Source of the DNA: Haloparvum sedimenti
GTDB lineage: Archaea; Halobacteriota; Halobacteria; Halobacteriales; Haloferacaceae
Direction of reading: 5' to 3'
Assembly (NCBI RefSeq): GCF_001462205.1
Contig: NZ_LKIR01000135.1
Span: 44,015-106,206, forward strand
DNA: 62,192 bases
The notes under the pieces are model-generated. The model saw only the letters and a list, made by a program, of their open reading frames with translations. It was not told where the DNA came from and made no database searches. Within the stretch, counting starts at the first letter, position 1. Each line of letters opens with the position of its first letter. The translations under genes were made by a program, and so were the position numbers. Shown here piece after piece: positions 1 to 62,192 of the stretch.

Positions 1-472
1 TCGTGTCGGTCTTGAGGTGGACCGACATCGTCTCGTCGGTGAAGAACTGCTGGATGGGCAGTTCCTCGACCACGCCGCGGGTGACGGGCTCGAGGTAGTC
101 GATCGCGAGCCCCTTCGCCTTCGCGACCTCCGCCTGCACCACGTCGCTCGTCAGGAGCGTGGCGTCGTGCTCGCTGGCCGCGTCGCGGATCACCGCGTCG
201 ATCTCGCCCTCCTCGGCGGCGTCCCGCCGGCCGGCCTCGGGGCGGACGCCGACGTACGTCAGGTCGATCCGTCCCTCGTCGGCCATCGTCGCGAGCCGCT
301 GGAGCTCCGAGAGCCCGTCCCAGCCGGAGTCGCGGCCGTCGTTGGCCTGCGCCTCCAGTTCGCCGACGACGGCCTCGGGGACGACCACCGTCGCGCCCTC
401 GTAGGTCCCGTCCTCGACGCGTTCGGACACGCGGCCGTCGACGACCGCACTGGTGTCCGGTACTACGTTCAT
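1..472 (-). CDS. PIN-domain (PINc/VapC-type) ATPase, N-terminal part, cut by window edge
   Basis: The reading frame starts at the ATG at 470-472 and runs off the left edge, so only about 157 N-terminal residues are visible. It opens with a PIN-nuclease pattern (VVPDTSAVVDGR, with acidic metal-ligand candidates Asp6 and Asp12), followed by an acidic EGEIDAVIRDAA segment and LLTSD, as in the PIN domain of the haloarchaeal PIN + KH + PilT-like ATPase family. By that family the full protein should be about 600 residues, with an ATPase domain beyond the edge; this part is inference. A TATA box (CTTATACGG on the minus strand, about 493-502) lies 26 nt upstream, so the transcript is probably leaderless. 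The 5' side faces repeat element A. The role, RNA- or ribosome-related, is not established. Confidence 0.8.
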   Translation of the reverse strand, partial: MNVVPDTSAVVDGRVSERVEDGTYEGATVVVPEAVVGELEAQANDGRDSGWDGLSELQRLATMADEGRIDLTYVGVRPEAGRRDAAEEGEIDAVIRDAASEHDATLLTSDVVQAEVAKAKGLAIDYLEPVTRGVVEELPIQQFFTDETMSVHLKTDT

Positions 473-539
473 ACCGTCGCTGGGGGCGCGTGCCGTATAA
501 GGGTGTTCGACCGCCGGCCCCCGGCGTCCTTATAAACCC

Positions 540-659
540 GGGCGCGGCGTCGGGCTCCCAGCGAGGCGGTCGCGGGGGCGAGCGGGGCGGTGCTGAGGTG
601 CTGTGCCGTGCGGTTGCGGGGCAGTGCTGTGCCGTACGGTTGCGGGACGGTGCTGAATG
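540..659 (+). repeat. 26-bp GC-rich tandem repeat leading into element A
   Basis: Two copies of a 26-bp unit containing CTGTGCCGT (at 601 and 627), plus a decayed third from about 653, stand directly before repeat element A. The same GCGGTTGCGG/TGCTGTGC vocabulary recurs inside the element copies at 26 and 37 kb. I see no coding signal. Confidence 0.6.
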
Positions 660-1210
660 CGGTCGGCGCGCGCGACCCTGACGCGCGCGAGGGAGGTCGC
701 GGGCCGGCCGCATTGCGGTGCGGTGCTGTTCGCGGTCGGCCCGCGGCCGAGGTTGGGGAGGAGTGAGGCTGCCGTGCGGCCGCGGTGCTGTGCGGGGCGG
801 TCGCGGTGGGTGGGACTGAAAGGGGCAGTCGGCTCGATCCGGCCCCGGCGCCGCAAGCGACGCGAGAGCGAAGCACTCGCTAGTCTGAGACTTCGTCTCA
901 GGCACCGCAGCGGGCGTTGTCTCCAGCGTCGCCGTGAGCGCGGTGGGGAGCGAACGGCGGCTCGAAAATCTCCGATTTTCGGCGCGCTACTGCACGCTGG
1001 AGGCCAGCGGGACGCGGTTTGTCCCGCGCGGCGGAGAGCGAGGAGCGCAGAGTGTGCCGCGTTCCCGCGAGGAACGAGCGGGAGCCCGTGAGTCGCAGCC
1101 CGGCAGCCCGCTACCGCAGGCAGCCCGGACCGTCTCACGACGGCCGGTCGAGCCGGCTGGGGCTTTCGAGGTGTTACTGCTCCGATCAGCAGGATCAGCA
1201 GGATCAGCAC
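660..1210 (+). repeat. Dispersed structured intergenic element, copy A
   Basis: This roughly 550-bp element shares long blocks with copy C (36888-37345, same strand), copy B (26276-26715, opposite strand) and degenerate copy D (10400-10605). In order it shows: CGGTCGGCGCGCGCGA; a 13-bp hairpin (698-710 with 733-745, one G-U pair); GGGACTGAAAGGGGCAG (812-828); an inverted-repeat unit (825-844); a long stem CTCCAGCGT/ACGCTGGAG (921-929 with 994-1002) enclosing CGAAAATC/GATTTTCG (963-970 with 974-981); a GCGGGAC/GTCCCGC hairpin (1007-1013 with 1021-1027); the second inverted-repeat unit GGCCGGTCGAGCCGGCTGG (1142-1160); a GGGGCTTTC tail; and a 9-bp GATCAGCAG triplet repeat (1184-1210). Hairpin arms differ from those of the other copies yet still pair. 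No consistent reading frame is shared. It lies between the 3' end of tatCt and the 5' end of the PIN ATPase gene. Confidence 0.75.
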
Positions 1211-1314
1211 CGGAGACAGAAACAGAAAACGCGTCGAAAGGAGAACGAGGAGAGCGTTCCGAACGTCGCCGCCCCGATCGGCAGCCTCGGGACCGAACCA
1301 GGGACGCGCTCCGG

Positions 1315-1360
1315 CCGGTCTTGCGCCCTACATCCGGTCTCGCGCCCTACATCCGGTCTT
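1315..1360. repeat. 19-bp direct repeat across the tatCt stop codon
   Basis: CCGGTCTTGCGCCCTACAT (1315-1333) is repeated with one change at 1334-1352, and a third partial copy follows. The tatCt stop codon (1347-1349) and its last codons lie in the second copy, so a spare in-frame copy of the gene's end follows it. Confidence 0.7.
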
Positions 1361-3650
1361 GCACTTCGCTCTCGACGCGCTGACCGGTCTCGATGATCGC
1401 CGAGGGCGGCGCGAGGTTCCGGCGGCCGCCCAGCGTCACGACGAACAGGACCGCGATACCGACGCCGTAGGCGGCCATCAGTGGCACCGTCACGAGGAAC
1501 ATCGTGATGATGTCCGCGGGCGTGAAGATGGCGGCGACGGTCAACATCGCGATGGTCACCTCGCGCCAGCGGCCGCGGAACGCGCCGTAGGTGATCCCCA
1601 CGGAGTTCAGAAGCACCATCAGCACGGGCACGTCCGCGAGCAGGCCGATGCCGATGGTGGTGAACACGATGAGCCAGAAGAAGTCGTTGATCCGGTAGGT
1701 GATCACCATGTTGGCGTTCAGCGCGTCCGTCACGAGGTAGCTGATGATCGTCGGGGCGATGTACGAGTAGCCGAGCACGAAGCCGCCGATCAGGCCGGCC
1801 GCGAGCGCCGCGGCCCAGCCGAAGATGACGTTCCGGCGGCCGCGGACGAACCCGCGGTCGCGCAGGGCGGGCCACGCGGAGTACGCCAACACCGGCAGCG
1901 TCATCAACGCGCCCGCGAGCACCGAGAACTTCACGAGGAAGATGAGCGCCTCCACCGGGTGGAGCGTGATGATGGTGAACGAGGAGGTGTCCAGCGCCGG
2001 CGGCACGCGGCTGATGAAGTCCTCGCGGACGCGGCCGAGGCCGCCGAGGTACAGCGCGGTGAACGTCCCGGCCATCCAGATCAGGAACCAGGCCACGATG
2101 AGGAACGACCGCGAGCGCAGCGAGTCGAAGATGAACTTGAGGTCGGTGTAGTAGCCGCCGATGTCGTCCTCGTCGGCGCCCTCCTCCGTCAGCTCGTCGA
2201 GGAACGTCGAACTCGCGCGGGAGGCGCGTTCGCCCACGTCGTCGGCGATGCCCGGCGTCTCCTCGGCGACGGCGTTCACCTCCTCAGCCGGCTCGGCGCC
2301 GGCGGACTCGTCGGCCGCCCCGTCGTCGTCGGTCTCCGCTTCGGCGTCCGCGCCGGCTTCCTCGTCCGCTTCCTCGTCCGGCGTCGCCTCGTCGAAGCGG
2401 TCGAGGATCGCCTGCGCCTTCTCGGGGTCGTCGTCGTCCATCGCCTCGCTGGCGAGCGCGAGCGCCTCCTCCTCGGCGAGGGACGCGAACGCCTGCTCGG
2501 GCGCGGCGCGGACGCCGCCCGCGTCGAGCCCCCCGATGTCGATGGCGGTCGGGTCGCCGTACTCGCCGCCCGGCGCGACGGTGTCCAGGTCGCGGTAGAC
2601 GACCGCAAGCGTCGCGACGACGACGAAAAGCAGCGCCCACAGGCCGGCGTAGAGCCCGGCCGCGGCCGCCGGGTCGAGCCCGAGCCCCTCGCCCGGCGCG
2701 AGGAACCGCCGCGTGCTCCCGAGCGACCGGATTAGGTCGTTGGCCGCCGTGCGACCGCCGTACTCGTAGAAGGCGTAGACGAGGCCACCACCGAGCACCG
2801 CCGCGCCGGCGACGACGTTCCAGTGGCGGCGCACCGACTCGAGCACGTCGATGCGGTCCGAGGAGCGCCTCGCGGTGACGACGACCTTCGAGAGGTAGAG
2901 GCTGAAGCCGTACAACGCGATCAGCGGCACCGCCCACATGATCTGCGTGAACGGGTCCGGCGGCGAGAACATGGCGCCGAAGACGAAGATGATGACGACC
3001 GCGTGGCGCCACTTGTCGCGGAACGTCTCGTAGGGGACGATCTCGGCGTACGACAGCCCGGTGATGAGGAGGGGCATCTGTCCCGCCAGCCCGAACGACA
3101 GCGAGAGGAAGACGATGAACTCCGTCCACATCACGATGGAGTAGCTCGGGTTCAGCCCCGCGTCGAGACCGAACGACGCGAGGAACGAGAACATCACCGG
3201 GAAGAAGACGAAGTAGCCGTAGGCCACGCCGCCCGTGAACAGGGCGACCGCGAGCAGGCCGATCAGCGCGAGCTTCCACCGTGCGACCGGCGTCTGCGGC
3301 CACGCGCCGCGCTCGCGGAGCTCGTCGCGCGCGAAGTAGATCAGCACCGGAGCGGCGACGATGCCGCCGACGATCAGGCCGATCTTCGCCTGCAGCAGGA
3401 TCACCTCGAAGGGGGTCTGGGCGATGATCTCGGTCTCGGCGGCCACGTCCGGCGGCATGTTGGACTTGGTGTTGGCCTTCAGCGTGTCCCAGACGTAGAG
3501 TCGGAGGGCGTAGAACGTGCCCATGAAGCCGATCAGGAAGACGATGAACACCTTCTGGAGGTCCTTCTGGATGGAGCGCAACACGGTCGCGGCCGCGTCG
3601 CGTCCCTCCGATAAGGTCTGCTGGGTGTCCTCGTCGAGGGCACTCGCCAT
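1347..3650 (-). CDS. tatC2: TatCt, double-length (twin) TatC component of the Tat translocase
   Basis: The product (767 aa from ATG 3650; an in-frame ATG at 3680 is possible) is about three times the length of a bacterial TatC. It contains two TatC-like halves: residues about 25-270, with the TatC-type signature FSPPDPFTQIMWAVPL, and about 510-750, with the parallel FTPADIITMFLVTVPL. An extra membrane stretch and an acidic, low-complexity cytoplasmic linker (Asp/Glu/Ala-rich, about residues 360-490) join them. This fused layout is the haloarchaeal TatCt, the receptor and channel component for folded twin-arginine substrates, which make up most secreted proteins in these cells. The gene is divergent from tatCo across a 129-bp shared promoter region. 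A 19-bp direct repeat overlaps the stop codon. Confidence 0.93.
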   Translation of the reverse strand: MASALDEDTQQTLSEGRDAAATVLRSIQKDLQKVFIVFLIGFMGTFYALRLYVWDTLKANTKSNMPPDVAAETEIIAQTPFEVILLQAKIGLIVGGIVAAPVLIYFARDELRERGAWPQTPVARWKLALIGLLAVALFTGGVAYGYFVFFPVMFSFLASFGLDAGLNPSYSIVMWTEFIVFLSLSFGLAGQMPLLITGLSYAEIVPYETFRDKWRHAVVIIFVFGAMFSPPDPFTQIMWAVPLIALYGFSLYLSKVVVTARRSSDRIDVLESVRRHWNVVAGAAVLGGGLVYAFYEYGGRTAANDLIRSLGSTRRFLAPGEGLGLDPAAAAGLYAGLWALLFVVVATLAVVYRDLDTVAPGGEYGDPTAIDIGGLDAGGVRAAPEQAFASLAEEEALALASEAMDDDDPEKAQAILDRFDEATPDEEADEEAGADAEAETDDDGAADESAGAEPAEEVNAVAEETPGIADDVGERASRASSTFLDELTEEGADEDDIGGYYTDLKFIFDSLRSRSFLIVAWFLIWMAGTFTALYLGGLGRVREDFISRVPPALDTSSFTIITLHPVEALIFLVKFSVLAGALMTLPVLAYSAWPALRDRGFVRGRRNVIFGWAAALAAGLIGGFVLGYSYIAPTIISYLVTDALNANMVITYRINDFFWLIVFTTIGIGLLADVPVLMVLLNSVGITYGAFRGRWREVTIAMLTVAAIFTPADIITMFLVTVPLMAAYGVGIAVLFVVTLGGRRNLAPPSAIIETGQRVESEVQDRM

Positions 3651-3748
3651 ACCGGGCCGGAAGCGCGTCGCGGTTATCAACCTTTTCGAAGCCGACGCTC
3701 CCGAACGCCCGCCGTCGGGGGAGATCCGGCGGCGCTATCCAAAAAGGC

Positions 3749-3757
3749 CTATAATAG
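3749..3757 (+). promoter_or_regulatory. TATA box of tatCo
   Basis: CTATAATAG is centred about 27 nt before ATG 3780, which places the transcription start at or next to the start codon. It lies in the 3651-3779 region shared with the divergent tatCt. Confidence 0.65.
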
Positions 3758-3779
3758 CCCGGTGGCGTATGTCGGATGA

Positions 3780-5078
3780 ATGGGTGAGGACTCGGATCCC
3801 GACGGCGACGAGGAGAACGCGCCGTCGGACGCCGACGAGACGTCGTCGAGCGAGGGAGCGCCGGACGCCGGGGCCGAGGCCGACCCGGTCGAGGATCCCG
3901 ACAGCGACGCGTCGGCCGCGGGCGACGAATCCGGTGAGGGCGACGCGGAGGGCGATGCCGATGCGGACGACGGCGCAGATGCGGACGACGATGCTGACGC
4001 GGACGACTCGAGGGATGAGTCAAGCGACGACGAAGCGTCCGACGACGAACCGGCCGATCCCGAGCCGAACGCGCCCGACGATGACGAGCTAGAGGAGGCG
4101 CGCGCGGTGGCCCCGCCACTCGACCGCGAGGAGGCGGTCACGAGGCGGGAGGACGCGGACGACGAGGGGGACGAGGACGATGAGGGAGACGCGGACGACG
4201 AGGGGGACGCGGACGAGGACGTCGACGAGGACCCCGACGGCGGTGCGGACGCTGCGAACGAGTCGGCAGACGTGACCGAGCCGACCGCGGAGGGCCTCGA
4301 CGAGGACCCCTACGGGATGAGCGAGGAGGGGGACGACGAAGACGAGGAGCTCTTCGAGGGTCCCGAGTCGGACGAGGAGATGCCGCTGGCGGTCCACATC
4401 GAGGAGATGATGCGGCGGCTCGGCATCGTCTTCCTGTTCGGCGGCATCGCGACGCTGATCGCGTTCCCGACCGCGACGGACCTGATCGAGTACTTCTGGC
4501 AGTTCCACATCCCGGAGCCGATGGCGAACCGGCCGCGGCTCTACGGCCCCCTCGAACTCGTCTTAACGCGGCTGAAGGTGGCCGGGCTCGCGGGCGTGGT
4601 CGTCGGGCTCCCCGTCTTCGTCTACGAGACGTACCGGTTCATGCGCCCCGGGCTCTACCGCACGGAGCGGCGCTACTACCTCGCAGCGGTGCCGACGAGC
4701 CTAATCCTCGGCTCCATCGGGATCATGTTCGCGCACTTCCTCGTGCTGCCGGCGATCTTCAGCTACTTCACGACCTACACGACGGGCGCGGCGGTCATCG
4801 CGTTCGGGCTCGCGGAGACGTTCAACCTGATCGTCGTCATGCTGGCGTTCATGGCCATCGTCTTCCAGATCCCGCTGTTCATCATGCTCGCGATCATGAT
4901 GAACCTCGTCACGCGGCGGTGGCTCGAACAGAAGCGCCTCATCTTCTGGGGCGTGTTCCTCGGCATCGCGTTCCTGTTCAGCCCCGACCCGACCGGGATG
5001 GCCCCGATCATCGTCACGCTGACGATGATCGTCCTCTACGAGGGAACGCTCGCGCTGCTGCGCTGGACCGGGAACTGA
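3780..5078 (+). CDS. tatC1: TatCo, single TatC component with long acidic N-terminal extension
   Basis: The last ~230 residues of this 432-aa protein form a standard six-helix TatC. It begins MPLAVHIEEMMRRLG, carries the conserved periplasmic-loop pattern FMRPGLYRTERRYY after helix 2, and has LFSPDPTGM near the end. Ahead of it lie about 200 residues made almost wholly of Asp, Glu, Ala and Ser, with no recognisable fold, probably a disordered cytoplasmic tail. TatC binds the twin-arginine signal peptide and starts translocon assembly. The start at 3780 is fixed by the TATA box 27 nt upstream; ATG 3769 is in another frame. Together with the divergent tatCt it forms the usual haloarchaeal TatC pair. 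A T-rich stretch (5098-5126) follows and may terminate transcription. Confidence 0.92.
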   Translation: MGEDSDPDGDEENAPSDADETSSSEGAPDAGAEADPVEDPDSDASAAGDESGEGDAEGDADADDGADADDDADADDSRDESSDDEASDDEPADPEPNAPDDDELEEARAVAPPLDREEAVTRREDADDEGDEDDEGDADDEGDADEDVDEDPDGGADAANESADVTEPTAEGLDEDPYGMSEEGDDEDEELFEGPESDEEMPLAVHIEEMMRRLGIVFLFGGIATLIAFPTATDLIEYFWQFHIPEPMANRPRLYGPLELVLTRLKVAGLAGVVVGLPVFVYETYRFMRPGLYRTERRYYLAAVPTSLILGSIGIMFAHFLVLPAIFSYFTTYTTGAAVIAFGLAETFNLIVVMLAFMAIVFQIPLFIMLAIMMNLVTRRWLEQKRLIFWGVFLGIAFLFSPDPTGMAPIIVTLTMIVLYEGTLALLRWTGN

Positions 5079-5097
5079 GAGGGAATCCGTCTCTGCG

Positions 5098-5126
5098 TTT
5101 TCACGTTTTCACATTTTTACGTTTTC
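5098..5126 (+). terminator. T-rich terminator of tatCo
   Basis: Four T-tracts (GTTTTC, GTTTTC, ATTTTTA, GTTTTC) occur within 30 nt, just after the tatCo stop. This is the oligo-T type of archaeal intrinsic terminator. Confidence 0.55.
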
Positions 5127-5158
5127 GCGGACCGCGTGAACGCGGTTCGACGATCAGC

Positions 5159-5407
5159 CTAACAGGTCGAGGCGCCGAACAGCGTCTTCACGAAGTTCGG
5201 CACCGGGAGCGACCCGATCAGGTCCGAAAGGAAGTCCGGCACGAGGTCCGCCACGAAGCCCGGCGGTCCGTTCGCGCCCGGCCCCTCGTCAGCGTTCAGA
5301 CACTCGTCCGTTTCCCCGCCCGGTTGCGCGGCGGCCGCGGCCGGCGCGACCGCGACGCCCGCGAGCAGGATCAGCGCGACCAGCGGGATCAGCCAGTTGG
5401 TTCTCAT
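5159..5407 (-). CDS. Small secreted protein with N-terminal signal peptide
   Basis: From ATG 5407 the product is 82 aa. It begins MRTNWLIPL followed by a hydrophobic core and AAAAA at about residues 25-30, a Sec-type signal peptide without a twin arginine. The mature part is short and Gly/Pro-rich, contains two cysteines (one in DECLN, one as the final residue) and the hydrophobic stretch FVADLVPDFLSDLIGSLPVP. I do not recognise a named family. A longer in-frame start at 5467 would place 20 unlikely residues before the signal. Convergent with tatCo; function unknown. Confidence 0.6.
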   Translation of the reverse strand: MRTNWLIPLVALILLAGVAVAPAAAAAQPGGETDECLNADEGPGANGPPGFVADLVPDFLSDLIGSLPVPNFVKTLFGASTC

Positions 5408-5608
5408 ACACGCTCCCATTGCCCCAGTACGACCATAAGGGGTCGAGACGCTGAAGTCGGATTGCACCCGTTTTGACTCGGGTTAAGCACTCCGCGTCCG
5501 TCGATCGCCCGGATTTCGCCGACCGCGGTGGCGGGACGACCGTAAGCGTCCGAACCGCTCGCAACTGCGATGACGACCGCGGCGGACGCGACCGATCCCG
5601 CACCAGTC

Positions 5609-5616
5609 CTTATAAG
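5609..5616 (+). promoter_or_regulatory. TATA box of mptD
   Basis: CTTATAAG lies 25-32 nt before ATG 5641, the spacing of a leaderless transcript. Confidence 0.65.
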
Positions 5617-5640
5617 CGCCCGCGCGGCGACCGCGGATCC

Positions 5641-5982
5641 ATGTCCACCGACGCCCAGCAGGCCTGCTTCGAGGCGGGCATCAAGTTCGGCTCGCTGTAC
5701 CATCAGTTCGCGGGGACGCCCGTCAGTCCCGCGTCGACGCGGAGCCTCGAGACCGCGATGGCGGAGGCCATCGAGAACCAGCCCTTCTGTGAATCGGTCG
5801 AGGTGACGGTCCACGACGACCGCGTCCGCGAGGCCATCGACCACGAGAACGGCTACACGGAGCTCACCGGCTCGCTGATGGACGTGACGATGCGCGTGGT
5901 CTACGAGAACGTGGTCGTCCGCACGCGCATGGAGATGGAGGACGGCTATCCCCTGATGAAGCTGGTCGAAGTGGAGGAGTGA
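5641..5982 (+). CDS. mptD: Archaeal dihydroneopterin aldolase
   Basis: This 113-aa protein matches the archaeal dihydroneopterin aldolase family (MptD). Its opening ACFEAGIKFGSLYHQFAGTPV and the later VYENVVVRTRMEM are characteristic. The enzyme cleaves 7,8-dihydroneopterin to 6-hydroxymethyl-7,8-dihydropterin and glycolaldehyde in pterin biosynthesis; in haloarchaea the product feeds folate-type cofactors. The length is normal for the family. The start is supported by a TATA box at 5609-5616. The next gene, a HIT protein, is 131 nt downstream on the same strand and is probably independent. Confidence 0.88.
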   Translation: MSTDAQQACFEAGIKFGSLYHQFAGTPVSPASTRSLETAMAEAIENQPFCESVEVTVHDDRVREAIDHENGYTELTGSLMDVTMRVVYENVVVRTRMEMEDGYPLMKLVEVEE

Positions 5983-6113
5983 GTCGCCGCGGGGAGCCGT
6001 CCGCATCCCGCATCGTCCGGACGACCCGCGCCCTGCACCGCCCGAACCGTCCGCTTCCCGCACCGCCAGCTCCCCGCCGAAGCTTCTTGTCGAACCGGGC
6101 CGAGCCATCGCGT

Positions 6114-6545
6114 ATGGCCGACGACTGCATCTTCTGTGCGATCGTCGCGGGCGACATCCCCGCGCGCACCGTCCACGAGACCGACGACATCCTGGCGTTC
6201 CTCGACGCGAACCCCCTCGCACCGGGCCACACGCTCGTCATCCCCAAGGCGCACCACCGGCACGTCGGGGACCTACCAGCCGACCTCTCGAGCGCCGTCT
6301 TCGACGCGGTCGCCGACCTCACCCCGCGCGTGCAGGCCGCCGTGGACGCGGACGCCGCCAACGTCGGCCTCAACGACGGCGAGGCGGCCGGTCAGGAGGT
6401 CCCGCACGTCCACGCGCACATCGTCCCGCGGTTCGAGGGGGACGGCGGCGCCCCGATCCACGCGGTCGCGGGCGAGCGGCCGGACCTGAGCGACGCGGAA
6501 CTCGACGGGATCGCGGCCGACATCACGGCCGAGCTCGACGGCTGA
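6114..6545 (+). CDS. HIT-family nucleotide hydrolase/transferase
   Basis: The 143-aa product has the full histidine-triad signature VPHVHAHIVPR near residue 100, the N-terminal pair CIFC and the nucleotide-pocket segment GHTLVIPKAHH. HIT proteins of this branch hydrolyse AMP-linked phosphoramidates or dinucleotides through the middle triad histidine; the exact substrate cannot be read from sequence. The length fits the single-domain family. A T-tract after the stop (about 6571-6580) may terminate it, and the next gene has its own TATA box. Confidence 0.9.
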   Translation: MADDCIFCAIVAGDIPARTVHETDDILAFLDANPLAPGHTLVIPKAHHRHVGDLPADLSSAVFDAVADLTPRVQAAVDADAANVGLNDGEAAGQEVPHVHAHIVPRFEGDGGAPIHAVAGERPDLSDAELDGIAADITAELDG

Positions 6546-6587
6546 CTGACACCTCAGACGAGACAAAATCAACTCTTTTCTCGAAGA

Positions 6588-6595
6588 ATTTAAAC
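6588..6595 (+). promoter_or_regulatory. TATA box of the ParA-like gene
   Basis: ATTTAAAC lies 23-30 nt upstream of ATG 6618 and indicates a separate, leaderless transcript. Confidence 0.6.
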
Positions 6596-6617
6596 CCGAA
6601 AGCGCGCCAGTAGGCCC

Positions 6618-7373
6618 ATGACCGGCACGACGCTCGCGCTCGTCGGGGCGACCGGCGGCGCGGGAACGACGCGGACCGCGGTCGAGTTGGCGGCGATGGG
6701 CGCGCGGACGGGGGAGAACGTCGCCGTGCTCGACGCCGCCTACGGGACCCAGGGGCTCTCGGAGTACGTCACCGGCCGCATCGATCCCGACCTCACGGCG
6801 CTGGTGACCGACGAGCGGGAGCGCCCCCTCGCCGACGCGGCTCACGGCGCGGGCGATACGCTCCCCGGAAACCTCACGCTCGTTCCCGCTCGTGCGCCCT
6901 TCGAGCGCGTCGCGAGGGCGAAGACCGCGGCGGCCGCCCGCGCGCTGGCGGACCGGATCGGCGCGGCCGCCGCCGAGCACGACCGCGTGATCGTCGACAC
7001 GCCGCCCGTCGCCGCCAATCAGGCGGTCGCGGCCGTCACCGAAACCGATCGAGTCGCGGGCGTACGCCCGGCGAGCAGACACGGGCGCGACGCGCTCCAG
7101 CGACTCCGCGGTCGGCTCGACGACGTGGGGAGCGGACTGGACGCGACGCTCGCTGTCGACCGGTTCGGTGACGGCGGGGAAGCCGCGGCGACTGACCGCG
7201 GCGCGGACGCGACCCTGCCCGCGACCGACCCGACGGTCGCCGCCGCGCCGGTCGCGGGAACCGACGACGGGGCCTACGGCGAGGCGGTCGCGGCCGGCTT
7301 CGAGGCGGCGTTCGACGCGTCGCTCGAGGTGAGCTTCGAGGACGAGGGCTTGCTGGACCGGATCGGGAACTGA
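6618..7373 (+). CDS. ParA/MinD-like protein with degenerate P-loop
   Basis: The 251-aa protein has the ParA/MinD fold pattern: a P-loop-like start ALVGATGGAGTTRTAVELA, then NVAVLDAAYGTQG where MinD has VDAD, and VIVDTPP as the Walker B region. In the P-loop both lysines of the usual KGGxGKT are replaced (TGGAGTTR), so canonical ATP binding is doubtful. The C-terminal half is Ala/Asp-rich and poorly structured in appearance. I infer a haloarchaeal ParA-like protein of unknown role, perhaps one that pairs with an active ATPase. It is convergent, with a 3-nt gap, with the helix-turn-helix gene that follows. Confidence 0.7.
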   Translation: MTGTTLALVGATGGAGTTRTAVELAAMGARTGENVAVLDAAYGTQGLSEYVTGRIDPDLTALVTDERERPLADAAHGAGDTLPGNLTLVPARAPFERVARAKTAAAARALADRIGAAAAEHDRVIVDTPPVAANQAVAAVTETDRVAGVRPASRHGRDALQRLRGRLDDVGSGLDATLAVDRFGDGGEAAATDRGADATLPATDPTVAAAPVAGTDDGAYGEAVAAGFEAAFDASLEVSFEDEGLLDRIGN

Positions 7374-7376
7374 GCC

Positions 7377-7865
7377 TCAGCGCCGCTCGTCCAGTCCCGC
7401 CCCCAGCCCGTCGCCGAGCGGGTCCACGGGGTCGGCCGCGACGGCGTCGGAGAGCTCCGGCACCGGGTCGTGGGTCTCGGCGTACGTCGCGAGCGCGAAG
7501 TCGGCTTCGTCGCCGCCCGCGAGCGCGACCGCCTCGCTGCGAGAGAGATCGCCGTCGAGCCAGTCGCGGACGGCGCCGCGTCGGCTCGGCGCGAGGGGGC
7601 GGACGCCCGTGAGGCCGCAGCGGTAGAGCGCCTTCGCGGCGACCATCGGCGCCACGCCGGCCTCGCGTGCGGCCGCGCCCACGCTCGACCCGACGGTGTA
7701 GGCGTCGACCAGCGTCGCGACCGCCTCAGGGGTACAGGGGAGCGCGTCGGCGTGCTCGCGGAAGCGTTCGACCGCGGGCACGTCCGTGTCGTCGACGACC
7801 GCCGCGCCGCGGTCGCGCTGCTCGCTCGTCACCTCGATGCCGGCCGCGATCTCCGAGAGCGTCAC
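7377..7865 (-). CDS. Haloarchaeal protein with helix-turn-helix-like segments
   Basis: The 162-aa acidic protein shows two segments that look like recognition helices: TVGSSVGAAAREAGVAPMVAAKALY (middle) and LSRSEAVALAGGDEADFALATY (C-terminal). This suggests DNA binding, but I cannot assign a named family. No membrane segment or signal peptide is visible. It is divergent from the TFB gene (170-bp region) and convergent with the ParA-like gene. Function unknown. Confidence 0.65.
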   Translation of the reverse strand: MTLSEIAAGIEVTSEQRDRGAAVVDDTDVPAVERFREHADALPCTPEAVATLVDAYTVGSSVGAAAREAGVAPMVAAKALYRCGLTGVRPLAPSRRGAVRDWLDGDLSRSEAVALAGGDEADFALATYAETHDPVPELSDAVAADPVDPLGDGLGAGLDERR

Positions 7866-8000
7866 GCGACCGACTGCCGCGCCTTTCTACTTAACTTTTC
7901 TGCACGAACTGAATTGAGAAAACACACTGATGGAGAACCGACCGGTCATCGGTCGGTTGTTCCGGACGATCCGCGCCGATCACCCCCGATCCGTCCCGGG

Positions 8001-8009
8001 TTTAAGTAA
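8001..8009 (+). promoter_or_regulatory. TATA box of the TFB gene
   Basis: TTTAAGTAA starts 34 nt before ATG 8035. It supports this start over the in-frame ATG at 7930. Confidence 0.65.
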
Positions 8010-8034
8010 GGAATCGGCGCCAAGTCTGTCGTGT

Positions 8035-8934
8035 ATGAGTGGAACACGCTCCACGCCGTCGCGCTCGCCGGGTTGCCCTGAGTGTGACGGTCAGGTTCGT
8101 ACCGACGGCACCGAACGCGTCTGCGGCGACTGCGGGCTCGTGATCGAGGCCGACCGCATCGACCACGGTCCCGAGTGGCGGTCGTTCGCGGACGACGACG
8201 CGAGCCCCGAGCGGACCGGCGCGCCGCGGACGCGGGCCAGACACGACCGGGGGCTCTCGACGGAGATCGGACGGTCAACGCGGCTCACCGGTCGGAAGAA
8301 GCGTCGACTCGCGCGAATGCGGACGCACCACAAGCGCTCGAAGATCGGCTCGAAGCGCGAGCGGAACCGCGTCTACTCCTACACGGAGATCCGGCGACTG
8401 ATCGGCGAACTCGGACTGCCGGAGAGCGTCCGCGACCAGGCGTGTGCGCTGTTCGACTCGGCGCAGGACGCGAACCTGCTTCGCGGGCGCTCGCTGGAGG
8501 GGTTCTCGGCGGCCGCCGTCTACGCCGCGGCGCGGGCCGCGAACGTCGCCCGGACGCGCACGGAGGTGCGCGAGGCCGCGAAGGCGACCGCCGGCGAGCA
8601 GGACGCCGCCTTCGACGCCATGAACCGCGAGCTCGGGCTGCCGGTCGGCCCGACCGACCCCGCCGAGTACCTCCCGCGATTCGCCTCGGATCTGGACTGT
8701 TCGTCCGCGGTCGAGCGACGCGCTCGCGAGCTCGCGCGGCGAGCGGTCGAGGAGGGGATCGCCGGTGGGCGCGACCCCAGCGGCGTCGCGGCCGCGTGTC
8801 TGTACACCGCAGGCCGGCAAGTCGACGCGAGCGGTGCGGTCACGCAGCGGGAGGCCGCGGACGTGGCTGACGTGACGCCGGTGACCGTGCGCAGCACGTA
8901 CGTGGACATTCGGGGCTACCGGAGCCGGGACTGA
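8035..8934 (+). CDS. tfb: Transcription initiation factor IIB (TFB)
   Basis: The 299-aa product is an archaeal TFB. It has an N-terminal zinc ribbon (Cys14, Cys17, Cys30, Cys33), a B-reader/linker region with EWRSF and RTGAPRTRARHDRGLSTEIG, and two cyclin-like repeats (about residues 110-200 and 205-295). TFB bridges TBP bound at the TATA box to RNA polymerase and contacts the BRE. Haloarchaea carry several TFBs, so this one could control a subset of genes; which paralogue it is cannot be decided here. The linker is rich in Arg/Lys (GRKKRRLARMRTHHKRSK). Confidence 0.93.
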   Translation: MSGTRSTPSRSPGCPECDGQVRTDGTERVCGDCGLVIEADRIDHGPEWRSFADDDASPERTGAPRTRARHDRGLSTEIGRSTRLTGRKKRRLARMRTHHKRSKIGSKRERNRVYSYTEIRRLIGELGLPESVRDQACALFDSAQDANLLRGRSLEGFSAAAVYAAARAANVARTRTEVREAAKATAGEQDAAFDAMNRELGLPVGPTDPAEYLPRFASDLDCSSAVERRARELARRAVEEGIAGGRDPSGVAAACLYTAGRQVDASGAVTQREAADVADVTPVTVRSTYVDIRGYRSRD

Positions 8935-9005
8935 CGCCGCGGATTGCGGTCCCGCCCCTCGGCCGACCGAAGGGGTGTTAGTCCTCCAACCCGTCCCTTT
9001 CGGTA

Positions 9006-10283
9006 ATGGGAGTTCAAGAACAGTCCCCCTTCGACGTCGACGCGCTCCGCGACGACTTCCCGATCCTGGAGCGGAAGGTCGGCGGCGACGTGACGGTTCC
9101 GGGCGAGGGGCCGGGCGACGACACCCCTCTCGTCTACCTCGACAACGGCGCGACGACGCAGAAGCCGAACCAGGTGATCGACGCGATCGCGGACTACTAC
9201 CGCGAGTACAACGCGAACGTCCACCGCGGGATCCATCAGCTGAGCCAGGAGGCGAGCGTCGCCTACGAGGAGGCCCACGACCGCGTCGCCGAGTTTATCG
9301 GCGCCGAGGGACGCGAGGAGGTCGTCTTCACGAAGAACACGACCGAGGCGATGAACCTCGTCGCGTACGCGTGGGGGCTGGAGGAGCTCGGCCCGGATGA
9401 CAGCGTCGTGCTCACGCAGATGGAGCACCACTCCGCGCTCGTGACGTGGCAGCAGATCGGCAAGCGCACCGGCGCGGACGTGCGGTTCATCGAGGTCGAG
9501 GACGACGGAACCCTCGACATGGACCACGCCGCCGAGTGTATCGACGACTCGACGAAGATGGTCTCGGTCGTCCACGTCTCGAACACGCTCGGAACGATAA
9601 ACCCCGTCGCGGAACTGGCGGAGATGGCCCACGACCACGACGCCTACCTGTTCGCGGACGGTGCGCAGTCGGTGCCGACGCGGCCGGTCGACGTGGGGGA
9701 GCTCGGGGTCGACTTCCTCGCGTTCTCGGGCCACAAGATGTGCGGCCCGACGGGGATCGGCGTGCTGTACGGCAAGGAGCACCTGCTCGACGCGATGCAG
9801 CCGTATCTTTACGGCGGCGACATGATCCGCCGCGTCAGCTTCGAGGACGCGACGTGGGAGGACCTCCCGTGGAAGTTCGAGGCCGGCACCCCCAACATCG
9901 CGCAGGGGATCGGGCTCACCGCGGCCATCGACTACCTCGAGGAGATCGGCATGGAGAACGTGCAGGCCCACGAGGACCGGCTGGCCGAGTACGCCTACGA
10001 CCGCCTGACGGAGTTCGACGACGTGACGATCTACGGCCCGCCGGGCGACGAGCGCGGCGGACTGGTGGCGTTCAACCTCGATAGCGTCCACGCCCACGAC
10101 CTCTCCAGCATCCTCAACGACTTCGGCGTGGCCGTCCGCGCGGGCGACCACTGCACGCAGCCCCTCCACGACGAAATGGGCGCGAACTCCTCGGCGCGGG
10201 CGTCCTTCTACGTCTACAACACGACCGACGAGATCGACGCGCTCGTCGACGCGGTCGACGAGGCGCGCCAGCTGTTCGCCTGA
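9006..10283 (+). CDS. sufS: Cysteine desulfurase SufS
   Basis: The 425-aa protein is a group II cysteine desulfurase. It has the PLP lysine in FSGHKMCGP (Lys244), the aspartate/Gln motif FADGAQSVPTRPVD, the active-site cysteine in RAGDHCTQPLH (Cys383) and the substrate-binding RGGLVAFN. It releases sulfur from cysteine, giving alanine, and supplies persulfide to the SufBCD scaffold for Fe-S clusters. No other suf gene is adjacent, so it must act with factors encoded elsewhere. A T-rich tail (about 10302-10327) follows the stop. It is convergent with ilvE across a 412-bp gap holding repeat copy D. Confidence 0.93.
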   Translation: MGVQEQSPFDVDALRDDFPILERKVGGDVTVPGEGPGDDTPLVYLDNGATTQKPNQVIDAIADYYREYNANVHRGIHQLSQEASVAYEEAHDRVAEFIGAEGREEVVFTKNTTEAMNLVAYAWGLEELGPDDSVVLTQMEHHSALVTWQQIGKRTGADVRFIEVEDDGTLDMDHAAECIDDSTKMVSVVHVSNTLGTINPVAELAEMAHDHDAYLFADGAQSVPTRPVDVGELGVDFLAFSGHKMCGPTGIGVLYGKEHLLDAMQPYLYGGDMIRRVSFEDATWEDLPWKFEAGTPNIAQGIGLTAAIDYLEEIGMENVQAHEDRLAEYAYDRLTEFDDVTIYGPPGDERGGLVAFNLDSVHAHDLSSILNDFGVAVRAGDHCTQPLHDEMGANSSARASFYVYNTTDEIDALVDAVDEARQLFA

Positions 10284-10301
10284 GCGGCGAGCGGTCTCAG
10301 A

Positions 10302-10327
10302 GGGACCCTTTTCGAACTCCCACTTTT
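10302..10327 (+). terminator. Possible terminator of sufS
   Basis: Two short T-tracts (CCTTTTCG, ACTTTTCA) within 25 nt follow the sufS stop. The evidence is composition only. Confidence 0.35.
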
Positions 10328-10399
10328 CAGGGCGTCCGCAGTGCGGTGCGTCCTCGATCCGCACTGGGCTTGCGCGACCGATCGGTTCGGTGCGCTCGT

Positions 10400-10605
10400 T
10401 GAACGGCGGGAATGCCCTCGACCGGTCGTGGGCCCACTTTTTCAGTCCGCCGCGAGACAATCGCGTCTCGCGGGCCTCCGGCGTACAGTAGCGCGCGGGA
10501 GGCGTCAGGGTTGGTTCGTCGGCCGCCGCGGCCGATTGCTCGGTGAGTCACTGCTCCGACTGTCGGGTCACGCGTGAGGCTGTTGTGCGGTGCGGTCGGG
10601 GCGGT
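10400..10605 (-). repeat. Dispersed intergenic element, degenerate copy D
   Basis: Read on the minus strand, 10500-10420 matches copy A from CGCGCTACTGCACGCTGGAGG through the hairpin to GGCGGA. Its hairpin is CCGCGAGAC/GTCTCGCGG, nine perfect pairs, with arms different from copy A and close to copy C. The CCGGTCGAGGGC segment at the minus-strand end corresponds to the element's second inverted-repeat unit. On the plus strand, GTGAGGCTGTTGTGCGG (about 10565-10581) resembles the GTGAGGCTG block of the other copies, so D looks rearranged. It occupies most of the 412-bp gap between convergent sufS and ilvE; nothing else is seen there. Confidence 0.55.
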
Positions 10606-10695
10606 CGGGACCTACAACAGAACCCAAAGAAGTCGTGGAAAGGGGCTGTAGCGGTTTTCTGCCCGTCCCGCTCTCCATCGACGGTCGTTCGCGTC

Positions 10696-11625
10696 TCAGA
10701 GGTACGTGAACCAGTCGTCGTGCGCGTCCGTCCGGCGCTCGACGAGGTCGAAGAACGCCTTCTGGAGCTCCTCGGTGACGGGGCCGCGGGTGCCCGCGCC
10801 GATCTCGGTGTCGTCCACCGAGCGGATCGGCGTGACCTCGGCCGCGGAGCCGGTGAAGAACAGCTCGTCGGCGGTGTACAGCTGGCCGCGGGAGATGACC
10901 GCCTCGTCGTGGACGGTGTAGCCGCGCTCGCGGGCGAGCTGGATGACGGTGTTGCGGGTGATCCCGTCGAGGATCGACTGGGCGCGGCCGGTCGTGTAGA
11001 CCTCGCCGTCGTTGACCATAAAGATGTTCTCGCCGGGCCCCTCCGCGACGTTGCCCTCCTTGTTGAGGACGATGGCCTCGACGTAGCCGTTGCGGCGGGC
11101 CTCCTCGCCCGCGAGCATGGAGTTGACGTACAGCCCCGTGGTCTTCACGTTCGTCGGGATCTGCGAGGAGGAGTGCTTGCGCCACGAGGAGACCATCACG
11201 TCGACGCCGTCGTTGAGCGCCTCCTCGCCGAGGTACGCGCCCCACGGCCACGCGGCGATGGCCACGTCGGTCGGACACTCCTTCGGCGAGACGCCGAGCG
11301 TGTCGTACCCGTAGTAGGCGATGGGCCGGATGTAGCAGGACTCCAGGTCCTGGTCGCGCAGGAGCCGGAGCGTCGCCTCGGTCAGCTCCTCGCGGGAGTG
11401 GTCGATGTCCATGTCGTACACCTTCGCGGAGTCGAACAGGCGGTCGAGGTGCTCCTCCCACCGGAAGATCGCCGGGCCGTTCTCCGTGTCGTAACAGCGG
11501 ACGCCCTCGAAGACGCCGGTCCCGTAGTGGAGCGCGTGCGTGAGGACGTGCGTCGTCGCGTCCTCCCAGTCGAGGAATTCGCCGTTCTTCCAGATGGTGT
11601 CGACGTCCATCTCGTCGAAGCTCAT
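10696..11625 (-). CDS. ilvE: Branched-chain amino acid aminotransferase
   Basis: The 309-aa product is a fold-type IV PLP transaminase. Its PLP lysine is in TNVKTTGLYVNS (Lys161, equivalent to Lys160 of the E. coli enzyme), and the signature AEGPGENIFMV follows. It opens DVDTIWKNGEFLDWEDA and has a normal length. It interconverts Leu, Ile and Val with their 2-oxo acids using glutamate. No other ilv gene is nearby. A TATA box (11651-11658, minus) lies 26 nt upstream of ATG 11625. The gene is downstream of the ribB/rbkR pair but with its own promoter. Confidence 0.93.
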   Translation of the reverse strand: MSFDEMDVDTIWKNGEFLDWEDATTHVLTHALHYGTGVFEGVRCYDTENGPAIFRWEEHLDRLFDSAKVYDMDIDHSREELTEATLRLLRDQDLESCYIRPIAYYGYDTLGVSPKECPTDVAIAAWPWGAYLGEEALNDGVDVMVSSWRKHSSSQIPTNVKTTGLYVNSMLAGEEARRNGYVEAIVLNKEGNVAEGPGENIFMVNDGEVYTTGRAQSILDGITRNTVIQLARERGYTVHDEAVISRGQLYTADELFFTGSAAEVTPIRSVDDTEIGAGTRGPVTEELQKAFFDLVERRTDAHDDWFTYL

Positions 11626-11650
11626 GATCGCAGCGTCGGCAGCGGTCGTG

Positions 11651-11658
11651 ATAAATGT
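11651..11658 (-). promoter_or_regulatory. TATA box of ilvE
   Basis: On the minus strand CATTTAT lies 26-33 nt before ATG 11625. The adjacent GATCCTGCTAC also occurs in the tandem repeat of element B. Confidence 0.6.
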
Positions 11659-11709
11659 AGCAGGATCAGCAGTCGACGGCGACGGAGGGAGTCCGCAGTC
11701 CCCCGATCG

Positions 11710-12435
11710 TCAGCGCAGCGCGTCGAGCAGCGCTGCGCCCTCAACGAAGGGGATGTCGTTCGCTGCCGCGTACGCGCGAGCGTCGGCGGGCGAGAGCGCG
11801 CCGCCGGTCGCCCCGTCGAGCATCTCGCAGACCACGGCCGCGGGCGCGCGGTCGGTCGCGGCTGCGAGCGCGAGCCCCAGTTCGGTGTGGCCCTCCCGGT
11901 CGGACAGCCCGGCCGGCGCGCCGCGGAGGACGTGGACGTGGCCCGGCGCGCGGAACTCGGCGGCGAAGTCCTCGGGCGTGTAACCGTCGGGATCGCGGGC
12001 GACGGCCGCCGCGGCGTTGCCCAACTCCGAGATCGTGCGCGCGCGGTCGTCGTCGGTGATGCCGGTGAACGTCTCGCGGTGGTTCACCGGGAGCGAGAAC
12101 GAGGAGCGGTCGTCGTAATCCGGATTGTCGTCGACCGCGGGGTGGTCGAGCGCGTCCGCGAGGAACGGGAGGCCGAACGCGTCCGCCACGGCGTCGCCCA
12201 CGGCGACGCAGATCAGGCCGCCGGCGTCGTTGCGCATCCGGCGGACCGCGGCCGGACCGACCGCCGCCGCGGGGTAGATCAGGTCCGTCTCACCCTCGCG
12301 GTCGGCGGCGTCGTGAACGCAGACCGGCTCGCCCGCGGCGAAGGCCTCGAGCGCGCGGTCGACTGCCGCGGTCCCGGTTCCCGGGCGGTCCCCTTCGCCC
12401 GCCGCTGCCGACTCCGCGTCGCTGCCGGCCCGCAT
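11710..12435 (-). CDS. ribB: 3,4-dihydroxy-2-butanone-4-phosphate synthase
   Basis: The 241-aa product carries the RibB signatures DREGETDLIYPA (acidic metal/substrate loop), RNDAGGLICVAV and NHRETFTGITDDDRART. It converts ribulose 5-phosphate to 3,4-dihydroxy-2-butanone 4-phosphate plus formate, which forms the xylene ring of riboflavin. Its ATG (12433-12435) shares one base with the rbkR stop codon (TGATG), so the two genes are very likely translationally coupled and co-regulated by RbkR. There is no C-terminal GTP cyclohydrolase II domain, as usual in archaea. Confidence 0.92.
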   Translation of the reverse strand: MRAGSDAESAAAGEGDRPGTGTAAVDRALEAFAAGEPVCVHDAADREGETDLIYPAAAVGPAAVRRMRNDAGGLICVAVGDAVADAFGLPFLADALDHPAVDDNPDYDDRSSFSLPVNHRETFTGITDDDRARTISELGNAAAAVARDPDGYTPEDFAAEFRAPGHVHVLRGAPAGLSDREGHTELGLALAAATDRAPAAVVCEMLDGATGGALSPADARAYAAANDIPFVEGAALLDALR

Positions 12436-13196
12436 CAGGCGCCCTCCTCGTCGGCGCGGCTCGTGGGCTCGATCCGCACGTCGACCGGCTCGCGGTCGTC
12501 GAGTCCGAGCTCGTCCCGCAGCCGGTCGGGCGCGATGACTTCGATCTGCGACTCGTCGTGGTGGGTGCGGTCGGGGACGATGACGTGGGCGCCCTCGTAG
12601 CTTCGGGCGTCCGCCTCGTCCGCGCCGTCGTCGTCCTCCGCGCCGCCGGCGACCACGGTCGCCGCGAAGCAGGTGGCCGCGCCGTACGTCCGGTCGTCGC
12701 CCTCCCACGCGTCGATGGGAACGGCGTCGATCCCGCCGAGCTCGGCCCGCCGGCGGACGCTCGCCTCGTCGAGGTCGACGTTGAGCGTGCCGGGGAACGG
12801 CTCGTAGCCGAGCCGCTCGCGGAACTGGCGCATGTAGCCATCGAGCGTGATGTAGTGGCGTCCCTCGCCCATCCCGCTCGTCACCACGCCCGAGAGGGTG
12901 AGCGCGGTCTCCGTCTCGAAGATCCGCCGGTAGTCGGCGTACTCGCTTCGGAGCGCCGCCTCGCCGGCCTCCGTCACCCGGACCCACTGGCCGTCGCCGA
13001 CGACCTCGCGTTCGATCAGGCCGGCAGCCTCCAGCCGCTGGAGCCGGCGCGAGGCGGTCTGCGTCGAGGCGTCGAGGCGGTCCCCGAGCGCCGCACACGA
13101 GACCTTCGTCTCCGTCAGCCCGTCCGCGAGCGCGACGTGTTTCAGCGCCGCGAGCTCGTCAGGACCGACGTCGGTAGCCGTCGCCGCGTCTTGCAT
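12435..13196 (-). CDS. rbkR: RbkR, riboflavin regulator fused to CTP-dependent riboflavin kinase
   Basis: The 253-aa protein has two parts. Residues 1-90 form a winged helix-turn-helix ([25 protein letters not shown] is the recognition region). Residues about 95-245 are the archaeal CTP-dependent riboflavin kinase ([24 protein letters not shown]). Published work on RbkR describes this fusion as both regulator of riboflavin genes and FMN-forming kinase; application to this copy is by homology. ATG 13196 is chosen because a TATA box sits 24-31 nt upstream; longer in-frame starts exist but would read through the promoter. It is the first gene of an overlapping pair with ribB. Confidence 0.9.
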
Positions 13197-13219
13197 ACCT
13201 CCGGGTTGGCGACTCGCCG

Positions 13220-13227
13220 CTAAAAGC
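13220..13227 (-). promoter_or_regulatory. TATA box of rbkR-ribB
   Basis: On the minus strand GCTTTTAG lies 24-31 nt before ATG 13196. A short dyad TGAG-n6-CTCA (13238-13251), just upstream, might be a regulator site. Both calls are by eye. Confidence 0.5.
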
Positions 13228-13450
13228 ATACCGAATGTGAGGAGCATCTCAAAAACGTGACGGCGTTCCAGGAACGGACCGGCCCGAACCGCGGCGGACC
13301 GCACGCGGTCTACCTGCGACTCCGGCCGGGAGCGGCCTAAAGCCGTCGGTCGCGTCGGTTCCGGCCGCGGTCGCGGACAGCGACGGTCGCTCGGACTCGC
13401 GGTCCGACCCCGGTCCGACCGCGGTCCCGGGCGGGTCGCTTCGGAAGGGC

Positions 13451-13459
13451 CTTTTAGCG
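13451..13459 (+). promoter_or_regulatory. TATA box of argS
   Basis: CTTTTAGCG lies 21-29 nt before ATG 13480. The 283-bp region 13197-13479 holds the two divergent promoters of rbkR and argS and no gene that I can see. Confidence 0.55.
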
Positions 13460-13479
13460 GGACCCACGAACGGGTCCAC

Positions 13480-15255
13480 ATGTTCAGACAGTTCCGCTCG
13501 GAGGTCGAGACGGCGCTCGCGGACGCGCTCGCGCGCCGCGACCTGCCGACGGACGACCTCGGCATCGAGGAGCCGCCCGCCGACACCGACGCGACGCTCG
13601 CCTCCAGCGTCGCGTTCCGACTCGCGGGCGAGGTCGGGGCGGCCCCGCCGCAGGTGGCCGAACAGGTGGCGGAGGCGGTCACCGAGGTCCTCGCCGAGGG
13701 CGCCTTCGACTACCTCGGCGGCGTCGAGACCGCCGGCCCCTACGTCAACTTCCGGACGGCGGACGCCTACCTCGCGGACACGCTCGCGGCGGGCGTCGAC
13801 GCCGACTACGGCGCGCTCCCCGACCGCGACACCTCGGTCGTCGTCGAGCACACCAGCGCGAACCCGACCGGTCCCGTCCACGTCGGCCGCGCGCGCAACC
13901 CCATCGTGGGCGACGCGGTCGCGAACCTGCTCGACTTCGCCGGCTACGACGTGGACCGCCACTACTACGTCAACGACGCCGGCCGCCAGATGGCCGTCTT
14001 CACGTGGGCCTACGAGACGTTCGACGAGTCGGACCTCGAGGGGAAGCCGGCCCGCGACCGGATCGAGTACGACCTCGTCCGCTACTACCGCAAGGGGAAC
14101 GCGTACCTGGAGAACGCCGACGAGGCAGCGGTCGAGGCCGCCGAGGCGGAGATACAGTCGATCCTCCAGGGGCTGGAGGCCGGCGACGAGGAGACCTACG
14201 AGCGCGTCCAGACCGTCGTCGACCAGGTGCTCGGCGGGATGAAGGAGTGCCTCGCGCGCCTCCCCGCGACGTTCGACGAGTTCGTCAAGGAGACGCGGTT
14301 CATGCGCGACGGTTCCACCGACGAGATCGCCGAGCGGCTCAAGGAGACGGACCACGCCGTCTACGAGGAGGACGCGTGGCAACTCGACCTGGACGCGTGG
14401 GGGATCGACAAAAACCTCGTCTTCCTGCGCTCGGACGGGACCAGCCTCTACACGACCCGCGACCTGGCCCACCACGAGTGGAAGTTCGACAACTACGACC
14501 GCGCCGTCACCGTCCTCGGCGAGGACCACAAGCTGCAGGCCGACCAGCTCGACGCCGCGCTCGAACTCCTCGGCAACGACGTCGACCAGCTCGGTCACGT
14601 CATCTACTCGTACGTCAACCTCCCCGAGGGGAAGATGTCGACGCGAGCGGGGACGGGCGTCCAGCTCGACGACCTGCTCGACGAGGCCATCGACCGCGCG
14701 CGAGAGGAGGTCGAGGACCGCCTCGACGACCGTATCCGCGACGACGAACTCGACGACGAGGACGTGGAGCGAATCGCCCGTCAGGTGGGCATCGGCGCGG
14801 TCCGCTACGACATCGTCTCGAAACAGCCCGCGAAGGCGATAACCTTCGAGTGGGACCGCGCGCTCGACTTCGAGGCACAGTCGGCCCCCTACGTGCAGTA
14901 CGTCCACGCGCGGTGCTGCGGCATCCTCGAGGAGGCCGCGCGCGCCGGCGCCGCGGTCCCGGACGCGCCCGACGCCGACGCCCTCGTTGCGCCCGAGGCC
15001 GAGGCCCTGCTCCGGGAGGCCGCCCGCTTCCCCGCGGTCGTCGAGGAGGCCGCCGACGACCTCGAACCCCACACGGTCGCGACCTACACCCGCGACCTCG
15101 CGGAGGCGTTCAACGCCTTCTACCGCGAGTGTCCGGTCCTGACCGCCGAGACGGACGAGCGCCGCGACGCGCGGCTCGCGGCGGTCGCGCTGGCGAAGCA
15201 CGCGATGGCGAACGCGCTCGCGGTCCTCGGCGTCGAGGCCCCCGACTCGATGTAG
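13480..15255 (+). CDS. argS: Arginyl-tRNA synthetase
   Basis: The 591-aa class I synthetase has an N-terminal Add-1 domain (residues 1-100), the HIGH-type motif in [14 protein letters not shown] (His134 onward), a KMSK-type motif GKMSTRAG (Lys385 region) and a C-terminal anticodon-binding DALR domain (about 470-591, with the characteristic [18 protein letters not shown]). It charges tRNA-Arg. Length and domain order are normal. Its 3' end converges with the MinD4-like gene, with 30 bp between the stops. Confidence 0.95.
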
Positions 15256-15285
15256 GCTGCGGAGAGCGACAGACCCTCACTGCGG

Positions 15286-16500
15286 TCAGCGACCGAACAG
15301 CCGAGAGAAAAAGCCCTTCTTCTCCGCCGTCTCGTCGTCCGCGTCGTCCGGCGACGTCTCGTCCTCGGGTGCCGCCTCCGCGCCGTCACCCTCGCCGTCC
15401 GCGTCGCCGTCCGCATCGCGGAACGGGACGCTCCCCTCGAGGTCGGCGTCCTCGTCCGCTTCGGTCGCTTCGTCCGTCTCGTCCGCGCCGTCGTCCGCTT
15501 CGTCCTCGGAGTCGGCCGATTCGTCGACGGGACCCGGTTCGGGGGCGTCCGGGTCCGCCCGTTCCGGCTCCGCCTCCGCGATGGGTGTCGCGTCCCGCTC
15601 CGGCGCGTCCTCTTCGGACTCGACCGCTTCTTCTTCAGCCGTTCTCTTTTCTGTCACGGCCGCTTCGTTTTCTGCCTCAGTCGCTTCTTCGCCGGCTGTT
15701 TCCGCCTCGGTCGCTTCTTCTCCAGCCGCTTCCGTTTCTGTCTCGGCCGCTTCCGCCTCGGTCGGTGCCGCCTGCTTCTCGGCGCCCGGTGCGGGCTCGA
15801 GCGTCACGCCGGTCAGCTCCGCCGCGAGCGCGCGGTAGGCCGCGGTCGCGGGCGCGTCGGGCGCGAACGTCGCCAGCGGCTCGCCGGCGCGCAGCGCCTC
15901 GCCGACGGTCGGGTCCTCCGGGATCCTGCCGAGGACGGGCGCGTCGAGGTGTTTCTCGACGAGCGCCTGGTCGTGGTTCTCCGCGGTCACGCGCGTGAGC
16001 GCCGCGCCGGCGACCGTTCCGCCGAGGCGCTCGGCCAGGTCCGCGGTCTTGTCGGTGTCGATCAGCGCGTCGCGTTCCGGCGTCGAGACCAGCAGCGTCT
16101 CGTCGGCCAGCGCGAGCGGGAGCGCCGAGTCGTGCGCGAGCCCCGCACCGCAGTCGAGCACGACGATGTCGGCGTCGTCGAACGCCTCGATCACCTCGCG
16201 GAGCCCCGCCGGGTCCGCGGCCGCGTACGCGTCCAGTTCCGTTTCGCCGGGGACGACCCGAAGCCCGCACGGCCCCTCGCGGACCGCGTCCGCCAGGTCC
16301 GTCTCACCCGCGAGCACGTCGTGGAGGGTCGGTTCGGCGGCGTCGACGCCGAGCGCGCCCGCGAGGTTCGCCATGCCCAGGTCGGCGTCGACGACGACGG
16401 TGTCCTCGCCCGCCGCGGACAGGATCGCCGCGAGGTTCGCGGTCGTCGTCGTCTTGCCGACGCCGCCCTTCGCCGAGGCGACCGCATAGACCGTTGCCAT
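15286..16500 (-). CDS. minD4: MinD4-like polarity ATPase with acidic C-terminal tail
   Basis: Residues 1-240 of this 404-aa protein are a complete MinD/ParA ATPase: deviant Walker A SAKGGVGKTTTTANLA, then VVDADLGMANL, VVLDCGAGLAHD and LLVSTPERDALIDTDK. The remaining ~160 residues are a low-complexity Glu/Ala/Asp tail ending KKGFFSRLFGR. In Haloferax volcanii MinD4 is described as an oscillating MinD with a long C-terminal tail that positions archaellum and chemosensory arrays. The same layout next to the ATP synthase operon makes this assignment likely, but it is homology-based. ATG 16500 fits the TATA box at 16523-16532. Divergent from atpH. Confidence 0.82.
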   Translation of the reverse strand: MATVYAVASAKGGVGKTTTTANLAAILSAAGEDTVVVDADLGMANLAGALGVDAAEPTLHDVLAGETDLADAVREGPCGLRVVPGETELDAYAAADPAGLREVIEAFDDADIVVLDCGAGLAHDSALPLALADETLLVSTPERDALIDTDKTADLAERLGGTVAGAALTRVTAENHDQALVEKHLDAPVLGRIPEDPTVGEALRAGEPLATFAPDAPATAAYRALAAELTGVTLEPAPGAEKQAAPTEAEAAETETEAAGEEATEAETAGEEATEAENEAAVTEKRTAEEEAVESEEDAPERDATPIAEAEPERADPDAPEPGPVDESADSEDEADDGADETDEATEADEDADLEGSVPFRDADGDADGEGDGAEAAPEDETSPDDADDETAEKKGFFSRLFGR

Positions 16501-16522
16501 ACGGCCATCCACCGGTAGCGAC

Positions 16523-16532
16523 CACTTAAATG
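16523..16532 (-). promoter_or_regulatory. TATA box of minD4
   Basis: On the minus strand CATTTAAGTG lies 23-32 nt before ATG 16500. Confidence 0.6.
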
Positions 16533-16641
16533 TACGCGCGAGCGACCGTTCGCCCGGCCGCCCCGCGGGGAACCACGCCGCCAGCGCGGGATCGCGACCG
16601 GCGGCGCGAGCCGCGCGAGCCGCGATGGCTTTCGCAAACAC

Positions 16642-16650
16642 CTTATACGG
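16642..16650 (+). promoter_or_regulatory. TATA box of the ATP synthase operon
   Basis: CTTATACGG lies 32-40 nt before ATG 16682, leaving a 5' leader of only about 10 nt for the whole atp operon. Confidence 0.6.
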
Positions 16651-16681
16651 CGCTGTCGGTACTTTCGGACGATTAGTGAGT

Positions 16682-17014
16682 ATGGCGAGACCAGAGGTTC
16701 TCGAACGGATCAAGGATGCCGAGGAAGAGGCGGACGAGATCATCGCCGAGGCGGAGGCCGACGCCGAGGAGCGCCTCTCCGAGGCCCGCAAACGGGCGGA
16801 GGAGATCCGCTCCGAGGCCGAGGAGGAGGCGTCCGCCGAGGCGGAGGAGCGTCTCGAGTCCGCCCGCGAGGAGATCGAGGAGCGGAAATCCGAGATCCTC
16901 GCCGAGGGAGAACAGGACCGCGAGGAGCTCGAAAGCGAGGCACGCGAACGCGTCGACGAGGCGGTCGAGTACGCCGTCGACCAGTTCGAGGAGGCGGTGA
17001 ATGCTCAGGCCTGA
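16682..17014 (+). CDS. atpH: A-type ATP synthase subunit H (peripheral stalk)
   Basis: The 110-aa product is almost entirely a charged heptad-like helix (DAEEEADEIIAEAEADAEERL and so on), with Glu/Ala/Arg periodicity and no membrane segment. Subunit H pairs with subunit E to form the peripheral stalk that holds the catalytic head still against the a subunit. It is the first gene of the operon and its 3' end overlaps atpI by 14 nt. The assignment rests on coiled-coil character and operon position. Confidence 0.85.
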   Translation: MARPEVLERIKDAEEEADEIIAEAEADAEERLSEARKRAEEIRSEAEEEASAEAEERLESAREEIEERKSEILAEGEQDREELESEARERVDEAVEYAVDQFEEAVNAQA

Positions 17015-19190
17015 GCAGATGAGCAAGGTGTCGGTGACGGGCTCGAAGCGCGTCATCGACGACGTGATCGAGACGGCCTATGAGCACCACAGCCTCCACG
17101 TCACCGACTACGACGGCCGCTACGAGGGGTTCCAGCCGGGCGGGTCCCTCGAGGGCGCCGAGGCGGTCAACGAGAAGCTCGTGACCGTCCGCTCGCTGGA
17201 GAGCATCCTCGACGTCGAGGACGCGGACGCCGACGGCCGGGCCGCGCTCGACGACGAGGAACTGGAGGCCGAGCTCGCCGACGTGCGCGAGCGCGTCAAC
17301 GACCTCAACGACCGCCGGGACGACCTCCGGACGGAGATCCGCGACCTCGAGGAGGAGGTCGCCGCCGTCGAGCCGTTCGCGGAGCTGGGGATCGAGCTGG
17401 ACCTCCTCCGCGGCTACGACGGACTCGAAGTGGTCGTCGGCCAGGCGTCCGCGGACGACGTGGAGTCCGCGGTCGCGTCGGCGTCCGGCATCGACGCCTT
17501 CGAGGTCTTCTCCGGCGGCGACACCGTGGCGGTCTTCGCCCGCCCCGCCGAGGAGGCCGACGAGGGCGTCCTGCAGGACGCGCTCGTGGGCGTCGACATC
17601 ACCTTCCTCGACGTGCCCGAGTCGGGCGCGGACCCCGAGAGCTACGTCACGGAGCGCGAACAGCGCATCCGCGAGCTGGAGTCGAAGCTCGACACCGTCG
17701 AGAGCGAGATCGAGGAGGTCAAGACCGAGGCGGCGAGCTTCCTCCTCCGCGCCGAGGAGCAGCTCACCATCGAGGCACAGAAGAAGGAGGCGCCGCTCTC
17801 GTTCGCGACGACGGAGAACGCGTTCGTCGCCGAAGGGTGGGTTCCGACGGAGATGTTCGACGATTTCGCGGCCGCGATAACCGACGCGGTCGGCGACCGC
17901 GCGGAGGTCGAGGAGCTCGAACGCGCCTCGTTCACGCCGGACGGCGACCACCACTCGGAGCCGGTCGCCGACGAGGGCGACGCCGAGCGCGAGGCGGCCA
18001 CGGACGGCGGCCACGCGACCGGTCCGCAGGACGAGCCGCCGGTCGTGCAGGACAACGGCGGCGCGGCCGGTCCCTTCGAGCTGCTCGTGCAGGGCTTCGG
18101 ACGGCCGAAGTACCGCGAGTTCGACCCGACGCTGCTCGTCTTCCTCACGTTCCCGGCGATGTTCGGGTTCATGATCGGCGACGTCGGGTACGGCGTCCTG
18201 TACGCCGCCATCGGCTACTTCATGTACTCCAACTACGAGGGCGCCTTCCGCGAACTGGGCGCCATCGCGATGTGGGCGGGCGGCTTCACGATCCTGTTCG
18301 GGATCTACTTCGGCATCGACGTGTTCGGCTACCACGCCTACCCGCTGTTCGGCCTCGACTGGCCGGTCGCCGGGAAGGGGCTCTCCCCGGCTGACCTCGA
18401 CTGGGCGCTGTCGTTCCTCGTCGTCAGCGTGCTGTTCGGGCTGGTCCACCTGAACGCGGGGTACGTCCTCTCGTTCGTGAACAACTACGAGCAGCACGAC
18501 CTCAAGCACGCGATGTACGAGAGCGCCTCGTGGCTGCTCCTGCTCAACGGCGCGTGGATCTGGATCTTCAGCCAGCACGTGCCGGGCCCGAAGCCCGACT
18601 TCCTGTTCGAGTCGGTGTCGATCCTCACCCTCGGCGCCGTCTCCTTCGCCGGGTTCCCGGTCGTCGTCGGCTACCTCGGCCTCGCGGCCGCGGCGCTCGG
18701 CTTCGTCCTGCTCGCGATCGGCGAGCCGGCGGAGCTGGCTGAAGTGCTCTCGCCCATCGTCAACGTCATCTCGTACGCGCGGATCATGGCGGTGCTGCTC
18801 GCGAAGGGCGGGATGGCTCTCGCGGTCAACCTGCTCGCGTTCGGCGCGTACATCGACGGCGGTGGCGACGGGAGCTTCCACTTCATCTTCACGCCGGAGT
18901 ACCTCTCGTACGTGCAGGAGCACTCCGTCGCGAACGGCGGGGAGTACGAACTCGTCTTCGCGGGACTGACGACCGCGTTCGAGCCGAGCCTCGTCGGCGT
19001 GCTCGCCCTGGTGGGCGGCATCGTCGTGGCGTTCATCGGCCACGTCGTCGTCCTGCTGCTCGGCGTCACGTCCGCCGGCATTCAGGCGGTGCGCCTCGAG
19101 TACGTCGAGTTCTTCGGCAAATTCTACGAGGGCGGCGGCAAGGCGTATCTCCCGTTCGGATACGACCGGCAGTACACCGCCGACGACTGA
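17001..19190 (+). CDS. atpI: A-type ATP synthase subunit a (I), membrane stator and ion channel
   Basis: The 729-aa product has a long soluble N-terminal half with coiled coils (about residues 95-140 and 210-250) and a C-terminal half with about seven or eight hydrophobic helices from residue ~375. The membrane half includes FGFMIGDVGYGVLYA and SYARIMAVLLAKGGMA, with the conserved arginine of the ion path in SYARI. This is the stator through which ions reach the c ring. The start may be ATG 17001, overlapping atpH, or ATG 17019 (MSKVSV); I keep the first. A 199-bp gap with an internal promoter separates it from atpK. Confidence 0.92.
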   Translation: MLRPEQMSKVSVTGSKRVIDDVIETAYEHHSLHVTDYDGRYEGFQPGGSLEGAEAVNEKLVTVRSLESILDVEDADADGRAALDDEELEAELADVRERVNDLNDRRDDLRTEIRDLEEEVAAVEPFAELGIELDLLRGYDGLEVVVGQASADDVESAVASASGIDAFEVFSGGDTVAVFARPAEEADEGVLQDALVGVDITFLDVPESGADPESYVTEREQRIRELESKLDTVESEIEEVKTEAASFLLRAEEQLTIEAQKKEAPLSFATTENAFVAEGWVPTEMFDDFAAAITDAVGDRAEVEELERASFTPDGDHHSEPVADEGDAEREAATDGGHATGPQDEPPVVQDNGGAAGPFELLVQGFGRPKYREFDPTLLVFLTFPAMFGFMIGDVGYGVLYAAIGYFMYSNYEGAFRELGAIAMWAGGFTILFGIYFGIDVFGYHAYPLFGLDWPVAGKGLSPADLDWALSFLVVSVLFGLVHLNAGYVLSFVNNYEQHDLKHAMYESASWLLLLNGAWIWIFSQHVPGPKPDFLFESVSILTLGAVSFAGFPVVVGYLGLAAAALGFVLLAIGEPAELAEVLSPIVNVISYARIMAVLLAKGGMALAVNLLAFGAYIDGGGDGSFHFIFTPEYLSYVQEHSVANGGEYELVFAGLTTAFEPSLVGVLALVGGIVVAFIGHVVVLLLGVTSAGIQAVRLEYVEFFGKFYEGGGKAYLPFGYDRQYTADD

Positions 19191-19326
19191 GCGCGGCGCC
19201 CTCGCTCGCCGGCCGCCGTTTCGCCTGAGCGCTTCGGTCCCGCGTCCCGTTGTCGGGACCGACGAACTTCCGTCAACCCCGGGTTTGCGGCTCAGTACCG
19301 CGGTTCTCGCCGATCGTTTTGGGAAG

Positions 19327-19334
19327 CTTTATGA
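19327..19334 (+). promoter_or_regulatory. Internal promoter before atpK
   Basis: CTTTATGA lies 56-63 nt before atpK, within the only long gap of the operon (19191-19389). A start near 19355 would give a leader of about 35 nt containing repeated CAACT. Nothing else is visible in the gap. Confidence 0.5.
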
Positions 19335-19389
19335 CCGTAGTGGCGGCAACTAGCAACTGTTCGGAGACGAGCAACTGCAACTACTACCA

Positions 19390-19644
19390 ATGCTTGAAGC
19401 TATCAGCGAATTCGGGAACGTCGCACAGTCGTCGACCGGCGGAACACTGACCGACCCCAGCGCCGCCGCAGCGCTCGCCGTCGGCCTCGCGGCGCTCGGG
19501 GCCGGGTACGCGGAGCGCGGCATCGGTTCGGCCGCCGTCGGCGCGATGGCGGAGGACGAGAGCCTCTTCGTTAACGGGCTCATCCTGACGGTCCTCCCCG
19601 AGACGATCGTTATCCTCGCGCTCGTCGTCGTCTTCATCGTCTGA
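19390..19644 (+). CDS. atpK: A-type ATP synthase subunit c (K), proteolipid
   Basis: The 84-aa product has two hydrophobic helices (about residues 24-50 and 60-84) joined by a polar loop with AMAEDESLF. The ion-binding carboxylate is Glu71 in TVLPETIVIL, in the second helix, and the glycine-rich first helix (GLAALGAGYAERGIGSAAVG) is typical. Multiple copies form the membrane rotor ring. The first ~20 residues are polar and could be removed or stay exposed. The gene has its own likely promoter, which would suit the higher copy number of this subunit. Confidence 0.93.
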   Translation: MLEAISEFGNVAQSSTGGTLTDPSAAAALAVGLAALGAGYAERGIGSAAVGAMAEDESLFVNGLILTVLPETIVILALVVVFIV

Positions 19645-19666
19645 GCGGCACCCCCTTTTCAAACCA

Positions 19667-20242
19667 ATGACCTTGGACACTGTCGTTGAGGACATTCGAG
19701 ACGAAGCCCGCGCGCGTGCGGAGGACATCCGTGGAGACGCCGAGGCGGAGGCCGACGAGATCATCGAGGCGGCCGAGGCCGACGCGGAGCGCATCCGCGA
19801 GGAGCGCCTCGACGAGGTCGAGCGCACCATCGAGCAGGAGCGGGAGCAGGAGCTCTCCTCCGCGAAGCTCGAGGCCAAACAGGAGCGGCTCGCCGCCCGG
19901 CGCGACGTCCTCTCGGACGTCCGCGACCGCGTCGAGGACGAGCTGGCCGAGCTCGAGGGCGACCGTCGCCGCGAGCTCACGGAGACGCTGCTGGAAGGCG
20001 CGCTCGCCGACTTCGAGGACGAGTCCGTCGAGGTGTACGGCAGCGCCGACGACCAGGAGCTGCTCGCGGACCTCTGTGCGGACCGCGACGCCACCGTCGC
20101 CGGCGAGATCGACTGCCTCGGCGGCGTCGTCGTGGAGAGCGACACCTCCCGCGTTCGCGTGAACAACACCTTCGACTCCGTCCTGGAGGAGGTCTGGGAC
20201 GACGAGTTGAAGCAGCTCTCGGAGCGACTGTTCGACCAATGA
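19667..20242 (+). CDS. atpE: A-type ATP synthase subunit E (peripheral stalk)
   Basis: The 191-aa product has a long N-terminal coiled coil (residues 1-95, Arg/Glu/Ala repeats such as EAEADEIIEAAEADAERIRE) and a compact C-terminal domain with the conserved GGVVVESDTSRVRVNNTFDSVL. Subunit E pairs with H to form the peripheral stalk. The stop overlaps the atpC start by 4 nt (ATGA), suggesting coupled translation. Confidence 0.93.
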   Translation: MTLDTVVEDIRDEARARAEDIRGDAEAEADEIIEAAEADAERIREERLDEVERTIEQEREQELSSAKLEAKQERLAARRDVLSDVRDRVEDELAELEGDRRRELTETLLEGALADFEDESVEVYGSADDQELLADLCADRDATVAGEIDCLGGVVVESDTSRVRVNNTFDSVLEEVWDDELKQLSERLFDQ

Positions 20243-21285
20243 GCGCCGCCGGCAGCTCGAACCCGGAGTACGTCGTCGCGCGGGTTCGCGCCCGCCGCGG
20301 CTCGCTGTACGGTGACGAGGAGTACCGCAAGCTGGTGCGGATGAGCCCCCCCGAGATCGCCCGCTTCATGGAGGAGTCCACCTACGAGGCGGAGATCAAC
20401 GCGCTGGGGAGCCGACACGGCGGCGTCGACCTGATCGAGTACGCGCTCAACGCCAACCTCGCCGACCAGTTCGAGGCCATCCTCGACTGGAGCGAGGGGC
20501 GCGTCTACGACCTGGTCGTGCGCTACCTCCGGAAGTTCGACGCGTGGAACGTCAAGACCGTCATTCGCGGGATCTACACGGACGCCGACACGGAGGACGT
20601 GGAGGTCGACCTCATCCGCGCCGGGTCGTTCGACGACCGGCGGATCCAGCGTCTGCTGGAGGCCGACTCCATCGAGGCGGTCGTCGAGATCCTCGAGGAC
20701 ACCATCTACGGCGAGCCGCTGGAGGCGGCCTACGCCGACTTCCAGGAGGCGGACGTGCTGGTGCCGCTGGAGAACGCGGTCGACCGCGCCTTCTACGACC
20801 ACCTGCTCGGGAGCCTCGGCGGCGACGAGCCGACCCGGCAGTACGAGCGGTTCCTGAAGGCCGAGGTCGACTTCCGGAACGCGCGTAACGCGCTCCGGCT
20901 CGCCCGCTCGGGCGCGGACCTCGATCCCGCCGACTACTTCATCGAGGGCGGCGAGCTGTTCGACCGCGCGACGCTGTCGCGGCTGGCCGCGAACCTCGAC
21001 GAACTCGTCACGTACATCGCCGACAGCACGTACGGCGACGACCTCGGCGACGCGCTGCGCGAGCTCGAGGAGGCGGACAGCCTCATCGCGTTCGAGCACG
21101 CGACCGACGCGGCGCTTCTGACGTACGGCGACCGCCTCGGGACGATCCACCCCGTCTCGGTGACCCCGATCATCTCGTACATTCTCGCCAAGGAGCGCGA
21201 GGTCGAGAACATCCGGGCCATCGCACGTGGGAAGGAGGCCGGGCTCGGGAGCGACGAGATCGAATCGGAGCTGGTGATACAATGA
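20239..21285 (+). CDS. atpC: A-type ATP synthase subunit C (central stalk/rotor socket)
   Basis: The 348-aa product has three similar helical units, typical of subunit C/d, with the conserved segments [19 protein letters not shown] at the start, [17 protein letters not shown] in the middle and [19 protein letters not shown] at the end. It links the central stalk to the c ring. ATGA overlaps occur at both ends of the gene (with atpE and atpF). Confidence 0.93.
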
Positions 21286-21608
21286 GCCAGGAGATCGCCG
21301 TGATCGGCAGCCCGGACTTCACGACCGGCTTCCGGCTCGCCGGCGTCCGGAAGTTCCGCAACGTACCGGACGACGAGAAGGACGCGGCCCTCGACGACGC
21401 GGTCGAGGAGACGCTGTCCGACGAGGAGGTCGGCATCATCGTGATGCACGACGACGACCTCGACCACCTCTCGCGGGGCACCCGCGAGAGCGTCGAGGGG
21501 AGCATCGAGCCGGTCCTCGTGACGCTCGGCGCGGAAGGCGCCGGGAGCGGCGGGCTGCGCGACCAGATCAAGCGAGCCATCGGTATCGACCTGATGGAGG
21601 AAGACTAA
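21282..21608 (+). CDS. atpF: A-type ATP synthase subunit F (central stalk)
   Basis: The 108-aa product begins [18 protein letters not shown], the Rossmann-like start of subunit F, and has [15 protein letters not shown] in the middle. It binds subunit D and regulates rotation. The start overlaps the atpC stop (ATGA). A GGAGG within its last codons (about 21595-21600) lies 14 nt upstream of atpA and could serve as its ribosome-binding site. Confidence 0.93.
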
Positions 21609-21613
21609 TACAT

Positions 21614-23386
21614 ATGAGTCAAGCAACAGGGACGGACACCACCGGAACCGGTGTCATCCAGAGCGTGAGCGGTCCCGTCGTGACCGCCCGCGATCTCGAC
21701 GCGCGCATGAACGACGTCGTCTACGTGGGCGACGAAGGCCTCATGGGCGAAGTGATCGAGATCGAGGGCAACATTACGACGGTGCAGGTGTACGAGGAAA
21801 CCTCGGGCGTCGCCCCCGGCGAACCCGTCGAGAACACGGGCGAGCCGCTGTCGGTCGACCTCGGTCCCGGCGTGCTGGACGCCATCTACGACGGCGTGCA
21901 GCGCCCGCTGGACGTGCTCGAGGAGAAGATGGGCAGCCCCTATCTCGACCGCGGCGTTGACGCGCCCGGCATCGACCTCGAGAAACAGTGGGAGTTCGAA
22001 CCGACCGTCGAGGTCGGCGACGAGGTCGGCCGCGGCGACGTGGTCGGAATCGTCGAGGAGACGGTCACCATCGACCACAAGGTGATGGTGCCGCCCAACG
22101 CCCTCGAGGAGGACGAGACCACCGAGGTCACGGCCATCGAGTCGGGCTCGTTCGACGTCACCGAGACGGTGGCCGAGCTCGCCAACGGCACGGACGTCTC
22201 GATGCATCAGGAGTGGCCCGTCCGCGAGCCGCGCCCCTCGGAGAACAAGAAGACGCCCCGGACGCCGCTCGTGTCCGGACAGCGCATCCTCGACGGCCTG
22301 TTCCCCATCGCGAAGGGCGGAACGGCCGCGATTCCGGGGCCGTTCGGCTCCGGGAAGACGGTCACCCAGCACCAGCTCGCGAAGTACGCCGACGCGGACA
22401 TTATCGTCTACGTCGGCTGTGGCGAGCGTGGCAACGAGATGACCGAGGTCATCGAGGACTTCCCAGAGCTGGAGGACCCGGCCAACGGCAACCCGCTGAT
22501 GGCCCGGACCTCGCTCATCGCGAACACCTCGAACATGCCCGTCGCGGCGCGTGAGTCCTGTATCTACACGGGGATCACGATCGCCGAGTACTACCGCGAC
22601 ATGGGCTACGACGTGGCGCTGATGGCCGACTCCACCTCGCGGTGGGCGGAGGCCATGCGCGAGATCTCCTCGCGGCTGGAGGAGATGCCCGGCGAGGAGG
22701 GGTACCCCGCGTACCTCGCCGCCCGGCTCGCGCAGTTCTACGAGCGTGCCGGCTACTTCGAGAACGTCAACGGGACGGAGGGGTCCGTCTCGGCGATCGG
22801 CGCGGTGTCGCCGCCCGGCGGCGACTTCTCCGAGCCGGTCACCCAGAACACCCTGCGTATCGTGAAGACGTTCTGGGCGCTTGACGCGGACCTGGCGGAG
22901 CGCCGCCACTTCCCGTCGATCAACTGGAACGAGTCCTACTCGCTGTACAAAGACCAGCTCGACCCGTGGTTCCAGGAGCACGTCGAGGAGGACTGGCCCG
23001 AGAAGCGGCAGTGGGCCGTCGACATCCTCGACGAGGAGACGGAGCTCCAGGAGATCGTCCAGCTCGTCGGGAAGGACGCCCTGCCTGAGGACCAGCAGCT
23101 CACCCTCGAAATCGCTCGCTACCTGCGGGAGGCGTACCTCCAGCAGAACGCGTTCCACCCGGTAGACACGTTCTGTCCCCCGGAGAAGACGTACCTCATG
23201 CTGACGACGATCAAGACGCTTCACGACGAGGCGTTCGACGCGCTCGAAGCGGGCGTCCCGGTCGAGGACCTCGTCAACACCGAGGCTGCTCCCCGGATCA
23301 ACCGGATCGGCGTCCAGGAGGAGTACGAGGAGTACGTCGAAGAGCTCAAAGCGGACATCACCGAGGAACTCCGGAGCCTCTACTAA
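21614..23386 (+). CDS. atpA: A-type ATP synthase catalytic subunit A
   Basis: The 590-aa product is the catalytic ATPase subunit. It has a beta-barrel N-terminus, the non-homologous insert (about residues 110-190), the Walker A GPFGSGKT (242-249), the signature [14 protein letters not shown] and a helical C-terminus. It hydrolyses or makes ATP in alternation with subunit B. No intein is present in the P-loop, a site invaded in some other archaea. Only one base separates its stop from the atpB start. Confidence 0.96.
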
Positions 23387-23387
23387 C

Positions 23388-24809
23388 ATGAAAGAGTACC
23401 AAACTATCACCGAGATCAGCGGCCCGCTGGTGTACGCCGAGGTCGACGAAGCGATCGGCTACGACGAGATCGTCGAGATCGAGACGGACCAGGGGGAGAC
23501 ACTGCGCGGACAGGTGCTCGAATCCTCGGAGGGCGTCGTCGCCATCCAGGTGTTCGAGGGCACCTCCGGCATCGACCGCAACGCCTCCGTCCGCTTCCTG
23601 GACGAGACGATGAAGATGCCCGTGACCGAGGACCTGCTCGGGCGGGTCCTCGACGGCTCCGGCCGCCCGATCGACGACGGCCCGGAGATCGTCCCCGAGG
23701 AGCGACAGGACATCGTCGGTGCAGCAATCAACCCGTACTCCCGGGAGTACCCCGAGGAGTTCATCGAGACCGGCGTCTCCGGCATCGACGGCATGAACAC
23801 GCTCGTCCGCGGCCAGAAGCTCCCGATCTTCTCCAGCTCAGGGCAGCCGCACAACGAGCTCGCGATGCAGATCGCCCGGCAGGCCAGCGTGCCCGAAGAG
23901 GAGGAGGGCGACGACGAGGAGAGTTCGGAGTTCGCCGTCATCTTCGGCGCGATGGGGATCACCCAGGAGGAGGCCAACGAGTTCATGGAGGACTTCGAGC
24001 GCACCGGTGCTCTGGAGCGCTCGGTCGTCTTCATGAACCTCGCGGACGACCCCGCGGTCGAGCGGACGGTCACCCCGCGGATGGTGCTCACCACGGCCGA
24101 GTACCTCGCCTTCGAGAAGGATTACCACGTCCTCGTCATCCTGACGGACATGACCAACTACTGCGAGGCGCTCCGTGAGATCGGCGCGGCTCGCGAGGAG
24201 GTTCCGGGCCGTCGTGGCTACCCCGGATACATGTACACCGACCTGGCGCAGCTGTACGAGCGCGCCGGACGGATTCAGGGTCGAGAGGGGTCGGTCACCC
24301 AGATCCCGATCCTCACGATGCCGGGCGACGACGACACCCACCCGATCCCGGACCTGACTGGCTACATCACGGAGGGGCAGATCTACGTCGACCCCGACCT
24401 GAACAGTCAGGGGCTCCAGCCGCCGATCAACGTCCTCCCCAGCCTGTCGCGGCTGATGGACGACGGCATCGGCGAGGGACTCACCCGAGAGGACCACGCC
24501 GACGTGAAAGACCAGATGTTCGCGGCGTACGCGGAGGGCGAGGACCTCCGTGACCTCGTGAACATCGTCGGGCGCGAGGCGCTCTCGGAGCTCGACAACA
24601 AGTACCTCGACTTCGCGGACGCCTTCGAATCGGAGTTCATCGACCAGGGCTTCGACCAGAACCGCGACATCGACGAGACGCTGGAGATCGGCTGGGACCT
24701 GCTCTCGATGCTCCCGAAGGAAGCCCTCAACCGGATCGACGAGGAGTTCATCGAGACGTACTACCGCGAGGACGACTCCGAGCGGGAAGTCGTCGAAGCG
24801 GCCGACTGA
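23388..24809 (+). CDS. atpB: A-type ATP synthase regulatory subunit B
   Basis: The 473-aa product resembles subunit A but lacks a working P-loop: the corresponding segment is [18 protein letters not shown], as in all B subunits. It has [13 protein letters not shown] and the acidic C-terminus. It forms the non-catalytic nucleotide-binding sites of the head. It is the last gene of this operon, and a terminator-like T-tract follows. In many haloarchaea subunit D (central axle) comes next; here it does not. Confidence 0.96.
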
Positions 24810-24820
24810 GGCCGCCGGAA

Positions 24821-24837
24821 CTTTTCGGTTCTTTTTG
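24821..24837 (+). terminator. Terminator of the atp operon
   Basis: CTTTTCGG and CTTTTTG, two oligo-T runs within 17 nt, follow the atpB stop directly. Confidence 0.6.
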
Positions 24838-24905
24838 CGGGACTCGTCTGGCTGTCCAGCGGCCGCGCCGCGTCGACGGTCCGGTTCGTCGTCCCGCGTC
24901 CCGAT

Positions 24906-25415
24906 TCAGCGGTCCAGCACGTGGTGGGTCACCGCGTCGGCGCCCTCGCGGTCGGTGTCGATCGTCGCGATCCGGAAGGCGTCGTCCGCGCCCGCGACCG
25001 GGATGGGGAGCCCGCCGGGGTTGATGCGGACCGTCCCGCCGCGCTCCTCAACGCCGTGCGCGTGCGTGTGTCCGTGACAGACGAAGTCGTGGTCGCCGCA
25101 GTCGACCAGCGCGTCGACGAGCGTCCCGCTCGTGCCGTGGTAGACCGCGACGGAGCGCCCGCCGAAGTCGAGTTCGGCCGCCTCGCCGTGGTACTCGCCG
25201 AACGCCTCGACGGTCGACTCGACGGCCCACTCGCCGTCGTTGTTGCCGCGGACGGCGTGGAACGCCCAGTCGCCCTCGAACGGGGCGACCGAGAAGGGGG
25301 CCACGAAGTCGCCGCAGTGGACGACGGCGTCGACGTCCTCCCGTTCGAACAGGTCGACCGCGGCTGCGACGGCGTCCAGGTCGTCGTGCGTGTCGGAGAC
25401 GATACCGATCTTCAT
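24906..25415 (-). CDS. YfcE/MJ0936-type metallophosphoesterase
   Basis: From ATG 25415 the product is 169 aa and shows all calcineurin-like motifs in order: SDTHDD, VVHCGDF, VRGNND, VCHGHTH and INPGG. These place two metal ions for phosphodiester or phosphomonoester hydrolysis; the natural substrate is unknown. An in-frame ATG nine codons earlier is unlikely. It is convergent with the atp operon. A second, different member of the family lies at 59326-59847. Confidence 0.88.
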   Translation of the reverse strand: MKIGIVSDTHDDLDAVAAAVDLFEREDVDAVVHCGDFVAPFSVAPFEGDWAFHAVRGNNDGEWAVESTVEAFGEYHGEAAELDFGGRSVAVYHGTSGTLVDALVDCGDHDFVCHGHTHAHGVEERGGTVRINPGGLPIPVAGADDAFRIATIDTDREGADAVTHHVLDR

Positions 25416-25581
25416 GCGCGGCGGTTCGCGGGCGGCCGACAAAAGTGTCGGCCGAACGCCGGCGTTCGGAGGGACGCCGGCGTCCGACGTGCGCGCTCGT
25501 GGTCGCTCCGCGCCGCGTTCCCGTTCGCTGGGAGCCCGCGTCCCGGTTTAAGCGCCGGCTCGGCGTAGACTGAGACGAGCC

Positions 25582-26148
25582 ATGACCACGACGCCCACCT
25601 CCACGGCGGACCGGTCGGCAGACCCCACGGCGGAGCGGTCGCCCGCTCCCGCCCCCTCGCCGCGCGGTCCACGGTTCGTCGACAAGCTCGGCGTCCGATG
25701 GCGGATCCGGGCCGCGGACGGCGACGACCGTGACGCGCTCGCGGCGATGTACGCCGACTTCGGGACCGCCGACCGCGCGCAGGGGCTCCCGCCGGTCACC
25801 GAGTCGCGGACGGTGCGCTGGCTCGACGACCTCTTCGAGCGCGGCTGGAACGTCGTCGCGGAGGGGGAGGCCGGGGTCGTCGGTCACGCCACGCTGACGC
25901 CGACCGACGCCGACGAGCCGGAGCTCGCGGTGTTCGTCCACCCCGCGTATCAGGACCGCGGACTCGGGACGGAGCTGTGCCGCCATATCGTCGCCCGCGC
26001 CGCCGCCACCGACCGGGACGCGGTCGTCCTCACCGTCGAGCGCCGCAACCGGGCCGCGCTCTCGGTGTACCGCGGCCTCGGCTTCGAGACCGTCGAGGGG
26101 GAGCGCGGCGACCTCTGGATGCGCCTGCCGCTCGCGGGCGACTCGTAG
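25582..26148 (+). CDS. GNAT-family N-acetyltransferase
   Basis: The 188-aa product has a disordered N-terminal ~35 residues (Thr/Ala/Pro/Ser-rich), then a GNAT fold. It has RIRAADGDDRDALAAMYADFG, the strand LAVFVHPAYQDRGLGTELCRHIV containing the acetyl-CoA-binding Q/R-x-x-G-x-G loop, and VERRNRAALSVYRGLGFE at the end. It transfers an acetyl group from acetyl-CoA to an unknown amine. Its 3' side faces repeat element B. Confidence 0.85.
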   Translation: MTTTPTSTADRSADPTAERSPAPAPSPRGPRFVDKLGVRWRIRAADGDDRDALAAMYADFGTADRAQGLPPVTESRTVRWLDDLFERGWNVVAEGEAGVVGHATLTPTDADEPELAVFVHPAYQDRGLGTELCRHIVARAAATDRDAVVLTVERRNRAALSVYRGLGFETVEGERGDLWMRLPLAGDS

Positions 26149-26275
26149 TGCTCCGCGGACGGTCTCGGGATTTCTGAGGTCTGGTGGCGGAGACGGCCGA
26201 TCGCGCGAGCATCGCCCGGTTCGAACGCTCCCTCAGACAGAACGTGTTCCGTCGCCGATCCGCCTGCTCTGAACA

Positions 26276-26450
26276 GGACCACCCAGAAAGCCCCAGCCGG
26301 CTCTCCCTGCTACTGATCTAGATCTGTTGCAGATCCTGCTACGCTGGACAGCAGCACCCAGAAAGCCCCAGCCGGCTCTCCCTGCTACTGATCTAGATCT
26401 GTTGCAGATCCTGCTACGCTGGACAGCAGCACCCAGAAAGCCCCAGCCGG
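26276..26450. repeat. 75-bp tandem repeat at the end of element B
   Basis: The segment starting ACCCAGAAAGCCCCAGCCGG occurs at 26281, 26356 and 26431: two full 75-bp units and a partial third. Each contains a GATCTAGATC palindrome and GATCCTGCTACGCTGG. Seventy-five is a multiple of three, so the minus-strand frame through it stays open, but no other sign of coding is present. Confidence 0.85.
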
Positions 26451-26715
26451 CTCGACCGGCCGCGACACACTCTGCGCTCCTCGCTCTCCGCACAGCCCGC
26501 TGCGGTGCTTGAGGCGCCGGGGCCGGATCGAGCCGGCTGCCCCTTTCAGTCCCACCCCGCACAGCACCGCAACCGCCCCGCACAGCACCGCAACCGCACC
26601 GCAGCCTCACACCTCCCCAGCCTCGGTGGTGGCGCGGCCGCGAACCGCACCGCACAGCAGGCGGCCGCGCCACCGCCTCCCTCGCGCGCGTTCCTCGCGC
26701 GCGCCGACCGCCTGA
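26276..26715 (-). repeat. Dispersed structured intergenic element, copy B
   Basis: Minus-strand copy of the family of copies A and C, shorter in the middle. On the minus strand it reads CGGTCGGCGCGCGCGAGGAA, then a perfect 14-bp hairpin (26628-26641 with 26661-26674), GTGAGGCTG, a 22-bp tandem of GCGGTTGCGG/TGCTGTGC, GGGACTGAAAGGGGCAG, the first inverted-repeat unit (26521-26539), GGAGAGCGAGGAGCGCAG, the second inverted-repeat unit (26444-26461) and the GGGGCTTTCTGGGTG tail. The central CTCCAGCGT stem of A and C is missing. It fills the 583-bp gap between the convergent GNAT and pgk genes; 26149-26275 shows nothing recognisable. Confidence 0.75.
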
Positions 26716-26731
26716 TCGGCCGGATCTCAGG

Positions 26732-27958
26732 CTACGCGTCCGCCCGTTCCTGCAGCAGTTCGACTGCAGGCAGCGACTCGCCGGTGAGCGCGCGGATGTA
26801 CGCGCCGCCGGCGATGGAGACGTGCGAGAAGTCGTCCTCGTCGAGGCCGTACATCTCGATGGCGCGGGAAGTGTCACCGCCGCCGACGACGGAGAAGCAG
26901 TCCGTCTCGGCGATGGCCTCCAGGACGCCGACCGTTCCCGTCGCGAAGCGCTCGTCCTCGAAGACGCCGAGCGCGCCTTTCACGAAGACGGCGTCGGACT
27001 CGCGGATCAGGGGGGCGTACGCCTCAACCGTCGCGGACCCCACGTCGAGATACGCCGTCTCCTTCTCCTCGATGTCGTCGACCATGACCTCGGCGCGGTC
27101 GCCGTCCGCGCCCTCGTACGCGAGGTCGGTGGCGAGACGAATCGACTCGCCCCGCTCGTCGAGCACGCGCTCGATGGTCTCGCGGTTCCGCTCCCACTGC
27201 TCGTCGAACAGGTCCATCCCCGGCAGGTCCGAGCCGACGGGGTGGCCGGCCGCGCGGAGGAACAGCTCGCCGGCGACGCCGCCCAGTAGGAAGCGGTCGA
27301 CCGTGTCGCCGAGCGCGTCCATTACGCCGATCACGTCCGTCGCCTTCGTCCCGCCGACGACCATCGTGACGGGGCCGTCGAACGACTTGCGCGCGATGGC
27401 GGTGTTGGCCTCGTACTCGGCCTCCATCACGCGGCCGGCGTAGGCCGGCAGCGCGAGCGGGAACCCCACGAGCGAGGCGTGCTTCCGGTGGGCCGCCGAG
27501 TAGGCGTCGTTGACGTAGGCGTCGAACAGCGGCGCGAGCGCCTCGACGTACTCGGTCGCCGCCTTCTCCTCGGGGTCGGCCTCCGGGAGTTCGTCCTCGC
27601 ACATCCGGGTGTTCTCCAGCAGGAGGATCTCGCCGGCGTCGAGGGCCTCGATGGCCTCCTGTGCGGCGGGGCCGTGGGTGTCGGCGACGAACGCCACGTC
27701 GCGGCCGACGTGGTTCGCGAGGAGGTCGGCGTGGCCCGCGAGCGAGACGAAGTCGTCGCGGCCGGGGCGGCCCTGATGGGCCAGACAGACGACGCGGTGG
27801 CCGGCGGCCGCGAGTTCGCGGACGGTCTCGGCGTGGCGCTCGAAGCGGCGGTTGTCCTGCGGGTCGCCGTCCTCGATGGGGGAGTTGAGGTCGAGGCGGA
27901 CGAGCACGCGCGAGTCGTCGGGCAGGTCGTCGAGGGTTCTGAAGGTGGAAGCGGTCAT
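26732..27958 (-). CDS. pgk: Phosphoglycerate kinase
   Basis: The 408-aa product has the N-lobe substrate motif VRLDLNSPIEDG (Arg/Asp/Asn triad), LAHQGRPG, LLLENTRM and the nucleotide-lobe motifs VVGGTKATDVIGV, KGALGVFED and VVGGGDTSRA. It interconverts 1,3-bisphosphoglycerate and ADP with 3-phosphoglycerate and ATP, in the lower glycolytic/gluconeogenic trunk. The length is normal. The gene lies downstream of gap in the same direction, with a 93-bp gap holding a weak TATA-like CTAAGTG (27981-27988), so it may be read both with gap and alone. Confidence 0.95.
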   Translation of the reverse strand: MTASTFRTLDDLPDDSRVLVRLDLNSPIEDGDPQDNRRFERHAETVRELAAAGHRVVCLAHQGRPGRDDFVSLAGHADLLANHVGRDVAFVADTHGPAAQEAIEALDAGEILLLENTRMCEDELPEADPEEKAATEYVEALAPLFDAYVNDAYSAAHRKHASLVGFPLALPAYAGRVMEAEYEANTAIARKSFDGPVTMVVGGTKATDVIGVMDALGDTVDRFLLGGVAGELFLRAAGHPVGSDLPGMDLFDEQWERNRETIERVLDERGESIRLATDLAYEGADGDRAEVMVDDIEEKETAYLDVGSATVEAYAPLIRESDAVFVKGALGVFEDERFATGTVGVLEAIAETDCFSVVGGGDTSRAIEMYGLDEDDFSHVSIAGGAYIRALTGESLPAVELLQERADA

Positions 27959-28051
27959 GGATCGAGAATCGAAGGGCGGTCACTTAGCGGTGGGCGATAC
28001 GTGCAAGCGGTGCGGCCGGCGGTCCGCGAACGGGCCGGAACGGGTCCCGGA

Positions 28052-29104
28052 TCAGGCGTCGTGGACGTACGCCGCCATGTCGAGCATCCGGTTCGAGAAG
28101 CCGAACTCGTTGTCGTACCAGGTGAGGATCTTCACCAGGTCGCCGCCGGCGACGACGTTCGTGGAGTTCAGGTCGACGTACGAGGAGAACGGGAGCCCGA
28201 GGATGTCGCGGGAGACGACCTCGTCGTCCGTGTAGCCGAGCACGCCCGCCAGCGGTCCCGAGTCGGCGGCGTCGCGGAATGCTTCGTTGATCTCCTCGGC
28301 GGTGATCTCCGCCTGGTCGAGGCTGACGACGAACTCCGTCAGGGAGCCGTTCGGAACCGGGACGCGGATCGCCATCCCGTCGATCTTCCCGTCGAGCTGC
28401 GGGAGGATCTCGGTGGCGGCGTTCGCGGCGCCCGTGGAGGTCGGGACGATGTTCTCGGCGGCCGCGCGACCGCGGCGCGTCTTGGCCATCGGCCCGTCGA
28501 CGAGGCTCTGCGAGCCGGTGTACGCGTGGACCGTGGTGAGCGTCCCGGACTCGATGCCGAACTCCTCATCGAGCACCTTCGCGACCGGCGTGATGGAGTT
28601 GGTCGTACAGGAGGCGTTGGAGATGACCGTCTCCCCGTCGTACTCGTCGTGGTTGACGCCGTACACCAACTGCTTGACCGGCTCCTCACCCTTCGGCGGC
28701 GCGGAGATGATGACCGTGTCGGCGCCGCCCTCGAGGTGTGCGCTCGCGTCGTCCTTCGTGCGGAAGACGCCGGTACACTCCAGTGCAACGTCCACGTCGA
28801 GGTCGTCCCACGGCAGGTCGGCGGGGTCCTGCACGTTGAACAGCGGGACGGACGTGTCGCCGACGACGAGCTCGTCGCCGTCGCGCTCCAGCCCGTCCAG
28901 CCGGCCCATGACGGTGTCGTACTTGCCGAGGTACTCCATGTCCTCGAAGTCCATCACGTCGTTGATGCCCGCCAGCTCGACCCGGGGGTTCTCCAGCACG
29001 GCGCGGAACACGTTCCGACCGATGCGGCCGAACCCGTTGAGCCCGACACGGACGACCTCGTCGTCCGCGACGTCCGCGTCCGCGGCGAGGTAGGATTTAC
29101 TCAT
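28052..29104 (-). CDS. gap: Glyceraldehyde-3-phosphate dehydrogenase, bacterial-type
   Basis: The 350-aa product has the NAD(P)-binding start VGLNGFGRIGRNVFR, the catalytic NASCTTNSITP (Cys166) and the C-terminal WYDNEFGFSNRM. These are the signatures of the classical bacterial/eukaryotic GAPDH rather than the typical archaeal class, as known for haloarchaea. About 15 extra acidic residues precede the Rossmann fold. It oxidises glyceraldehyde 3-phosphate to 1,3-bisphosphoglycerate, the substrate of the adjacent pgk. A clear TATA box (29127-29135) supports ATG 29104. Confidence 0.95.
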   Translation of the reverse strand: MSKSYLAADADVADDEVVRVGLNGFGRIGRNVFRAVLENPRVELAGINDVMDFEDMEYLGKYDTVMGRLDGLERDGDELVVGDTSVPLFNVQDPADLPWDDLDVDVALECTGVFRTKDDASAHLEGGADTVIISAPPKGEEPVKQLVYGVNHDEYDGETVISNASCTTNSITPVAKVLDEEFGIESGTLTTVHAYTGSQSLVDGPMAKTRRGRAAAENIVPTSTGAANAATEILPQLDGKIDGMAIRVPVPNGSLTEFVVSLDQAEITAEEINEAFRDAADSGPLAGVLGYTDDEVVSRDILGLPFSSYVDLNSTNVVAGGDLVKILTWYDNEFGFSNRMLDMAAYVHDA

Positions 29105-29126
29105 ATCCGAATAGTACGCCCGGATC

Positions 29127-29135
29127 CACTTAAAT
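29127..29135 (-). promoter_or_regulatory. TATA box of gap
   Basis: On the minus strand ATTTAAGTG lies 23-31 nt before ATG 29104. It indicates a leaderless gap transcript separate from the upstream minus-strand genes. Confidence 0.65.
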
Positions 29136-29191
29136 CCGCTTGAGTCTCCGAGACGACCGCAGTACCGCGGTCCCCGTCGGACCGCCCCGGC

Positions 29192-29953
29192 TCACAGGTC
29201 CGTTTCGTCGAAGATCAGCTCGTCGGCGTGCTCGCGGAGCCAGTCCCGGTGCCGTTCCCACTCCGTGTCGTGTGCCGCGACGATCCGCCAGAACGCGTCG
29301 GAATGGTCCCGTTTCCGCAGATGTGCGAGCTCGTGGACGAGGACGTACCGCAGCACCGCGGGCGGCGCCAGCAGCAGCCGCCAGTTGAGGCTGAGCGTTC
29401 CGTTGCTCGAGCAGCTTCCCCACCGCGTCCGCTGGTTGCGGACCTCCATGCCGCCGACCGCGTCGGCGACCCCCATCTCGGGCGCGAGGGCGTCGACCCG
29501 GTGCTCGAACTCCGCGCGAGCGGTCTCGCGGAAGCAGTACTCCAGCGCGCGCTTATGGGAGGTCCGGTCGACGTGGCTCCGCGCGAGCCGGATCCGGTCC
29601 GCGTCGCGGTCGACCGTCGAGGAGCGGCGGCGCTCCACGACGACCTCGCGCTCGGCGCCGAGGACCGGCCACGTCGCGCCGGGCCCGTACGCGCGGTCGG
29701 GCGCTCGCTCGCGGCGCGCGGCCATCGCCATCCGCTTTTCGAGCACCCACTCGGCGTGGCCGGCCAACACTTCGTCGGGGTCGACCCGGTGGCGGTCGGC
29801 CTTCGGAATCACGACCGTCACGCCGGCCGGTCGCACGTCGATCCGCGGCCGCGAGGCACGCGTACTCTCGCGGATCCCGTAGGCGACGCGCTCCCCGCGA
29901 AGGACCGTCTCGCGGTCGTTCGACGATTCCGGACCGTTTCTGCCCCCGCTCAT
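29192..29953 (-). CDS. YgjP/DUF45-type zinc metalloprotease (SprT/M48-like)
   Basis: The 253-aa product contains the zincin motif VHELAHLRKRDHSDAFW near residue 215, preceded by RNQRTRWGSCSSNGTLSLNWRL, the conserved lead-in of the DUF45 family. The two histidines of HELAH and the later His of DHSDAFW are the expected zinc ligands. The N-terminal half is the family's beta-rich domain. The substrate is unknown. Its ATG overlaps the stop of the upstream membrane-protein gene (ATGA), so the two are probably co-translated. Confidence 0.85.
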   Translation of the reverse strand: MSGGRNGPESSNDRETVLRGERVAYGIRESTRASRPRIDVRPAGVTVVIPKADRHRVDPDEVLAGHAEWVLEKRMAMAARRERAPDRAYGPGATWPVLGAEREVVVERRRSSTVDRDADRIRLARSHVDRTSHKRALEYCFRETARAEFEHRVDALAPEMGVADAVGGMEVRNQRTRWGSCSSNGTLSLNWRLLLAPPAVLRYVLVHELAHLRKRDHSDAFWRIVAAHDTEWERHRDWLREHADELIFDETDL

Positions 29954-30285
29954 CGCAGCAGGTAGAGCACGCCGCCGATCGCGACGGCGGCGACCGCGGT
30001 CGCCGCGGACCCGAGCGCCGCGAACCGGGGGAACGCGAGCCAGAGCGCGATGTAAAAGGAGAACGCGAACGCCAGCAGGAACGCGACGAACACGCCCCGC
30101 GTCGGGTTCTGCACCGCGGCGACGAACACGCGCTGGGGAAGCGTCAGGTCGTCGAGCGAGAGCTCCTCGCGCTCGACCGGCTCGGTCGGACGCGCCTCGG
30201 CGTCGTCCCCCTCCAGGTTCGGTCCGTCGGCCGATCCGCCGTCCCCCGGCTCGCCGCCGACCGGCGTGTCTGAAGCGTCGGTCAC
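29950..30285 (-). CDS. Small two-helix membrane protein
   Basis: Starting at GTG 30285 the product is 111 aa. A polar, acidic N-terminal half (Gly/Asp/Glu/Pro-rich) is followed by NPTRGVFVAFLLAFAFSFYIALWLAFPRFAALGS and a second hydrophobic stretch ending VLYLLR. The GTG start is chosen because upstream in-frame sequence is Arg-rich and implausible for a haloarchaeal protein. The stop overlaps the DUF45 metalloprotease start by 4 nt. No family is recognised; the coupling suggests the two products act together. Confidence 0.65.
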   Translation of the reverse strand: MTDASDTPVGGEPGDGGSADGPNLEGDDAEARPTEPVEREELSLDDLTLPQRVFVAAVQNPTRGVFVAFLLAFAFSFYIALWLAFPRFAALGSAATAVAAVAIGGVLYLLR

Positions 30286-30382
30286 GGCCGTCCTTCGGGC
30301 GGCCGGAACGTGTACCTGTCGCTCGGTTCGTCCGGTTGCGGTCGGACCGCACCGGTTGCGGCGCGACCCGCGACGGCCCCGG

Positions 30383-30733
30383 TCACCACGCCGCCTCGAC
30401 GGCGGCCGCACCGAGGAGAACCGCCGAGAGCGCCGCGATGAACGTTCCGCCGGCCAGCGCCGCGGCCGCCCCGGAACGACCCTCGTCCGTCAGCGTCGCG
30501 ACCTCCACCGCCACGGAGGAAAAGGTCGTGAACGCGCCGCAGAACCCGACGCCCGCGAACCGCATCGCCGAGGGCGACAGCGGCGCGGCCAACACCGCAC
30601 CGAGCAGCAGGCTCCCGGCGACGTTGACCGCGATCAGCGAGCGCCGACCGGACAGCGCCCGCCCGACGGCGTGTCTCCCGACGGCGCCGCAGGCGCCCCC
30701 GATGCCGACCAGCAGCAGGTCGACGGCGGTCAT
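30383..30733 (-). CDS. crcB2: CrcB/FluC fluoride channel, second subunit
   Basis: The 116-aa product has four hydrophobic segments and the Fluc signatures GGACGAVGRHAVGR, VNVAGSLLLGA and GFCGAFTTFSSVAVE (the TTFS phenylalanine/serine pore region). Fluc channels are dual-topology dimers that export fluoride. Here two different genes overlap (ATGA at 30730-30733), so a heterodimer of opposite-facing subunits is likely. A 97-bp gap separates it from the membrane-protein gene downstream. Confidence 0.9.
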   Translation of the reverse strand: MTAVDLLLVGIGGACGAVGRHAVGRALSGRRSLIAVNVAGSLLLGAVLAAPLSPSAMRFAGVGFCGAFTTFSSVAVEVATLTDEGRSGAAAALAGGTFIAALSAVLLGAAAVEAAW

Positions 30734-31071
30734 CGTCGCCCCCCGAGCGCGAGCCCCGCGCCCGCCGCCGCAAACCCGACCGCGTACGTCGCCGCGACGT
30801 AGCCGGCGCCCGCGGCCGTTCCGAGCGTCACCGCGTCGTGCGCGAACGTGCTGTAGGTGGTGAACGACGACAGCAGTCCGGTCCCGAACAGCAGGCGGAC
30901 GCGCCGGTCGGTCACGCTGGCCACGAACAGGCCGAGCAGGAACGCGCCGGCGACGTTGACAGCGAACGTTCCCGCGACGCCGCCGACCGCGAGGTCGACG
31001 CCGTATCGGCCAGTCGCGCCGAGGAACCCGCCGAGCGCGACCAGCCCGACGTCGCTCGCGCTCCGGTCCAT
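30730..31071 (-). CDS. crcB1: CrcB/FluC fluoride channel, first subunit
   Basis: The 113-aa product has four hydrophobic segments with GGFLGATGRYGVDL, VNVAGAFLLGLFV and GTGLLSSFTTYSTFAHD, the paralogous counterpart of the pore motif in the adjoining gene. It is read from the same strand, 20 nt after the HerA-like gene, and overlaps crcB2 by 4 nt. Fluoride export is the family role. I find no fluoride riboswitch in the short upstream gap. Confidence 0.9.
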   Translation of the reverse strand: MDRSASDVGLVALGGFLGATGRYGVDLAVGGVAGTFAVNVAGAFLLGLFVASVTDRRVRLLFGTGLLSSFTTYSTFAHDAVTLGTAAGAGYVAATYAVGFAAAGAGLALGGRR

Positions 31072-31091
31072 GCACCCGATTCGGCGGTCGC

Positions 31092-32210
31092 CTACTTTTC
31101 TGGTCCGGTGTGGGGGCGGGATTCGCGCTGGGGACTGCCCCCGACCGCGCTCGCCCGGGGACTCCCCCCGCCGTGTGGCGTCTCACGTTCGCGGACTCGG
31201 ATCGTGTGGCTCACCTCCGTCGCGTCGTCGACGACCAGCGCGTCGCCGGTGCCGGTCGGGAGCGCGGCCGCGAGGTCGGCGCCGAGGTACGAGGGCTGGG
31301 CCGCCCGCAGCGCCGCCACGTCCCGCTCGTCGGTCAGACGGTGTGCGATCAGCAGGTCGGCCTGCGAGACGGCGACATCGGGGAGCGCGCCCGGGCGTTG
31401 CGTGGCACAGACCAGCGAGACGCCGGGCGCGCGGCCTCTGGTCAGAAGCGTCCGCAGGGCGGGGTCGGCGACGCCGCCGAACAGCGCGTGCGCCTCGTCG
31501 ACGAGCAGCCACGGAAGCCGCCGACAGCCCCCGCCGGCGTCGGAGACGCGGGCCTCGTAGAGCCCGCGGGCGACCGCCCGCACCACTGCCCCGCGCGCAG
31601 CCGTCGGGAGGGCGGCGCAGTCGAGCACGGTGGGGTCGCCGTCCGCGAACGCGGCCGGGTGCGGCGCGTCCGCCGCGAACACGCCCCACGACTCGGCCAA
31701 CCGGAGGGCGTTGTCCGCCGCCCGGCGCGCGCTCGCGGGCGCATCGGCCGCGCCGAGCTTGTTCCGGATGTCCGCGAGCGCGGTCGCGTCCCCTTCCCCC
31801 TCGCCTGCCTCGGCGACGCTCCGCCAGAGCAGGCTCCCCGCCGGAGACTCAGGGTCAAGCCCGAGCAGCTCCGGCCAGACGGACGGAGGGAGCGCGTCGG
31901 GGCGCACGTGCGGTTCGACCACGCGGCCGCCGGCATCGCTGAGCCCGCGAAAAACGTCCATCGGGTCGACGACGACCGGCGCGACGCCAGCGGCACTCGC
32001 GAGTTCCTCAGCGAGCACGCCCAGCGTGTGGGACTTCCCCGTTCCGCGCTTGCCGACCACTACGCCCACGTGCGGACGATCGATGTCGAAACCGACCGGC
32101 GCACCCTCGCTCCCGTCGCGTGCGAGGAACCGCCCGACCTCGGCGACCGGTCCCGCGTCCGCCGGCGCGTCGCGTCCGAGCACGTGCATCGCGGGAGATT
32201 CACGCGGCAT
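31092..32210 (-). CDS. HerA/VirB4-like P-loop ATPase
   Basis: The 372-aa product has Walker A VVGKRGTGKSHTLG (about residue 55), Walker B LPWLLVDEAHALFGG (about 240), and the downstream arginine/sensor segment SLVCATQRPGALPD. This is the pattern of HerA-FtsK family ATPases of the haloarchaeal ATP-binding DUF87 type. Such proteins pump DNA or act as hexameric motors, but the HerA partner NurA is not adjacent, so the role is open. The C-terminal ~30 residues are Ser/Gly/Arg-rich. The start could also be Met8. Divergent from the Ig-like membrane-protein gene, with only 55 bp between starts. Confidence 0.8.
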   Translation of the reverse strand: MPRESPAMHVLGRDAPADAGPVAEVGRFLARDGSEGAPVGFDIDRPHVGVVVGKRGTGKSHTLGVLAEELASAAGVAPVVVDPMDVFRGLSDAGGRVVEPHVRPDALPPSVWPELLGLDPESPAGSLLWRSVAEAGEGEGDATALADIRNKLGAADAPASARRAADNALRLAESWGVFAADAPHPAAFADGDPTVLDCAALPTAARGAVVRAVARGLYEARVSDAGGGCRRLPWLLVDEAHALFGGVADPALRTLLTRGRAPGVSLVCATQRPGALPDVAVSQADLLIAHRLTDERDVAALRAAQPSYLGADLAAALPTGTGDALVVDDATEVSHTIRVRERETPHGGGSPRASAVGGSPQRESRPHTGPEK

Positions 32211-32265
32211 CGTTCATAAGGGTCGGCGCGTGGGTTCAAGTGCGATACCGGGGCGATTCGGGGCC

Positions 32266-32850
32266 ATGCCCGACACGTCCCCCAGCGGCGACGAGCGTGC
32301 CGACGATCCAGCCCCGTTGCACGAGAACGACACCGCCGGGGAATCCGCCATCGGCCGTACCCGCCACGACCGCGGCGCCTGCGAGCGGGGCATCTGCGTC
32401 TGTCACCCCTTCTGTGAGCTCCGTCGCGACGAGCGCGCCATTGAGGGACTTCCCGTCAGACTGGTCATCGCGCTCGTCGTCGGCGTCGCCAGCCTGAGCG
32501 TCATGCTCTCGATGGTGAGCGGGATCCAGGGGTTGGCCGTGACCGAACTGGACGCTCAGCCGGAACCGGAGGTGACGACGCCCGGCCAACAGGACCTCGA
32601 CGTGGCGGTCGTCGACCCCGACGGTTCCCGCGTCGCGGATGCGACCGTGATCGTCCGAGCCGGGAGCGCGCGGCTCGACGGGGTGGCGACCGCGACGACC
32701 GACGCGGACGGGATGGCCACGCTCTCGGTCGACCCCTCGCTCGGTCCGAACCAGCCGGACGGCACGCTCCGTATCACGATCAAACCGCCCGCCGGGAGCG
32801 ACTACGCGGACGACCGAGAGAACACCGCGGTGCTGGTAGTCGAGGACTAA
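32266..32850 (+). CDS. Membrane-anchored protein with Ig-like C-terminal domain
   Basis: The 194-aa product has a polar N-terminus with three cysteines (RGACERGICVCHPFCEL carries four including the last), one transmembrane helix at about residues 66-92 (LVIALVVGVASLSVMLSMV) and an extracytoplasmic beta-rich domain (DLDVAVVDPDGSRVADATVIV, ATTDADGMATLSV) like carboxypeptidase-regulatory or pilin-associated folds. I think it belongs to a haloarchaeal DUF family (DUF7382) but cannot verify that. Its stop codon overlaps the stop of the convergent methyltransferase gene by three bases. Confidence 0.7.
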   Translation: MPDTSPSGDERADDPAPLHENDTAGESAIGRTRHDRGACERGICVCHPFCELRRDERAIEGLPVRLVIALVVGVASLSVMLSMVSGIQGLAVTELDAQPEPEVTTPGQQDLDVAVVDPDGSRVADATVIVRAGSARLDGVATATTDADGMATLSVDPSLGPNQPDGTLRITIKPPAGSDYADDRENTAVLVVED

Positions 32851-33611
32851 CCCTGCCGGTCCCAGTCGATCCAGTCCTGCTCCCAGCCGGCGCGGGCGAA
32901 GTGCCCCTGATCGGCGCGCTCGGCGTCTTCGCGACGGGTTCGGTTGCGCTCGACCCCGCCGCGTTCGCCCTCCGCGAGCATCGCGTGGAGCCGAGCGGGG
33001 CCGGCCTCCTCGACGACCGCGAAGTCGTCCGGGCCCCGCTCCTCGCGGTCGGCGACGGTCGGTTCCGCCGCGACGACGGTCTGCACGCCGGTCCCCTTCG
33101 GGTAGACGATCCGTCCGTCGGCGGAGAGCTGGTCGATCAGCGCCCGCGGAGGGCGCACGACGGCCGCCTCCAGCAGCACTCGGTCGAAGGGCGCGTACTC
33201 GGGGAGCCCCTCGACGCCGTTTCGGCGATCCACCAGCACGGCGTCGTAGCCGGCGTCCGCGAGGTTCGAGCGCGCGAGGTGGACGGCGTCGCGGTCCACG
33301 TCGACCGCGTGGACGTGTCGGGAACCGACGATCTCCGCCAGCGCGGCCGCGGTGTATCCCACCCCGGCGCCGACGATCAGCGTCTCGTCGCCCTCTCGCG
33401 CGTCGAGGGCGGTGAGCATCCGGGCGACCGTCGCCGGGGCCAGCGCGCGCGTTCCCTCCTCCTGGGAGGCGTCGGCGCCGTACGGCGACGAGGAGACGAA
33501 CGTCTCGCGGGGGACCGCGCCGAGCGCGCTCAGCACGCGCTCGCCGAGCGACTCGCCGATGTCGTGTTCGAGTCGCTCGATCATGTCGACCCGGAGCGCC
33601 GCCTCGTCCAT
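32847..33611 (-). CDS. Degenerate protein-L-isoaspartate methyltransferase homologue
   Basis: The 254-aa product aligns in layout with PIMT: an N-terminal helix pair (MDEAALRVDMIERLEHDIGE), VPRETFV, then a SAM-binding motif I VGAGVGYTAAALAEI and DRVLLEAAVVRPPRALIDQL. It differs from the neighbouring Pcm (34773-35402) in lacking the catalytic GQTxS loop (ALAPATVARM here) and carries a ~70-residue charged C-terminal extension. SAM binding is likely; isoaspartate repair is doubtful. The gene is followed 15 bp upstream by another methyltransferase-like gene on the same strand, probably one operon. Confidence 0.78.
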   Translation of the reverse strand: MDEAALRVDMIERLEHDIGESLGERVLSALGAVPRETFVSSSPYGADASQEEGTRALAPATVARMLTALDAREGDETLIVGAGVGYTAAALAEIVGSRHVHAVDVDRDAVHLARSNLADAGYDAVLVDRRNGVEGLPEYAPFDRVLLEAAVVRPPRALIDQLSADGRIVYPKGTGVQTVVAAEPTVADREERGPDDFAVVEEAGPARLHAMLAEGERGGVERNRTRREDAERADQGHFARAGWEQDWIDWDRQG

Positions 33612-33626
33612 ACTCGCCCTCGGGAC

Positions 33627-34655
33627 TCAGTCCTCTTGAACCGTGCGCTCGGGACGCCGATAGACGACCGCGGTGTGGTCGGACCCGGGGACGGCGACGA
33701 GTTCCGTCGGCAGTCCGGCGGACTCGCCCCACGCGCGGTAGTCGTCGCTCGCGTGGGCGCCGGCGGCCTCGCCCCCCGAACCGGTGCCACCCCCAGTTCC
33801 GATCGCGAGCGCGCGCACGTCTGCGGCGACCGCCTCTTCGGGCGAGAGTCGGTCGCGGACGCGTTCGAGGAGGACGACCGCGCCGCCGGGACCGATCAGG
33901 TCGGCGGCGTCCGCGACGAAGGCCCTCGCCGCGTCGGAAGAAACGGCTCTGCATCGGTCGACCGCGTACACGAGGTCATAGCGCTCGGTCGCATCGGCGG
34001 CCGTCTCCCCGACCGGTTTCGCGCCCGAAACCGGCTCCACGCCCGCGGCCGACAGCATCGGCCCCGCCGCGTCGACCGCGGCGGCGTCCGCGAGGTAGGT
34101 GACCGTCCGATCGCGGGCGGCGAACTCCCGGGCATCGGCGGCGACGCCTGGCCCCGGGGCAACGCCGGCCTCGGGGTCGAGGAGGTCGACCGCGAGCACG
34201 GCCTCCGCGTTCGGGACCTCCCGGAGGGCGGCGGTCACGCGGGCGCGAACGGCCGCTTCGTCCGCCGCGGCCGCGGCACCGAGGCGGTTCGCGGTCCGGT
34301 GCTCGTCCGGCCGCGACGCGCCGTCGCCGGTCAGCACCGCGGGGAGCGCGGTCAGCGCGTCGATCCGGTCGAGCGCGTGGGGGACGCGGCCGGTCGAGCG
34401 CGGGTCGCGCTTGGCGAGAAATCCGAGCATGCGGTTCGTCGGCTCGTACTCCCCGCCGACGCGTTCGAGGAAGCCCAACTCCGCGAGCGAGCGGACGACG
34501 GTCTCCGCGGCGTCAGCCGTGAGGTCCGTCTCCGTCGCCAGCGCGGCCGGGGTCCCCGCGGACTCGGCGAGCGCGTCGAGTGCGCCGGTCTCGCGGGCGG
34601 CCCACAGCAGGAACAGCGCCTCCGTCGGGAGGCCGGCGTCGTCGCGTGTCGGCAT
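33627..34655 (-). CDS. HTH plus SAM-methyltransferase-like protein
   Basis: The 342-aa product starts with a winged-helix dimerisation-type domain (ALFLLWAARETGALDALAE, LTADAAETVVRSLAELGFLE, EPTNRML), as in small-molecule O-methyltransferases. A Rossmann-like C-terminal domain follows (AVLAVDLLD, YDLVYAVDRCRAVS, LIGPGGAVVLLERVRDRL). The glycine-rich SAM motif is poor (VLAVDLLDPEAGVAPGPG), so activity is uncertain. The start at 34655 removes nine unlikely residues. It sits between two PIMT-type genes on the same strand. Confidence 0.7.
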   Translation of the reverse strand: MPTRDDAGLPTEALFLLWAARETGALDALAESAGTPAALATETDLTADAAETVVRSLAELGFLERVGGEYEPTNRMLGFLAKRDPRSTGRVPHALDRIDALTALPAVLTGDGASRPDEHRTANRLGAAAAADEAAVRARVTAALREVPNAEAVLAVDLLDPEAGVAPGPGVAADAREFAARDRTVTYLADAAAVDAAGPMLSAAGVEPVSGAKPVGETAADATERYDLVYAVDRCRAVSSDAARAFVADAADLIGPGGAVVLLERVRDRLSPEEAVAADVRALAIGTGGGTGSGGEAAGAHASDDYRAWGESAGLPTELVAVPGSDHTAVVYRRPERTVQED

Positions 34656-34772
34656 GAGCGGACGGTGGGGACGCGGGGGCAAAAGCCCCGCCCACCGTCG
34701 TCGGCGGTCGCGGCGACCGTTTCGGAAACTGGGGTCGCCACGGCGGCGCCGGTCACGACGGACGCACCGGCA

Positions 34773-35402
34773 TCACTCCTCGACCATCGGGACGAAGCGT
34801 ACGCCGCCGTGGCGCTCGCGGTCGACCCCCGTCTCGGTGACGGTCGCGACGACCAACCGCTGGGCGCCGCGGCCGCCGACGGGGGCGACGACGCGGCCGC
34901 CGTCGGCGGTCTGGTCGAGGACCGAGTCGGGGATCGTCTCCGGGGCGCAGGTGAGCGAGGCGGCGTCGTAGGGGGCGTGTTCGGGCCACCCCTCGTGACC
35001 GTCGCCGTGTCTGACGTGCACGTCGTAGCTGAGGCGGTCGAGCCGGTCGCGAGCGTCGGCCGCGAGCTCCTCGACTACCTCGACGCTGTACACCGCGCCG
35101 TCATCGCCGAGGACCGTCGCGATGACGGCGGCGTGGTAGCCGCAGCCGGTGCCGATCTCCAGCACGCGGTCGTCGGGCGAGAGGTCGAGCAGGTCGGTCA
35201 TCAGCGCGACGACGCTCGGGGCGCTCGCCGTCTGCCCGTGACCGATCGGCACCGGACGGTCGGTGTAGGCGCGGTCGCGCTCGCGCTCGGGGACGAACTC
35301 GTGACGCGGAACGGCGGCGATCGCGTCGATCACGCGCTGGTCGAGATCCCTCCCGGTCGCGATTCGCTCCGCAAGCGACTCGCGAGCCGCTTCGTAGTCC
35401 AT
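34773..35402 (-). CDS. pcm: Protein-L-isoaspartate O-methyltransferase
   Basis: The 209-aa product is a canonical PIMT. It has VPRHEFVPERERDRAY, the substrate loop PIGHGQTASAPSVVALM, SAM motif I VLEIGTGCGYHAAVIA and the C-terminal GGRVVAPVG. It methylates isoaspartyl residues in ageing proteins so that they can revert to aspartate. ATG 35402 gives the normal length; 31 extra residues to 35495 are not conserved-looking. It is divergent from the aRF1 gene (159-bp gap). Confidence 0.93.
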   Translation of the reverse strand: MDYEAARESLAERIATGRDLDQRVIDAIAAVPRHEFVPERERDRAYTDRPVPIGHGQTASAPSVVALMTDLLDLSPDDRVLEIGTGCGYHAAVIATVLGDDGAVYSVEVVEELAADARDRLDRLSYDVHVRHGDGHEGWPEHAPYDAASLTCAPETIPDSVLDQTADGGRVVAPVGGRGAQRLVVATVTETGVDRERHGGVRFVPMVEE

Positions 35403-35561
35403 GTGTCGAGGTACCACGGGAATCGACGTGAACGCTGTGGCCGGGGGACCGGGGAAATCGCTGGTCGAGGTGCTTTGAGCCCGAGAACGCGCCACACGCC
35501 GCGACGCGGGCGAGCAGGCGGGTCAAAGCATACTTACCCCCAGCGCGGCGAGTTACCGGTA

Positions 35562-36812
35562 ATGAGCGAGCAAGCAGAGCAGGCGAACGAGGACCGGCGG
35601 AAGTACGAGTTCCGCAAGGTCATCGAGGAGCTCACGGAGTACGAGGGCTCCGGGACCCAGCTCGTCAGCATCTACATCCCCGAGGACAAGCAGGTCTCCG
35701 ATGTCGTCGCTCACGTCACCCAGGAGCACAGCGAAGCGGCCAACATCAAGTCCAAGCAGACGCGGACCAACGTCCAGGACGCGCTCACGTCGATCAAGGA
35801 CCGGCTCCGCTACTACGACACCTTCCCGCCGGACAACGGGATGGTCATCTTCTCGGGCGCCATCGACTCCGGCGGCGGGCAGACGGAGATGGTGACCAAG
35901 ACCCTGGAGTCGCCACCCCAGCCCATCGAGTCGTTCCGCTACCACTGCGACTCGCACTTCCTCACCGAGCCGCTGGAGCACATGCTCACCGACCAGGGGC
36001 TGTTCGGGCTCATCGTGCTCGACCGCCGCGAGGCCAACGTCGGCTGGCTGAAGGGCAAGCGCATCGAGCCCGTCAAGTCCGCCTCATCGCTGGTGCCCGG
36101 CAAGCAGCGGAAAGGCGGGCAGTCAGCACAGCGGTTCGCCCGCCTGCGGCTGGAGGCCATCGACAACTTCTACCAGGAGGTCGCCGGGATGGCCAACGAC
36201 CTGTTCGTCCCCGAGCGTCACGAGCTCGACGGCATCCTCGTGGGCGGTCCCTCGCCGACGAAGGACGAGTTCCTCGACGGCGACTACCTCCACCACGAAC
36301 TGCAGGACAAGGTCATCGGCAAGTTCGACGTGGCCTACACCGACGAGTCCGGGTTGAAGGACCTGGTCGATGCCGGACAGGAGGCGCTGGCCGACCAGGA
36401 GATCATGCAGGACAAGCGCCTGATGGAGACGTTCTTCGAGAACCTCCACACGGGCGAGGAGGCCACCTACGGCTTCGAGCAGACCCGCCGGAACCTGATC
36501 ATGGGCTCGGTCGACACCCTCCTGATCTCCGAGGACCTCCGCTCGGACGTGGTGGTCTACGAGTGCCCCAACGGCCACGAGGAGTACGAGGTGGTCGACG
36601 CCCGCCACTCCACGCCGGACCACGAGTGTTCGGAGTGCCGCGAGGACGCCGAGGTGCAGGAGCGCGAGGACGTCATCGAGCACCTGATGAACATCGCGGA
36701 CCAGCGCGGCACCGAGACGACGTTCATCTCGACGGACTTCGAGAAGGGCGAGCAGCTGCTCGACGCCTTCGGCGGCATCGCCGGCATCCTGCGCTACTCG
36801 ACGGGCGTCTAA
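35562..36812 (+). CDS. prf1: Archaeal peptide chain release factor aRF1
   Basis: The 416-aa product is the aRF1/eRF1 class I release factor. The N-domain has the stop-codon-reading segment NIKSKQTRTNVQDAL (NIKS) with the YxCxxxF equivalent YHCDSHF, and the M-domain has the peptidyl-hydrolysis GKQRKGGQSAQRF (GGQ). The C-domain contains a zinc-binding CPNGHEEY/CSECRED region. It recognises all three stop codons and triggers peptide release. ATG 35562 lies about 28 nt after a TATA-like ATACTTAC (about 35530). Its 3' end is followed by repeat copy C. Confidence 0.96.
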   Translation: MSEQAEQANEDRRKYEFRKVIEELTEYEGSGTQLVSIYIPEDKQVSDVVAHVTQEHSEAANIKSKQTRTNVQDALTSIKDRLRYYDTFPPDNGMVIFSGAIDSGGGQTEMVTKTLESPPQPIESFRYHCDSHFLTEPLEHMLTDQGLFGLIVLDRREANVGWLKGKRIEPVKSASSLVPGKQRKGGQSAQRFARLRLEAIDNFYQEVAGMANDLFVPERHELDGILVGGPSPTKDEFLDGDYLHHELQDKVIGKFDVAYTDESGLKDLVDAGQEALADQEIMQDKRLMETFFENLHTGEEATYGFEQTRRNLIMGSVDTLLISEDLRSDVVVYECPNGHEEYEVVDARHSTPDHECSECREDAEVQEREDVIEHLMNIADQRGTETTFISTDFEKGEQLLDAFGGIAGILRYSTGV

Positions 36813-36887
36813 CTCCGTTTCTCCCTCCCGGCTTCACAAGCCACGAATTTCTCGAGAGTTCCGCTACGGCTGTCCGCTCAGAGATCT

Positions 36888-37345
36888 CGGCGGTCGGCGC
36901 GCGCGAGGAACGCGCGCGAGGGAGGTCGCGGGCGGGGCGCGATGCGGTGCATTGCGGTTACCGCGCCCCGCCCGCGGCCGAGGCTGGGGAGGGGTGAGGC
37001 TGCTGGGCAGTGTGGTCGCGGTGCGGTTGCGGTGGGTGGGACTGAAAGGGGCAGTCGGCTCGATCCGGCCCCGACGACGTAAGCACTCGCGCCGGGCGGT
37101 GTCTCCAGCGTCGCCGTGAGCGCGGTGCGGAGCGAACGGCGGCTCGAAAATCTCCGATTTTCGGCGCGCCACTGCACGCTGGAGAGCGGCGAGACGCGGG
37201 TTGTCTCGCCAGCCTGAGAGGCGCGAGCGCGCAGCGAGGGTCCCGCGAGCCTGCCGAGCGGGACGACGGCAGTCGCAGCCCGGCAGCCCGCGACTGCAGG
37301 CAGCCCGGACCGTCTGCCGGTACGCGGCCGGTCGAGCCGGCTGGA
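36888..37345 (+). repeat. Dispersed structured intergenic element, copy C
   Basis: Plus-strand copy closest to A. Its order is: CGGTCGGCGCGCGCGAGGAA; a perfect 15-bp hairpin (36927-36941 with 36962-36976) with a GCGGTGC loop; GTGAGGCTG; GGGACTGAAAGGGGCAG (37038-37054); the first inverted-repeat unit (37051-37070); the stem CTCCAGCGT/ACGCTGGAG (37103-37111 with 37176-37184) enclosing CGAAAATC/GATTTTCG; the hairpin GGCGAGAC/GTCTCGCC (37188-37195 with 37203-37210); a GTCCCGC/GCGGGAC hairpin; and the second inverted-repeat unit GGCCGGTCGAGCCGGC (37326-37341). It fills the 616-bp gap between convergent prf1 and ribE; nothing else is seen in 36813-37428. Confidence 0.75.
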
Positions 37346-37428
37346 ACGTTCGAACCGGATACGCACCACCCGATCCGATCGCCCCAGTCACCACTCCTTC
37401 TGACGGTCCCAAAAACGGCCGTGGAGCA

Positions 37429-38067
37429 CTACCTGTCTGCCGCGTATCCCTCGACCATGTTCTCTACGTACTTCGCGATCACGTCGACCTCCAAGTGGAG
37501 CGGATCGCCGGGCTCCTTCTCGGAGAGCGTCGTCACCTCGTAGGTCGTGGGGATGATCGCCACCTCGACGGCGTCCGCGCGCCGCTCCGCCACGGTCAGC
37601 GAGATGCCGTCGAGCGTCACCGACCCCTTCTGGACCAGGTACTGCCCGAGCCCTTCCGGGATCGAGACGGTGAGTCGCCAGTCCTCGCCGACCGACTCGA
37701 CCGCCTCGACGGTCGCGACCGCGTCGACGTGCCCTTGCACGAGGTGGCCGTCGAACCGACCGTCGGCGGGCATCGCGCGCTCGACGTTGACGCGGTCGCC
37801 CGGTCGGAGGTCGCCGAGGTACGTCTTCGCGACCGTCTCGGCCGCGAGGAACACCTCGAAGCGGTCGCGGTCGTCGTCGGTCGCGGCGTCCGAACCGTCG
37901 ACATCCGCGCCGAACGCCTCGACCGTCAGGCAGACGCCGGAGACGCTGATCGACTGGCCGTGGTGGAGGTCGTCGAGACCGGGCGCGGCGACCGCCAGCC
38001 GCACGCCGTCGTCGGTCGCCTCTCGTCCCACGATCTCGCCCGTCGTCTCGACGATGCCGGTGAACAT
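37429..38067 (-). CDS. ribE: Riboflavin synthase, bacterial-type two-domain
   Basis: The 212-aa product begins MFTGIVETTGEI and has two lumazine-binding repeats, each marked by a SVSGVCLTV/TLDGISLTV strand and by the VQGHVDAVATVEAV segment. Length and order match the bacterial trimeric riboflavin synthase rather than the pentameric archaeal RibC type. It dismutates two 6,7-dimethyl-8-ribityllumazine to riboflavin and its pyrimidine precursor. It works with ribB and rbkR at 11.7-13.2 kb but is not linked to them in an operon. Confidence 0.94.
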   Translation of the reverse strand: MFTGIVETTGEIVGREATDDGVRLAVAAPGLDDLHHGQSISVSGVCLTVEAFGADVDGSDAATDDDRDRFEVFLAAETVAKTYLGDLRPGDRVNVERAMPADGRFDGHLVQGHVDAVATVEAVESVGEDWRLTVSIPEGLGQYLVQKGSVTLDGISLTVAERRADAVEVAIIPTTYEVTTLSEKEPGDPLHLEVDVIAKYVENMVEGYAADR

Positions 38068-38197
38068 GTCCGAGGGTTTGGCGGCCGCGACAAAACCGTT
38101 GTCGTGTGCAGATCTGGAACGGTGGCGGGACGGGAGACGGAACCGCGGCCGCCTCCGCGAGCGACCGTCTCCACCCTCCGGCCCGCCGTCGCGACCC

Positions 38198-38205
38198 TTT
38201 TAGGA
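38198..38205 (+). promoter_or_regulatory. TATA box of the 89-aa membrane-protein gene
   Basis: CCTTTTAG lies 23-30 nt before ATG 38228. The 160-bp region 38068-38227 holds only the two divergent promoters. Confidence 0.5.
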
Positions 38206-38227
38206 GTCGCCCGGCTACGGGTGAGCG

Positions 38228-38497
38228 ATGAAGTTCGGCCTGCTGGACATGCTCGGGCTGGCGGCGTCGCTGGCGTTCGCGCTCCCGGTCGGTAACTACG
38301 GCCTGATGCGGCTGCTCGCGGGCGAGACCGCACTCGGCACGGCGATGGTCGTCGTCGCCGTGGCGATGGTGGTGCTGCCGCAGTTCTTCTTCGACCCCGC
38401 GAGGATCGCCCGCGGGCTGCTGGCCGGGCTGTTGCCCGCTCGGTTCCGGAGCGACGCCGACGAGGCGGAGCCGGGGTCCGATCCGGTCGAAAAGTAG
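38228..38497 (+). CDS. Small haloarchaeal two-helix membrane protein
   Basis: The 89-aa product has two hydrophobic helices (MLGLAASLAFALPVGNYGLMRLL and TAMVVVAVAMVVLPQFFF), then a short amphipathic LARGLLAGLLPARF-like stretch and an acidic tail. Its pattern resembles a conserved haloarchaeal family I recall as DUF7533, unverified. The function is unknown. It is convergent with the radical SAM gene across an 84-bp gap holding a 17-bp tandem repeat. Confidence 0.7.
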   Translation: MKFGLLDMLGLAASLAFALPVGNYGLMRLLAGETALGTAMVVVAVAMVVLPQFFFDPARIARGLLAGLLPARFRSDADEAEPGSDPVEK

Positions 38498-38535
38498 GCG
38501 GTCGAAACGTAAGCGGCCGAAACGCGTGCGCTCGC

Positions 38536-38580
38536 GCCGCGGCCGGGCGCAGAAAACGGCCGGGCGCAGAAAACGGCCGG
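38536..38580. repeat. 17-bp tandem repeat in a convergent gap
   Basis: CGGCCGGGCGCAGAAAA occurs twice in tandem, followed by a partial third CGGCCGGGC. It lies between the stops of the 89-aa membrane-protein gene and the radical SAM gene and may act as a terminator region. Confidence 0.6.
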
Positions 38581-38581
38581 G

Positions 38582-39580
38582 CTACGCGACCGGCGTCCGC
38601 TCGACGACCGTGCCGTCGACGGTCGGGTACTGCTCGACGATCTCGCCCTCGTCGAGGTCGCCGTCCTCGACCATCTCCTCCAAGAGCCACCACGCCACCT
38701 CGACGTGGTTCGACTTGACCGTGTAGAACTCCTCGGGGACGCCGAGCTCCTCGAAGCGCTCGGCCGGCGCGTACGCCTTCCCGTAGACGAGCGTGCCGTC
38801 GTCGGTCACCTCGTCGAACTCGCGGCGGAGGTTCTTCGCCATGCGCTTGAGCCGGTTGCGGTGCTGGGCCGCGTCCTTGAAGACGCTGGTACAGAAGTAC
38901 ACCTTCTCGTGGGAGGCCATCTCCTCGAGGATGGCGTCGTCCTTCGACCCCTCGACCGCGGACATGTGGCCCTCCTGCAGCTCGAAGCCCTCCTCCTGCA
39001 TCCGGCGGTAGTTGCCGTCGGACATCTCGAACTCGTTGATGTTGCAGAACTCGGCGGCGCCCTCGTCGAGGAACTCCAGGAACTCCGGCTCGGCGCGGAT
39101 GCCCGGGATCTCGAACGCGGGCGTGAGTCCCTCCTCGCGGGCGATGTGGAGGATCTCCTCCCATTCGGTGCCGTGCATGTCGCCCCACAGCTCCAGCGGC
39201 GGGTGGAAGCGGATCTCGTCGAGGCCCGCCTCCGAGAGCCGCCGCATGTTCTCGCGGCCGCCGGGGATACCGGTGTAGAGGTGGGTGTGGTGGTCCTCGC
39301 CGTACTCCTCCTTCAGCAGTTCCAGGTAGTGGCACGTCTTCTCGAGGGCTTCCTGCGGCTCGCCGCCGGTGATGGAGGTGCCGAGCGCGCTCATGCGCTC
39401 CGCCTCCGCGAGCACGTCCTCGTCCGACTCCACCTTCCGCTCGTTGGCGTAGACGTCCGTGACGTTCTTCCGGTTCTCGCCGAGGGGGCAGTAGAAGCAG
39501 TCCCGCTGGTCGCAGTAGCCGTAGACGAACAGGACCATCTTCCCGCCCTTGGCGCACTGTTCACAGCCCTTCGAGATCAT
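38582..39580 (-). CDS. Radical SAM protein with unusual cysteine spacing
   Basis: The 332-aa product has a radical-SAM cluster region VYGYCDQRDCFYCPLGENRK (about residues 19-38) with cysteines spaced Cx4Cx2C rather than the usual Cx3Cx2C. It continues as a TIM-barrel type sequence: TSITGGEPQEALEKT (the GGE motif), YTGIPGGRENMRRL and IRFHPPLELW. Another cysteine pair, CEQC, precedes the cluster. The family is an archaeal radical SAM group related to pyruvate-formate-lyase-activating-like proteins; the reaction is unknown. ATG 39580 is well placed in a 124-bp region shared with the divergent lipoprotein gene. Confidence 0.82.
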   Translation of the reverse strand: MISKGCEQCAKGGKMVLFVYGYCDQRDCFYCPLGENRKNVTDVYANERKVESDEDVLAEAERMSALGTSITGGEPQEALEKTCHYLELLKEEYGEDHHTHLYTGIPGGRENMRRLSEAGLDEIRFHPPLELWGDMHGTEWEEILHIAREEGLTPAFEIPGIRAEPEFLEFLDEGAAEFCNINEFEMSDGNYRRMQEEGFELQEGHMSAVEGSKDDAILEEMASHEKVYFCTSVFKDAAQHRNRLKRMAKNLRREFDEVTDDGTLVYGKAYAPAERFEELGVPEEFYTVKSNHVEVAWWLLEEMVEDGDLDEGEIVEQYPTVDGTVVERTPVA

Positions 39581-39704
39581 TCGTCCCTCTCTACCGGCTC
39601 GGGACTCAAAAAGCGTCCGGAGCGTCCGCCCCGTGTGTGCCGCGTTCCCGTGCGACGCGGTGTCTGACGGAAGGTTTGTGCCTCGCGAGCGCCTCCGGAC
39701 GGTC

Positions 39705-40418
39705 ATGGAACGCGAGGCACGCGAGGCGACTGACCGCGCGGACGCCGTGACCGGAACCACGCGCCGCCGCCTGCTCGCCGCCGGGGGCGCCGCGGCGGTC
39801 GTCGGGCTGGCGGGCTGTGCGGGCATCGATACGGACCTGATAACCGGCTCCGGGCCGGCGGAGTTCGACGCGGAGGCGGCGACGGTCGCGGACGCGACCC
39901 TCTCGGAGACGGGCTACGAGCTCGTCGACGTGAGCGAGGACGTGCGCACTGAGTCGTTCGAGGTGGCCGACCAGACTCGCGAGGTCGAGGTGACGAGCCA
40001 CTTCGCGGAGTACGACCGCGCGGTGGAGATCCTCGGGGAGCGCTTCCAGGCGGCCGTCTTCGTCGCGTTCTCGACCCCGCAGATCGAGGTGCTCGGCCGG
40101 ACGTTCAACCCCGTCGGCGACATGTCCAGCGAGGACCTCGCCGAGATGGTCCAGAGCCGGTACGACGGCGTGGAGGACCTCGAGCGGCGCTCGGAGTACG
40201 AGACGACCGTCGCCGGGAGCCAGTCGCGGGTCGTCCAGTACGACGCCCGCGCGGATCTGGCCGAGAGCGGCGTGACCGTCGACCTCGTGCTCCACGTCGC
40301 GGACCCCGTCGCGGTCGGCGGCGACTTCGTGGTCGGGATCGGCGCCTATCCGGAGGCCGTCGGCGACGGGGACGCCGTGCGGGCGCTGCTGAACGGGATC
40401 GAGCACCCTGAGGCCTGA
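39705..40418 (+). CDS. Tat-dependent lipoprotein
   Basis: The 237-aa product has a twin-arginine signal TTRRRLLAAGGAAAVVGLAGC (about residues 18-38) ending in a lipobox cysteine (LAGC). It is therefore exported folded by the Tat system and lipid-anchored. The mature part (about 200 aa) is acidic, with VAFSTPQIEVLGRTFNPVGDM and is probably beta-rich; I recall a haloarchaeal family (DUF6517) with this pattern, unverified. It is a potential client of the tatCo/tatCt pair encoded in this window. Confidence 0.8.
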   Translation: MEREAREATDRADAVTGTTRRRLLAAGGAAAVVGLAGCAGIDTDLITGSGPAEFDAEAATVADATLSETGYELVDVSEDVRTESFEVADQTREVEVTSHFAEYDRAVEILGERFQAAVFVAFSTPQIEVLGRTFNPVGDMSSEDLAEMVQSRYDGVEDLERRSEYETTVAGSQSRVVQYDARADLAESGVTVDLVLHVADPVAVGGDFVVGIGAYPEAVGDGDAVRALLNGIEHPEA

Positions 40419-40473
40419 ACGCGGCCCGCCGGGGCAGTCCTCGACCGTCTCCCGGCCCGTCGCCGTGGCCGAA

Positions 40474-40482
40474 AGCATATGC
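40474..40482 (+). promoter_or_regulatory. TATA box of the DUF373 gene
   Basis: AGCATATGC lies 25-33 nt before ATG 40507, giving a leaderless transcript. Confidence 0.55.
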
Positions 40483-40506
40483 CGAGCGACCGCGTAGCCC
40501 GTCCCG

Positions 40507-41628
40507 ATGCTGTTGGTTCTCTGTGTCGACCTCGACGACGACCTCGGCCGCAAGACCGGGATCCCCACCCCGGTGATCGGCGCGGACGAGGTCACCGAGG
40601 CCGCGGTCGCGCTCGCGACCGCCGACCCGGAGGACTCCGACGTGAACGTGCTCTTTCAGGGCGTCAACGTCCACGACGAGTTGGCCGCCGAGACCGGCGA
40701 GGAGGTGGAGGTCGCGGCCGTCACCGGCGTCGACGGCTCCGACGTGCAGGCCAACCGCAAGGTGGGCAACGAGGTCGACCGCGTGCTCGCGGAGCTGGCG
40801 ACCGGCGAGGAGGTGCGCGCGGTCGTCATCACCGACGGCGCGCAGGACGAGTCCGTCCTCCCCGTGATCCGCTCGCGGATGCCGATCGACGGGGTCCGGC
40901 GCGTCGTCGTCCGGCAGGCGCAGAACCTTGAATCGATGTACTACACGATGAAGCAGGTGCTCGCGGACCCCGAAACCCGCGGCACCGTCCTCGTGCCGCT
41001 GGGTATCCTGCTCCTGATCTACCCGCTCGTCGTCGTGGCAAACCTGTTCAACGTGGCCGGCGCCGCGGTGCTGGGACTCATCTCCGCGCTGTTGGGACTC
41101 TACTCGCTGTTCCGCGGACTCGGACTGGAGGCCAGCGTGGACACGGTCGCCGACCGCGTCCGGAACGTGCTGTACGCCGGCCGGGTGACGCTCATCACCT
41201 ACGTCGTCGCGCTCGCGCTGCTGATCATCGGCGGCGTGCAGGCGGTCGAGACCGTCGATCGAGTCCGCGCTCTTGCGGGCGGCGGGACCGTCCCGGTCGG
41301 CACCGCGGCCGCCGCCTTCGTCCACGGGTTCGTCCAGTGGGGCGCCGCCGCGGGGATCACCTCCAGTCTGGGCCAGGTGACCGACGAGTACCTCGCGGAC
41401 CGGTTCCGCTGGCGCTACCTCAACGCGCCGTTCTACGTCGTCGCCATCGCGGTAGTTCTGTACGCCCTCTCCGGGTTCTTCCTCCCCGCCGGGGTCCCCG
41501 GCGTGACGAGGCTGACGCTCGGCGACCTCGCGCTCGCGCTCACCGCGGGGACGCTGCTCGGCGTGTTGAGCACGCTGACGTTCGCCGTGGTCGAGTCGCG
41601 GATCGCCTCGACGGCGGAGCCGACCTGA
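40507..41628 (+). CDS. DUF373-family integral membrane protein
   Basis: The 373-aa product has a soluble N-terminal domain (residues 1-150) opening LLVLCVDLDDDLGRKTGI and containing GNEVDRVLAELA, AVVITDGAQDESVLPVI and VVVRQAQNLESMYYTMKQV, the hallmark of archaeal DUF373. About six membrane helices follow (150-365). The Asp-rich N-terminus suggests metal or nucleotide binding, but no activity is known to me. It is convergent with the minus-strand TatA-like small gene. Confidence 0.85.
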   Translation: MLLVLCVDLDDDLGRKTGIPTPVIGADEVTEAAVALATADPEDSDVNVLFQGVNVHDELAAETGEEVEVAAVTGVDGSDVQANRKVGNEVDRVLAELATGEEVRAVVITDGAQDESVLPVIRSRMPIDGVRRVVVRQAQNLESMYYTMKQVLADPETRGTVLVPLGILLLIYPLVVVANLFNVAGAAVLGLISALLGLYSLFRGLGLEASVDTVADRVRNVLYAGRVTLITYVVALALLIIGGVQAVETVDRVRALAGGGTVPVGTAAAAFVHGFVQWGAAAGITSSLGQVTDEYLADRFRWRYLNAPFYVVAIAVVLYALSGFFLPAGVPGVTRLTLGDLALALTAGTLLGVLSTLTFAVVESRIASTAEPT

Positions 41629-41664
41629 CCCGACGGTCGCCCCCACCGACCGTCCGGGCCGGGA

Positions 41665-41949
41665 TCAGAGTGCGTCGCGGTCGTCCGCGTCGGCGCCAGC
41701 GTCGTCGGTCGCTGAGTCCGCGTCGGCGCCGGTGTCGTCCGTCTCTGCCGCTGTGGGGCCGTCGTCGGTCGCGGCAGCCGTGTCGGCCGAAGAGGTATCG
41801 CCCCCGCCGCGGCGCCCGCGGAGCCACCACCCGACCCCGACGCCGAGCGCCAGCGAGGCGGCCGGGAACGCGAGCACGAACAGCAGGAAGACGATCAGTA
41901 GCTCCGGACCGCCCGGAACGCCGAACTGGAGCACGGAGGGCACGGTCAT
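41665..41949 (-). CDS. Single-helix protein with TatA-like N-terminus
   Basis: The 94-aa product starts with QFGVPGGPELLIVFLLFVLAF, very similar to the GxPGGPELLI transmembrane start of haloarchaeal TatA. However, the following FG-hinge and amphipathic helix of TatA are absent. Instead a second hydrophobic, Gly-rich run leads to WWLRGRRGG and a 45-residue Asp/Thr/Ala tail. It could be a diverged TatA or an unrelated anchor. It lies upstream of nothing on its strand and is 41 bp from the next minus-strand gene's stop. Confidence 0.65.
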   Translation of the reverse strand: MTVPSVLQFGVPGGPELLIVFLLFVLAFPAASLALGVGVGWWLRGRRGGGDTSSADTAAATDDGPTAAETDDTGADADSATDDAGADADDRDAL

Positions 41950-41990
41950 GCTCCAACGACTCCCGTCTCGTCACAAAAGGATGTCGCCGG

Positions 41991-42263
41991 CTACCGGGAG
42001 CTGTCGTTCCCGCGGTCGTCACCGTCTGTTTTCCGGTCGTCATCGTCGCTCCCGCGTCCGCCGCCGGTCTCCTCGTCCTCGGGCGCGGCGTCTCGCCGCC
42101 GCACCTGCAGGTACTCGCGGGCGCCGGCCGCGAACTTCACTCCGAAATAGACCAGCGCCAGCGCCGCGGCGGTGCCGATGGCGGCGATGGCGACCGTCTC
42201 GCCGCCGATCTGCAGCGGAACGGCGATAGCGAGGCCGTCGACGGGGACGACGGTTGCGGCCAT
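41991..42263 (-). CDS. Small membrane protein downstream of pyrE
   Basis: The 90-aa product from ATG 42263 has one clear hydrophobic segment (VAIAAIGTAAALALVYFGVKFAAG) and a charged, disordered C-terminus (Arg/Asp/Glu/Gly-rich). It starts only 4 bp after the pyrE stop on the same strand, so it is probably co-transcribed. No family is recognised and no link to pyrimidine synthesis is evident from sequence. Confidence 0.65.
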   Translation of the reverse strand: MAATVVPVDGLAIAVPLQIGGETVAIAAIGTAAALALVYFGVKFAAGAREYLQVRRRDAAPEDEETGGGRGSDDDDRKTDGDDRGNDSSR

Positions 42264-42267
42264 GGGG

Positions 42268-42807
42268 TCACTCCCGGTCGTCGAGCAGTTGCGAGGCGGT
42301 GACCAGCGCGTCCAGTTCCACGTCGTGCTCCGCGAGCAGTTCGCGGGCCCCCTCCTCACGGTCGACCACGACCAGCACGCGGTTCACGACGGCGCCGGCC
42401 TCCCGGAGGGCTTCGACGGCGTCGACCGCGGACTGACCGGTCGTCGCGATGTCCTCCAGCACGACGACCTCCTCGCCCTCGGCGAGGGTCCCTTCGATCC
42501 GGTTGCCGGTGCCGTACTCCTTCGCCTGCTTGCGCGCGATGACGTAGGGGCGGTCGAGTTCAACCGCGGTCACCGCCACCAGCGGGACGGCCCCGAGCGC
42601 CACCCCCGCGAGGGTCGCGTCCGTGTCGCGGAGCCGGTCAGCGAACGCCGCCGCGATGAGGTCCAGACAGTGCGGGTCCGTCTCGAAGAGGTACTTGTCG
42701 ACGTAGTAGTCGCTCGTGCCTCCGTGGGAGAGCTCGAACTCGCCGTACTGCACGGCGTCGGCCGCGCGCAACGCCGCGATGAGGTCGTCGGGTGCGTCGT
42801 CGGGCAT
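42268..42807 (-). CDS. pyrE: Orotate phosphoribosyltransferase
   Basis: The 179-aa product has the type I PRTase fold with the PRPP-binding motif [21 protein letters not shown], the flexible-loop region [11 protein letters not shown] and the substrate start [16 protein letters not shown]. It joins orotate and PRPP to form OMP in UMP synthesis. ATG 42807 lies 25-32 nt from a TATA box (GTTTATGC on the minus strand, 42832-42839). A longer in-frame start at 42930 would span that promoter. Confidence 0.94.
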
Positions 42808-42831
42808 CACTCGCGTAGGCGGCCGCGGGCG

Positions 42832-42839
42832 GCATAAAC
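42832..42839 (-). promoter_or_regulatory. TATA box of pyrE
   Basis: GTTTATGC on the minus strand precedes ATG 42807 by 25-32 nt. Confidence 0.6.
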
Positions 42840-42885
42840 GGGTCGGAACGACCGCCGTTCTCGAATCGCCGATACGGCAAAAAGA

Positions 42886-42894
42886 CATATATAG
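42886..42894 (+). promoter_or_regulatory. TATA box of the zinc micro-protein gene
   Basis: CATATATAG, one of the strongest TATA boxes in the window, lies 24-32 nt before ATG 42918. Confidence 0.7.
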
Positions 42895-42917
42895 TGGTAC
42901 GTCATACCATGCCGTGT

Positions 42918-43103
42918 ATGTCGTCTGCACCCAGCACGAACGACGACGAGCTGTTCGACGAGTTCCTCGCGGACAACGGCCACGAGACGGAGATCGTACG
43001 CTGGGAGCGATCGTATAACAAGAAGCAGTGTCCGGACTGCGGGGCGCTTCACGACGAGTCGGCCGCGACCTGCGGGGTCTGCGGCTGGGATCCTGCGGCC
43101 TGA
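42918..43103 (+). CDS. Zinc-ribbon micro-protein
   Basis: From ATG 42918 the product is 61 aa. An acidic N-terminal half ([29 protein letters not shown]) is followed by two CxxC knuckles, CPDC and CGVC, about 15 residues apart, which suit one zinc ion. The pattern matches a conserved haloarchaeal small zinc-finger family (HVO_0416-like in my recollection, unverified). ATGs at 42894 and 42909 are in frame, but the TATA spacing favours 42918. The strong promoter suggests substantial expression; the role is unknown. Confidence 0.8.
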
Positions 43104-43175
43104 CGGTCGCGTCGGCCGCGTCGGCCGCGCCACTACCGGTCCGTTTTCAGAAATTTCGCAGCGCGCGAGCGCCGG

Positions 43176-44333
43176 CTACGTCTTCAGCCCGCTCCCGGTG
43201 AGCGGAACAACCACGTCCTCGTCGGGAGCGATCACGCCGCGCTCGCGGAACGTGCGGAGAGCGGCGGGCGCGACGGCGCAGGTCGGCTCGACGTAGAAGC
43301 CGGCCGCGTGGAGCCGGTCGAGCTCGCGCTCGGCGTCGGCCTGGGTCACGGCGACCGCGTCGCCGTCGGTGGTCGCGATCGCCTCGAGGATCCGGTCGAT
43401 CTGGACCGGCTCCGCGATCTGGATGCCGTCGGCGGCGTCGTTGACCGCGTCCGCGGGGTCCGCGGCGTCCGGCCCGTGGAGCGCGCGGACGACCGGCGCG
43501 ACGCCGGCGGCCTGCGCGCCGAGCAGCCGGGGGACGCGGTCGGTCCACCCCGCCGCCTTCATCGCCCGGAAGCCGAGGTAGGCGCCGAGGAACAGGGTGC
43601 CGTGTCCGAGCGGCGTCACCACGGCGTCCGGGACGGTCCAGTTGCGCCGGTGGGCCACCTCGTACGCGAAGGTGGCCGTTCCCGCGAAGAACGCGGGGTT
43701 CCACGCGTGGCTGGCGTACCACGCGTCGCCCTCGCGGACGCGCTCCAGACACGCGTCGGTCACGTCCTCTCGGCTCCCCGGGACCCGGACCGGCTCCGCG
43801 CCGGTCCGGCGGATGGCCGTCAGCTTCGACTCCTTCACGCCCGCCGGGACGTAGACCTCTGCGTCGATCCCCGCGCGGGCGGCGTAGGTCGCGACCGCGG
43901 CGCCCGCGTTGCCCGAGGAGTCCTCCACGACGCGCTCGACGCCCAGTTCTCGGGCTCGGGTGAGCGTCGTCGTCGCGCCGCGGTCCTTGAACGAGCCGGT
44001 CGGGAAGACGTACTCCAGCTTGAACGAGGCGTCCCAGTCGGGCGCGTCCGCACCCCCGCCGGCGTCCGCGTCCACGAGCGGCGTCGCGCCCTCGCCGAGC
44101 GTGACGCGATCGGCCGGGTCGTCGCCGACCGGGAGGAAGTCGTCGAAACTCCAGAGCCCTTCGCGGGCGTCGAACGCTTCCGGGTCCGGGGCCGGCGGCT
44201 CCGGCAGCGGCTGCTCGGCGAATCGCAGCGGGGAGCCGCAGGTGCAGCGCCAGCGGTCGCGGTAGGTCGCCCCGCAGTCGGGGCATCGGAGCGCGGTGGG
44301 GCCGTCCGTGATCGGTCCGTCCTCGCGGGCCAT
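43176..44333 (-). CDS. thrC: Threonine synthase
   Basis: The 385-aa product has an N-terminal zinc-ribbon-like segment (RCPDCGATYRDRWRCTCG), the PLP lysine motif PTGSFKDRGATTTL, the substrate motif EDSSGNAGAAVATYAARA and the phosphate-cradle end VVPLTGSGLKT. It converts O-phosphohomoserine to threonine. ATG 44333 shares one base with the upstream gene's stop (TGATG), so the two are translationally coupled. No other thr gene is adjacent. Confidence 0.93.
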   Translation of the reverse strand: MAREDGPITDGPTALRCPDCGATYRDRWRCTCGSPLRFAEQPLPEPPAPDPEAFDAREGLWSFDDFLPVGDDPADRVTLGEGATPLVDADAGGGADAPDWDASFKLEYVFPTGSFKDRGATTTLTRARELGVERVVEDSSGNAGAAVATYAARAGIDAEVYVPAGVKESKLTAIRRTGAEPVRVPGSREDVTDACLERVREGDAWYASHAWNPAFFAGTATFAYEVAHRRNWTVPDAVVTPLGHGTLFLGAYLGFRAMKAAGWTDRVPRLLGAQAAGVAPVVRALHGPDAADPADAVNDAADGIQIAEPVQIDRILEAIATTDGDAVAVTQADAERELDRLHAAGFYVEPTCAVAPAALRTFRERGVIAPDEDVVVPLTGSGLKT

Positions 44334-45289
44334 CAGTAGCTGTCCACGTCGACGGCGACCGAGCAGACGTACTCGCCGGAAGCCACCTGGGGGAGCCGGC
44401 GCGACCGCCAGAAGATCCCGTCGCTGTCGGCGGTGACGTTCGCCTTCACCGTGCCGAAGACGTCGGTCACCTCGAAGAGGTCCTCCCCGCGGGACACCTC
44501 CGCGCCGATCTCGCGTTTGAACCGCACGAGCCCGCCGGCGGGGGAGGCGTACTGGTCGAAGCCGCGGGAGCGGGTCTGCGTCTCCACCTCGACGTCGCCG
44601 TCGAGGAACCCGTAGTAGCGGAGGACGTTGAACGTCCCCTCGACGCCCTTCCGGATCGACTCCTCGTCCCACCCCACGCAGCCGCCGAGCTCGGGGTCGA
44701 TCGTCGGGACGCCCTCGTCCGGGCCGGCGCGGGCGAGCTGGCCGTCGGGACCCTTCTGGTCGAGGACGTAGCCGCAGCCGAACACTTTCGCGAGCCGGAG
44801 GCAGTCGCCGTGGAGGCGGTGACGGGGGCCACACCGCACCCGGACCTCGTCGATCATCCGGCTCGTGGAGCCCTGATGGAGGTCGAGGATGAGGTCCGCG
44901 CGCATCGCCGCCTCGAAGGTGGCGGCCGCGATGCGCTCCGAGGTGGTCCCGCTCTCGTCGCCGGGGTACGCCCGGTTCATCTTCGTGTCGTCGATGGGGT
45001 TGCGGTGTTCGGCCACCTGGAACGCGTGGTAGTTGACGATCCCGACGACGAGCACCGTCCCGGACAGTTCGGCGGGGTCGATCCGCGGGACGACCCGGTT
45101 GACGACGCCGAGCCCGTTCAGCTCGTCGCCGTCGCTGACCGCCTGCACGTACAGCGTCTTCCCGTCGGCGGCGCCGTTTATCACTGCGACCGGGAGCCGC
45201 ACCGGGCTCCCGTCCCGCGTCTCGCCCACCTCAAGCCGCCCCGTGTCCGTCTCCCCAGGGGCCGCATTCGCCGTTCCCAGCGTGGTCAT
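44333..45289 (-). CDS. Succinylglutamate desuccinylase/aspartoacylase-like protein
   Basis: The 318-aa product belongs to the AstE/AspA M14-like family: LYVQAVSDGDELNGLGVV, VGIVNYHAFQVAEHRNPIDDTKMNRAYPG and ILDLHQGS follow in the family's order. The first metal-ligand motif is normally HGDE or HGNE; here it reads SDGDE, so the usual first histidine is missing, whereas the later His of LDLHQ is present. The family removes acyl groups from amino acids, but the substrate is unknown. It is coupled to thrC by a TGATG overlap. A TATA-like GATAAAG (45313-45319, minus) precedes ATG 45289. Confidence 0.8.
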   Translation of the reverse strand: MTTLGTANAAPGETDTGRLEVGETRDGSPVRLPVAVINGAADGKTLYVQAVSDGDELNGLGVVNRVVPRIDPAELSGTVLVVGIVNYHAFQVAEHRNPIDDTKMNRAYPGDESGTTSERIAAATFEAAMRADLILDLHQGSTSRMIDEVRVRCGPRHRLHGDCLRLAKVFGCGYVLDQKGPDGQLARAGPDEGVPTIDPELGGCVGWDEESIRKGVEGTFNVLRYYGFLDGDVEVETQTRSRGFDQYASPAGGLVRFKREIGAEVSRGEDLFEVTDVFGTVKANVTADSDGIFWRSRRLPQVASGEYVCSVAVDVDSY

Positions 45290-45358
45290 TAGCGGACGGA
45301 GGGGTGGGCGACTCTTTATCGGTTCGGTCCGACCCGGTGACTCCGCCGACGACACAAC

Positions 45359-45366
45359 CTTTATCC
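45359..45366 (+). promoter_or_regulatory. Probable promoter of the CHAT-domain gene
   Basis: CTTTATCC is the best TATA-like site in the 160-bp region 45290-45449. It would start transcription near 45388, giving a leader of about 60 nt before ATG 45450, unlike the leaderless pattern elsewhere. Confidence 0.4.
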
Positions 45367-45449
45367 GGGCAATTGGCGAATAGCGAGCCAACCGATCCAC
45401 AGACGGCGTGGGGCTGCGGTCGTCGACGCCCCGCCGTCGTGACCACCCA

Positions 45450-47522
45450 ATGAGCATCGACATCGACCCGCTCGTCGAGGGCAACGGACTGCGCGTCACG
45501 GACCACATCGAGAACGCGCAGTTCGAACTCTACACCGACCGACCTGTCGCTCCCGTCCCCACCGACGGGGAGAACCACTACTTCCCGGTCGACGCCGCGG
45601 TTCGGTTCTCGACGTCGTCGGTCACGGTGCCCCGCGTCGCGAACGTGGTCGTGCGGGACGTCACGGGGGCGGTGGTCGCGGAGGGGGCCGACATCGAGGT
45701 GCCCGAAGGCGAGTACTACGTGCAAGTGTCGCCGACGCCGACGAAGACGTACCTGCACGTCCGCTCCGGGTTCGCAGTCGTCTCCGGTGACGAACGCTCA
45801 CGGATCGCGTTCGACGGGGAGACGGTCGTCTCCGCGGGATTCCGGTCGCTCAACGACCAGCCGGCGGGGACCATCACCACGCCGTCCGACCCGGAGTCGG
45901 TGATGCGGGCCGTCTCGCTTCTGGGATCGTCGCTCGCCACGACCAGTCCGGAGCGGTCCTTTCCGACCCTGCGAGGCCATCCGCCGCTGATCGAGATCGG
46001 CGACGGCTTTTCGGTCCCGGACTCAGTCGAGGAGACCGATTCCGGGGTGGAGATCGTCGTGCCGCCCGAGTATCGCTACGTCTTCGCGAGCGCCTCGATC
46101 GCGCACTACCTCGACGCCACGGTCGTTCCGGGGTCGGCGCCCGAGCTTCGCGGAGACGGATGGAGCCACTCGCTGGCCCCCGACTTCGAGGCGCGGTGCT
46201 CCCGCCTGTTACGGCGGACCTTCTATCTCGACTGTCTCGTTCGGACCGAGGGGTTCTATCCGGTCGAGCTGTACGAGCGGGACCGCTTGGACGACGTTCT
46301 CGACCTGGAGTACGCGAGGCTGTACCACCTGCCGCTTTCCGAGCGGCTGGGGGCGTACCTCGACGTGCCGTTCGAGGACCTGGAGCCGCTCCTCCCGCAG
46401 TGGTCGCTCACCACGGACGTGCGTCCGACCGCGGAGAACGTCTCAGTCCTGCCGTACCTCGCGGACGACCTGTCGCTGATCCGCTGTCCGGAGGCCGACC
46501 CGTCGGACACCGGCCCGGAGGCGACTCACGGCTCCGAGTTCCTTCGGTCGCCGACGGACGCGTCGGTCGTCCGCGGCGCGACGGATCGGGGGACCGGATT
46601 CACCGTGGACGACGGGCAGTTCGTCCAGCCCGATCCGGTCGACACCGTCGAGCACGCCTGGGTCGGGGAGGGGATCCCGATCGGCGCCAACAAGGCGACC
46701 ATCGAGGCGTACCGGCGACGCATCGGCCGCGGCACGCCCGAACGGGGGCCGATCTCGGTGAGCGTCGTCTGCAACGACGACCGAATGCGGGAGGAGGGGG
46801 AGGTGGCGGCCCTGTACGGGCTCCGCGACATGCTGCAGTTCGACATCGAGGTGACACACGACCTGACCCGGGCGGAGATGCGGGAGCTGCTCGCGTCCGA
46901 CGTGGACTTTCTCCACTACATCGGGCACGTCGACGACCGCGGGATGCAGTGTGCAAACGGGTTCCTGGACCTCACGGAAGCCTCCCTGGAGATCGGGGTC
47001 GACTCCTTCCTCCTGAACGCGTGTCAGTCCTACAGACAGGGACAGGCGCTCATCGAGGCGGGGAGCCGCGGCGGGATCGCGACGCTGACAGACGTGGCGA
47101 ACGCGCCCGCGACCGAGCTCGGCCGGATCGTCGCTCGGCTGATGAACGGCGGGTTCAACCTTCGGACCGCGCTCCACGTCGCCCAGCGCGCCCTGATCAC
47201 CGGCCATCAGTACAGCGTGCTCGGGGACGGTGGCGTGACGTTGTGCCAGAGCCGGAGCGGAATCGCGTCGATCTTCGAACTCAGTGAGAGGGATCAGGAA
47301 ACGTACGACCTCACCGTCAAGACCTATCCGCTGGGCGGGTTCGGGATCGGGACGTTATTCACGCTGAGTACTGACGCATTAGATCAGCACTGTCTGGTTC
47401 CGGGAGAAGTTACGATCCATGATATCTCATCCGATAACATAGAGCGACTGCTAGAATTAGAAGTGTTTCCAGTATTTGTCAACGGCGAGCTACACTGGAG
47501 CGACGAACTCCTTCCGATGTAA
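45450..47522 (+). CDS. CHAT-domain caspase-like protein
   Basis: The C-terminal region of this 690-aa protein carries a CHAT/caspase-type catalytic pair. The histidine is in VDFLHYIGHVDDRG (His493) and the cysteine is in SFLLNACQSYRQG (Cys525), separated by the spacing expected of clan CD proteases, and followed by GGIATLTDV. The first ~400 residues form a beta-rich, acidic region without a family I recognise (TVPRVANVVVRDVTGAVVAEG and EYYVQVSPTPTKTYLHV). No membrane segment or signal is seen. The last ~150 bases are markedly AT-richer than the window. CHAT proteases take part in immune and death responses in bacteria; that role here is inference. It is convergent, with a 10-bp gap, with a 42-aa peptide gene. 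Confidence 0.75.
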   Translation: MSIDIDPLVEGNGLRVTDHIENAQFELYTDRPVAPVPTDGENHYFPVDAAVRFSTSSVTVPRVANVVVRDVTGAVVAEGADIEVPEGEYYVQVSPTPTKTYLHVRSGFAVVSGDERSRIAFDGETVVSAGFRSLNDQPAGTITTPSDPESVMRAVSLLGSSLATTSPERSFPTLRGHPPLIEIGDGFSVPDSVEETDSGVEIVVPPEYRYVFASASIAHYLDATVVPGSAPELRGDGWSHSLAPDFEARCSRLLRRTFYLDCLVRTEGFYPVELYERDRLDDVLDLEYARLYHLPLSERLGAYLDVPFEDLEPLLPQWSLTTDVRPTAENVSVLPYLADDLSLIRCPEADPSDTGPEATHGSEFLRSPTDASVVRGATDRGTGFTVDDGQFVQPDPVDTVEHAWVGEGIPIGANKATIEAYRRRIGRGTPERGPISVSVVCNDDRMREEGEVAALYGLRDMLQFDIEVTHDLTRAEMRELLASDVDFLHYIGHVDDRGMQCANGFLDLTEASLEIGVDSFLLNACQSYRQGQALIEAGSRGGIATLTDVANAPATELGRIVARLMNGGFNLRTALHVAQRALITGHQYSVLGDGGVTLCQSRSGIASIFELSERDQETYDLTVKTYPLGGFGIGTLFTLSTDALDQHCLVPGEVTIHDISSDNIERLLELEVFPVFVNGELHWSDELLPM

Positions 47523-47532
47523 TAAACTGGGA

Positions 47533-47661
47533 TTACGGACCGGGCATTGCGGACCCGACGTTCGCCGCAGCCGGGGCGGCCTGCGACAGCAGGAGCAGGG
47601 TCATGAACAGGACGCCGGTCATCTTCGGGTTCTCGGACAGGTAAGCGCTGATTGCTTCCAT
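47533..47661 (-). CDS. 42-residue hydrophobic peptide facing the CHAT gene
   Basis: From ATG 47661 the product is 42 aa: an N-terminal amphipathic part (MEAISAYLSENPKMTG), a hydrophobic core (VLFMTLLLLSQAAPAAAN) and a short GSAMPGP tail. It looks like a signal-peptide-only or single-helix membrane peptide and resembles a tiny haloarchaeal family I recall as DUF7503, unverified. A longer frame from 47715 would run into the AT-rich promoter. A TATA-like CTTTTAC (minus, about 47697-47703) lies upstream, and a dyad (47714-47747) lies just beyond it. The convergent CHAT gene ends 10 bp away. Confidence 0.65.
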   Translation of the reverse strand: MEAISAYLSENPKMTGVLFMTLLLLSQAAPAAANVGSAMPGP

Positions 47662-47713
47662 ACTTTCAGAAACACCGGTTTGAAATGAAATGTCTATGTA
47701 AAAGTATTGATAC

Positions 47714-47747
47714 ATTTCTGATGATCTAATCAGATATTTTCAGAAAT
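47714..47747. promoter_or_regulatory. AT-rich nested dyad upstream of the peptide gene
   Basis: ATTTCTGA (47714-47721) and TCAGAAAT (47740-47747) form a perfect 8-bp inverted repeat enclosing a smaller one, CTGAT/ATCAG (47718-47722 with 47729-47733). A third TTTCAGAAA lies at 47664-47672 on the other side of the TATA-like site. The position fits an operator; a terminator function cannot be excluded. The rest of 47748-47898 shows nothing recognisable. Confidence 0.5.
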
Positions 47748-47898
47748 TATCTTCGGCGGCGGCGCGCCGGCCGTCTCGGTCGCCGGTCGCTCCGGAATTG
47801 TGAGTGGGTCCTAAAAGTTCCGCGCGTCCGCGTATCGATTCTGAAAACTGCGCCGCGGTGGTCCACGGACCGGGTTCGATCGGCCGATCCGACCGCGT

Positions 47899-49029
47899 TC
47901 AGTCTTTCTTCGGAGGGTTCTCGGCCAGTTCGCGGTAGATGCGGTAACAGCGGTCGAGCACGTCGAGCGAGACGCTCTCGGTCTCGGTGTGGGCCTCGCC
48001 CGGCTCGGAGGCGCCACAGACCACGCACTCGACGCCGACCTCGGCGAGCCACCCGGCGTCGGTCGCGTGCGGTTTCGTCACCAGTTCGGGGTCGCCGTCC
48101 TGGGCGGCCTCGGCGGCCGCGAGCGCCGCCTCGGCGAAGGCGTCGTCCCCGCAGGCCATCGGCGGGAGGTCCTGATCTACCTCCCACTCGACGCCCGGAA
48201 GCGCCTCCACGCGCCCGAGGTCGGCGCGCTCGCCCGGCACGGTGCGCTCGTCGACGGTCACCTCGCAGGCGTCCGGGATCACGTTCCACGCGTCCCCGCC
48301 GTCCATTTTCGTCACCGCGACCGACCCCGAGAGCGTCTCGCCGAAGACCTCGGCCTCGGGGAACTGGATGTCGCGGATCACGTCGACTGCGTCGCAGGCG
48401 CGGTACACCGCGTTGACGCCCGACTCCGGCTCGGAGGCGTGGGCGGCCTCGCCCGTCGCGCGCACGGTCGACCCCCGCCGGCCCTTGTGTGCGACGACCA
48501 CGTCCGTCACGCCCGCCTTCGAGTAGTTCGTCGACCCCTCCGCGACCAGCGCGTAGTCCGGTGCGAACCCCGCGTCGATGGCGGCGCGGGCGCCGGTTCC
48601 GCCCACCTCCTCGCCCACGAAGGAGGCGACGACGAGTTCGACGCCCGCGGGTACCGCGGCGTCGCGGAACGCCAGCATGCAGGCCGCGACCGCCCCCTTC
48701 ATGTCGGCCGTCCCGCGCCCGTAGAGCCGTCCGTCGCGCTCCTCGACGACGTACCCCCCGTCGTCGGTCGTCTGGCGGGGCGCGGGCGGGACCACGTCGT
48801 GGTGCCCCACGAGCGCCAGAGTCGTGGCGTCGGGGTCGTCGGTCGCGCCGCGGCGGGCGACGACGTTGCCCGTCTCGTCGCGCTCCACGGCGGCGTCGGT
48901 CTCCGCGCGGAGCCACGCCTCGATGGCGTCGCCCGCGTCCGTCTCGTCCTCGTGAGAGGGGATCGACACCAGTTCGGCGGTCAGGTCGGCGAGTTCCGTC
49001 ACATCCGGCGGTGGGACGCGCGAGGGCAT
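47899..49029 (-). CDS. M20-family metallopeptidase/deacylase (ArgE/DapE/Acy1 type)
   Basis: The 376-aa product has the M20 dinuclear-zinc motifs VGHHDVVPPAP and YGRGTADMKGAVAACMLAF, the catalytic glutamate pair in SFVGEEVGGTGA, and a central lid domain (AHKGRRGSTVRATGEAAHASEPESGVNAV). The C-terminal His of EAHTETESVSL completes the site. Members hydrolyse N-acyl amino acids or dipeptides; which one cannot be told. ATG 49029 is next to the family's usual start. Divergent from mutL. Confidence 0.9.
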   Translation of the reverse strand: MPSRVPPPDVTELADLTAELVSIPSHEDETDAGDAIEAWLRAETDAAVERDETGNVVARRGATDDPDATTLALVGHHDVVPPAPRQTTDDGGYVVEERDGRLYGRGTADMKGAVAACMLAFRDAAVPAGVELVVASFVGEEVGGTGARAAIDAGFAPDYALVAEGSTNYSKAGVTDVVVAHKGRRGSTVRATGEAAHASEPESGVNAVYRACDAVDVIRDIQFPEAEVFGETLSGSVAVTKMDGGDAWNVIPDACEVTVDERTVPGERADLGRVEALPGVEWEVDQDLPPMACGDDAFAEAALAAAEAAQDGDPELVTKPHATDAGWLAEVGVECVVCGASEPGEAHTETESVSLDVLDRCYRIYRELAENPPKKD

Positions 49030-49132
49030 AAATCGGCGGGAGCCGGCGAGGCCGGAGGAGCATCGCCGGACAACCGACGCCGCGTCGCCCCGGACAACGG
49101 CTTCAAGTACCGCACGCGCCCACCACGGGGTA

Positions 49133-51598
49133 ATGAGCGACACGGGCGAGGACGGGGACGGAGAGAGCCCGGGACGGGACGGCGACGCGGAGAGCGCCGA
49201 CTCGGCGGACGCGACCGCGGACCCGACCCCGACGATCCGCCACCTCGACGAGCGGGCGGTCCAGCGCATCGCGGCCGGCGAGGTCGTCGAGCGCCCCGCC
49301 TCGGTGGTGAAGGAGCTGGTCGAGAACAGCCTCGACGCGGACGCCGACCGCGTCTCGGTCGCCGTCGAGGCGGGCGGCACGGAGTCGATCCGCGTGCGCG
49401 ACGACGGCGTCGGCATCCCCCGCGACCAGCTGGCGGCCGCGGTCGCGGAGCACGCCACCTCGAAGATCGACGGCGCCGCGGACCTCGACGCCGGCGTCGG
49501 CACGCTCGGCTTCCGCGGCGAGGCGCTGTACACCGTCGGCGCGGTCTCCCGACTCACCCTCCGCTCGCGCCCCCGGGACGCGGCCGGCGCGGGCGCGGAG
49601 ATCACCGTCGAGGGCGGCGACGTGGGCGAGGTCAAACCGGCCGGCTGCCCGACCGGGACCACCGTCGAGGTCGCGGACCTGTTCTACAACACCCCCGCCC
49701 GCCGGAAGTTCCTGAAGACGACCGCGACCGAGTTCGACCACGTCAACACCGTGGTCACGCAGTACGCGCTCGCGAACCCCGACGTGGCGGTCTCGCTGGA
49801 GCACGACGGCCGCGAGGTGTTCGCGACCGAGGGGAACGGCGACCTCCGCTCGGCCGTCCTCGCGGTCTACGGCCGCGAGGTCGCGGAGGCGATGGTCGAC
49901 GTGGAGTGGACGCCGGGGACCGACGCCGAACCCGACAGCGAGGGCGAGACCCCCGTCCGGCGCGTCCACGGCCTCGTCTCCCACCCCGAGACGACCCGCG
50001 CGGGCCGGGAGTACCTCGCGACGTTCGTCAACGACCGCTACGTCACCGCCGGGGGGCTCAGAAACGCGGTCGTGGAGGCCTACGGCGGCCAGCTCGCGCC
50101 CGACCGCTATCCCTTCGCGGTCCTCTTCGTGGAGGTGCCGACCGACGCGGTCGACGTGAACGTCCACCCGCGCAAGATGGAGGTGCGCTTCGACGAGGAG
50201 GCTGCCGTCGTCGCGGCGGTCGAGGAGGCGGTCGAGGACGCCCTGCTCGACCACGGCCTGATCCGCTCGACCGCACCCCGCGGACGCTCGGCCCCCGACG
50301 AGGCGCGCGTCTCCCCCGAGTCGGCCGACGCGGAGGCGGTCGGCGGCGCCGGAACCGACCACGAGCGCGCGGCCGGCGTGGGGGAGCGAAGCGGAACCGA
50401 CGCGACCGGGGACGGAAATGCGGGCGGAACAGACGACAGAAATGCGGGCGGGACCGCGGGCGCGACTGCCGACGGAAACGCGGACGCGACCGCGGACAGA
50501 AACGGGGTCGAGACCGCCGACACGGCGACGGAGCTTGACCCCGAGGACGCCGACGCGTGGACCGTCGAGGGGCTCGGCGGCGGCTCCGAGGCTGCGGGGT
50601 CCGCGGAGGACGCGGCCTCGGACGACGGGAGCGGCGGCGGACTCCCGGATCACAACGCGAGCCGGACGGACCGCGACAGGCCCTCACCGCGGGCGTGGCA
50701 GTCGGACGCATACGCCGGGACGGACACCGATGCCGAGACGGACACCGATGCCGAGACGGACACCGATGCCGAGACGGACACCGAGGCGGACGCACACACC
50801 GGACGTCCTTCTGTCGACGGGGACGCGGGGAGTTCTTCTGTCGACGGAGACGCCGATCGCGGTACAGTCCCCGGCTCCGGCGGCCGCTCCGACGCGCCCG
50901 CCGCATCCTCGCGGCGCGTCACCGACGCCGGGAGCCAGCGCACGCTCGGGGGAGACGAGGCGACCGCGGAGCGCGAGTACGAGCGCCTCCCGTCGCTGCG
51001 CGTGCTCGGCCAGCTCCACGACACCTACGTCGTCGCGGAGGCGCCCGACGGGCTGGTGCTTATCGACCAGCACGCGGCCGACGAGCGCGTCAACTACGAG
51101 CGCCTCCAGCGCGAGTTCGCGGACGGCGCGGCCGCGCAGGCGCTCGCGGAGCCGGTTCGGGTGGAGCTGACCGCCCGCGAGGCGGCGCTGTTCGCGGAGT
51201 TCGCCGACGACCTCGCCGAGATCGGCTTCGAGGCGGAGCGGGACGGCGAGCGCGCCGTGGCGGTGTCGGCGGTCCCGGCGGTGTTCGACGCGACGCTCGA
51301 CCCCGACCTCGTGCGCGACGTGCTCGGATCGCTGGTGAGCGACGCCGCCGACGGCGACGAACCGGTCGCGGACGTGGTCGACGAGCTGCTGGCGGACCTC
51401 GCCTGCTACCCCTCCGTGACGGGCAACACGTCGCTGACCGAGGGCTCCGTGGTCGACCTGCTCGCGGCACTCGACGACTGCGAGAACCCCTACGCCTGCC
51501 CGCACGGCCGGCCGGTCGTCATCGCGTTCGACCGGACGGACATCGAGGACCGCTTCGAGCGCGACTACCCCGGCCACGCCGGACGCCGCGCGGAGTAA
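49133..51598 (+). CDS. mutL: DNA mismatch repair protein MutL
   Basis: The 821-aa product has the GHL ATPase N-terminus ([47 protein letters not shown]), a transducer domain with [12 protein letters not shown], and a C-terminal dimerisation/endonuclease domain with the metal motif [16 protein letters not shown] (Asp645 region) plus [11 protein letters not shown]. It should nick the strand marked for repair after MutS recognition. Between the domains lies a ~280-residue acidic linker encoded by tandem 18-bp DNA units. MutS is not adjacent in this window. ATG 49133 follows a TATA-like CTTCAAGTA (49101-49109). Confidence 0.95.
50725..50796 (+). repeat. 18-bp tandem repeat in the MutL linker
   Basis: GACACCGATGCCGAGACG is repeated about four times in frame, encoding alternating Thr-Asp-Ala-Glu units. 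Such repeats readily change copy number and length of the acidic linker. Confidence 0.75.
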
Positions 51599-51702
51599 GG
51601 GTTATCGGAAAGACGCGGCGCGGAGGAGGGCGCCGCGCTCGTTCCTACGGATCCCCCCGCTTATGGTGCACCCAGCCGAGCGCCCGGTATGGAGTGGTAC
51701 GC

Positions 51703-52659
51703 GTGACCGACCTCGTAACGTTCGGCGAAACGATGTTGCGGCTGTCGCCCCCGCGCGGCGAGCGGCTGGAGACGACCCGCGAGCTCGGCGTGCAGGCGGG
51801 CGGCGCCGAGAGCAACGTCGCGGTCGGCGCGGCGCGGCTCGGCGTCGACGCGGCGTGGCTCTCGCGGCTTCCCGACTCGCCGCTCGGCCGCCGGATCGTG
51901 AGCGAACTCCGCAGCCACGGCGTCCGCACCGGCGTTTCGTGGGCTGACCCCGAGGGAACCCGCGTCGGGACCTACTACCTCGAACACGGCGGGGAGCCCC
52001 GCGGGACGAACGTGATCTACGACCGCGCGGACGCCGCGATCACCGGGGTCTCCGCCGGGGAACTGCCGACCGGCGTCTTCGAGTCGGCGGACCGGTTTCA
52101 CACCACGGGGATCACGCCCGCGCTCTCGGCCGAGGCGGCCGAGACGACAGCGTCGCTGCTGGAGACCGCTGGCGAGCACGGCGTGACGCGCTCGTTCGAC
52201 CTGAACTACCGGGCGAAGCTCTGGAGCCCCGAGGCGGCGAAGTCGGCCTACGAATCCCTGTTCCCGGATATCGACACGCTGTTCGTCCCCGTCCGCGACG
52301 CGCGGCGCGTGCTCGACCGCGAGGGCGACGCGGTCGACATCGCCCACGGACTGGCGACGGACTTCGGCTTCGAGACCGTCGTCGTCACTCGAGGACCGGA
52401 GGGCGCGCTCGCGCTGGCGGACGGGTCGGTCCGCGAGCAGGGCGTCTTCGAGGCCGACACGTTCGACGCCATCGGAACCGGCGACGCCTTCGTGGCCGGG
52501 TTCCTCGCTCACCGGCTCGACGGCGGCGACGTGGCCGACGCGCTGGAGTACGCCGCCGCGACCGCCGCGCTCAAGCGGACGGTCGACGGCGACCTGGCCG
52601 TCGTCACGCCCGCGGAGGTCGAGCGCGTCATCGGCGGCGAGGGCGGCATCGACCGATAG
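51703..52659 (+). CDS. kdgK: PfkB-family sugar kinase, probably 2-keto-3-deoxygluconate kinase
   Basis: The product is 318 aa from GTG 51703 (GTG 51694 is also in frame). It opens [13 protein letters not shown], has [24 protein letters not shown] and the catalytic ribokinase signature [14 protein letters not shown] with its Asp. The glycine-rich N-terminus and the segment [12 protein letters not shown] match KDG kinase rather than fructokinase. It phosphorylates 2-keto-3-deoxygluconate (possibly also the galactonate form) in the semi-phosphorylative Entner-Doudoroff route, upstream of the gap/pgk trunk. It follows mutL by about 100 bp with its own TATA-like GCTTATG (about 51658-51665). Confidence 0.88.
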
Positions 52660-52710
52660 CCGACGACCGACCGCGAGCGTCGACGGATCCCGGCCGGCCG
52701 TCGCCGCCGC

Positions 52711-53334
52711 TCAGTCCCGGTCCGCGGTGTTTCTCCCCTCTTCTTCCACCGGGATCTGGTGGGCCGACTCCGCGAAGCCGGCCGAAAGGATCCGGGTCAT
52801 CGCCTCCTCGACGCTCTCATTGGTCTCGGTGATGCGTTCCGGCTCGACCTCGATCACGTAGCCGGAGGTGATGTTCGGCGCGGTCGGCATGAACAGCACG
52901 ACCTTCCCGTCGGTCGTTTTCTTGCCCGTCTTGAACGCGGTCATGCGGATTCCGTCCCACGTTTCGAGGTGGACCGGCGTCTGGAGTTCGTCGGTGCCCG
53001 AGAGGGCGGTCTCGACGGCGAGTTTGGAGGCGTTGTACACCACGCGGAGCGCGGGGAGCCGGTTGATCGCGTCATCGAGTTTGGTCTCCGCGACGCGGCC
53101 CATCGTCGTCCGCATGAAGTAGCCGACCGCGAGCACGAGCGTCGTGAACACCACGATCGCGATGACGACGCGGTAGACGGGCTCGACCCCGGTGGGGAGC
53201 CACCCCGGCTCCAACTCGCCGATGAACGGGAGCGCCACGATGTGCCGGTAGATCCACTGCACCAGCAGCAGGAGGACGATGAGCGGCACGAGGACGATGA
53301 GTCCGCTCGCGAAGTCGCGTTTCCACGTGGACAT
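52711..53334 (-). CDS. DUF502-family membrane protein
   Basis: The 207-aa product has two N-terminal transmembrane helices (LIVLVPLIVLLLLVQWIYRHIV and VVIAIVVFTTLVLAVGYFMRTTMG) and a soluble C-terminal domain with NRLPALRVVYNASKLAVETAL and VVLFMPTAPNITSGYVIEVE, the DUF502 pattern. The function is not established. It is convergent with kdgK and 68 bp from the proline dehydrogenase gene, both on the minus strand. Confidence 0.88.
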   Translation of the reverse strand: MSTWKRDFASGLIVLVPLIVLLLLVQWIYRHIVALPFIGELEPGWLPTGVEPVYRVVIAIVVFTTLVLAVGYFMRTTMGRVAETKLDDAINRLPALRVVYNASKLAVETALSGTDELQTPVHLETWDGIRMTAFKTGKKTTDGKVVLFMPTAPNITSGYVIEVEPERITETNESVEEAMTRILSAGFAESAHQIPVEEEGRNTADRD

Positions 53335-53402
53335 CTACTTGGTGGGTATGCGTAGCCGCCCCTTATCAGCGCTTCTACACGAGCCTCGCGCGGTCCGAGT
53401 GA

Positions 53403-54242
53403 TTAGCGACCCAGCACCGCCCGCACCGCGAACAGCAGGTTCGCCTTGCGCTCGCGGATGCGCCGGTAGAAGTACGAGAGCCACTTCCCACCGTAGGGGG
53501 CGTACTGCCACACCTCGACGTCCTCCGCCGCGAGGTCGCGCTGGGCGTCGTCGCGGACGCCCATCAGCATCTGTATCTCGTAGTCCGTGCCGTGCTCCTC
53601 GCCGAGCCGCCGCGCCAGCGAGACCATCTCCGGGTCGTGGCTCCCCACCGCGACGCCGCGGTCGCGGTGCTCGAACAGGTACTCGATGTCGCCCCGGTAC
53701 GCCTCGTTGACGCGCGCCTTCTCGGTGTAGGCGATCTCCGAGGGCTCGTCGTAGGCGCCCTTCACGATCCGGACCTTCCCCGGCACGTCGACCACTTGCT
53801 TCAGGTCCTCGCGGGTGCGCTTGAGGTTCGACTGGAGACACTGCCCGACCGTCCACGGGTTGTCCGTCGCCACGTCCACGAACGCGTCCAGCGTCGCGTC
53901 GGTCGTGTCCGCGTCCTCCATGTCGCACCAGACGAACACGTCGCGCTCGTGGGCGTGCTCGACGACCCCCCGGAACAGCTCCGCGAACAGGTCCGCGGAG
54001 ACGTCCAGCCCGATCTGGGAGGGCTTCACCGAGACGCAGGCGTCCAGCTCCGTGTCGGCGATGTCGTCGATCAGCTGCCGGTAGGCGGCCGCGTCCTCGC
54101 GGGCCGGCTCCGGGTCGTCGTAGTGTTCCCCGAGCAGGTTCAAGATCACCTTCACGCCCTCGTCGTTGCGCTCGCGCGCGTGGTCGAGCGCGGCCGCCGG
54201 CGTCTCGCCCGCGACGAACCGGCTCGCGATCGGCGGGATCAT
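53403..54242 (-). CDS. Proline dehydrogenase
   Basis: The 279-aa product from ATG 54242 is a single-domain proline dehydrogenase barrel. It has VSVKPSQIGLD, WCDMEDADTTD, KVRIVKGAYDEP, VGSHDPEMV, the FAD/substrate region YEIQMLMGVRDD and the C-terminal YRRIRERKANLLFAV. It oxidises proline to pyrroline-5-carboxylate with FAD. There is no fused P5C dehydrogenase. Longer in-frame starts exist upstream, but MIPPIASRFVAG is the normal beginning. Divergent from carS. Confidence 0.9.
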   Translation of the reverse strand: MIPPIASRFVAGETPAAALDHARERNDEGVKVILNLLGEHYDDPEPAREDAAAYRQLIDDIADTELDACVSVKPSQIGLDVSADLFAELFRGVVEHAHERDVFVWCDMEDADTTDATLDAFVDVATDNPWTVGQCLQSNLKRTREDLKQVVDVPGKVRIVKGAYDEPSEIAYTEKARVNEAYRGDIEYLFEHRDRGVAVGSHDPEMVSLARRLGEEHGTDYEIQMLMGVRDDAQRDLAAEDVEVWQYAPYGGKWLSYFYRRIRERKANLLFAVRAVLGR

Positions 54243-54360
54243 GGTCCGAAATTTTTGCCGGCGCGTAATCAGGGTTGCCGTCCGCGCCGGCGGAGCGGCG
54301 CCCACACGCTCCCGCGGCCGGCCGCCGCTTCCGCCCTCTCGTCGCCGTCCTTCCACACGC

Positions 54361-54367
54361 TATATAC
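54361..54367 (+). promoter_or_regulatory. TATA box of carS
   Basis: TATATAC lies 25-31 nt before ATG 54392. Confidence 0.65.
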
Positions 54368-54391
54368 GGCCGCCGGGCGTGCGGTCCCGGT

Positions 54392-54937
54392 ATGGTCGTC
54401 TCCCTCGTCGCCACCGCCTTCTGGGCGATGCTGCCAGCCTACGTGCCGAACAACGTCGCCGTCCTCGCGGGCGGCGGCCGCCCCATCGACGGCGGCCGGA
54501 CGTGGAACGGCGCCCGCCTGCTCGGCGACGGCAAGACGTGGCGCGGCACCGCCGTGGGGACGCTCGCGGGCACCCTGCTCGCGCTCGCGCTCAACGCCGT
54601 CCGCGACCCTGTCGTCGCCGCGACCGGCATCGAGGCGCTCCCCGAGTTCTCGCTCGCGGCGGGGTTCGCGCTGGCGCTCGGCGCCATGCTCGGCGATGTC
54701 GGCGCCTCGTTCCTCAAGCGCCGCTCCGGCCGCGAGCGCGGCGCCGCGTTCCCCGGCCTCGACCAGCTCGACTTCGTCGTCGGCGCGATGGCCTGCGCGC
54801 TCGTCGCCGACCCCGCGTGGTTCCTCGCGACGTTCACGCCGCGCGTGATCGCCGCCGTCCTGCTGATCACCCCGCTGCTCCACGTCACGACGAACGTGAT
54901 CGCGTTCAAGATCGGCGTCAAGAACGAACCCTGGTGA
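54392..54937 (+). CDS. carS: CDP-archaeol synthase
   Basis: The 181-aa product is the archaeal CarS (DUF46) membrane enzyme: [25 protein letters not shown] at the start, [48 protein letters not shown] and about five membrane helices. It transfers CMP from CTP to unsaturated archaetidic acid, giving CDP-archaeol for ether-lipid synthesis. Length is normal. It precedes rfcS by about 100 bp with separate promoters. Confidence 0.94.
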
Positions 54938-55009
54938 GCCGGCCCAGTCCTCGCGCGACGGACCCCGCGGACGCGCTCGCCCCCGGCCGCGCGGGCGCCG
55001 TCTCGGACC

Positions 55010-55016
55010 GTTTATG
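55010..55016 (+). promoter_or_regulatory. TATA box of rfcS
   Basis: GTTTATG lies 25-31 nt before ATG 55041, supporting that start over the earlier in-frame ATG at 55014. Confidence 0.65.
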
Positions 55017-55040
55017 TCCCCACCGTCCCCTCAACCGACC

Positions 55041-58000
55041 ATGAGCGAGGCCGAGGGCGACGAGGACGACGCGGCGGCCGCGACCGGCCGGGAGATCTGG
55101 ATCGAGAAGTACCGCCCGCAGACCCTCGACGACATCCACGGACAGGAGGAGATCGTCGAGCGCCTGCAGAGCTACATCGAGCAGGAGGACATCCCGCACC
55201 TTCTGTTTGCAGGCCCCGCCGGCGTTGGGAAGTGTGTGACTGGCGACACGCCGGTTCTCACGGACGCTGGCCTCGAACGCGTCGAGGACGTCGTCGGCGA
55301 GACCGAGGGCTTCGACGACGCAGACTCTGAGCTGTCGGTCGCGACGCTGGCCGACGACGGCTCCTTCGAGTACGCGTCCCCCTCGCACGTATTCGGCAAG
55401 GAAGCCGACGAACTCGTCGAGATCGAGACGCGTGACGGCGGGAGCTTCCGGGTCACGCCCGAGCATAAGCTCCGAGTAGTCGATGGCGAGGGGTTCGACT
55501 GGATCCCCGCGCGTGACCTCTCCGATGGGGACCGGATCGCGAGGCCACGCCGCGTCCCGGCGCCCGACGGGCCGGCCGAACTTCCGTGGATGGAGGCGAT
55601 GGATCCGGAGCGGACGGAGGTGACGCTGACCGACGACGCGGCCGCCGACTTCGGGGTCGACGCTCCCGTCACGCTCGCCCGACTCGCGGTGGCCGACCGA
55701 CCGATCGACCCGGAGGACGTGACCCGGATCGAGTACGTGAACGTCCACGGCCACAGATCCCGGAGCATCACGCCGCCGTCGCAGGTCACGCCGGAACTGG
55801 CTCGCTTCGTGGGACTGGCTGTGAGCGAGGCTCGGATCGAGGGTGGCAAGATCAAGTTCTACAACACCGACGAGGAGCTCCTCGACGCGTTCGAGGCCGC
55901 CGCCCACGACTGCTTCGACGTGGAGACATCGCGCGGCGTACAGCAGGACGTGCCCTTCGTCCGGATCGGATCGCGCACACTGACGCACTATCTGGAGTCG
56001 GTGTTCGACGTGTTCGCCGGAGCGAGCCGCAAGGGGGGGATCGGCTCCGCCATCCTCCGAGCCGACGACCAGTCGCGGGCGGCGTTCGTGCGCGCGATGT
56101 TCGACGCCGAGGCACACGTCGGCGCACAGGGAACCGTCGAACTCACCCAGAAGAACGAGGACCACGTGACCCTGCTCGCGTATCTGCTCTCCACGTTCGG
56201 GGTCCCGTCCCGACAGAAGGACCTCACGAAGTCCGCGACCAACGGGACCGGAACGGAACGCACGTACCGCGCGCTCTACCTCTCCGGCGCGACCGCGCTC
56301 GACAGGTTCCGCAAGGAGATCGGGTTCGCCGTCGACTACAAGGCCGATGAACTGGCGCGTCACGCCGACAAGGAGTCGAACCCGAACTTCGACACGGTCC
56401 CGGCGCAGACGGTCCTCCGTGACCTCTGTGACCGGTTCGACGTTCCGGTCACCGAGCACCTCCCGAAGTCGCTCGACCCCGACTCGCCCGGGCGAGAGGC
56501 GTACTGCAGCGCGCTCGACGGCGCCGTCGTCGCCGCGCTGGAGCGGATGGACGACGCCCAGCTCGCGCTCGAACGCCTCGACGAGATCCAGCCGGAGATC
56601 GAGGCGACCGCGAGCGTTCCGGCGACGTGGGTCGACGGACGTGCCGAATTGGCCCCCATCGAGACGCGTCACGAGGTCTCGGAGGCCGTCGGCGCGCGAA
56701 CCGACCGGCTCCTCGAGTACAGCGACGGCCGACGAACCCCGCGTGCCGACAGAGCCCGCACGATCCTCGACCGGATCGGCCGGCCGGTCGAGGAGGCGCG
56801 GGTCGGACGCGTCAAGGAAGGGCTCCGCGAGGCCGTCGACCTGCTCGGAGTCAGCTACGCCGAGATCGTCGAGGACATGGAGCTGTCCACTCCCGACCTC
56901 ACGAACCTCCTCCGATCCGACGACTCGGAGGTTCGGTCGCTGACGCGGTTCGTCTCCGTTGCGGAGCGTCTCCGTTCGCTCGCGAACCGACGGTTGTCGC
57001 TCGACGCCATCGAGCAGGTCGATAAGGCGAACCGCCTCGCGGACAACGACCTCTACTACGACTGCGTCGAGTCAGTGGAGCGCGTCGAAGCCGACGAGCG
57101 CGTGTACGACCTGACGATGCCCGGCACCCGGAACTACGTCGCCGGACGCGTCCCGACCGTGATGCACAACACGACCGCGGCCACGGCCATCGCCCGCGAG
57201 GTATACGGCGAGGACGACTGGCGCGGCAACTTCCTCGAGCTCAACGCCTCGGACCAGCGCGGGATCGACGTGGTCCGCGACCGGATCAAGAGCTTCGCGC
57301 GGTCGTCGTTCGGGGGACACGACCACCGGATAATATTCCTTGATGAAGCCGACTCGCTGTGCGTGCCACCAGGAACGGAGGTGGTCACAGGATATCCCTC
57401 GTCGCCGGAGGTGAAACCGATCGAGGAAGTATCGACAGACGGCGAACCGATCCCATCGGTCGACTTCGAGACGAACGAGATCCAGTCAGACAAGGGGAAG
57501 CTGGTCGACTCCGGAACTGCGGACTTTTTCGAGGTCGAGCTGATCGACGGACGAACGATCGTTGCGAGTCCGACCCATCCGTTCTTCACGGTCGGAGAAG
57601 ACGGCAGGCTCGTCGAAACGGAGCTCCGCGAGCTGTCGCCGGGCGACGAAATAGCGGACTTCAGAGACGACGCCGGTCTGTCACGATGTGAGGTCTGTGG
57701 CGACTGGACTGCAGGGCGGTTCTGTTCCCTCGGCTGCAAAAACGACGGCCACAGCCGCGAAATGCAAGGGGAAGGAAACCCGATGCATGGCAAGGAGTGG
57801 TCGGACGAGAGACGGAAGAAGATTGTCGAAAAGCTCTCCGATGGTCGATTCGCGGGCGAAAATAACCCGAACTTCGACGGGGAGTTCCACGGTGACTTCG
57901 TCTGGGAGATGGACGAGGAAACGGTCGAGCGCGTCCGCGAGACTATCAGCGAGATGCGGAGTGGGACATCGTGGGAAGAGTGGGTTGTCGACGCCGACCC

Positions 58001-59276
58001 CGACGCAGTCAAGGAGCGTATCGGCGAAGCAACCTCCGAGTGGTGGGCCAGCCTCAGCGAGGAGGAACGGACGAAGGTCATCGAAAAGAGCGTGGAAAAC
58101 TGTGACTATCCGGTCTGTGACATCAGTGGTGACAACAACCCGATGCGGGACCCGGAGATTGCAAGGAAGGTTTCGGAAGCGCTCCAGGGCCACGAGCCCA
58201 CCGGGGGGAACATCAGGCACAGTGAGGAACTCGGCCACCTCGTCCGGTCCGATTGGGAGTACGAGGTCGCGAAGGCGTTGCAGGACGCCGATGTCGAGTA
58301 CGAGTATGAACCGTCGTTCGAGCTGGCCGACTCCGTTTTCCATCCCGACTTCCTCGTTGACGACACGGTGATTGAGGTCAAAGGAGTCGCAGAACTATGG
58401 GGACAAGTGGAGAAGGTAGAGGAGTTCCTGGAGACGTACGGAGACGAATACACCTTCGTCGTCGTGGGAGACAGTGACCTTCCCCATCACGAACACTACA
58501 CGCGCGAGGATTTCGACCCCGCCATCGTCTCCGACGGAGGTCTACGGACGGTCGACACCGTCGGGATTCACCGGATAGAGCACAGCCACCGTGGGAAGGC
58601 CTACAACATCACCATGGAGAGCACCCCGAACTTCATGCTCGCAAACGGAATCCTGACCCACAACACCGACGACGCCCAGTCAGCACTCCGCCGGACGATG
58701 GAGCAGTTCTCCGACAACACGCGGTTCATCCTCTCGTGTAACTACTCCTCGAAGATCATCGACCCCATCCAGTCGCGGTGTGCCGTCTTCCGCTTCTCGC
58801 CGCTGTCGGACGAGGCGGTCGCCGCGCAGGTCCGCGAGATCGCGGAGACCGAGGGGATCGAGGTGACCGAGGAGGGCGTCGACGCCCTCGTGTACGCCGC
58901 CAACGGCGACATGCGCCGGGCGATCAACTCCCTGCAGGCGGCCGCGACCACGGGCGAGGTCGTCGACGAGGAGGCGGTGTACGCGATCACCGCGACCGCC
59001 CGGCCCGAGGAGATCGAGTCGATGGTGCGGGACGCGCTGAACGGCGACTTCTCGAAGGCGCGCGCGACGCTGGACACCCTCCTCACCGAGACGGGGATGG
59101 CGGGCGGCGACGTGATCGACCAGCTCCACCGCTCCGTCTGGGAGTTCGACCTCTCCGAGCGCGAGGCGGTGCGGCTGATGGAGCGCGTCGGCGAGGCCGA
59201 CTACCGGATCTCCGAGGGCGCCAACGAGCAGGTCCAGCTGGAGTCGCTTTTGGCCTCGCTGGCCGTCGACGCGTAG
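55041..59276 (+). CDS. rfcS: Replication factor C small subunit, precursor with two inteins
   Basis: The 1411-residue precursor would splice to a 330-aa clamp-loader subunit, the normal RfcS length. Extein 1 (residues 1-64) ends in the P-loop GPAGVGK. Intein 1 (646 aa) interrupts Walker A. Extein 2 resumes [13 protein letters not shown] and reaches the Walker B box [10 protein letters not shown], where intein 2 (435 aa) is inserted. Extein 3 resumes [16 protein letters not shown], continues to the sensor region [19 protein letters not shown] and ends normally. RfcS with RfcL loads the PCNA clamp on primed DNA. Because both inteins sit in ATPase motifs, the unspliced protein cannot be active. 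Confidence 0.95.
55233..57170 (+). other. Intein 1 (RfcS, Walker A site) with LAGLIDADG-type nuclease
   Basis: This 646-aa in-frame element begins with Cys1 (CVTGDTPVL), has block [14 protein letters not shown] and ends with block G VPTVMHN, followed by Thr +1; the penultimate His and terminal Asn are present, so splicing is expected. The middle holds two LAGLIDADG-like helices: [15 protein letters not shown] (about residue 189) and [15 protein letters not shown] (about 285). In both, the acidic residue of the motif remains, but the neighbouring Gly is replaced by Ala. A long C-terminal region (about 400-600) contains helix-turn-helix-like [22 protein letters not shown]. Homing activity is uncertain. 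Confidence 0.92.
57360..58664 (+). other. Intein 2 (RfcS, Walker B site) with PD-(D/E)XK-type nuclease
   Basis: This 435-aa element begins with Cys1 ([11 protein letters not shown]), has block [12 protein letters not shown] and ends NGILTHN before Thr +1, so it should splice. No LAGLIDADG motif is seen. Instead: a cysteine cluster [17 protein letters not shown] (from about residue 110); three NUMOD3-like GxxNPM/GxNNPN motifs ([44 protein letters not shown]) typical of DNA-binding regions of homing nucleases; and [13 protein letters not shown] followed by HPDFLVDD and VIEVKG, giving Pro329-Asp330, Glu339 and Lys341, a PD-(D/E)XK signature. The DNA is visibly less GC-rich than the flanking exteins. 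Confidence 0.9.
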
Positions 59277-59325
59277 GCCGCCCGCGACGGACGGGCTTTT
59301 TGCCGGCGGTCGCGAATCCGCGGCC

Positions 59326-59847
59326 ATGCTCACGGTCGTCTCGGACACGCACAGCGAGGAGGGCCATCGGCTGACCGGGCGGACGCTGGAGGCGGTCCGC
59401 GAGGCGGACCTCGTGATCCACGCCGGCGACTTCTACACCGAATCGGCGCTCGACGCCTTCTACGAGGCGGCCGAGACGCTCCGTGCGGTGACCGGCAACA
59501 ACGCGACGGCCGCGGTCCGCGACCGCCTCCCGGCCGAGCGCGTCGTCGAGTACGCGGGCGTCCGGTTCGCCGTGACGCACACGCGCCGCGGCGGGACGAC
59601 CGCGCTGGCGCTGTTCGGGCGCGAGCGCGACGCGGACGCGGTCGTGTTCGGGCACAGCCACAGGCCCACCGTCGACGCGACCGGCGCGGTCACGCTCCTC
59701 AACCCCGGCAGCCACACGCAGCCGCGCGGGAACAGGGCGGCACACGCCGAACTCGTTCCCGACGGTGACGGGCTCGACGGACGGCTCGTGACGCCGCAGG
59801 GTGAGACGTTCGAGCGCTTTCGTGTCGAGCCGCGACGCTCCGACTGA
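59326..59847 (+). CDS. Metallophosphoesterase of the YfcE/MJ0936 type
   Basis: The 173-aa product has the same five motifs as the homologue at 24906-25415: SDTHSE, VIHAGDF, VTGNN, THTRRG (in place of a GHTH-type approach) and VFGHSHRP, LNPGSHTQPRG. Two metals for phosphoester hydrolysis are expected; the substrate is unknown. A T-tract before it (about 59298-59304) lies 22-28 nt from ATG 59326 and may act as TATA box and as the rfcS terminator. Confidence 0.88.
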   Translation: MLTVVSDTHSEEGHRLTGRTLEAVREADLVIHAGDFYTESALDAFYEAAETLRAVTGNNATAAVRDRLPAERVVEYAGVRFAVTHTRRGGTTALALFGRERDADAVVFGHSHRPTVDATGAVTLLNPGSHTQPRGNRAAHAELVPDGDGLDGRLVTPQGETFERFRVEPRRSD

Positions 59848-60197
59848 CGCGGGGTCGGAAGAAGACACCGGCACCGGTGGACTGTCCACGGCGTCGGCGA
59901 GTGGAGGGCCGAAGCGGGGCGAAACGGTCCGTCCGGCGGGTGGGGACGCGACGTGGGGGGCGTCGCGACGGTGGGCGTCGCGATGTGGGTGGGTCGGCGA
60001 CGGTGCTGGCAGCGGCCGGACGGTCTCGCGGTCGGGTCGGCGGTGGGCGAGCCGACACCGATGCCGCATCCTCAACTAGACCGGTTGACAGTATATAGGT
60101 GGTCTAAGCACAAACGGCCGTTTTAGCAACCGAACGGCGCAGCGGTTCGTCGCAGCTCGCCGAAACGCCTAACCCGGTGCCCCGGTTACCGCGGCGT
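59848..60197. other. 350-bp intergenic region, G-rich then promoter-like
   Basis: The first half is purine/G-rich on the plus strand, with quasi-repeats around GTCGCGACGGTGGGCGTCGCG and several GGG/GGGG runs. A strong TATA (60092-60097) follows, 106 nt before the next start codon, and a weaker CCTAACCC (about 60169-60176) stands 22-29 nt before it. I see no convincing coding sequence; open frames here lack acidic haloarchaeal composition. A short RNA from 60118 onward is possible. Confidence 0.4.
60092..60097. promoter_or_regulatory. Strong isolated TATA box
   Basis: TATATA within GTATATAGG at 60091-60099. It is nearly symmetric, so the direction is unclear. Rightward it would start RNA near 60118, leaving an 80-nt leader before the small membrane gene at 60198. 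Confidence 0.45.
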
Positions 60198-60326
60198 ATG
60201 CCGTTGCAGGACCCCATCTACCTCGGCCTGATCGCCGTGCTCGTCGGATTCTTCCTCTTCGGATACCTCCTCGTCCGGCGGACGGTGCTGGGACTCCGAG
60301 AAGGCTACGAGGACGGGAAACGGTAG
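60198..60326 (+). CDS. 42-aa single-helix membrane protein upstream of the phosphate transporter
   Basis: The frame from ATG 60198 encodes PLQDPIYLGLIAVLVGFF and continues hydrophobic to about residue 28, then a basic/acidic tail (VRRTVLGLREGYEDGKR). It is too short for most gene callers. It ends TAG, immediately followed by the ATG of the PiT gene with no gap, which indicates one operon and likely translational coupling. A single helix with a cytoplasmic tail suggests an accessory subunit of the transporter; this is inference. Confidence 0.75.
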   Translation: MPLQDPIYLGLIAVLVGFFLFGYLLVRRTVLGLREGYEDGKR

Positions 60327-61535
60327 ATGGCGCTCGAAACCGCCGTCACCTTTCTCGTGGCGGGCGCGGCCAGCCTCTTTATGGCGTGGTCGATCGGCGC
60401 CGGATCCTCGGGGTCGACCCCGTTCGCGCCCGCGGTCGGCGCCAACGCCATCTCGGTAATGCGGGCCGGCCTCGTGGTCGGCGTCCTCGGTTTCTTCGGC
60501 GCGGTGCTGCAGGGCGCAAACGTCACCGAGGCGGTCGGGACCGAGCTTATCGGCGGCGTCACGCTCACCGCCGGCGCGGCCATCGTCGCGCTCGTCACGG
60601 CCGCGGCGCTCGTCGCGGTCGGCGTCTTCGCGGGCTACCCCATCGCGACCGCGTTCACCGTCACCGGGGCCGTCGTCGGCGTCGGGCTGGCGATGGGCGG
60701 CGACCCGGCGTGGGCAAAGTACGGCGAGATCCTCACGCTGTGGGTGCTGACGCCGTTCGTCGGCGGCGGCGTCGCGTTCCTCACCGCCCGCGCGCTCATC
60801 GGCGACCGGTTCCCGGAGCGCGGGCTCACCGCGGCCCTGGCCGGCGCTGTCGGGGTCATCGTCGCTAACGTCGGGTTCGCGGCGCTCGGACCCGAGGGCG
60901 AGGCGGGCTCGATCGCCGGGACGATCGGCGGGAGTCTCGGCCTCGAAACGGTCGGGATCCCGGATGTCGCCGGGTTCGCGGTCGGGACCGTCGTCGTGTC
61001 GGCCGCGGTCGCCGCGCTCGTGGCGGTGGCCGTGTTCGCGGACCTCGGGCGCGACCGCGCGGGCGCCCAGCGCCGCTTCCTGTTGGCGCTGGGGGGGCTC
61101 GTCGCCTTCTCCGCCGGCGGGTCGCAGGTTGGGCTCGCCATCGGCCCGCTCGTCCCCCTGCTCAGCGAGGTGTCGGTGCCGCTATGGGCGGTGCTGGTCG
61201 GCGGCGGGTTCGGCCTGCTCGTCGGCTCGTGGACCGGCGCGCCACGGATGATCAAGGCCATCTCGCAGGACTACGCCTCAATGGGCCCGCGCCGCTCCAT
61301 CGCCGCGCTGATCCCCTCCTTCGCCATCGCCCAGGCGGCGGTCGCGTTCGGCATCCCCGTCTCGTTCAACGAGATCATCGTCTCCGCCATCGTCGGCTCC
61401 GGGTTCGCGGCGGGCGACGCGGGCGTCAGCCGGCAAAAGATGCTCTACACCGTGCTCGCGTGGGTCGGCTCGCTGGTGCTGGCGCTGGGACTCGGGTTCT
61501 CAGTCTACTGGATCGTCTCGGCGCTGTTCGGATAA
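60327..61535 (+). CDS. pitA: PiT-family inorganic phosphate transporter
   Basis: The 402-aa product has about ten membrane helices and the duplicated PiT signature: SSGSTPFAPAVGANAISVMRAGLVVG in the first half and APRMIKAISQDYASMGPRRSIAALIPSFAIAQAAVAFGIPVSFNEIIVSAIVGSGFAAG in the second. PiT carriers import phosphate with protons or sodium. No phosphate-regulatory gene is adjacent. The start abuts the stop of the 42-aa gene upstream, and the gene is convergent with the CorC-type gene. Confidence 0.9.
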   Translation: MALETAVTFLVAGAASLFMAWSIGAGSSGSTPFAPAVGANAISVMRAGLVVGVLGFFGAVLQGANVTEAVGTELIGGVTLTAGAAIVALVTAAALVAVGVFAGYPIATAFTVTGAVVGVGLAMGGDPAWAKYGEILTLWVLTPFVGGGVAFLTARALIGDRFPERGLTAALAGAVGVIVANVGFAALGPEGEAGSIAGTIGGSLGLETVGIPDVAGFAVGTVVVSAAVAALVAVAVFADLGRDRAGAQRRFLLALGGLVAFSAGGSQVGLAIGPLVPLLSEVSVPLWAVLVGGGFGLLVGSWTGAPRMIKAISQDYASMGPRRSIAALIPSFAIAQAAVAFGIPVSFNEIIVSAIVGSGFAAGDAGVSRQKMLYTVLAWVGSLVLALGLGFSVYWIVSALFG

Positions 61536-61609
61536 GGTGGGTGCGGACCTGCCGGGACGGAAATTGTGGGTGCGGCGCGCCCTCGTCCTGACCGACCGCG
61601 CTGACGCAG

Positions 61610-62192
61610 CTACTCCCCGGCGTCGAGCGCTTCGTTCTCCTCGTCGCTTCTTTCGTCCCCGTCCTCGCGCCGATACTCGTCGGTGACGGTGACGCGGGCC
61701 CGCATGATCCGGGTGTTGTCGACCCGCTCGATCCGGATCTTCACGCCGTCGTACTCGATCTCCTCGCCCTCCTCGACGAGGCGACCGGCGCGGTTGAACA
61801 CGAAGCCGGCGAGCGTCTCGAACTCCTGCCCCTCCGGGAGGTCGATGTTCAGGAACTCGTTGACCTCGTCGATGTTCACCTCGCCCTGCACGACCGCGGT
61901 GTTGTCGTCGAGGAACTCCACCGGCTCGGGCTCGTCGCCCTCCAGGATGTCGCCGACGATCTCCTCGACCATGTCCTCCAGCGTGATGATTCCCTCGGTG
62001 GTGCCGAACTCGTCGATGACGATCACCATCTGGAGCCGGTTGTCCTGCATCTCCTGGAGCAGCTCGTCGGCGTTCTTCGACTCGGGGACGTGCAGCGTCG
62101 GCTTGACGACGCGTTCGAGGGAGGGTTCACCCTCCGAGTAGCGCAGTTCGCGCACGAGGTCGCGGACGTTGACGACGCCGACGATGTTGTCG
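61610..62192 (-). CDS. CorC/HlyC-type CBS-domain membrane protein, C-terminal part, cut by window edge
   Basis: The 194 visible C-terminal residues include a CBS domain (SERVVKPTLHVPESKNADELLQEM-like, LQMVIVIDEFGTTEGIITLEDMVEEIVGDI) and the terminal CorC_HlyC domain (VNIDEVNEFLNIDLPEGQEFETLAGFVF, IRIERVDNTRIMRARV), followed by an acidic tail. In this family a DUF21 (CNNM) membrane domain precedes these and should lie beyond the edge. Such proteins are implicated in magnesium or cobalt handling. The left end is complete; the start is outside the window. Confidence 0.88.
   Translation of the reverse strand, partial: DNIVGVVNVRDLVRELRYSEGEPSLERVVKPTLHVPESKNADELLQEMQDNRLQMVIVIDEFGTTEGIITLEDMVEEIVGDILEGDEPEPVEFLDDNTAVVQGEVNIDEVNEFLNIDLPEGQEFETLAGFVFNRAGRLVEEGEEIEYDGVKIRIERVDNTRIMRARVTVTDEYRREDGDERSDEENEALDAGE

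Follow-up and report, generated by a model that had tools for sequence, protein, structure and literature searches.

The window analysed here, a 62,192-nt stretch of the Haloparvum sedimenti genome (contig NZ_LKIR01000135.1, positions 44,015 to 106,206), carries three copies (A, B and C) of a repeated intergenic element, each with a long hairpin whose arms differ from those of the other two. This raises the question of whether the hairpin is selected as a folded strand and to what kind of element it belongs. A first-pass annotation had described the arms as covarying and knew of no named RNA family to which the element would belong.

The reported hairpin and the layout of the element

Inspection of the sequence confirmed the arms proposed for all three copies. 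In copy A, positions 698-710 (CGCGGGCCGGCCG) pair with 733-745 (CGGTCGGCCCGCG) with one G-U; copy B, on the minus strand, pairs 26661-26674 with 26628-26641 over 14 perfect bases, and copy C pairs 36927-36941 (CGCGGGCGGGGCGCG) with 36962-36976 over 15 perfect bases. Folding lengthened the plus-strand hairpins of A (695-748, arms 695-711 and 732-748) and C (36924-36979, arms 36924-36941 and 36962-36979) to 17-18 bp and added two pairs below that of B (26625-26677). Folding energy by itself was a weak witness, with z = -3.1 for C, -0.9 for A and -2.0 for B.

The loci of the same genome contain this hairpin 84 times. Every one of these copies pairs at least 12 of 16 positions, with a mean of 15.24/16, compared with 10.37/16 when a 5′ arm was set against the 3′ arm from a copy having different arms. 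The covariation is therefore genuine, and this pairing test excludes chance or simple GC bias, the rival that the first-pass annotation had itself named; the signal became stronger as more copies were aligned. The 5′ arms take 37 different forms, one class (GCGGCGGCGCGGCCGC) accounting for 27 copies. Because many of the copies belong to a small number of discrete arm classes, independent events are fewer than hairpin copies, and the lineage of the window by itself would not supply many independent covariation events. The distinct arm pairs of this genome contain 24 G·T and 9 A·C mismatches (p=0.014).

The reported hairpin is an accessory part of the element (module I), and the conserved heart is the adjoining downstream stretch of ~120 nt that starts with GGGTGGGACTGAAAGGGG (module II). 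Of the initial description, the structure was upheld; the hairpin, however, does not stand by itself as an RNA family and is an accessory module of a modular mobile intergenic element. In aligned copies of the genome, module I consists of a GCGCGCG...CGCGCGC hairpin, GAGGGAG, the reported hairpin and GAGGCTGGGGAGG. A linker rich in G comes next, then module II, which runs from GGGTGGGACTGAAAGGGG to GGGGCTTTC, and often a series of 75-bp tandem repeats of the end. The first hairpin was located from sequence and fold at 667-689 in copy A (plus strand; GCGCGCGC/GCGCGCGC, loop 7) and at 36898-36918 in copy C (plus strand), and from the fold at 26683-26703 in copy B (minus strand). The linker that joins the two modules of copy C can be read directly at 36981-37033 (plus strand; GAGGCTGGGGAGG...GCGGTGCGGTTGCGGTG), and its layout is repeated in most copies of the genome. 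The core motif GTGGGACTGAAAGGGGC lies about 57-65 bp past the hairpin in all three window copies; the genome holds 90 matches to it, 67 of them exact, and none to the reversed motif.

Module II ranges from 121 to about 400 nt within this genome. Copy B has the uninterrupted form (26432-26559, minus strand; covariance model R1, 73.5 bits, E=3e-13). After it, the 3′ end unit (GAGCCGGCTGGGGCTTTC...) is repeated in tandem with a period of 75 bp (26228-26460, minus strand; repeat family D6), and this unit is also found in many other copies of the genome. In copy A, sequence and motif place module II at 808-1167 (plus strand), from GGGTGGGACTGAAAGGGG to GGGGCTTTC, with a large apical insert. That of copy C (37034-37342, plus strand) retains the 5′ GGGTGGGACTGAAAGGGGC and the 3′ arm GGTCGAGCCGGCT, its terminal GGGGCTTTC being degenerate and its match to R1 weak (E=0.03). 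The inserts in copies A and C are large because further hairpin modules are nested in the hairpin loops: the apex of module II in copy C holds the module TCTCCAGCG...CTCGAAAATCTCCGATTTTCGG...CGCTGGAG at 37102-37185 (plus strand), and in other copies of the genome a relative of it lies inside the module I hairpin loop or between the two hairpins of module I. This smaller module (CCAGCG...CGCTGG with CTCGAAAATCTCCGATTTTCGG) is likewise nested at the loops of larger hairpins at loci L006, L023, L051 and L057.

Two further stretches border the modules. Upstream of module I, a repeated stretch CTGCACTCACGGCGGGAGT...AAAAACGTTCGTC is found before many copies of the window's genome (loci L004, L020, L038, L041, L042, L046, L054 and L060) and may be a part, or the end, of the element in this lineage. 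At the start of module II, GTGGGAYTGAAAG (e.g. window 810-822) resembles the 3′ end of CRISPR repeats from haloarchaea and other archaea; no CRISPR array context was seen for it.

Fold and covariation of module II

Module II is a stem-loop of ~120 nt with the form GGGTGGGACTGAAAGGGG-arm...arm′-GGGGCTTTC, in which the ~10 bases past GGGGC differ nearly every time between genera and the bases before GGGGCTTTC change alongside. RNAalifold applied to 15 diverse module II sequences gave 32 pairs, 19 of them with double changes. In alignment A2, which comprises 15 sequences, the named structure paired 97.1% of cells, compared with 76.7% after shuffling, and the covariation score was 0.527 as opposed to 0.142. 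With the partner shifted by 1-3 columns, the score fell to 0.04-0.10.

We then calculated corrected mutual information for 65 non-redundant module II units of one length, with no gaps and no folding step. The top column pairs were the nested stems themselves: 24-110 through 35-99 in P1, 39-96 through 44-91 in P2 together with 57-78, and 61-75, 62-74, 65-71 and 66-70 in the apical part. Covariation is significant in an alignment that was not fitted to the structure, which is the mark of a new structured single-strand family. Like the structured RNAs in Rfam, module II keeps its fold through compensatory changes, but no curated covariance model matched it: in Rfam release 15 no match reached the family threshold, and lenient thresholds gave chance-level matches only, in agreement with the initial statement that no named family fits.

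In the helices of the 65 units taken together, 2136 cells are Watson-Crick pairs. The remaining cells comprise 47 G·T, 5 A·C and 22 of other kinds, an excess of G·T over A·C on the sense strand with p=1.3e-9; in the P1 stem of 207 distinct arm pairs, G-T outnumbers A-C by 68 to 19 (p=1e-7). These tests count sequences and not phylogenetically independent events, although nearly every sequence has arms of its own. Because cruciform extrusion or template-switch correction would treat the strands alike, this asymmetry means that the sense strand folds alone, and selection acts on a single strand in its folded state, as the first-pass annotation had surmised. The loops that break up the stems are themselves fixed or nearly so: an internal loop with GGG opposite GGG (65/65 units), tandem G·A, an unpaired A, and an apical GNA triloop, whose closing pair is C-G in 53 and T-A in 7 of the 65 units. 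Because these mismatched loops persist, the stem is not being corrected as a DNA palindrome, which would have removed them.

The same two observations bear on the reading that the fold has no function and that template switching during replication (quasipalindrome correction) keeps the hairpins perfect in the absence of selection. The arms evolve fast and are nevertheless near perfect, as such a process would produce, and core deletions at the hairpin foot with 2-bp microhomology suggest that the hairpins form in DNA metabolism. However, correction predicts equal numbers of G-T and A-C, against which the ratio of 47 to 5 argues strongly, and it would hardly have spared the GGG/GGG loop and the tandem G-A. 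We regard this reading as improbable. A cruciform, in which both strands are exposed, likewise predicts as many G-T as A-C. We conclude that the secondary structure of the module II sense strand is conserved and upheld by compensatory change, which points to a use of the fold as such, as RNA or as single-stranded DNA.

Distribution, mobility and loss of copies

Of the 171 genomes of the family, 52 contain the exact core motif, in 20 of the 28 genera, and the reversed motif has no match in these 171 genomes. With covariance model R1 at E<=1e-5, we found module II in 313 of 392 genomes and 78 of 95 genera of the order, with at most 9 matches counted per genome. Genera with the exact motif include Haloarcula, Halobaculum, Haladaptatus, Natrinema, Halorussus, Natronococcus and Halonotius. 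In the set searched, the genus of the window was represented by the window's own genome only, and the suggested link to Halorubrum was not borne out. For haloviruses, the phage collection contained no credible match. In 29 relatives from other genera, no match to the core motif was found next to aRF1 with up to 2 mismatches allowed, which, given their different gene order, shows only that the position of window copy C is not conserved. Model R1 offers a ready structured family for annotating haloarchaeal intergenic DNA.

How the element moves can be read most clearly from genome G070, in which four near-identical copies define the element ends GGTASTGTTTAGATWAGC and the inverted terminal repeat GGTASTGTTYAGATWAGC is present at both ends. 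One copy (locus L216) measures 377 bp and is flanked on both sides by the target duplication TCGAACCG; GGTGCGTGA and TGTGACAGC were recorded as target duplications of further copies. The same ends, with exact or near-exact duplications, also bound shorter forms, which measure 321, ~225 and ~62 bp. Target duplications served as the evidence of insertion in this genus in place of empty sites, since the flanking genes are non-adjacent in congeners and no clean empty site was found among them. Across the order, 29 candidate end pairs enclose module II, 11 of which have duplications matching at 7 or more of 8 positions, compared with 0 of 116 controls; the duplications measure 8-9 bp.

An insertion sequence of ~700 bp in genomes G056, G059 and G070 has the ends GGTAGTGTTCAGATAAGC and GGCGGTGTTCAGATAAGG and encodes a 211-aa IS6-type transposase (PF13610), whereas the element has no coding capacity and many copies. 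From the sequences of these ends, elements in the lineages with defined ends are best read as MITEs of the IS6-type insertion sequence, which could mobilise elements bearing its ends. Two inverted copies in G070 (L213 and L214 on C7, at about 1.577 and 1.814 Mb) have swapped ends, one with two right and the other with two left ends; unswapping them restores a perfect 8-bp target duplication, and a chromosomal inversion probably passed through these elements.

It is commonly held that short mobile repeats need their ends only, and transposition by DDE enzymes does not require an internal structure such as that of module II. Here, compensatory change has preserved a fold of ~120 nt in hundreds of copies whose arms differ, across most haloarchaeal genera, and it becomes directly testable whether such elements have a function of their own, as RNA or single-stranded DNA. 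In form the element resembles a structured RNA or single-stranded DNA; in its movement it is like a MITE. Like MITEs, including the bacterial ERIC type (PMC2229807), it is short, non-coding, intergenic and multicopy, and in several lineages it has inverted ends, target duplications and ends in common with an autonomous insertion sequence. Unlike them, it contains an internal structure of ~120 nt with strong covariation across the order, and the copies of the window's own genome, in which a single match was found among the loci, lack IS6-type ends; the MITE features hold for several lineages.

Transposase-free mobile repeats with palindromes are known in haloarchaea from the PATEs, MITEs and SMRs of Haloquadratum walsbyi, in which one element can be nested in the palindrome of another (PMC3119063), as in the present element; our smaller nested hairpin module resembles the SMRs in Haloquadratum palindromes. 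Neither PATEs nor SMRs generate a target duplication, and inverted ends are lacking in PATEs (PMC3119063). The present element, having both in several lineages, falls outside the definition of the IS200/IS605-derived PATEs. It shares with REP sequences and REPINs, which are linked to RAYTs (PMC3116915, PMC3733652), the inverted hairpin doublets dispersed between genes, but its unit is ~120 nt instead of 20-40 nt and no GTAG/CGTC tag was seen. The window's genome has 4 Y1 transposase matches, none of them demonstrably linked to the element. A search of open papers on haloarchaeal MITE, REP and sRNA repeats turned up no previous account of the element.

Two candidate origins were rejected. One copy of the window's genome (L050), its module II core deleted, lies directly beside an IS200/IS605 tnpA-tnpB pair (236-1891), yet no common ends were seen. 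Long pairs of elements (e.g. L183-L188) were considered as transposase-carrying composites and have ordinary genes in between.

Copies also evolve and disappear in place. In two species of one genus (G014 and G017; loci L185/L186), elements are retained at two common places. The left copy, between a thiolase gene and serS, has 4 P1 differences between the species, with pairing kept in 4/4, and two other units in one of these species are reduced to core-deleted scars, e.g. between GGGGC and CGGGGGC. Such a clean core deletion in a sister species means that single copies are dispensable. Resident copies are thus either held folded or lost outright. Scars of this kind in module II (e.g. GAAAGGGGCCGGGGGCTTTC) occur in L185/L186, L115, L117, L093 and L097, and the deletions apparently arise via 2-bp microhomology at the hairpin foot.

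Genomic context and candidate function

With a simple gene caller, 232 of 233 units lay outside predicted genes, and all 86 copies of the window's genome with callable neighbours lay between predicted genes. In this genome, 35 of the 86 copies sit between convergent and 12 between divergent genes, as would suit a bidirectional transcription terminator between convergent genes. Across the order, however, 24 convergent, 44 divergent and 88 codirectional contexts are similar to those of control intergenic regions (24/63/80), and no long T-run was found 3′ of the stem in the sequences inspected. The lack of a preference for convergent genes across the order speaks against a simple terminator role, and we consider it very unlikely.

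Where two units share an intergenic region, 52 of 53 are head to head, mostly 20-31 bp apart, and single units between codirectional genes lie 41 times in sense and 20 times in antisense across the order (p=0.01). We consider it probable that this is a haloarchaea-wide family of MITE-type elements whose fold acts in the transcripts of neighbouring genes. The family core is one ~120-nt module II, or two head to head, and in the lineage of the window an extra hairpin unit, module I, lies ahead of it. As RNA in transcripts that leave or enter neighbouring genes, the fold may shield the flanks from read-through or be bound by a host protein, and the head-to-head layout would provide one sense copy for each passing transcript from either side. 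What counts against RNA is the small size of the sense bias, which the genome of the window does not show or even reverses (15 sense, 24 antisense). Action at the RNA level in neighbouring transcripts is our best guess from the sequence data, and single-stranded DNA is a serious rival.

According to this rival, the hairpin would be exposed during replication, conjugation or strand displacement and bound or cut by a protein, in the manner of REP/REPIN sequences and their transposases, and it would serve mobility or genome maintenance. The head-to-head doublets recall REPINs, and the excess of G-T over A-C is compatible with any single strand. Single-stranded DNA, like RNA, accommodates sheared G-A pairs and GNA triloops, and loops of the C-GNA-G type, which is the predominant apical loop here, are known from very stable DNA mini-hairpins. 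Many haloarchaeal plasmids carry module II copies, in unannotated stretches of the plasmid records examined, and in 6 of 7 cases examined the gene of an RPA/SSB-like protein is adjacent. On the other hand, the definable ends with inverted repeats and target duplications resemble the products of DDE transposases acting on double-stranded DNA, and the few Y1 transposases in the window's genome are not demonstrably connected with the element. We hold the single-stranded DNA reading to be possible, with a probability well below that of action in transcripts.

For the favoured action in transcripts, the GGG tracts suggest a more specific form. All four (the tail GGGTGGG and both GGG of the internal loop) are present in 187 of 207 distinct units, compared with 2% in the background. 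Going by the sequence and by what is established about such folds, the distances between the tracts would leave room for a quadruplex that stacks on the GAAAG/CTTTC helix at one side and on the long stem at the other: the invariant GGG-T-GGG tail may dock into the invariant GGG/GGG internal loop and form with it a G-quadruplex of three layers between two helices, an arrangement that would be favoured by the high potassium of haloarchaeal cells. That a mobile element spreads, order-wide, a functional strand with a GGGTGGG quadruplex dock suited to molar potassium and acting in adjacent transcripts is a speculative proposal that we think unlikely in this full form. Should the quadruplex-hairpin junction be real, its natural distribution would be unusually wide, in organisms with a cytoplasm expected to favour quadruplexes.

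We also considered the RPA-like gene as a general partner of the element and rejected it: the association is confined to one plasmid locus, and the homologue in the window's genome has no full module II match nearby. At that locus, ~600 nt of highly conserved non-coding DNA with hairpins lie between the divergent RPA/SSB-like OB-fold gene and module II on many plasmids (L332 3530-4110, L333, L334, L335, L337 and L338), possibly a plasmid replication or transfer region. Its counterpart in the window's own genome is L339 960-1500, where the module was apparently cut by an insertion.
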